From positions 1 to 23,274 of the IMG/VR virus record IMGVR_UViG_3300031280_000102: a DNA stretch of 23,274 bases; one strand, written 5' to 3'. The translations under genes and the position numbers were made by a program. This document shows positions 1 through 23,274 of this stretch, piece by piece. The notes beneath the pieces are model-generated. The model did no database searches and was not told the DNA's origin. It was given only the letters and a program-made list of their open reading frames with translations. The first letter of the stretch is position 1. Every line of letters begins with the position of its first letter. Source of the stretch: a virus.

Positions 1-2
1 TC

Positions 3-194
3 TGCGGCTCCCAGCTCTCCGAGCGGCTGTCCTGCTCCGTCCACTACCCCGCCTACGGCAAGCGCCTGTTCGAGTGTCGGTGCGGTGTCCTGTTTCCGGC
101 CTACGTGGTGCAGGCGGCGGTGGATACAGGGGACTGGGAAGCGGTGCTGAAACTGCACGAGGACGGGGAGCGGTTTGACCAGCAGATGTTCTAG
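3..194 (+). CDS. C-terminal end of an unknown Cys-rich protein (5' end outside window)
   Basis: An open frame enters from the left edge and ends at TAG 192-194. The visible 63 residues hold a possible zinc ligand set: CG at the very start, a Cys about ten residues on, and a C-x-C-G pair in the segment FECRCG. An acidic, Trp-containing tail follows. The stop codon overlaps the Shine-Dalgarno of the next gene, so the two are probably co-transcribed and coupled. I do not recognise the family. Without the N-terminus, no function can be given. Confidence 0.65.
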   Translation, partial: CGSQLSERLSCSVHYPAYGKRLFECRCGVLFPAYVVQAAVDTGDWEAVLKLHEDGERFDQQMF

Positions 195-206
195 GAGGTA
201 ATTCCG

Positions 207-857
207 ATGACTACTAACAATAGCGGCAAGGTATCGCTGTCCCCTCGAACGATGGTGGACAGTGTCTCCGAGTGGTCGCTCCATCGGGTCGTAGACTATC
301 TCAGGAAGAAGGAGAAGGACGGTGAAAAGCCTGCGTCTTCGTTCATAAGCTGCCGGTTCTACATACGGTCTCTGGCCGAGGCTCTGGACTATATCAAGAA
401 GCCTCTGGGCGGCCTATCCCGCAGTCAGGTTTGCCGTTGCCTGTCGTACCATAGCATCGCGCTCGTTCGGGAGGACAAGACGCTGTCGCAGATTGTAAAC
501 GCTCGGGATGAGTTGCTCAAAAGATGCTTAAATGCCGGAGACGACGACACAATGGCTATAATGAACACTCCCAGTCCGTACGCCCCTGTCTTGGTTCGGG
601 AGAGACGCCTCAATATCCCGGTTTATGCCGAATGGGTCACATCCGATATCGAGGAGTACGCTGACGCCTGTGGCGTGTGGCGTTGGCAACTTATCCAGAT
701 TTACCTGATTAAGTCCCTGTTGGGAGATGGGGAGGTGGTTGAGGAGTTGTCAGGATTGGCAAACCAGTGGGGTCGGGAGATTAGTTGCTGGGATACTTGG
801 ATGGCCTATCGGCTCGGTGAACTGCATGGTTTACTAATTAAGACGGGTGGCATTTGA
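207..857 (+). CDS. hypothetical protein, 216 aa
   Basis: The ATG start is set by a strong Shine-Dalgarno AGGAGGT at 193-199, which overlaps the stop of the preceding gene. The product is soluble, mixed alpha-helical by composition and has no signal peptide or membrane segment. Residues around 65-80 (LGGLSRSQVCRCLSYHSI) could form a helix-turn-helix-like segment, and the C-terminal third is rich in Trp and Leu. I do not recognise the family. It is the last gene before the operator-like region at 888-987, so it probably belongs to the upstream operon. A DNA-binding role is possible but is only inferred from that one segment. Confidence 0.7.
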   Translation: MTTNNSGKVSLSPRTMVDSVSEWSLHRVVDYLRKKEKDGEKPASSFISCRFYIRSLAEALDYIKKPLGGLSRSQVCRCLSYHSIALVREDKTLSQIVNARDELLKRCLNAGDDDTMAIMNTPSPYAPVLVRERRLNIPVYAEWVTSDIEEYADACGVWRWQLIQIYLIKSLLGDGEVVEELSGLANQWGREISCWDTWMAYRLGELHGLLIKTGGI

Positions 858-874
858 CGGTGCCGCTGGGTTTT
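847..874 (+). terminator. possible weak intrinsic terminator at the end of the 207-857 gene
   Basis: A 6-bp stem with one G-U pair (847-852 with 861-866) and an 8-base loop contains the stop codon. It is followed by a T-rich stretch from 871 onward. The stem is short and the T-run is interrupted, so this is only a candidate. Its position just before a new promoter at 888 makes a stop signal sensible. Confidence 0.3.
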
Positions 875-887
875 CGTTTGGTTGTTT

Positions 888-916
888 TTGAAACCTTTAT
901 AGTATATAAATATACT
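888..916 (+). promoter_or_regulatory. sigma70-type promoter TTGAAA-N17-TATACT
   Basis: The -35 box TTGAAA lies at 888-893 and the -10 box TATACT at 911-916, separated by 17 bases. Each matches the consensus at five of six positions. Transcription would begin near 923 and read into the genes from 1020. The spacer and the -10 box lie inside the perfect inverted repeat 894-923, so a protein bound there would block the polymerase. Confidence 0.6.
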
Positions 917-923
917 ATAAAGG
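894..923. promoter_or_regulatory. 13-bp perfect inverted repeat, probable operator
   Basis: The left arm CCTTTATAGTATA (894-906) and right arm TATACTATAAAGG (911-923) are exact reverse complements around the 4-base spacer TAAA. The dyad sits over the -10 box of the promoter at 888-916. It has no following T-run, so operator is a better reading than terminator. The binding protein is unknown. In this window, the ribbon-helix-helix protein (6627) and the small HTH protein (16969) are candidates. Confidence 0.6.
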
Positions 924-931
924 GGGTAGGT

Positions 932-987
932 TGATGTACTGATGTACGCCTTCTAGGCGTGGTGATGTACTAATGTACGCGTCCTAG
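932..987 (+). repeat. two 25-bp direct repeats containing tandem TGATGTAC units
   Basis: Copies lie at 932-956 and 963-987, a 31-bp period, and match at 22 of 25 positions. Each begins with two tandem 8-bp units (TGATGTAC or TAATGTAC) and ends in GCSTYCTAG. The 31-bp period is close to three helical turns, so bound proteins would lie on the same face of the DNA. The repeats are downstream of the predicted transcription start and upstream of the gene at 1020. They could be regulator sites or replication iterons. Confidence 0.6.
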
Positions 988-1019
988 TATATATAGAAAT
1001 AGAAAGTAGGGAGTAGTAG

Positions 1020-1217
1020 ATGGTAGATAATAGAGGGAGTACCCAGTGTCCTAGAAGTCCGACGGGGGCGCATCACTGGATGATAACCGAACCAGATGGG
1101 ACGACCAGCGAGGGGGTGTGTCGGTACTGCGGTGTTGCTAGGATGTTCTGGAACTCCGTTAATATTCGCCCGATGGCGAACAGCAAAACCAAAGTTCATG
1201 TGAAGGAGATAAACTGA
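1020..1217 (+). CDS. small zinc-binding-like protein, 65 aa
   Basis: The ATG follows a purine-rich GTAGGGAG stretch. The product carries a Cys near residue 10, a His-His-Trp motif near residues 18-20 and a C-x-x-C-G pair (CRYCG) near residues 34-38. That spacing suggests one structural zinc site. Small proteins with this C...HHW...CxxC pattern are common in phages and have no assigned function. The TGA stop overlaps the next gene's ATG by one base (TGATG), so translation is probably coupled to the methyltransferase. Confidence 0.65.
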   Translation: MVDNRGSTQCPRSPTGAHHWMITEPDGTTSEGVCRYCGVARMFWNSVNIRPMANSKTKVHVKEIN

Positions 1218-1996
1218 TGTTGCCGGATATCGGGATTAAACCGTACTACTCCGACAAGTGGAGAGCTATATATCATGGGGATTGTCGAGAGATACTGACT
1301 CTGTTGCCCGATGGGTGCGTTGACTTGGTTCTTTGTGACTTACCTTATGGTGTAACTGCTCGAAATGAGTGGGATAAGGTTATCCCCATGACGTTCCTGT
1401 GGGAAGTTTGGCAAAGGGTGTGCCAGCAACGGGGTGTTGTTGCGTTGACTGCTATACAGCCGTTCTCGTCTTTTTTGGTGATGAGTAACGCTGGTAAGTT
1501 CAAGTACGAGTGGATATGGGAGAAGCAACAGGGTACGGGCTTCCTCAACGCAAAGAAACAGCCACTCCGTAACCACGAGTCTGTTCTGGTGTTCTACAAC
1601 GGGGGTCAACCGACTTATAACCCTCAGTTTACGAAAGGTAAGGCATATAAGCAGAAGTCGGGCAGAGGGAGCCTGAATTATCGTGAGCAGGTTAGCGTCA
1701 CTACTGACAATAAGGGTGTTCGTTATCCTTTGTCGGTGCAATGTTTTCCCTATGATGGTGGCAAGTTGCACCCCACCCAGAAACCTGAAGCTATGTTCTC
1801 TTATCTGGTCAAAACGTACACGAACGACAATGACTTTGTGCTGGACAACTGTCTTGGTTCTGGCACGACTGCTCTAGTTGCCGGTCAACTTAACCGCTAC
1901 TGCATCGGAATCGAAATCTCCGAGGAGTACTGCGAGATAGCTGCTAACCGTTGCGCTGCCGACACTGTAGAGCGAATCAAGAAGGGGGAGTATTAA
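1217..1996 (+). CDS. solitary beta-class DNA (N4-cytosine or N6-adenine) methyltransferase, 259 aa
   Basis: The catalytic motif IV is DLPYG at residues 41-45, a variant of D/N/S-PP-Y. The motif LHPTQKP lies near residue 185, and the SAM-binding motif I DNCLGSGTT begins at residue 210. Catalytic motif before SAM motif marks the permuted beta class. The length suits a complete one-domain enzyme. It should transfer a methyl group from SAM to an exocyclic amino group in DNA, but target base and sequence cannot be read here. An AAGGAG site precedes the start. No cognate restriction gene is adjacent, so protection of phage DNA or regulation is more likely than a full restriction system. Confidence 0.9.
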   Translation: MLPDIGIKPYYSDKWRAIYHGDCREILTLLPDGCVDLVLCDLPYGVTARNEWDKVIPMTFLWEVWQRVCQQRGVVALTAIQPFSSFLVMSNAGKFKYEWIWEKQQGTGFLNAKKQPLRNHESVLVFYNGGQPTYNPQFTKGKAYKQKSGRGSLNYREQVSVTTDNKGVRYPLSVQCFPYDGGKLHPTQKPEAMFSYLVKTYTNDNDFVLDNCLGSGTTALVAGQLNRYCIGIEISEEYCEIAANRCAADTVERIKKGEY

Positions 1997-1998
1997 CC

Positions 1999-3564
1999 AT
2001 GTCTCTACCCCCACCATCCACCCTGCTCGGCTCCGGTTCTTGGGATTTTTGGTATCTTGGACAGGAGGATTCGTTCAAAAAATCTATGGACTGGTATAAT
2101 TCTTCGGCTCGGTTCCTTGGCCTGTCTTGCCCAACAGGCAGTGGTAAGAGTCTTCTGGCGCTGCTCCTCTCCCGGTTCTCCGACACCCGAACCGTCATAC
2201 TCACGGCGACCAAGGGTCTCCAGAGACAGTACTTCGTGGCCGCTCAACCCATCGGCGGGGTACTGGCACAGGGACAAAACAACTTCACCTGTTCTCTCGT
2301 CCCCAGCCTGCGTGCTGATGAAGGGCCGTGCCATGACGGGATGGCCTGCAATGTCAAGGAGTCCTGCCCGTACCGTGTCCAGCTCGCCCGGGCTCTCCGT
2401 TCCAACCTCGTTATCACCAACTACGCCTACTGGCTGGCGCAGACCAATTTCTCGACGGGCTTGGGGGACGTTGGTCTGCTTATCTGCGACGAAAGCCATC
2501 TCGCTTTTTCCTCGATGGAGGGGTATCTAACCATATTCCTCTCCAAGCTGGACATAGAACCTACCGGCATCCACTTCCCGCTGGACGCTACCCGCTGGGG
2601 TACGTGGCGTACCTGGGCGACAGCGTCTCTCCCCGTGGTGCAGGAGAACCTGAACCGTATCGAGGCGGACGTTCGCTCCCACCGTTCCCAGAACCTGCCC
2701 GTACCGAGCCATGTCTCCCGAGCCTACCGCACCGCCAAGTCCGTGTCCGCCAAGCTCTCCCGCCTCTCCTCGGTCGGCGAGGACTGGGTTATCCAGAAGA
2801 CCAAGCACGGTTATCGGTTCGTCCCCAAGTGGGTGTCCAACTACGCCGACCACCTCTTCCAGAAAGTCCCCAAGGTGGTGCTGATGTCGGCTATCCTCTC
2901 CCACCGCACCGCCGACTATATCGGTGTACCGTCCAACGGCGACCGATCATGGGTGGAGACGCCCTCGCACTTCCCGCCGGAGAACACTCCTATATGGCAC
3001 GTCCCGACTGCCCGAATCAACTACCGCACCGACGACTTCGGGTCAACCATCTGGGTGTCCCGTATCGACCAGATCATCCAGCGCCGGATGGACCGCAAGG
3101 GGATAGTGTTTACTGTGTCCTACGACCGCGCCAGGATGTTGCTGAGTCGCTCTCGGTTCAAGAACATCATGTACTCTCACAGCACCTCGGACGTGTATCA
3201 GGTGGTAGAGAAGTTCAAGAGCCTGAAACCTCCGGCGGTGTTGGTGTCTCCTACCGTCACGACCGGCTGGGACTTTCCGGGACTGGATTATATCGTGGTC
3301 GGAAAGATACCCTACCCCGATACCAGAGACGTTGTGACGCAGGCCAGACACGAGGACGACAAGGACTGGACGAGCTACATGGCGATGGAAACGCTGGTGC
3401 AGGAGTGCGGGCGCGGAACCCGGTCGGCGGCGGACAGGTGCGAAGTGCTTGTGGTGGACGATTCTTGGAAGTGGTTCTATCCTAAGTTTCGGGGTTTTGC
3501 TCCTCGCTGGTTCCAAGAGCGTGTGAGAGGGAGCTTAGAAACCGTCCCTGATGTTCTGGTGTAG
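1999..3564 (+). CDS. XPD/DinG-type superfamily 2 DNA helicase with a four-cysteine insert, 521 aa
   Basis: ATG 1999 is chosen over an in-frame upstream ATG because AGGGGGAG at 1983-1990 lies at normal spacing and the upstream start would overlap the methyltransferase. Motifs in order: Walker A CPTGSGKS (44-51); four cysteines C98, C111, C117 and C123, placed where XPD/DinG proteins hold their Fe-S cluster; DESH box (164-167); motif III-like MSAILS; and a C-terminal motor ending in QECGRGTRS (motif VI). It should unwind DNA using ATP during replication or repair. It ends with WFYPKFRGFAPRWF and a short conserved tail. A diverged copy of that tail occurs at 6418-6510. Confidence 0.88.
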   Translation: MSLPPPSTLLGSGSWDFWYLGQEDSFKKSMDWYNSSARFLGLSCPTGSGKSLLALLLSRFSDTRTVILTATKGLQRQYFVAAQPIGGVLAQGQNNFTCSLVPSLRADEGPCHDGMACNVKESCPYRVQLARALRSNLVITNYAYWLAQTNFSTGLGDVGLLICDESHLAFSSMEGYLTIFLSKLDIEPTGIHFPLDATRWGTWRTWATASLPVVQENLNRIEADVRSHRSQNLPVPSHVSRAYRTAKSVSAKLSRLSSVGEDWVIQKTKHGYRFVPKWVSNYADHLFQKVPKVVLMSAILSHRTADYIGVPSNGDRSWVETPSHFPPENTPIWHVPTARINYRTDDFGSTIWVSRIDQIIQRRMDRKGIVFTVSYDRARMLLSRSRFKNIMYSHSTSDVYQVVEKFKSLKPPAVLVSPTVTTGWDFPGLDYIVVGKIPYPDTRDVVTQARHEDDKDWTSYMAMETLVQECGRGTRSAADRCEVLVVDDSWKWFYPKFRGFAPRWFQERVRGSLETVPDVLV

Positions 3565-3567
3565 GAC

Positions 3568-3596
3568 TTGACAATGTTACCTGTTTGTGTTACACT
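3568..3596 (+). promoter_or_regulatory. sigma70-type promoter TTGACA-N17-TACACT
   Basis: A consensus -35 box lies at 3568-3573 and the -10 box TACACT at 3591-3596, with a 17-base spacer, starting four bases after the helicase stop. It should drive the ParB-methyltransferase fusion at 3627 and the genes behind it. Confidence 0.7.
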
Positions 3597-3626
3597 TCTA
3601 GGTAATGTTAGTTTTTGGAGGATTTA

Positions 3627-4955
3627 ATGAAAATCAGGATTGACCAGATTATTCCCGACCCAGATCAACCGAGAAAGACCTTCGACCAAGAGAAGGTTGT
3701 TGAGTTGAGCGGAAGCCTTGATACGTTAGGGCTTATCCAGCCGATAACTATTCGTCCTCATAATGGGAAGTATATGATTATCGTTGGTGAGAGACGGTTC
3801 AGGGCTGCTCAGTTGGACGGGCGGGATGAAATAGAGTGTGTTGTTAGGGAAGATGTGGATGATAAAAAGGCGAGGGAGATGCAATTCGCCGAGAATTACC
3901 ACGTTCAGGCATTGCCTCCAATGGAGCAGTTTCGTGCGTGGCATAAGCACATGACTGAGCACAATATTTCCAGAGCCGACTTTGCTCGGATAACGAACAT
4001 CAAGCGGGCAACGATTGACGAGGCTGTTACTATATTGACAGGCTTGGATGAAAATCTCACCGGTGAGATTTTGTCCGGTAAGTTGTCGGTGCGTGCCGCC
4101 CGAGAAATAGCTCATATCGGTGACATTAAACGCCAGCAGGAAGTGGCTAAGCCGATTATACGTGGTGACGTTTCTGGGGAGCGTGCTCAGGAAGTAATAC
4201 TCCAAGCTAAGGCACAGCCAGAGCGACCAATAGAGAGTATAATCGCCCATGTTCAGGAACGGGACTTGTCTAAGTACAGGAAGGTCATACAGGACGAGAA
4301 GAAGCAGCAACGTCAAGCCGTGAGGGTAGCAGAAGTCAAGTCTTCTAGCCCAGATTGTCGTGTCTTGCTCGGTGACGTGTCTGACTGGGGGGCTATCGGT
4401 CTGGAGTCAGGTTCGGTGGATGCTATTATCACTGACCCACCATACAATAAGGACTTTCTGCCTACCTTTGAGCATTTATCCTTGTTCTCTGCTTTTGTGC
4501 TTAAAGACGGTGGTTCGTTGTTCGCTATGGTCGGGCAGAGTTATTTGCCTGATGTCTTTCGTTTGCTGTCCTCTGCGTTGGATTATCACTGGACTTTAGC
4601 CTATCTTACTCCTGGTGGCCAGTCTCCTCAGTTGTGGGATAGGAAGGTCAACTCGTTCTGGAAGACTGTTCTGTGGTTCGTGAAAGGCGAGTATGACGGT
4701 AAATGGCTTGGTGATGTGGTCAAGTCCGAGGTCAATGATAATGACAAGGACTTCCACGAGTGGGGGCAGTCAGAGAGCGGTATGGCAGACCTTATAAAGC
4801 GGACTACCGAGGAAGGTGACTTAATACTTGACCCATTCGTGGGCGGTGGCACTACAGGCAGAATAGCGTTGGACTTGAAGCGGAAGTTTATCGGGATAGA
4901 CAATGACCCTGAAGCGGTCAGGTTGACTAAACAACGGCTTGGAGTGGTTGATTGA
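3627..4955 (+). CDS. ParB-like nuclease-domain protein fused to a DNA methyltransferase, 442 aa (first of two)
   Basis: The start is ATG 3627, preceded by GGAGG at 3617-3621; an in-frame TTG lies upstream without its own site. Residues 1-90 form a ParB/Srx-like N-terminal domain with PDPDQPRKTF and the GERRFRAA box (54-61), which in ParB proteins contributes to CTP binding. A helical region at about 100-170 resembles the ParB/KorB HTH. The C-terminal half has catalytic DPPY at 270-273 and SAM motif DPFVGGGTT at 402-410, the beta-class order, with FHEWGQ between them. The enzyme probably methylates DNA and uses the ParB part to bind or slide on it. Such fusions are known in phages. The target is unknown. 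Confidence 0.88.
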   Translation: MKIRIDQIIPDPDQPRKTFDQEKVVELSGSLDTLGLIQPITIRPHNGKYMIIVGERRFRAAQLDGRDEIECVVREDVDDKKAREMQFAENYHVQALPPMEQFRAWHKHMTEHNISRADFARITNIKRATIDEAVTILTGLDENLTGEILSGKLSVRAAREIAHIGDIKRQQEVAKPIIRGDVSGERAQEVILQAKAQPERPIESIIAHVQERDLSKYRKVIQDEKKQQRQAVRVAEVKSSSPDCRVLLGDVSDWGAIGLESGSVDAIITDPPYNKDFLPTFEHLSLFSAFVLKDGGSLFAMVGQSYLPDVFRLLSSALDYHWTLAYLTPGGQSPQLWDRKVNSFWKTVLWFVKGEYDGKWLGDVVKSEVNDNDKDFHEWGQSESGMADLIKRTTEEGDLILDPFVGGGTTGRIALDLKRKFIGIDNDPEAVRLTKQRLGVVD

Positions 4956-5602
4956 CATTTATAGTCGGTGACAGGTACGAGAACAATATTGGAAAGTATC
5001 GGGTTCTCATTATCACTGGAGACCTGATGACCGTTCAGTATGAGGACGGTCATCAGCAAATGCTGTCTGTTAAGCTACAGGAGCAGATACTCACGAATCG
5101 GCGGACTAGATTGGCTAATCCTCCTACTTCGATTAGTGATGGTAGGAAAGCAGTGCGGTCGTATAAGTGGGTTGACGGCAGAGCTTACCAGACGATGGGG
5201 TTTCTCTCGAAGCGAGTAATTCGCATTGGTGCTAACCTTACTACAGACAAGGCTCAAAACTTTAGAGAGGAGTATCAGTTTATTAAGGGTGTTCCCTTGA
5301 CCGATGACCGCGATGCTGTGAGTTTTCTACGGGAGGGTGCTAACCAGTGGGGCAATCAGGGGGTCATTCGCTTCAGGGCAAAGGATACGGAGTTGTCCTT
5401 GTTGTCCTTCTCACGGAAAGGGAATACACCTTATGCATCTGACGAGCATTGGGAGATAAAGGATATGGGTTTCCTGTTCTTCCTGCTTGAACACGGATTT
5501 GAGTTAGGTAGCAACCAAGACGAGGGTGCTATTCTGGTAAGGATACCTTCGTCTCAGCGTTTGTTTTTTGATAAGGGAGTGGAATATGGTCTACGTTCAT
5601 AA
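4952..5602 (+). CDS. hypothetical protein, 216 aa, TTG start
   Basis: The frame opens at TTG 4952, which overlaps the upstream TGA stop (TTGA), with GGAG at 4941-4944. The nearest in-frame ATG would remove a conserved-looking N-terminus. Residues 1-40 (GDRYENNIGKYRVL, then VQYEDG) look like a small SH3- or Tudor-like beta domain of a kind seen at the front of various phage and microbial proteins. The remainder (about 60-216) is mixed alpha/beta with no recognisable catalytic motif. It is coupled to the methyltransferase and to the zinc ribbon that follows, which begins inside its end. Function unknown. Confidence 0.7.
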   Translation: MTFIVGDRYENNIGKYRVLIITGDLMTVQYEDGHQQMLSVKLQEQILTNRRTRLANPPTSISDGRKAVRSYKWVDGRAYQTMGFLSKRVIRIGANLTTDKAQNFREEYQFIKGVPLTDDRDAVSFLREGANQWGNQGVIRFRAKDTELSLLSFSRKGNTPYASDEHWEIKDMGFLFFLLEHGFELGSNQDEGAILVRIPSSQRLFFDKGVEYGLRS

Positions 5603-5720
5603 GTGTCTCCGCTGTGGTTATGAGTGGGCATCCCGTAATCCCCATCCCACTCGGTGTGCCAAGTGTAAGACACCCTACTGGGATAAGGAGAGGAGGAGCA
5701 GTGAGCAGAAGAGCGACTGA
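5586..5720 (+). CDS. zinc-ribbon protein, 44 aa
   Basis: This short gene begins at ATG 5586 inside the end of the previous gene and ends at TGA 5718-5720. It carries two CxxC knuckles, C7-x2-C10-G and C24-x2-C27, separated by a basic turn. A Tyr-Trp pair then precedes a charged tail. The pattern C-x2-CG...W...R...C-x2-C is a frequent small phage zinc ribbon, thought to bind nucleic acid or protein. It overlaps the following HNH gene by 20 bases. The tight overlap on both sides supports it as real. Confidence 0.7.
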   Translation: MVYVHKCLRCGYEWASRNPHPTRCAKCKTPYWDKERRSSEQKSD

Positions 5721-6417
5721 GAAAGAGAAAGCGAAGATGAGAGCCGAGTATGCTGCTGACCCTGAGAAGTACAAAGCTAAGTCAGCTCAGTACCGGGTTG
5801 ACAATCCTGACAAGGTTAAAGCTGCGTCTATCCGTTATCGTCAGAAGAACCGCACTCGTATTACTGCCAAAGCACGTATGCGTAATGACAGATTGCACAG
5901 GGAGACTATCTTGGCCTATGGTGGGAAGTGTGCTATTTGTGGTGAAGTAGTGACAGAGTTTCTTTGTCTTGACCACGTCAATGGAGATGGGGCTGAGGAT
6001 CGCCGGAAAGGCTTGATGGGCAATAAACTCTATAGGCATCTTAAAGAACAGGGCTGGCCGAAGGGCAGGTTGCGGGTTCTCTGCTATAACTGCAACTTTG
6101 GGTTAGCTTTGCATCGAGCTATGTCTGTTCCTCAGCCAGTACGCCAACGACGCTACACGCGGGGAGTAAAAGCAGAGGTAATTGCTGCTTACGGGGGGGA
6201 GTGCGTTTGTTGTGGAGAGACCAACCCTCTCTTCTTGTCTATTGATCACATTAATGGAGGTGGTCAAGCGGAGAGGAGAAAGTACGGTAGGGGAAGAGTC
6301 TTTTACCAGTATCTCAAGTCCTTGGGTTACCCGAAGGACAAGTACCGCTTGCTCTGTCATAATTGTAACGCCTCCTTCGGACACTACGGATACTGCCCGC
6401 ACAGGGGACTGCGATAA
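5701..6417 (+). CDS. tandem double-HNH endonuclease, 238 aa, GTG start
   Basis: GTG 5701 is preferred because GGAGAGGAGG lies directly upstream; an in-frame ATG at 5614 would run through the zinc ribbon gene. Residues 1-65 are basic with repeated helical segments (EKYKAK, DKVKAA). Two HNH-type units follow. Unit 1 has C77-x2-C80, D91-H92 and C128-x2-C131. Unit 2 has C168-x2-C171, D182-H183 and C219-x2-C222. Corresponding residues are exactly 91 apart. HNH enzymes cut DNA with one metal ion, and free-standing phage versions often act as homing nucleases. The stop codon directly abuts an in-frame helicase-tail remnant, which fits a homing event. Confidence 0.85.
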   Translation: MSRRATEKEKAKMRAEYAADPEKYKAKSAQYRVDNPDKVKAASIRYRQKNRTRITAKARMRNDRLHRETILAYGGKCAICGEVVTEFLCLDHVNGDGAEDRRKGLMGNKLYRHLKEQGWPKGRLRVLCYNCNFGLALHRAMSVPQPVRQRRYTRGVKAEVIAAYGGECVCCGETNPLFLSIDHINGGGQAERRKYGRGRVFYQYLKSLGYPKDKYRLLCHNCNASFGHYGYCPHRGLR

Positions 6418-6510
6418 TGGTTTATGTACAAATATGCGAGTTTTGCGCCGGCTTGGTTCAGAGAACGCTATCGGGGAAGTCTGGAAGTAGTGCCGGAGCC
6501 GTTAGTTTGA
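6418..6510 (+). pseudogene. remnant of the 3' end of a second, diverged helicase gene
   Basis: Immediately after the HNH stop, and in the same frame, 30 codons (6418-6507) and TGA 6508-6510 encode a peptide matching the last 30 residues of the helicase at 1999-3564 at 19 of 30 positions. There are no gaps and the stop falls at the same place. Shared blocks include WF at the start, FAP-x-WF, ER, RGSLE, VP and LV at the end. The match is mainly at protein level, so this is not a recent duplication. No start codon with a ribosome site or motor domain is attached. Confidence 0.75.
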
Positions 6511-6518
6511 TTACCCTA

Positions 6519-6547
6519 TTGACAAACCCCCCAACCCGTGATACAAT
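6519..6547 (+). promoter_or_regulatory. strong sigma70-type promoter TTGACA-N17-TACAAT
   Basis: The -35 box TTGACA lies at 6519-6524 and TACAAT at 6542-6547, with a 17-base spacer: eleven of twelve consensus bases. Predicted start is near 6554, giving a leader of about 70 bases before the gene at 6627. The leader carries the 9-bp palindrome CGTGACACG (6561-6569) and an inverted GTCACG (6595-6600), possible sites for the ribbon-helix-helix protein encoded first in this operon. It follows a helicase tail, as the promoter at 3568 does. Confidence 0.8.
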
Positions 6548-6626
6548 AAAGTATGTCCGTCGTGACACGCACAACCACCACCACTACCACGACAGTCACG
6601 GCAATAAATAGGAAGGAGGTAGGCGA

Positions 6627-6779
6627 GTGTACCACGTAGAGCTTGACATCAGTCAGGCTCAGAAGAAGCAGCTCAAACAAGCTGCGCTGGACGAGGGTCA
6701 GACAGTAAAAGCATACGTCACCGCTCTCGTCTTGGTCGACTTATCGAAAAAACAAAAGAAGGAGGATAACACAAGTTAA
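6627..6779 (+). CDS. ribbon-helix-helix (CopG/Arc-like) small protein, 50 aa, GTG start
   Basis: GTG 6627 follows AAGGAGGT at 6613-6620. The product has the layout of a ribbon-helix-helix repressor: a short beta strand with alternating residues (YHVELDIS), then a helix (AQKKQLKQAALDEG), a turn and a second helix (TVKAYVTALVLVDLSKK). Proteins of this fold dimerise and insert the strand into the DNA major groove. As the first gene after a strong promoter it could repress its own operon through the palindromes in the leader, which is inference. Its TAA overlaps the next ATG (TAATG), giving coupled translation. Confidence 0.7.
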   Translation: MYHVELDISQAQKKQLKQAALDEGQTVKAYVTALVLVDLSKKQKKEDNTS

Positions 6780-7549
6780 TGGTTTCAATAAAACCAAGTG
6801 AAATGGTCGAAGGGGGAGCAGTCCCCGTTGACCGCAACCTGACCTGGAAGGAGTGCCGGTTCAACCTGTTCGAGTATAAGACCAAAGCCGGTGAGGTGGT
6901 CGCCACAACCTGCGCTCTCCGCATCAATTACGTCGATGACGACGGGCAGGATTTCGAGCAGCAATACTCCGTGTCCGACCCTGAGCGGTTCATCCCGTCG
7001 CAGGACGGCAAGACCCTCGTAGCTGTCGGCTCCGCCGAGGTGCTGTCCAAGTCCTCGAACTTCTACGTCTTGATGAACGCCCTCGTCAACGCCGGCTTCC
7101 CGGAGAACCGTCTGGAAGATGACGTGTCTACTCTTGACGGTCTCATCACCTACAACATCGGTATGCCGATGCCCAAGAGGGCTGGACTGGCGTCTGCGGT
7201 TCCCACCGAGGGTGCTCGTGAGCGTATCCTATCCGTACCCTCCCAAGTTATCAAACTTCCGTGGGAGAAGGGCAAAGGCAAGGCGGCTCCCGCCAAGGCC
7301 AAAGCACCCGCTGAAGACGAGGAGACCAGCGAGGATGTCAACGAAGCGGCTCTGGCGTTCGTCACCGAAGCCGTCGAGGAAATCGGCACGATCACCCGCC
7401 AGCAGCTGGCTACCCGGCTCTTCAAGAAGGAAGCCAAGAACCCGAACAAGGACGCCATCGCAACCCTGCTGTTCAAGCCTGAGTTCCAGGCTACCCTGCT
7501 CGCCAACGGTTTCACCGTGGACGGCGAGGATGTAGGCAAGGCGGAATAG
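6779..7549 (+). CDS. probable ssDNA-binding-like replication protein, 256 aa
   Basis: ATG 6779 overlaps the preceding TAA, with AAGGAGGA upstream. Residues 1-135 are beta-rich (WKECRFNLFEYKTKAGE, CALRINYVDDDG). A segment follows on seating in a complex (YVLMNALVNAGFPENRL). Then comes an Ala/Pro/Lys linker with acidic stretches at about 160-185. The C-terminal 70 residues look like a winged helix (ITRQQLATRLF, IATLLFKPEF). Position among replication genes and the beta-rich domain plus acidic linker suggest an SSB- or gp2.5-like role. I see no diagnostic motif, so the function is an inference from layout and neighbours. Confidence 0.6.
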   Translation: MVSIKPSEMVEGGAVPVDRNLTWKECRFNLFEYKTKAGEVVATTCALRINYVDDDGQDFEQQYSVSDPERFIPSQDGKTLVAVGSAEVLSKSSNFYVLMNALVNAGFPENRLEDDVSTLDGLITYNIGMPMPKRAGLASAVPTEGARERILSVPSQVIKLPWEKGKGKAAPAKAKAPAEDEETSEDVNEAALAFVTEAVEEIGTITRQQLATRLFKKEAKNPNKDAIATLLFKPEFQATLLANGFTVDGEDVGKAE

Positions 7550-7555
7550 CAACCT

Positions 7556-7581
7556 ACAACTGAATATTGACAACTGAATAT
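7556..7581 (+). repeat. two 12-bp direct repeats ACAACTGAATAT
   Basis: Exact copies lie at 7556-7567 and 7570-7581, with a 14-bp period, a few bases after the ssDNA-binding-like gene. The overlap region contains TTGACA (7567-7572), but no acceptable -10 box lies 16-18 bases downstream, so I do not call a promoter. They could be a regulator site or the trace of a small slip duplication. Confidence 0.5.
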
Positions 7582-7592
7582 AGCAAGCAGAA

Positions 7593-7644
7593 ACTGGGGC
7601 GAGGACAGCGACCAGCCCCAGTCCCCCGGTCAGAGCCGGGGCTG
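7593..7644 (+). promoter_or_regulatory. set of mutually exclusive GC hairpins in the leader of the second ParB-methyltransferase
   Basis: ACTGGGGC (7593-7600) pairs with GCCCCAGT (7615-7622). CCCCGG (7624-7629) pairs with CCGGGG (7636-7641). As an alternative, CAGCCCC (7613-7619) pairs with GGGGCTG (7638-7644), which would disrupt both. No T-run follows, so it is not an ordinary intrinsic terminator. The last arm ends about ten bases before the AAAAGGAG ribosome site, so translational control is conceivable. Confidence 0.4.
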
Positions 7645-7666
7645 ATGAAGCTCAAAAGGAGATTAG

Positions 7667-8935
7667 ATGGTTGAGATAAAGATAGACCCTGAGTTCCAGT
7701 CCCTTGTCCCGCCAATGGCTGAGGACGAGAAGCGAGAGTTGGAAGCCAGTCTGTTGTCTGAGGGAAACCGAGACCCTATTGTGGTCTGGGAAGGACAAGG
7801 AATACTGGTTGATGGTCACTCCCGATACGAGATTTGTAATCGGTTGGGGGTAGAGTTGAAACCGCCGCTGGAGATGGAGTTCGATGATAGGGATGAGGTC
7901 AAGGTCTGGATACTTCGCAACCAGTTGGGGCGGCGCAATCTCAACCCGTTCGTGCGGACATCACTGACGTTGAAGTTGGAGGAGTTGATAAGACCGAAGG
8001 CGAAGGAGAATTTGGTAACTTCTACGGGCGGGTTAAAGCCTCGGCCCTTGCAGAAATCTGCAAAGGCCGAGCCAGTTGATGTCCGGAAGGAAGTCGCTAA
8101 AATTGCTGGTGTCTCCCACGATACGGTCGCTAAGGTCAAGGTTATTGAACAGAAGGCTACTCCTGAGCAGCGGGAGAAGTTAGTCAAGGGTGATGAGAGT
8201 ATCAATGCCGTCTACAAGGAAGTGAAGCGACAGGAGAAGCGAGAAAAGCGGGAGGAGCAACGCAGACAACTTGTGGCTGAAGCATCAAGTAGACCTGCCA
8301 CAGACGACTCTGGCATTCTGGTTGGTGATTTGTCCTTACTGGATGCCAAGCTGGACGATGATTCGGTTGACCTGTTTTTTACTGACCCTCCCTACAAGGG
8401 GGATGACGACAGCGTGGCACTATATGGCAGGTTAGCAGATTTAGCACAAGCAAAGTTGAAGCCTGGTGGTCTATGCCTTGCTTATACCCCCCACGCCCAC
8501 TTGTCTGATATTATAAAAGCGATGGTTACTAAAGACCGTCTGTCGTTCTGTTGGGTCTTTGCTGTCGAACAGATGGGAGGGGAGGCCAGAATCTGGAAAT
8601 ACAATTTCTGGGTGAAGTGGAAGCCTATCTTGGTTCTGACCAAGGCGCCACCTGTGAAGCGTTTGACTGATACTTGGGTGATGGATAGCATCCGGGGTGA
8701 AGGTGAGGATAAGCGTTTTCACGACTGGGGGCAAGATGTCCGAGAAGCAGCTTACTGGATTGAAGCTCTCACTCCGACAGGAGGATTGGTCGTTGACCCC
8801 TTTTGCGGTGGAGGGACAGTGCCCTTCGCTGTAAGGCTGTGTGGGGACGGGCTTCACTGTATTGCTTGCGACAAGGACGAGGCTTCCGTCCTGCTTACAA
8901 GAGCCAGACTGGAGGCTGTTAGTGGCGAGAGTTGA
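7667..8935 (+). CDS. ParB-like nuclease-domain protein fused to a DNA methyltransferase, 422 aa (second of two)
   Basis: ATG 7667 follows AAAAGGAG. Residues 1-100 form a ParB/Srx-like domain, with DGHSRYEI at 49-56 in place of the GERR box of the first fusion. A middle part contains an HTH-like VAKIAGVSHDTVAKVKVI segment and a highly charged Lys/Glu/Arg helix near 185-205. The C-terminal methyltransferase has catalytic DPPYKG at 240-245, FHDWGQ, and SAM motif DPFCGGGT at 377-384. It shares the F-H-x-W-G-Q motif and domain order with the fusion at 3627, but the N-terminal halves differ. The two probably read different sites. Phage self-protection is the most economical role; target base unknown. 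Confidence 0.86.
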   Translation: MVEIKIDPEFQSLVPPMAEDEKRELEASLLSEGNRDPIVVWEGQGILVDGHSRYEICNRLGVELKPPLEMEFDDRDEVKVWILRNQLGRRNLNPFVRTSLTLKLEELIRPKAKENLVTSTGGLKPRPLQKSAKAEPVDVRKEVAKIAGVSHDTVAKVKVIEQKATPEQREKLVKGDESINAVYKEVKRQEKREKREEQRRQLVAEASSRPATDDSGILVGDLSLLDAKLDDDSVDLFFTDPPYKGDDDSVALYGRLADLAQAKLKPGGLCLAYTPHAHLSDIIKAMVTKDRLSFCWVFAVEQMGGEARIWKYNFWVKWKPILVLTKAPPVKRLTDTWVMDSIRGEGEDKRFHDWGQDVREAAYWIEALTPTGGLVVDPFCGGGTVPFAVRLCGDGLHCIACDKDEASVLLTRARLEAVSGES

Positions 8936-9551
8936 TACCTTGAATCCAAGACACGAGGTGTATATCAAGCATCTTACTGAAGAATTACGGTCTGAGGGGT
9001 ATGCCGTAGACTCTTGGGGGTATGAGGCTGTTCTCCCCGATATTAAAATGTCGGGAGTCGGTTTTGACTTCAGCCTCTCGGCTCTACAGATGCGGTCTAG
9101 TTTTGACTTGGTCGTGAGAGACTCTCGGACTGGGTTTATCTGCCATATTGACGGTAAGACAACGCCTTTTAGAGACGACACAGGTAATGTTGCTGTGGAA
9201 GTGTGGCCAATGCTCTTTGGTCGAAAGCACCGAGTACCTCGGTTGGTAGTATTTGAGGATATTGCCTCTTGGGGGCTGTGGTTGGATAGTCTTGACCCGA
9301 GCTGGTTCTCCCGATACCGGATGCCGGACAGGTGGGACGCCAGCCAGCAACGTCGCTTCCACGAGATGATTTGTGATTTGGGAGATGATTTGCCTCAACC
9401 TCACAGTAAGATTACTTGGTGGAACAGTGTCTGGGCGAGTGGTGACCCTTACTATTTGTGGCCTGTCGTGAAAGTTGTTGAGGCTGGCAAGCCTTACCTT
9501 GTGGCTATCCAAGAGAGGAGCACTGAGTTTGGGGAGGGAGAGTCAAAGTGA
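8922..9551 (+). CDS. candidate PD-(D/E)XK-fold protein, 209 aa, GTG start
   Basis: GTG 8922 with GGAGG at 8911-8915 is preferred to an in-frame ATG at 8841 that lies deep inside the methyltransferase. An N-terminal helix with E12 (NPRHEVYIKHL) precedes D62 in SSFDLVV and the D77-G-K79 triad in HIDGKTT, with strand-like hydrophobic runs between. Helix-Glu, Asp, Asp-x-Lys is the layout of PD-(D/E)XK nucleases and Holliday resolvases. The C-terminus is Trp-rich and unassigned. The gene overlaps the end of the ParB-methyltransferase by 14 bases, so the two products may work together. A nuclease role is a hypothesis from motif order only. Confidence 0.55.
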   Translation: MARVDTLNPRHEVYIKHLTEELRSEGYAVDSWGYEAVLPDIKMSGVGFDFSLSALQMRSSFDLVVRDSRTGFICHIDGKTTPFRDDTGNVAVEVWPMLFGRKHRVPRLVVFEDIASWGLWLDSLDPSWFSRYRMPDRWDASQQRRFHEMICDLGDDLPQPHSKITWWNSVWASGDPYYLWPVVKVVEAGKPYLVAIQERSTEFGEGESK

Positions 9552-9724
9552 ACACCGACCAGTTCTGGAACAGAGCCTCCGACATATTCAACCTCCACCA
9601 CGACAAGCACCGCCGTGCTGTCCTCACCGACGAGGAGAAGCGGGAGACGGTCACAGACTTCTTGGTGGACGTGGAGTCTCTGGCTTACGAGTGGTATAAC
9701 CGGGACGACAAGGAAGGAGGATAA
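9548..9724 (+). CDS. small hypothetical protein, 58 aa, GTG start
   Basis: GTG 9548 overlaps the previous TGA (GTGA), and TAA 9722-9724 directly abuts the next ATG. The product is charged, with a His-rich middle (LHHDKHRR) and a Glu/Asp-rich helical second half ending EWYNRDDKEGG. The last codons also supply the GGAGG ribosome site (9716-9720) for the ATPase that follows. This arrangement would couple the two. I do not recognise it. Codon use is GC-rich like the ATPase and supports a coding reading. Confidence 0.6.
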   Translation: MNTDQFWNRASDIFNLHHDKHRRAVLTDEEKRETVTDFLVDVESLAYEWYNRDDKEGG

Positions 9725-10621
9725 ATGGCTATTGCAGATGCCAATTCGGAAAACCAGCCCCTGACGTCCAGCGACCTCATGGCCGTAGACGCTGGCAGGG
9801 AGTTCATCCTGATAGCAGGAAAGGACGGGGTAGGCAAGACCAGTGCCCTAGTATCCATCGCCATGGTGGTGAACGGTAAGGTTGACCCCTCGGAGATAGA
9901 GAGTTGCCTCTCACTTATCAACCCGAGCGCAACAGTCTACGTCCTTGACACCGAACACAAGTTTGCCAGCGTTTTCCGCCAGTTTGGCCGTAGCGCTCCC
10001 GACAATATCGTCTACTACTACTGTCAGACTATGGACGGACTCCTGTCGGCGTTTGAGCGTGTTCAGCGGGATATCAAGCCGGGTGACTGGATAATGCCGG
10101 AGAGTATGGCACGCATCTGGGAGCACTCCCAAGACCTTGCGTACCGTGAAGTATCCGGTATGTCCAAGTCGGAGTATCTGGCGAAGCGTAGAGAAGAAGG
10201 GTCAGTGGCTGGCAAGAAAGGGCCGATACCCCAACCGGACAACTTCTGGAATATTGCTAAAACGGCACATGATGGCGAGTTCCTGCAGGTGCTGGTGGCC
10301 CGAGATGACATCAACGTGGCCATGACCACGATACTGAACAGGCCGCCGAGAGAGGCACCCAACCGTAAAGAGAACATTGACCGCAAGGAGATGCGTCTGG
10401 AGTTCGGTATTGATTCAGGTCTTGGTGGTACTCCGACTCTTCCTTATCAACCCGAGACTCTGGTGTTGCTTGACCGTGTCCGAGGTTCGGTGCGAGCGAC
10501 CGTGTTGCGGGACAACAACTCGGTGCTGGATGACGGCAGGGTAGAGTTCTGGGTGCCGGGTAAAAAGTCCTTTGGTCCCGAGTGGATGAATAATTGCCGA
10601 TTTGAGGGGGAAGATGAGTAA
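9725..10621 (+). CDS. phage P-loop (RecA/AAA-like, possibly Sak4-type) ATPase, 298 aa
   Basis: Walker A is GKDGVGKT at residues 32-39, following a strand ILIA. A strand TVYVLDTEHKF (about 70-80) matches the post-Walker region of RecA-like phage ATPases. The segment GDWIMPESMARIWE sits where relatives usually have a hydrophobic strand ending in Asp (Walker B). Here that Asp is not evident. An insertion rich in Lys/Arg (YLAKRREEG...AGKKGPIP) and a strand LQVLVARDD follow. Related phage proteins help recombination or ssDNA annealing. Position beside an XPF nuclease and the polymerase module fits a recombination role. The exact subfamily is inferred. Confidence 0.7.
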   Translation: MAIADANSENQPLTSSDLMAVDAGREFILIAGKDGVGKTSALVSIAMVVNGKVDPSEIESCLSLINPSATVYVLDTEHKFASVFRQFGRSAPDNIVYYYCQTMDGLLSAFERVQRDIKPGDWIMPESMARIWEHSQDLAYREVSGMSKSEYLAKRREEGSVAGKKGPIPQPDNFWNIAKTAHDGEFLQVLVARDDINVAMTTILNRPPREAPNRKENIDRKEMRLEFGIDSGLGGTPTLPYQPETLVLLDRVRGSVRATVLRDNNSVLDDGRVEFWVPGKKSFGPEWMNNCRFEGEDE

Positions 10622-10647
10622 TTTCGATATGCTTCTGGGGATGGTAC

Positions 10648-11502
10648 ATGACTAGGAAGACCAGTACCGACCTGCGCAAGGGTAACGGATGGGGCAACGG
10701 TCTTGTGGAGTGGGAAGAGGACGGCACTGTCTACATTTCTGTCGTGTTCTCTTGGCACTTGGACAAGGCACTTCTGCGGTATGTGGAGTTGCTGTCCCAA
10801 GGGAAGAGCGTCCGTATTGGCGGGCCAGCGGCTCGGTATGCGGGTGTATCAGATGACTCCTGCTCTGGTGCGCTAGTCCGTCATAACCCCGATGCTTGCA
10901 TAACATCGTACGGGTGTCCCAACAAGTGTGGGTTCTGCATAAACCGGGATGTTGACTTGGTCGAACTGGACGATTATAAGTTGAGACGGGTTGTCTGTGA
11001 CGATAACCTCACGGCCACGTCACGAAAGCACTTTGATGGAGTGGTAGACGGTCTCAAGAGGTTCTCTGGCGTGGACATAAATCAGGGCATCAGCGCATCT
11101 ATCATCACCGACCATCAGGCGTCCCGCCTTGCTGAGCTGGATATGAGCTGTGTTCGCGTGGCTTGGGACAGCATTGAGTACGAGTCTAAGTTCATGCGGG
11201 GGTGGGACACTTTGAGACGTGCTGGTTTTCCTCGCTCTAAGATATCGGTGTATGTTCTCATCGGGTATGAGGATACCCCCGAGGATGCTCTGTACCGCTT
11301 GGAGATGGTTCGTCGGCTGGGTGGAGTCCCTTTCCCGATGCGGTATCAACCTCTCAAGACGAAGAAGCGCAACGACTATGTCGGCGAGAACTGGACGCAC
11401 AAGGAGTTGGTTCGATATTGCCGCTACTGGTCTAACCTAAGAGTAACCAACAGGATACCGTTCTCCGAGTTTCGCTACGAGACGGGGAGTGGTGCGAAGT
11501 GA
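10648..11502 (+). CDS. radical SAM enzyme of unknown substrate, 284 aa
   Basis: The cluster-binding motif C-x3-C-x2-C is present at C90, C94 and C97 (GCPNKCGFC). Other core pieces are CDDNLTA, DINQGISASIIT, VRVAWDSIEY and the strand VYVLIGYEDTPEDAL. Residues 28-62 (VYISVVFSWHLDKAL, then VRIGGPAA) resemble the cobalamin-domain-like front seen in some radical SAM families. The enzyme should use a 4Fe-4S cluster and SAM to make a radical. The substrate is unknown, and a modified nucleotide or nucleoside is one possibility given the neighbours. The start has only a weak GGGGATGG site. A 13-codon frame from 10614 overlaps it and may couple translation. It overlaps the next gene by GTGA. Confidence 0.82.
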   Translation: MTRKTSTDLRKGNGWGNGLVEWEEDGTVYISVVFSWHLDKALLRYVELLSQGKSVRIGGPAARYAGVSDDSCSGALVRHNPDACITSYGCPNKCGFCINRDVDLVELDDYKLRRVVCDDNLTATSRKHFDGVVDGLKRFSGVDINQGISASIITDHQASRLAELDMSCVRVAWDSIEYESKFMRGWDTLRRAGFPRSKISVYVLIGYEDTPEDALYRLEMVRRLGGVPFPMRYQPLKTKKRNDYVGENWTHKELVRYCRYWSNLRVTNRIPFSEFRYETGSGAK

Positions 11503-12248
11503 CGATTTACACGAGCTGTCTCCCCAACGACCAAGACATGATACAGGCACTTGGCTCCATCGCCCGCCCTCTCCCTATCGCCACAGGTGACGCCTGCTTC
11601 TCCGGTATCGGCGACAACGACTCCACCATCCTCGTCTGCGTCGAGCGCAAGAAGATAGGCGACCTCTGCCGGTGTATCCTCGACGGTCGCTACCTGCACC
11701 AGCTCCAGATAGCCAAGGAGAACGGTGCCGACGTGTTCGCCCTCATCGTCGAGGGTGTTATCCGCCCCAGTCCCGAGGACGGTCTCCTTGAAGTCCCGGT
11801 CTGGGGAATAAACCCCAAGACGATGCGACGGTGCCAGATGTGGGAGCCGGTCAAACCGACCACTACCTACTCCCGCTTCGATCAGTACCTGACCGAGCTG
11901 GACTACCTCGCCGGGGTTATCGTCAAGCGTTCCCGCGATGTCCAGGAGACGGCTTCGATAATCAAGGCACTCTGGGACAACTTCCAGACCCCGCCGGACA
12001 AGCACAACTCCCTGCGTCAGGTATTCAGCCCGCCGAACACGAAGGTTGAACTGGTGCGACCCAGCCTGTTGCGTCGTGTGGTCAAGGAGCTGGACGGTCT
12101 TGGCTGGGAGCGGTCGAGGGCTGTAGCCGACCACTTCAAGTCGGTGCAGGAGATGGCCAACGCCGATGTCGCTGAGTGGGTGAAGATAGAGGGGATAGGG
12201 AAGAAGACCGCCGAGAAGGTGGTCAAAGCTGTACGAGGGTGGCAGTAA
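11499..12248 (+). CDS. XPF/ERCC4-type structure-specific endonuclease, 249 aa, GTG start
   Basis: The signature of the XPF/MUS81 nuclease fold is clear: GDACFSG near 30-36, then VERKKIGDLCRCILDGR, giving the ERKxxxD catalytic motif at residues 49-55. The C-terminus has a helix-hairpin-helix pair (VEKIEGIGKKTAEKVV-like, near 228-243) for binding the minor groove. No helicase domain is attached, so this is the short nuclease-HhH form. Such enzymes cut 3' flaps, forks and similar branched DNA. GTG 11499 overlaps the stop of the radical SAM gene. Codon use is strongly GC-rich. A role in resolving replication or recombination intermediates is likely. Confidence 0.88.
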   Translation: MTIYTSCLPNDQDMIQALGSIARPLPIATGDACFSGIGDNDSTILVCVERKKIGDLCRCILDGRYLHQLQIAKENGADVFALIVEGVIRPSPEDGLLEVPVWGINPKTMRRCQMWEPVKPTTTYSRFDQYLTELDYLAGVIVKRSRDVQETASIIKALWDNFQTPPDKHNSLRQVFSPPNTKVELVRPSLLRRVVKELDGLGWERSRAVADHFKSVQEMANADVAEWVKIEGIGKKTAEKVVKAVRGWQ

Positions 12249-12251
12249 ATA

Positions 12252-12332
12252 ATGGTAAATATCCCTTTTTATGATGAATATTTTACTCCTCCAGAAGATG
12301 AGAGGGGAAAAAGTGAGGTAGCTAATGGATAA
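12252..12332 (+). CDS. possible very small protein, 26 aa
   Basis: ATG 12252 lies four bases after the XPF-like gene, with a GAGGGTGG stretch upstream at somewhat long spacing. The frame ends at TAA 12330-12332, overlapping the next ATG (ATGGATAA). The product is acidic and Pro/Tyr-containing (IPFYDEYFTPPEDERGK). It marks the abrupt change to AT-rich sequence. It may be a real mini-gene or only a leader that feeds ribosomes to the next start. Confidence 0.35.
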   Translation: MVNIPFYDEYFTPPEDERGKSEVANG

Positions 12333-12630
12333 ACCACCATTATTAACAGACGATGAGGTAAAAGAGGACTTATCAAAATATGACATACCATGGGTATTTA
12401 TTGATGAGGATAAAATACCTGCTATCGTTGAACAAATGGGTAATATTATTGCTGTTACTAGGCTAGTCCAGCGTGATGCCGACTACGAGAATATGGAACA
12501 GCAGTACTTAAAGGAGATAGAGGGGATATTTGAGTATATAGAAGAAATGTTCCCCGAGTTAAAAGAATCTTATTGGGAAAACAGAAGATGGATTCAATTT
12601 AAGAAGGAGCAATTAAATCCAAATACCTAG
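12325..12630 (+). CDS. hypothetical acidic protein, 101 aa (AT-rich island)
   Basis: ATG 12325 has GAGGT just upstream. The product is acidic and mostly helical by composition. It has a DDEVKEDLSKYDIPWVFIDEDKIP front and a long Glu-rich helix near 55-80 (EQQYLKEIEGIFEYIEEM), followed by Trp-rich YWENRRWIQF. No signal peptide, membrane segment or catalytic motif is seen. Base composition is strikingly AT-rich: positions 12361-12420 contain 18 G/C of 60, against 37 of 60 at 11641-11700. That suggests acquisition from elsewhere. Function unknown. Confidence 0.7.
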   Translation: MDKPPLLTDDEVKEDLSKYDIPWVFIDEDKIPAIVEQMGNIIAVTRLVQRDADYENMEQQYLKEIEGIFEYIEEMFPELKESYWENRRWIQFKKEQLNPNT

Positions 12631-12643
12631 AAAGGAAGGGAGA

Positions 12644-12976
12644 ATGATGATAGTTTTTCATGGAACCAATAAATATGCTGCTGTTATAATCGCAAGGGAT
12701 GGCTTTATGGCAGGGACTCATTTTGCCAGACATCTTGAAGATGCGCTTGAGTTTGGTGGTTCTTGGGTATTTATGGTTGATATTGATGATAGAAAAACTG
12801 CTTGGCAATTTGTAAGTAATGAATATATACCAGTTTCATGGATAAAAAGATTGACTCAATATAGACCTATAGTAAGAATAGGCACACAGCCACACCTCAC
12901 CAGAAAGATTGATAGTAGAACAGAAAGTAGAAATCTAATCGGCGTACCTTTACTCAAAGGAGGGAGTGATGAATAA
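12644..12976 (+). CDS. ADP-ribosyltransferase-like small protein, 110 aa
   Basis: Two adjacent ATGs (12644, 12647) follow GGAAGGGAG. The N-terminus has the FHGT motif (5-8), then AAVIIARDGF, THFARHLEDALEFGG and WVFMVDID. This order (strand with His-Gly-Thr, helix, Gly-Phe, a T/Y-x-F-A segment) resembles the ADP-ribosyltransferase fold and the related RNA 2'-phosphotransferase/PARP group. In these the His contacts NAD. A catalytic Glu near the C-terminal third is not obvious. It is short for the family and may be a minimal or inactive version. Possible roles are modification of a host protein or defence against host systems. Assignment is by pattern and tentative. Confidence 0.55.
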   Translation: MMIVFHGTNKYAAVIIARDGFMAGTHFARHLEDALEFGGSWVFMVDIDDRKTAWQFVSNEYIPVSWIKRLTQYRPIVRIGTQPHLTRKIDSRTESRNLIGVPLLKGGSDE

Positions 12977-13274
12977 ACAAGAGATAATAGAATGGCTGGC
13001 AAGTATAACAAGGGATAGGTTCAAACAACCATCTGAAGCATCAGGTCTCAACTGGGATGAAAACTTTAACTATCTTTTAGCCGAAGATATCTACAACGGC
13101 CTCAAAGGGAAAGGGATGAGACCACTGGATGAAGACCAGAGCTTGCCCGATGTGCGTCATGGAAGTGAAGTTAACCTTGCCGAGGGTATATATGATGGAC
13201 TAATGCGGAAAGCAGAAATGCGGGCCCAGCAAGACATGATAGATAACAACTGGCGCAAGGTAAAGGAGGAATAA
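12969..13274 (+). CDS. hypothetical protein with an internal repeat, 101 aa
   Basis: ATG 12969 is preferred to GTG 12966 because AGGAGG at 12958-12963 is five bases away. The protein contains a duplicated segment. LLAEDIYNGLKGKGMR near residues 35-50 is echoed by NLAEGIYDGLMRKAEMR near 72-88. Both share LAE-x-IY-x-GL and a basic tail. This suggests a two-unit helical protein. The N-terminus (KQEIIEWLASITRDRF) is an amphipathic helix. The last codons lie in the sequence GGTAAAGGAGGAATAAGATG, which recurs at 13552. Function unknown. Confidence 0.65.
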   Translation: MNKQEIIEWLASITRDRFKQPSEASGLNWDENFNYLLAEDIYNGLKGKGMRPLDEDQSLPDVRHGSEVNLAEGIYDGLMRKAEMRAQQDMIDNNWRKVKEE

Positions 13275-13275
13275 G

Positions 13276-13551
13276 ATGTACTGCCTGTACTGTGGGGATT
13301 GTTGTCGTAGGATGTCACCGATTAGTCAGCCAGAACCGTGCAAATATCTAATAGAGGACGGTAGTTTTGTTTTCTGTAGTATCTATAGAAATAGACCTGC
13401 TGAGTGTTCTAACCATGAATACCCCAGTAGGTTTTGTCCGATAGGTCTTGAGGTATTAGGTCTTAATCCTGAAAGAGACACTACTAAAATCAGAGAGAGA
13501 ATAGACGAAGGGTGGAACTTAATCAAACAAAGGGAGGTCAGCCATGAATGA
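13276..13551 (+). CDS. YkgJ-family-like cysteine-cluster protein, 91 aa
   Basis: The start ATG lies within the shared leader GGTAAAGGAGGAATAAGATG (13259-13278). Eight cysteines are visible: C3, C6, C9, C10, C22, C34, C44 and C54. The arrangement CxxCxxCC (3-10), then CKYL, CSIYRNRPAEC, matches the YkgJ/UPF0153 pattern. That family is thought to bind zinc or an Fe-S cluster and has no firm biochemical role. The usual length is somewhat greater, so this is a compact version. A charged helical tail follows Cys54. It lies in the AT-rich accessory island, with neighbours unrelated to iron. Confidence 0.75.
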   Translation: MYCLYCGDCCRRMSPISQPEPCKYLIEDGSFVFCSIYRNRPAECSNHEYPSRFCPIGLEVLGLNPERDTTKIRERIDEGWNLIKQREVSHE

Positions 13552-13567
13552 GGTAAAGGAGGAATAA
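13544..13567 (+). pseudogene. seven-codon gene relic (start fused to the end of another gene)
   Basis: ATG 13544 begins a frame of only seven codons, MNEVKEE, ending at TAA 13565-13567. Its last four codons and stop match the end of the 12969-13274 gene (KVKEE and stop) within the 20-bp repeat. The simplest reading is a start and a tail left after the body of a small gene was lost by recombination at the shared leader. Confidence 0.35.
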
Positions 13568-13568
13568 G

Positions 13569-13739
13569 ATGGGGGCAAGACCACTAAAGAACTGGTGTAG
13601 AGGATATGAGAAGCCTACGAAAAAGGGGGTTGATATCTGTGCTAATTACACAGTTGTTAATCTGAAACCTCACTGTTTAATAGGTTTCAAGGCAGGATTG
13701 TGGTGTCATATACCAAGAGAGGAGGACAGCCATGAGTGA
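13569..13739 (+). CDS. four-cysteine small protein, 56 aa
   Basis: ATG 13569 follows the strong AAAGGAGGA site of the repeated leader. The product has four cysteines (C10, C24, C36, C46) with Trp and His residues nearby (NWCRGY, PHC, LWCH), suggesting a single metal site or disulfides. The ending ...EEDSHE and stop resembles the ending of the 13276 gene. The TGA overlaps the next gene's ATG at 13732. I do not recognise the family. Confidence 0.6.
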   Translation: MGARPLKNWCRGYEKPTKKGVDICANYTVVNLKPHCLIGFKAGLWCHIPREEDSHE

Positions 13740-14133
13740 CTATGAAGAACTAAAGGAAAAGGTGGCTAAAGAAATTCATAGATACCATTGGGAGATAAAT
13801 AAGAGAAAAGTTGCTGATGTCTTTATGAAGCCCGAAGATATCAATGCCTTATTAGACAAACAAACTGATACGATTCTCTCCCTAGAATCCGGTAATCTAC
13901 GGATAGCTGTGGTGGAGAAGGAAAGCGAATCACCAGAATCATATATCACGGAACATTGGTGTGAAGAACTCAATAAACTAGAACCAAAGATTTATAGTGA
14001 GTCTAACATGGAAAAATGGAAGAACCTCAAGAACTGGCAGGATAAATACGCCTGGGCATTAACTGGCTATCATATGTGCGAACGAGACAAGGAAAAATCT
14101 GGTTGGGTCAAGGAATATAAGGAGGTAAAGTGA
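13732..14133 (+). CDS. hypothetical charged protein, 133 aa
   Basis: ATG 13732 lies within the end of the previous gene, with GAGGAGGA upstream. The product is highly charged and helical (YEELKEKVAKEIHRYHWEINKRKVADVF). It has a stretch KPEDINALLDKQTDTILSLE in the middle, and a Trp-rich C-terminus (WKNLKNWQDKYAWALTGYHM). No motif is recognised. It is the last gene of the AT-rich island; beyond it composition returns to that of the phage core. Confidence 0.65.
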   Translation: MSDYEELKEKVAKEIHRYHWEINKRKVADVFMKPEDINALLDKQTDTILSLESGNLRIAVVEKESESPESYITEHWCEELNKLEPKIYSESNMEKWKNLKNWQDKYAWALTGYHMCERDKEKSGWVKEYKEVK

Positions 14134-14164
14134 TATACTGTTTAAGAGAAGGGGGAGAAACACA

Positions 14165-14659
14165 ATGAAACATCTAAGGTTCAAGATGCCCAAGCGGGTA
14201 TGGGTGCCCGCACTGGTGGCGGTACTGGCTCTTGTCGTGGTCTGCGGTGGGGTGCTGGCTGCTGTCCAGTTGACTCTCCACGGTAGCGTTGCTGTTGTGT
14301 CAGAGGGGGGCGGTGGGGGTACTCAAATACCCACCTATACTCTGTCGGTCTACGATGTGGCGGAGGAGGGAACCCCGTTAACTGGCGCAAGCACCTTGTT
14401 CGACCTCGGCGACATCCATGTAGGTTACCAAGAATCTCGGACAGTCTACTTGCATAACACAGGAACTGGCGACATTGATGTCACAGTCACAGTGGTCGGG
14501 TTAGAACCCGTCACAGGGTCATTTGCAGGTGAGGGGACGTACACTGTCCTGACTACTGATGACCGCATACCTGTGACATTGACTTTTACAGCCAGTAGCA
14601 CAGTCGCTCCAGCAGATGCGTTTGATGTGACCTTTGACGTGACCCCGTATACTCCGTAG
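14165..14659 (+). CDS. secreted or membrane-anchored beta-sandwich protein, 164 aa
   Basis: The ATG follows AAGGGGGAG. Residues 1-11 are basic and 12-35 are a long hydrophobic segment rich in Ala/Val/Leu, a signal peptide or anchor. A Gly-rich linker near 47-52 precedes a beta-rich domain. Within it, FDLGDIHVGYQESRTVYLHNTG (about 80-101, quoted in parts) resembles the Ig-like domains called ASPM/SPD-2/Hydin or choice-of-anchor types. The rest alternates Thr/Val as in beta strands. The protein is likely exposed at the cell surface or on the virion. Such genes in a phage may alter the host surface. Function not known. Confidence 0.7.
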   Translation: MKHLRFKMPKRVWVPALVAVLALVVVCGGVLAAVQLTLHGSVAVVSEGGGGGTQIPTYTLSVYDVAEEGTPLTGASTLFDLGDIHVGYQESRTVYLHNTGTGDIDVTVTVVGLEPVTGSFAGEGTYTVLTTDDRIPVTLTFTASSTVAPADAFDVTFDVTPYTP

Positions 14660-14699
14660 AACTTGCTGACAGCAAACTAAACTAGAGGAGAACCGAGAT

Positions 14700-15278
14700 A
14701 TGGATACAGTCGTAACAATCCCGGTCTGGGGGGTCGTTTTGTCCGTCCTAACTGGAGGTCTGATAGGCATGGTCATCGTCCTAGTATCTCTCGTTGTGAT
14801 GAACCGCACCACGATGGTGGACACGCCGGAGTTCGTCAAGGGTATGGAGGATACCACCTCCAAGCTACGGGACGTCGCCGAGCAGTACCAGAAGCTGAAC
14901 AACAAGCAGGGGGGAGCGAAAGCCGAGGCTCCCCCCAAGCCGGCGACCAAGACCGCCAAGAAGCCGTCCCGTCCTGCCAAGGAACTGGAACCAGAGCCCT
15001 CCGTAGACTACTCCGGCGTGTCCATCCAGCCACTCACCCGGAAGCAATACCTTATCCTTGCCAGCCGAGCCGACGGCTACGAAGCGTACTCTCTCCACGA
15101 AGCCGCCGACCTGTTGGGGGTCACCAACGATGCTGTCCAGTCCTGGATATCCAAGAAGATGCTGGTGGGCTCCAAGTTGAACGGGGAGCAGTGGGTAAGC
15201 GCCAAGTCCCTACTGGCTGTGGTCACTGCTCAGGGTGCCGTGGAAGACGGCGGCGATAGCGAGGAGTACGCGGAGTAG
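14700..15278 (+). CDS. membrane-anchored helix-turn-helix protein, 192 aa
   Basis: GAGGAGAA precedes the ATG. Residues 7-34 form one transmembrane helix (VWGVVLSVLTGG...IVLVSLVVM). A short helical stretch follows (VKGMEDTTSKLRDVAEQYQKL), then a Lys/Pro/Ala linker (75-105). The C-terminal 65 residues hold a MerR/excisionase-like HTH (SLHEAADLLGVTNDAVQSWI) with the wing-like KLNGEQWVSAKSLL. One TM helix tied to a DNA-binding head by a flexible linker is unusual for a phage. It might tether DNA to the membrane or sense a signal. The role is inferred from architecture only. Confidence 0.75.
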   Translation: MDTVVTIPVWGVVLSVLTGGLIGMVIVLVSLVVMNRTTMVDTPEFVKGMEDTTSKLRDVAEQYQKLNNKQGGAKAEAPPKPATKTAKKPSRPAKELEPEPSVDYSGVSIQPLTRKQYLILASRADGYEAYSLHEAADLLGVTNDAVQSWISKKMLVGSKLNGEQWVSAKSLLAVVTAQGAVEDGGDSEEYAE

Positions 15279-15335
15279 CCTGTAGGACTTTCGTACTGTT
15301 TTCCAAAAATGGGGAAAAATTGTCTCTCTACCCCC

Positions 15336-15365
15336 TTGACAAACGGGTGAAATGTGTGGTAAAGT
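15336..15365 (+). promoter_or_regulatory. probable sigma70-type promoter TTGACA-N18-TAAAGT
   Basis: The -35 TTGACA lies at 15336-15341. The best -10 is TAAAGT at 15360-15365, with an 18-base spacer, four of six matches. Just upstream, TTTTCC (15299-15304) and GGAAAA (15313-15318) form a short inverted repeat of unclear meaning. The promoter would serve the genes from 15400. Confidence 0.55.
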
Positions 15366-15399
15366 GGAGTAGGTAAGATGATAAGGGAGGTAGATTGAG

Positions 15400-15834
15400 A
15401 TGAATCAACTTACTGGAGAGAACCAGATTACTAGAGTCAGGGACGTTGTTGATGACGTAATGGATGAAGTGGGGGAGAGTTGCGTTGCGCTTGTGCGTGA
15501 GGTCTACTGGGATGGGAGGAAGGAGCGTGATGCCTTGGAAGGACGTTTTGACGCAGGAGATGGCTGGGTGGAGATGACCGAAGAGTTTGAAAGGCTAGAC
15601 CGAGAACTTGATGACGCTCTGCTGCTTCGGTATAGGCGGGTAGATGGAGGTGTGTTTTGGGAGGTACTGCAAGTGGGATTGGTTTTGCAAGATGTCGTCC
15701 CCATATGTGACAATGGGGAACCGATTCCAATTAGTTACTCCCTCCAGAGTGACATTCTGGACGCAATTGAGGAGGTCTTTGAGGCAGAAGAGGACTTTTT
15801 TGGGAAGGAGTGGAAAAATGAAAATTTTACTTAA
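15400..15834 (+). CDS. hypothetical acidic protein, 144 aa
   Basis: The start has the leader GGAGGTAGATTGAGATG (15386-15402), a variant of which precedes two later genes. The product is strongly acidic and probably helical at both ends (VRDVVDDVMDEVGE, and DAIEEVFEAEEDFFGKEW). A central segment (LLLRYRRVDGGVFWEVLQVGLVLQDVVP) could form a strand-rich core. No signal peptide or motif is seen. It overlaps the next gene by 17 bases. Function unknown. Confidence 0.65.
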   Translation: MNQLTGENQITRVRDVVDDVMDEVGESCVALVREVYWDGRKERDALEGRFDAGDGWVEMTEEFERLDRELDDALLLRYRRVDGGVFWEVLQVGLVLQDVVPICDNGEPIPISYSLQSDILDAIEEVFEAEEDFFGKEWKNENFT

Positions 15835-16036
15835 CGAGCATGGAAATGAACAACTGGAGCTGAGGGGTTGGGAGTGTGGTGTTGGGCTACTTGAAGTGGT
15901 GATCAGACAAGATGGTAGGGAGGCTACGTCTGCTGTCTCCTTGGACGATTTGAAGCACATTATTGCCTTGTTTGAGAGCGAGTTGGATTACGAGCAGGAG
16001 CCGCCTAGTGCCCAACCGACGCAAAGACGGAGGTAA
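15818..16036 (+). CDS. small hypothetical protein, 72 aa
   Basis: ATG 15818 is preceded by AAGGAG about ten bases upstream and lies inside the end of the previous gene; a longer in-frame opening upstream has no ribosome site. The product starts MKILLNEHGNEQLELRGWE, has a strand-helix middle (EVVIRQDGREATSAVSLDDLKHIIALFE) and ends in an Arg-rich tail. The tail is read in another frame through the MPNRRKD-like relic at 16008. Hence the natural C-terminus may have been replaced when that relic was joined on. Confidence 0.6.
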   Translation: MKILLNEHGNEQLELRGWECGVGLLEVVIRQDGREATSAVSLDDLKHIIALFESELDYEQEPPSAQPTQRRR

Positions 16037-16046
16037 ATTGAGATGA
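16008..16046 (+). pseudogene. relic of the start of the 16969 HTH gene
   Basis: GTG 16008 opens a frame encoding MPNRRKDGGKLR and stops at TGA 16044-16046. The first seven residues equal the start of the HTH protein at 16969 (MPNRRKD). DNA 16010-16029 matches 16971-16990 at 19 of 20 bases. The match ends where the GGAGGTAAATTGAG leader of the 16043 gene begins. This looks like a start codon region left behind when the body of a related gene was replaced. Confidence 0.45.
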
Positions 16047-16168
16047 TTACGACGAAGCAAGAGTACACGGAGAACTGTCTGGCGATAGGTCTACGCAACG
16101 CTATGATAACCGTAGTATTGATGAGCAAGAAGGCTGAAGGGAATCAGAATCAGGAGGAGGTAAGTTGA
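16043..16168 (+). CDS. very small hypothetical protein, 41 aa
   Basis: The leader GGAGGTAAATTGAGATG (16029-16045) supplies a strong ribosome site. The product is mostly helical and moderately hydrophobic in the middle (LAIGLRNAMITVVLM), with a polar tail (KKAEGNQNQEEVS). The tail codons also create the GGAGG site for the lipoprotein gene. The segment of about 15 hydrophobic residues is too short for a confident membrane call. Unknown function; spacing and leader support coding. Confidence 0.5.
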   Translation: MITTKQEYTENCLAIGLRNAMITVVLMSKKAEGNQNQEEVS

Positions 16169-16169
16169 G

Positions 16170-16976
16170 ATGAAGAAGTTGCTGATTTTGGGCATACTTG
16201 CTGTTGTCACACTAGTCACTGGTTGTCAGAGTCTAGGCACTTCAGCCGAGGTTCAACATACGAGCGTCGCCATGCCAACCTACCCGCAGACTACGACTCC
16301 TAGCCAGACCGCTATCGTTATAGGTACCACGGAAGTTACTGATGCGATGCCTATGTACTCTGTTGCAGATGTTGAGTACGTCTTGTTCCTTTGGGGCAAT
16401 ATTGTTCCGTTTGCCCCGCACACCTACTTGGACTCTATTGATTTTAGTGTCAGGCTCTCTTTAGGTCTTGGAGCGTACTGGGAACAGGAGGGTGTTCTAT
16501 CAGGTGACGCCTTTATTGCCGCCACGGATGATCCCACCGTTATGGAGGCTTTGGAGACTTTAGAACTAATCAAGGACGGGAAAGTGACTTTCACTGTTGA
16601 GAGTGGGAAGACGACTATCACGGTTCCTAACGTGTCTCCCAGAGCACAAACATTGAGTCTAGATGACTTTGTTGCCGAGATTGTGGCGGAAAGGCAGAGA
16701 CTTACTGATTGGGAACAAAGCAAGCTGGTATTGTTGCCTCAAGAATCCCAAGACAGTTACTGGGTTGCGAAAGAGTCTGGCGACTCAAGGGATTGGGCTC
16801 GTTTCAACCGAGCAGTGTTGAAGTATAACAGAGAGACTAATGACCAGATACGACTTTGGGAGTTGGATACTCTCCCTAATCTTCCTGTAGGTATTCAAGA
16901 CGCATACAGTATTGCGTCCGCGTCAGGGGACTGGTCTGTTCTTCAAGGGATACTGGAGGAGGCAACTGATGCCTAA
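16170..16976 (+). CDS. phage-encoded lipoprotein, 268 aa
   Basis: The leader GGAGGTAAGTTGAGATG (16156-16172) marks the start. The N-terminus is a lipoprotein signal peptide: two Lys, a hydrophobic stretch (LLILGILAVVTL) and a lipobox VTGC with Cys19, predicted to be acylated after signal peptidase II cleavage. A Thr/Pro/Ser-rich linker runs to about residue 55. The mature domain is helical, with IVAERQRLTDWEQSKLVLLPQE near 170-190 and repeated Ser-Gly-Asp-x-x-x-W elements (SGDSRDWARF, SGDWSVLQG). Surface lipoproteins carried by phages may exclude other phages or change the host envelope; that is inference here. Confidence 0.75.
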   Translation: MKKLLILGILAVVTLVTGCQSLGTSAEVQHTSVAMPTYPQTTTPSQTAIVIGTTEVTDAMPMYSVADVEYVLFLWGNIVPFAPHTYLDSIDFSVRLSLGLGAYWEQEGVLSGDAFIAATDDPTVMEALETLELIKDGKVTFTVESGKTTITVPNVSPRAQTLSLDDFVAEIVAERQRLTDWEQSKLVLLPQESQDSYWVAKESGDSRDWARFNRAVLKYNRETNDQIRLWELDTLPNLPVGIQDAYSIASASGDWSVLQGILEEATDA

Positions 16977-17175
16977 CCGACGCAAAGACGACCGCAACAC
17001 GAGGATAATCCGGCTCTACGCCAACGGCGAGGGGATGCTCCAGAAGGAGATAGCCCTGATGTTCGGGATGAAGGAGAGTGCTGTCTCTATGGTGCTGTTC
17101 CGTGACCGGAAGCGACGGGTGGAGTGGGAAAAGAAAGTACAACGATGGGAGCAGGAGAAGGAGGAACAATTATGA
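16969..17175 (+). CDS. small helix-turn-helix protein, 68 aa
   Basis: ATG 16969 overlaps the lipoprotein stop by eight bases and follows GGAGGAGG; a longer upstream opening is rejected. Residues 8-45 (NTRIIRLYANGEGMLQKEIALMFGMKESAVSMVL) have the spacing of a trihelical HTH like those of sigma region 4 or Homeodomain-like resolvase/transposase heads. A basic/acidic helical tail (RDRKRRVEWEKKVQRWEQEKEEQ) follows. It probably binds DNA as a regulator. A relic of its start lies at 16008, so the gene has a history of being moved. It overlaps the next gene by ATGA. Confidence 0.7.
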   Translation: MPNRRKDDRNTRIIRLYANGEGMLQKEIALMFGMKESAVSMVLFRDRKRRVEWEKKVQRWEQEKEEQL

Positions 17176-17462
17176 CAACAGATGTTGAGTCCATCAGAGA
17201 GTATCTTGACAGAAATAACGAACCCTGCCTCACCCCCGATGAGTTAGATCACGTCGCTATGTGTATGTCCCATATCCGCAGATGGTATTACGAAGGGTAT
17301 CCGCTCGGAGGTTTTCTGAGAGCTATCGTGAACAACGACCTTCTGGAGGCGTGTTTCCGAGCCGATGATGTGAATATCAGAGCTTTGAAACTGTATGCTT
17401 ACTTTCTTACTTGGGAAATGCCCGGTGATTGGCGTCAGAGGGCGAAGGAGGAACAATCGTGA
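17172..17462 (+). CDS. hypothetical phage protein, 96 aa
   Basis: ATG 17172 overlaps the HTH gene stop (ATGA) and has AAGGAGGA upstream. The protein begins TTDVESIREYLDRNN. Its core, MSHIRRWYYEGYPLGGFLRAIVNNDLLEACFRADDVNIRAL, resembles a family of short phage proteins of unknown function. These share the elements R-W-x-x-x-G-x-P-x-G-G-F-L-R-A-x-x-x-N-D-L and an Ala-Asp pair. It is predicted to be all helical. The surrounding genes give no clear functional clue. It overlaps the following GTG by four bases. Confidence 0.7.
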   Translation: MTTDVESIREYLDRNNEPCLTPDELDHVAMCMSHIRRWYYEGYPLGGFLRAIVNNDLLEACFRADDVNIRALKLYAYFLTWEMPGDWRQRAKEEQS

Positions 17463-17611
17463 ACTTCTACAACGTACGCAACACTGCAACAGGAGACATA
17501 TACCGTATCTGGGCGCCCTCTGGGGGGTCGGCGATTACCATGACCTGTCGGCTCAAGGGATGGGATACCGACCAGTGCGAAGCCAGAGAAGACATCTGGG
17601 AGGAGGGTTAA
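17459..17611 (+). CDS. small hypothetical protein, 50 aa, GTG start
   Basis: GTG 17459 overlaps the previous TGA (GTGA) and is preceded by GGAGGA. The product reads as a small antiparallel beta protein (FYNVRNTATGDIYRIWAP, then AITMTCRLKGW) with an acidic tail (EAREDIWEEG). The final codons contribute the GGAGGAGG ribosome site of the next gene. I do not recognise it. Confidence 0.6.
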   Translation: MNFYNVRNTATGDIYRIWAPSGGSAITMTCRLKGWDTDQCEAREDIWEEG

Positions 17612-17615
17612 CATA

Positions 17616-17852
17616 ATGGCTGAATACACAGGTTTTCAAGCAATACTCAACGAGGCACTGGGGGAGTACAAGGATGCCGGGTTCAGGCTCACCGAGCCGG
17701 ACGACCACACTCTGCTCCTGTTCTATCATGACAAGCTGGTCGTCCCGTTCAGTTCGACAGGGGCTACGTTCGACGGTATCCGCCGGGCTTGCCAGACGTT
17801 CTTGGACAGGATACAGGAGAAAGAGTACAACGACCTGAGTCGGGAGTCCTAG
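17616..17852 (+). CDS. small hypothetical protein, 78 aa
   Basis: The ATG follows GGAGGAGGG. The product has a helix (FQAILNEALGEYKDAGF), a strand pair (TLLLFYHDKLVVPFSS) and a final helix (GIRRACQTFLDRIQEKEY). That is a compact alpha-beta-alpha layout. The stop TAG directly abuts the ATG of the UDG-polymerase gene, so translation is likely coupled. No motif is recognised. Confidence 0.65.
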   Translation: MAEYTGFQAILNEALGEYKDAGFRLTEPDDHTLLLFYHDKLVVPFSSTGATFDGIRRACQTFLDRIQEKEYNDLSRES

Positions 17853-20570
17853 ATGTCTCCCTACTACAACCGACAACCAGCCGTACTGCCGTCCCCCGAC
17901 ACTCTCCCGTTCCCCGGCAACCTCATCCGGCAGTGTACCGACTGCCCCCTTGTCAGGTCTTGTACAGCCCCCGTCCCCGGCGAAGGGTCGTTCCCTGCCG
18001 AGGTCATGTTCGTGGGAGAGGCGCCGGGTCGTAACGAGGACGAACAAGGAAGGCCGTTTGTAGGCCAAGCCGGCCAGTACTTGGACTCCCTCCTGTTCTC
18101 AATCTCCGTCCCGAGGGAGGACGTGTACATCTCCAATATCGCCCATTGTCGGCCACCGGGCAACCGAGACCCCAAGCCCACCGAGATTAAAGCCTGCGCG
18201 AAGTGGCTCAACCTTGAACTTGAGGTCGTCCAGCCCCGCATCGTAGTGGCGCTGGGAGCGTTCGCCATATCCCACTTCCTCGGCGCAGGAGCCGGAACCG
18301 TCGAGCATCTCCACGGTCGTCCCGTCGAAGTGGACGGTCGTATTATCCTCCCAGCCTATCATCCAGCCGCAGCCCTCCGTAACACGAACCTCATACGGAT
18401 GTGCCAAGAGGACTTCCAGGTACTCCGTGGCCTCATCCGGGGCGATTCTCCCGCCGACTACCACGTCCAAGACGAGTATCCCGACCCGGACTACCGGATG
18501 GCCGATGCGTCCGAGGGCGGCGTCGGTATGTTGAAGGCACTCGCCGAGACGACAGGACACTACGCTGTCGATACCGAGGTCTGCGCGGGTAAGTTATGGA
18601 GTATGCAGGTGAGTACCCGTCCCGGTACAGCGTGGTTCGTGCGTCTACCTGATGACTTGCAGGGGAGAGTTGACCTCACCGACTGGAACTCGACGGCACT
18701 CATACACAACTACCTCTTTGATATTCAATATATCAACGTCAGGGACGACAGGTTCGTAGATTCTATGGTTTGCTCCTACCTCCTCGGGCTCCCACAAGGA
18801 TTGAAAGAGCTTGCCAGCCGTCTATGTGGTATCAAGATGGTCAACTACCGTGAGATAGTCCGCCCCGGTCAACTGGAACTGTCTCTCGACTACCTTGACA
18901 AGGTCGGCGAGCAGGAGTGGCCTGACCCGCCCGAAGTGGAAGAGACCAAGTGGGACAATAAGCAAGGCAAGATAGGGACTCGGGTCAAGCACCCGTGGCA
19001 CATCTCCCGCAAGGTGGCCAAGATACTGGGGGATATGGACACGAACCCCGAGACCGACCCGTTCGACCGCTGGCGACAGATACCGGCAGTGGAGAGGGCA
19101 GTAGTTGAGAATGTGCTTGGTCCTATGCCGGAGTCGTCTCTCAAAGATATCCCTCTCGACAAGGCGGTACAATACGCCGCCCGTGACGCTGATGCAGATT
19201 TACGGGTCTACCTGAAACTCCGCAAGATGATAGACGACCTCGACCTCAACTTCGTCCTCCGCATGGACACGAACATCCTCCCGATGGTTCACTCCATGAT
19301 GCAGAACGGCATGGCGATAGACCTTGAACACGTCCGCAACCTGTCCGAGGACTATGACGCCCGCATGAGAGCCAAGGCGACCGAGCTGGCCAGCATCGTC
19401 GGTCACCCGTTCAACCCGAGCAGTTCCCAGCAGGTCGCCGCCGTGGTATATGACGAACTCGGCTTCAAGCCGACCAAGCGCACCGAGACTGGGCTGATAT
19501 CCACCGACGATCAGGAACTGAAGAAGATCAGCCACCCTGTCATCAAGGGGATATTGCAGTACCGAAGTCTTAATAAAAACAAAGGGACGTACGCCGACAA
19601 CCTGTTGACCAACAACACCCCCGATGCCAGCGGTACTCCGCGGATACACACGACGCTGACCACGACCCGCACCGAGACGGGCAGGCTGAGTTCCAAGAAG
19701 AGCGATGACGGCGAGGGTATGGCTCTACAGAATATCCCGACGAGGAATAAGGAGGCCAAGGCAATCAAGAACGCTTTTGTCGCTCCCGATGGGTGGGTGC
19801 TGGCCGAAGGGGATTTGGGACAGATAGAGCTGTGTACCCAAGCTCACATCGCACGATGTAAAGGACTGGTAGAGTTATTCAACGCAGGTCGTGACCCTCA
19901 CACCGAGTCAGCTGCGCGTCTCTTCGGGGTGTCGCTTGAGGATGCTGCTTTAACCAAGTACCGTTACCCTGTCAAGAGGGCGGCTTACGGTGTCATATAC
20001 CTTATGGGAGCCGAGGGATTGTCTGCTCAGATTGCCGAGTACGTCGCAGACCTCGAACTGGACGGTGAGCCTGTTGACGTTGAACCGTGGGATGTACCGA
20101 CCTGCGAGAAGTTCATTGAAGACTATTACAACCTCTACCCCGAGATAAGGGATTACCAGATGGAGCAACTTGCTCACGCTAGACGGTATGGTTACGTCCG
20201 TGACCCGATATCTGGTCGTATCCGCTATATTCCCGAGGTGTCTTGTCCTGTGAAATCAGTCCAAGAGGCAGGTGCTAGAATGGCTGCCAATATGCCCGTG
20301 ACGTCTTCGGCGCAAACCATCATAAAACTGGCGATGGCGGAATTGTGGCGGGAACTCCCCAAAACGGAGTGGTCAGTAACCAGAGCATTGATGCAAGTCC
20401 ATGACAGTCTGGTGTTTGAACTACCCGACGACGACGAGTTCGTGCGAGGGTGTCTGGGATACGTCCATGACGTGATGTGCGGAGTGGTCAAGCTACTCGT
20501 TCCTGTCAAGGCGGATTTCAAAGTGGGGAAGCGGTGGGGTGAGTTAGAAAAGCTCGACTTGACAAAGTGA
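17853..20570 (+). CDS. uracil-DNA glycosylase (family 4-like) fused to family A DNA polymerase, 905 aa
   Basis: Residues 1-195 are a family 4-type uracil-DNA glycosylase: GEAPG (55-59), GRPFVGQAG (66-74), CRPPGNRDP (99-107) and YHPAA (169-173). Cys28, Cys31, Cys99 and Cys115 have the spacing of the 4Fe-4S ligands of thermophilic UDGa. Residues from about 235 hold a 3'-5' exonuclease (D240-T-E242, then NYLFD and DSMVCSYLLG). The polymerase core has motif A EGDLGQIEL (D654), motif B VKRAAYGVIYLMG (K708, Y712) and motif C VHDSLVFE (H850, D851). Y712 lies where E. coli Pol I has Phe762, and Ser852 replaces the usual Glu. It probably replicates phage DNA and removes or checks uracil in the same chain. 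Confidence 0.92.
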   Translation: MSPYYNRQPAVLPSPDTLPFPGNLIRQCTDCPLVRSCTAPVPGEGSFPAEVMFVGEAPGRNEDEQGRPFVGQAGQYLDSLLFSISVPREDVYISNIAHCRPPGNRDPKPTEIKACAKWLNLELEVVQPRIVVALGAFAISHFLGAGAGTVEHLHGRPVEVDGRIILPAYHPAAALRNTNLIRMCQEDFQVLRGLIRGDSPADYHVQDEYPDPDYRMADASEGGVGMLKALAETTGHYAVDTEVCAGKLWSMQVSTRPGTAWFVRLPDDLQGRVDLTDWNSTALIHNYLFDIQYINVRDDRFVDSMVCSYLLGLPQGLKELASRLCGIKMVNYREIVRPGQLELSLDYLDKVGEQEWPDPPEVEETKWDNKQGKIGTRVKHPWHISRKVAKILGDMDTNPETDPFDRWRQIPAVERAVVENVLGPMPESSLKDIPLDKAVQYAARDADADLRVYLKLRKMIDDLDLNFVLRMDTNILPMVHSMMQNGMAIDLEHVRNLSEDYDARMRAKATELASIVGHPFNPSSSQQVAAVVYDELGFKPTKRTETGLISTDDQELKKISHPVIKGILQYRSLNKNKGTYADNLLTNNTPDASGTPRIHTTLTTTRTETGRLSSKKSDDGEGMALQNIPTRNKEAKAIKNAFVAPDGWVLAEGDLGQIELCTQAHIARCKGLVELFNAGRDPHTESAARLFGVSLEDAALTKYRYPVKRAAYGVIYLMGAEGLSAQIAEYVADLELDGEPVDVEPWDVPTCEKFIEDYYNLYPEIRDYQMEQLAHARRYGYVRDPISGRIRYIPEVSCPVKSVQEAGARMAANMPVTSSAQTIIKLAMAELWRELPKTEWSVTRALMQVHDSLVFELPDDDEFVRGCLGYVHDVMCGVVKLLVPVKADFKVGKRWGELEKLDLTK

Positions 20571-20587
20571 GTAATCAAGTGTATAAT
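20559..20587 (+). promoter_or_regulatory. perfect-consensus sigma70 promoter TTGACA-N17-TATAAT
   Basis: The -35 box lies at 20559-20564, inside the last codons of the polymerase gene, and the -10 box at 20582-20587, with a 17-base spacer. All twelve bases match the consensus. The start would be near 20594. It should give the strongest transcription in the window, directed at the small basic and zinc-ribbon genes from 20622. Confidence 0.85.
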
Positions 20588-20620
20588 GTCTGGCAAGTAG
20601 AACTATACAGGAGGCCAGAC
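20588..20620 (+). promoter_or_regulatory. 7-bp inverted repeat enclosing the ribosome site of the basic protein gene
   Basis: GTCTGGC (20588-20594) and GCCAGAC (20614-20620) are exact reverse complements. The loop and right arm contain the AGGAGG Shine-Dalgarno (20609-20614), one base before the ATG region. If the left arm is transcribed the hairpin could hide the ribosome site. Otherwise it is an operator just after the -10 box. Confidence 0.45.
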
Positions 20621-20621
20621 G

Positions 20622-20741
20622 ATGGCGAAATCAAAGAGAACACGAAGCAAGTCCAGAGCGAAGACTACAACCAAGCGCAAGAGGACAACTAAGCGCACCA
20701 GTCGCCGCCGGAACACTGGGGGCGTCGTCACCCTGCTCTAG
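20622..20741 (+). CDS. very basic small protein, 39 aa
   Basis: ATG 20622 follows AGGAGG. More than a third of the residues are Lys or Arg, interspersed with Thr/Ser (KSKRTRSKSRAK, KRKRTTKRTSRRR), and a short hydrophobic tail GGVVTLL ends the chain. It resembles protamine-like or histone H1-tail-like DNA-condensing peptides. It is the first gene after a perfect-consensus promoter, so it may be made in large amounts. It could be a nucleoid- or virion-DNA-binding protein. No family is recognised. Confidence 0.65.
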   Translation: MAKSKRTRSKSRAKTTTKRKRTTKRTSRRRNTGGVVTLL

Positions 20742-20782
20742 CAGTCTATTAAACTATTCCACGTAGAACGGAGGACAAGGCT

Positions 20783-20965
20783 ATGACCGAGAAAAAGAAC
20801 CCCAAGTGTCCCGAGTGCCGGAGTACCCGCACCATGAAGATAGGGACGTACCCTACCCGTCACGGACCGGAGCAGAGGTATGCCTGCTGGAACTGCGGAC
20901 GTCGCTTTTGCGAGTCCACGGTCAAGCGGTCGCCGGCGAGAGGGAAAAAGGGAGGGAAGAAATAA
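20783..20965 (+). CDS. zinc-ribbon protein, 60 aa
   Basis: The ATG is preceded by GGAGGA. The product has two knuckles, C9-P-E-C12 and C35-W-N-C38-G, with GPEQRYACWNCGRRF between and after them. This is the layout of InsA-type and transposase N-terminal zinc ribbons, which bind DNA. The tail is rich in Lys/Gly/Arg (KRSPARGKKGGKK). With no transposase domain attached it is probably a free DNA-binding peptide. It ends two bases before the next gene's start. Confidence 0.75.
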   Translation: MTEKKNPKCPECRSTRTMKIGTYPTRHGPEQRYACWNCGRRFCESTVKRSPARGKKGGKK

Positions 20966-20967
20966 AG

Positions 20968-21132
20968 ATGAACAAGAAGGCAGCGCAACGAGAGGCAGCT
21001 AACCTCCGCAGGTCGCTGAAAAAGGTACACGGCGACAAACTGACTGTCAATGTCAAGGAAATCACTCCGGGCAACTGGGGTGTCCGCTTCTCCCCCAAAG
21101 GTACAAGAGATAAGTTCAAGGTGGAGAGGTAA
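20968..21132 (+). CDS. small basic hypothetical protein, 54 aa
   Basis: ATG 20968 follows GGAGGGAAG; a longer in-frame opening from 20806 merely shadows the zinc-ribbon gene. The product has a basic helix (KKAAQREAANLRRSLKKVHG) and then a beta-type half (KLTVNVKEITPGNWGVRFSPKG) ending in a basic tail. It is likely a nucleic-acid-binding peptide, by composition only. Confidence 0.6.
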   Translation: MNKKAAQREAANLRRSLKKVHGDKLTVNVKEITPGNWGVRFSPKGTRDKFKVER

Positions 21133-21136
21133 TTCG

Positions 21137-21268
21137 ATGACTCTAACCAAAGCAGAAAAACGCAAGCTCCAGAGCCTCAACCGTCGAGCCGTGAAACTGG
21201 AGAAGGATGCCCGGAAGCTAGCTTACGATACGAGCAGGGAGCTTGTCAGGCAGATGAAGAAGTCCTGA
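21137..21268 (+). CDS. small basic coiled-coil-like protein, 43 aa
   Basis: ATG 21137 has GGAGAGGT upstream and lies four bases after the previous stop. The entire chain is one amphipathic Lys/Arg/Leu-rich helix (KAEKRKLQSLNRRAVKLEKDARKLAYDTSRELVRQM, in parts), with leucines at near-heptad spacing. Function unknown. Confidence 0.55.
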   Translation: MTLTKAEKRKLQSLNRRAVKLEKDARKLAYDTSRELVRQMKKS

Positions 21269-21287
21269 GTTAAAGGAGGAGACTGAG

Positions 21288-21467
21288 ATGGCTAAGTTCG
21301 GAGTTGGGACAAAGGTGTGGCTAAACGGATACAAGGGTACTGTGACACGTGTTGTTCCTTGGAGTAAAGGTCTACGGGAAGTGCGACTGCCTAGTGGTCT
21401 CGCTTGTGTCGGAGTTTCTGACCTCAAGTATTACAAAGGCCAAGACAAAACTGCGAAAAGGGGGTAG
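21288..21467 (+). CDS. small SH3-like beta protein, 59 aa
   Basis: ATG 21288 follows AAAGGAGGA and the GACTGAG leader. The product begins FGVGTKVWLNGYKGTVTRV, has a Pro-Trp turn, then REVRLPSGLACVGVSDLKYYKG, a series of short strands and Gly turns like a KOW/SH3-type barrel. A basic tail follows. Such small proteins often bind RNA or protein. It is less GC-rich than the next gene. Confidence 0.6.
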   Translation: MAKFGVGTKVWLNGYKGTVTRVVPWSKGLREVRLPSGLACVGVSDLKYYKGQDKTAKRG

Positions 21468-21472
21468 CCAAG

Positions 21473-21766
21473 ATGCCGACCAAGTCAATGTTCCGACCAG
21501 CCAAGAACACCTACCTGAGCCGTATCGTCTCCCTGGAATCCCCGTCGGCGGCACGCAGTTCGGTACGGCAACTCAAGTCGGAGTTCTCCGGCGCCAAGAC
21601 CCGAACCAAGAAGCTCCGTATCGCCCGGGCGACCATGCTGGCGGCTAACCGAGCCAACGCCAGCAGGCAGAGGGAGAGCCTGTCCCGGCGTGAGCGTGGA
21701 GAGTTCCGCAGGATTTACGAGACCTATCGCCCAGCCGCTGTCGGGATGTACAGGAGGCTCGGATAG
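21473..21766 (+). CDS. basic helical phage protein, 97 aa
   Basis: The ATG lies six bases after the preceding stop, with AAAGGGGG upstream. The product is Arg/Ser/Ala-rich and helical: TYLSRIVSLESPSAARSSVRQLKSEF, then KKLRIARATMLAANRANAS and LSRRERGEFRRIYETYR. I recall similar short conserved proteins in phages and archaeal or bacterial metagenomes, characterised only as domains of unknown function. Likely nucleic-acid-associated, from charge alone. Confidence 0.65.
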   Translation: MPTKSMFRPAKNTYLSRIVSLESPSAARSSVRQLKSEFSGAKTRTKKLRIARATMLAANRANASRQRESLSRRERGEFRRIYETYRPAAVGMYRRLG

Positions 21767-21780
21767 CTGGAGGTAATAAC

Positions 21781-23274
21781 GTGATACGAAGAATAACCAT
21801 CCTGTCCCTAGTACTCATCGCTGTCCTGCTTATCGCAACCCCCGTACTCGCCTACCTCTACCGTGCGCAGGTAAGTATCACCGAGAGCAACGGGACGGAT
21901 TATGATATGCTCGGGGTGGTCTGGGACCAAAATAACGACTACCTCGCCGATAACGGATATATGGACGCCGACGCCCTCGACACCAGAGTGCAGAGCTTGG
22001 GGGGAACCGACTATCCGTGGCTGGTCGGTGACGACAAGACCCTGACGGCGACCACCATAGACGGCAACGGTCAGGTCAATCTCTACTTCGTCACAGGGGA
22101 GACCCCCGCTACCGATATGGATATCGTGCCGGGTTACGAAGGATACGTCACGATATCGGACGCCGCCGCTCTTGAGCTGGGAAACAACTTCAAGCTGGAA
22201 CTGGCCGGGTATATCGACACTGACAACGCAGTGGATTTGGTCTCAAAATCATCCTCGGCCTCTTTGTACACCGACGGGGCGGGTAATCTGGTCGGTGGGA
22301 TAGACCCGACCATCCCGGTAGAGCAGGAGGACACCAGTGGCCATCACACGATGGTCAACACTAGTACCGTGCGTTCTGGTCAGAGGATTGACGATTTGCC
22401 AGCAGGAACATATACCAAAGTGAGCTTCTACCTGACGGACAACGGGGCGGCGAATGGGCTGTGCTACGCCAGATTGCGAAGAGTGAGCGATGACGGTATA
22501 ATCGGCACTTTCGGGGAGCTTGACGCTACTACCATATCCGGTGGGGGGGCCTACACCTGGTATGACTTTGACACTACTCCGGTGGTGAACCCGTCGGAGC
22601 AGGACGTGTACGTGTCCTTTGAGTACGCCAACAACGCCAGTATATTCTTCTCTTACAAGTCGCCGGACTGTATATTCGGTAAGGACTTCTCGTACACGGT
22701 CGCCGGCGGGTATACGGAACATGGCAACATAGACTCCACCTATAAGCTCTACGGTACACCGCGGTGGGGTGCCGAAGTATCGACCGCCCTGACGACCGGG
22801 GACTATAAGGTAGAGTTCTACGCCGACGGTTCCGACCTCTACCTTGAGGTTGACGACTCCGTGGAGGACACGACAGGGCTTGGGGGTGCCAGTGCCCCGG
22901 ACAACGCCAACGACTGGGTGCTGGACTGTGACCCTTACTGGGAATACTACGAACACACCGTCTCCGGTACGCTGATTGTAGACTACGACCCCGAAGCGAT
23001 AGTGCGAGGTCTGGTCTACGATACCGGAACCGTCACGGTCACTAACGGGGATGCTACCGTCGAGGGAGTTGGTGGGGCGACGTGGACGGACGATATGGCT
23101 GGCGGTATCTTCGTATCGGCAGACGGGTTGTACTATGTTATCGACTCGATAACAGACTCCGACACCCTTGAACTGACGGCTGTCTACGCCGGAGGTACGC
23201 TGGGAGGTCAGGACTACGATATGTACGGCAGACTTCCCGACTTGGAGGGGGTAGCGCAGGACGGCGCGATAACG
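21781..23274 (+). CDS. large secreted or virion structural protein, incomplete at right edge (498 aa visible), GTG start
   Basis: GTG 21781 follows GGAGGT at 21770-21775, and the frame stays open to the last base. The start IRRITILSLVLIAVLLIATPVLAYL is a classical Sec signal peptide with a cleavage-like ALA-type site. The following region is beta-rich and Asp/Gly/Thr-rich (TESNGTDYDMLGVVWDQNNDYLADNGYMDADALDTRV, in parts). A later unit (TVTVTNGDATVEGVG, then MAGGIFVSADGLYYVIDSIT) matches a repeat I associate with phage structural proteins. Tail fibre, baseplate or surface-decorating protein is the likely class. A signal peptide on such a protein is odd and may mean that it is exported to the host surface. 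Confidence 0.7.
   Translation, partial: MIRRITILSLVLIAVLLIATPVLAYLYRAQVSITESNGTDYDMLGVVWDQNNDYLADNGYMDADALDTRVQSLGGTDYPWLVGDDKTLTATTIDGNGQVNLYFVTGETPATDMDIVPGYEGYVTISDAAALELGNNFKLELAGYIDTDNAVDLVSKSSSASLYTDGAGNLVGGIDPTIPVEQEDTSGHHTMVNTSTVRSGQRIDDLPAGTYTKVSFYLTDNGAANGLCYARLRRVSDDGIIGTFGELDATTISGGGAYTWYDFDTTPVVNPSEQDVYVSFEYANNASIFFSYKSPDCIFGKDFSYTVAGGYTEHGNIDSTYKLYGTPRWGAEVSTALTTGDYKVEFYADGSDLYLEVDDSVEDTTGLGGASAPDNANDWVLDCDPYWEYYEHTVSGTLIVDYDPEAIVRGLVYDTGTVTVTNGDATVEGVGGATWTDDMAGGIFVSADGLYYVIDSITDSDTLELTAVYAGGTLGGQDYDMYGRLPDLEGVAQDGAIT

Follow-up and report, generated by a model that had tools for sequence, protein, structure and literature searches.

A phage helicase locus suggests a splicing-free HNH homing element that brings its own replacement gene end

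Introduction

On the usual view, homing genes reach essential genes mainly inside introns or inteins, or else sit harmlessly between genes. Mobile ORFs (mORFs) of fungal mitochondria that bring a foreign carboxy-terminus are known from atp6 of Allomyces macrogynus and from atp6, atp9, cox2 and nad3 of Glomus sp.; their hybrid transcripts join the gene body to the inserted end (PMC3630166). In these cases an essential gene harbours an endonuclease gene in its 3′ part; a foreign C-terminus is fused in frame before the endonuclease gene and the displaced native C-terminus stands directly behind it, and an intron is unnecessary. The free-standing homing endonucleases of phages, such as those of the seg and mob type in T4 and the homing endonuclease genes (HEGs) of ICP1 (PMC10448857) or the lactococcal HNH genes (PMC12724721), are stand-alone nucleases beside a conserved gene, vary in their presence and are associated with exchange of flanking DNA. 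A functional analogy is provided by the home-and-rescue and Cleave and Rescue drives, synthetic, CRISPR-based systems that cleave an essential gene and provide a cut-resistant copy in its stead (PMC7968924, PMC7951863); they have no relationship to the phage element discussed below.

Here we analyse a virus contig of 23,274 bases (IMG/VR record IMGVR_UViG_3300031280_000102), the whole of which we call the window, where a helicase gene is followed by an HNH gene and a detached second helicase end. Like the mORFs, the locus has an additional gene end, in frame, ahead of the endonuclease and a displaced end directly behind it, and both features are also found in the phage loci L005, L068 and L128. 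It differs in being of phage origin, in having an HNH enzyme in place of a LAGLIDADG or GIY-YIG endonuclease, in the extra genes carried by the window block and in the existence of mirror-image cases at 5′ gene ends; the phage cases are described here from their sequences. The properties listed above for free-standing phage HEGs are shared as well, but these are located between genes or in introns, and no report was found of one with a replacement gene end before it and a displaced end behind. In the open-access literature searched, which most subscription papers lie outside, we found no phage instance of such an anatomy. What we call new is its HNH-based form, its occurrence in phages and at either gene end, and the extra genes in the window; the anatomy itself is known from fungal mitochondria.

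Results

The window encodes an XPD/DinG-like superfamily 2 helicase (1999-3564, + strand, like the features listed below up to 7549) that matches XPD, FANCJ and DinG chains by profile. Its body, residues 1-491 (1999-3471), is recognized by PF13307 (1.8e-12) and by the helicase family PHROG 2488 (1.9e-59). The last 30 codons and stop (3472-3564), here called the attached tail, are the proposed insert-borne replacement end; the left boundary of this segment is uncertain and lies at about codon 485-492. Pfam Helicase_C_2 covers residues 366-505 and the FANCJ profile alignment runs on through the first part of the tail, which therefore closes helicase domain 2 and is no dispensable appendage. A promoter-like sequence, TTGACA-N17-TACACT (3568-3596), begins 3 nt past the helicase stop and is followed by an operon of four overlapping genes. 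These encode a fusion of a ParB domain with an N4/N6 DNA methyltransferase (3627-4955; PF02195 1e-22, PF01555 3e-21), a protein of unknown function (4952-5602) that overlaps its neighbours and gave no match in Pfam, PHROG, NCBIfam or phage tblastn, a small protein (5586-5720) that is zinc-ribbon-like by its two CxxC pairs and for which Pfam and PHROG searches gave no family, and an HNH endonuclease with two HNH units (5701-6417; PHROG 2255 HNH, 3e-18), the proposed homing endonuclease. Its assignment to the HNH endonucleases is based on the HNH motif, flanking CxxC pairs and the family match; PF02945 gives it 17.8 bits, below the curated cut-off, and gives the corresponding enzyme of L005 31.4 bits, above it.

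Directly after the HNH stop (TAA, 6415-6417; gap 0 nt) and in frame with it, 30 codons and a stop (6418-6510) encode WFMYKYASFAPAWFRERYRGSLEVVPEPLV. This orphan tail aligns without gaps to the C-terminal 30 residues of the helicase and matches them at 19/30 positions, a score reached by 0 of 100,000 shuffles, and a tblastn search of the window with the helicase recovers the site at 9e-8. Against a profile built from 15 native tails of other phages, with the window and L005 excluded, the orphan scores 70.1 bits (E 4.4e-21), far from chance level, and the attached tail scores lower, at 61.7 bits. By its sequence the orphan is a well-kept helicase C-terminus rather than a chance match, which bears out the initial annotation's reading of these codons as the end of a displaced helicase; it would be either recently displaced, with little time for decay, or renewed. 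Nor does it behave as a conserved independent small gene: in an IMG/VR scan with the tail pattern, L005 alone has a second, detached tail (two matches on one contig), and each remaining match examined terminates a long helicase ORF.

A second promoter-like sequence, TTGACA-N17-TACAAT (6519-6547), starts 8 nt past the orphan stop, so that both tails are followed by a TTGACA promoter, as had been noticed initially, each with a 17-nt spacer. Behind it lie two native downstream genes, one for a ParD-like small protein (6627-6779; PF09386 2.5e-5, 25.0 bits, which is below the cut-off of 27.3) whose place is conserved in L005, L006, L011, L111, L115 and L116, the other for a protein (6779-7549) without a family match that owes the label ssDNA-binding-like to the initial annotation and is conserved at 44-63% identity in nearly all helicase relatives. 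The same layout is found behind the native helicase in L115/L125 and L011, where a single tail is followed after 4-7 nt by a TTGACA promoter and then by the parD-like and ssb-like genes; in L004 the ssb-like gene comes next after a single helicase tail. The ancestral order of helicase, promoter and ssb-like gene, into which the block was supposed to have entered, thus still exists, with a parD-like gene in it. Phages with the helicase tail almost directly before the downstream genes had been predicted, and L115, L011 and L004 are such phages; the helicase of L115 ends in FAPAWFRERYRGTMDTVPNPLV, which resembles the end that had been named for the search.

In the relative L005 the order is helicase, HNH, orphan tail, methyltransferase, parD-like and ssb-like gene. 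Its HNH protein is 51% identical to that of the window and its orphan begins 2 nt after the HNH stop; the three extra genes of the window block, among them the ParB-methyltransferase fusion, are absent from this place. In L006 an intact helicase gene is followed after 14 nt by the same methyltransferase as stands behind the L005 orphan, and the orphan therefore occupies the place expected of the native helicase end. An HNH gene of the window type was present at the helicase locus in 0 of 7 relatives (L006, L119, L012, L011, L115, L116 and L113), which agrees with the HNH gene being the common factor of the two interrupted loci. L119 and L115 do have HNH genes, but distant from the helicase locus. 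Two more helicase searches yielded no new loci in one case and only the query itself, the L068 gene, in the other.

The helicase body of the window is nearest to those of L012 (75%) and L006 (73%), and the tails of these two match the orphan at 21/30 and 23/30 positions and the attached tail at 18/30 and 22/30; the attached tail is closest to the attached tail of L005 (22/30). Over 14 relatives, tail identities correlate with body identities with r 0.65 for the orphan and r 0.29 for the attached tail. GC3 is 0.50 in the attached tail versus 0.76 in the body (p 0.004) and 0.50-0.54 in the insert, and that of the orphan is also 0.50, equal to the attached tail. In the body, 20 of 449 windows reach GC3 values down to that of the tail, and the change point is best placed at codon 52, so that composition alone does not settle the direction of exchange in the window. 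Those three-sequence recombination tests that place a switch at codons 474-509 have p values of 0.06-0.27, which are non-significant alone. Taken as a whole, the comparison is suggestive of a foreign attached end and a native orphan in the window. The initial annotation had set the limits of the block at 3565 and 6417; its inserted nature holds, but the insert probably starts inside the helicase gene, at about codon 485-492 (near 3455-3472), rather than at 3565.

Between L005 and L006 the helicase bodies are 85% identical, and at the end of the gene identity drops to about 60-67%. The L005 attached tail is 97% like the sole tail of L119, which has no HNH gene at the locus, and the L006 helicase, likewise without the HNH gene, shows a significant three-sequence switch at codons 437-503 (p 0.0007-0.007). 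The signal in L006 is perhaps the footprint of a lost element, and for L119 a later loss of the HNH gene or a different order of events is possible. With the L005 tail shared by L119 and the switch found in L006, more than one order of events is possible at the helicase loci; as judged from these alignments, exchange nevertheless occurs at the ends of the helicase gene.

The arrangement is not confined to helicases but recurs in unrelated genes. We screened 181 related HNH ORFs (145 distinct) for those that have the end of a gene ahead of them and a homologue of this end immediately behind, or the start of a gene ahead and its homologue behind. This adjacency rule was fixed after the first cases and the cases are few, which makes the outcome more a description than a test; the same rule returned 0 cases when applied to 1,001 control ORFs taken from these loci. 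The tail type (gene, HNH, orphan tail) comprises the window, L005, L068 and L128. In L068 the gene encodes a 464-residue unknown phage protein with LSQAVDIDVYWRCAQELWNGLDIRRVL before the HNH gene and LDQAVDVDVYWRAAEALWGIDIRRQL behind it, and in L128 a 97-residue protein with VIYLDALDPRRE before and MVFTDALDERRGG behind, a match that is weak alone (E 0.05); the orphans of these two loci follow the HNH gene after about 0-15 nt. The head type is the mirror image (orphan start, HNH, then a new start with the gene) and is seen in L072/L074, where MIQRVTTKAGGEGYWFW precedes the HNH gene and the complete gene behind opens with MIQRTMTQAGGESWWFF, and in L153, with VIKYISDLKRRFDHIKI before and MIKYIGDLKRRYDHIKV behind. 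In total the arrangement occurs at two helicase loci and in four further genes, of which two are affected at their 3′ and two at their 5′ ends.

When the six loci are combined, GC3 of the attached ends differs from that of the bodies with z -5.4 (p 6e-8); the attached ends shift mostly towards the composition of the HNH gene and the orphans are usually native-looking, the orphan-body difference (p 0.04) being driven by the window. GC3 values for body, attached end, HNH and orphan are 0.86, 0.52, 0.40 and 0.77 in L068, 0.81, 0.42, 0.68 and 0.92 in L128, and 0.84, 0.59, 0.72 and 0.82 in L072. In L153 the attached and orphan ends do not differ in composition, and GC3 is uninformative in L005 too. 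In L068 none of 410 body windows has a GC3 down to that of the attached tail, and the change point is best placed at codon 418 of 464, which argues that the attached end came in with the insert and that the orphan is the gene's own. The direction is clearest in L068 and L128, where composition supports a foreign attached end and a native orphan; a search of annotated phages found no relatives of these two genes. In L072 the same signature supports a native displaced end and a foreign attached end.

Annotated phages with a related HNH gene (of Arthrobacter, Streptomyces and Synechococcus, Salmonella phage Munch, and of Stenotrophomonas) showed no orphan end. Galactica (L215) has a tandem paralogue and was set aside. 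At L025 (5286-7500) a 150-residue start of a Dam methyltransferase, an HNH gene and a complete Dam gene follow one another; two Dam paralogues suffice to explain this, and the locus, which is either such a pair or a larger head-type case, was not counted. A search resembling tblastx produced many false duplications in GC-rich sequence without composition correction and was redone with it. Two further observations concern the HNH genes themselves: in L032 one is flanked by two tRNA-like stretches, and L036 has four related HNH genes within one 11-kb stretch.

Discussion

We consider it probable, at roughly two chances in three, that the block, which would begin inside the helicase gene at about codon 485-492 and end at position 6417, acts as a homing element that is free-standing and non-spliced and brings its own replacement gene end. 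From the observed arrangement, its recurrence, the uninvaded relatives and the composition signature we infer a cycle of cutting, homing and immunity. The target of the nuclease would be the conserved 3′ end of the helicase gene in phages that lack the HNH gene, with the cut near the start of the orphan homology, and repair from the invaded genome would copy in the foreign in-frame helicase end, the extra genes and the HNH gene. The helicase would remain whole with its new end, which should be without an intact target and hence immune. The last 30 codons of the recipient would be displaced behind the HNH gene as an untranslated scar, and could double as right-hand homology for the next round. 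Methylation by the ParB-methyltransferase has been considered as a self-protection against the HNH enzyme. Structure models were weak (mean pLDDT 52 and 62) and were left unused.

In the initial annotation, an allele of a different lineage had taken the place of the old helicase. If repair of the HNH cut had swapped the whole gene in this way, the orphan would be the sole remnant of the old one, and since each tail has its own promoter, a complete helicase 3′ end with its flank would have come in. That GC3 of the window orphan differs from that of the body, and that the L005 attached tail goes with its body in L119, would fit such a swap. However, the tails of L012 and L006, which have the nearest bodies, agree more closely with the orphan than with the attached tail, and L068 and L128 differ from body composition at the end only. 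We therefore regard a whole-gene swap as unlikely; the displaced old end stands, and what was replaced is probably the C-terminal end alone. The two copies flanking the HNH gene could also have arisen by tandem duplication of the helicase end and later entry of the HNH gene between them, with no foreign end involved. Against this, the likeness of attached tail and orphan (0.63) does not exceed that between tails of different phages (means 0.54-0.63), and the copies differ in composition in L068, L128 and L072, so that this origin seems very improbable.

Introns often house HNH genes, and the attached tail could be pictured as an alternative end with the HNH gene inside a self-splicing intron or an intein. 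We give this hardly any credence: at gathering thresholds Rfam matches nothing in the window, L005, L068, L072 or L153, the helicase stop of L005 lies about 30 nt ahead of the HNH start, which is too little room for a group I intron, and an intein is at odds with the HNH gene having its own start and with stops on both sides (3562-3564 and 6415-6417). It is just as hard to believe that the orphan works as a short gene of its own, for a helicase-tail peptide. The full motif retained by the window orphan (70 bits) and its in-frame ATG at 6424 speak for a peptide, but the L005 orphan lacks an in-frame ATG, GTG or TTG at its start and a detached tail is absent from other relatives.

A homing element that brings its own replacement end, as we propose, would follow a third route into essential genes, in which the element itself supplies the missing gene piece. 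Whether phages host a general class of such elements, entering conserved genes at the 3′ or 5′ end without splicing, with an altered copy of that end and sometimes with cargo such as the ParB-methyltransferase operon, and thus acting as natural home-and-rescue drives, is a more tentative proposition, about which we are slightly more doubtful than confident. If general in phages, the anatomy would account for chimeric gene ends and short orphan fragments near HNH genes, offer a simple sequence signature for finding further elements and narrow the probable cut site of each nuclease down to a few codons. A natural counterpart of the engineered rescue drives would also become testable in laboratory phages.

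Some features of the window and its relatives lie beside these questions. A second ParB-like/methyltransferase fusion is encoded at 7667-8935 of the window, downstream of the ssb-like gene, and 17853-20570 encodes a family A DNA polymerase with a fused N-terminal domain of the uracil-DNA glycosylase superfamily, to which cultured phages give distant matches only. Inteins are carried by helicases of the relatives, two in L004 (2977-6549) and one in L111, the latter sharing its motif VI site with the second L004 intein. The methyltransferase behind the helicase contains inteins at an identical position in L008 (1972-4701) and L012 (7214-9754).
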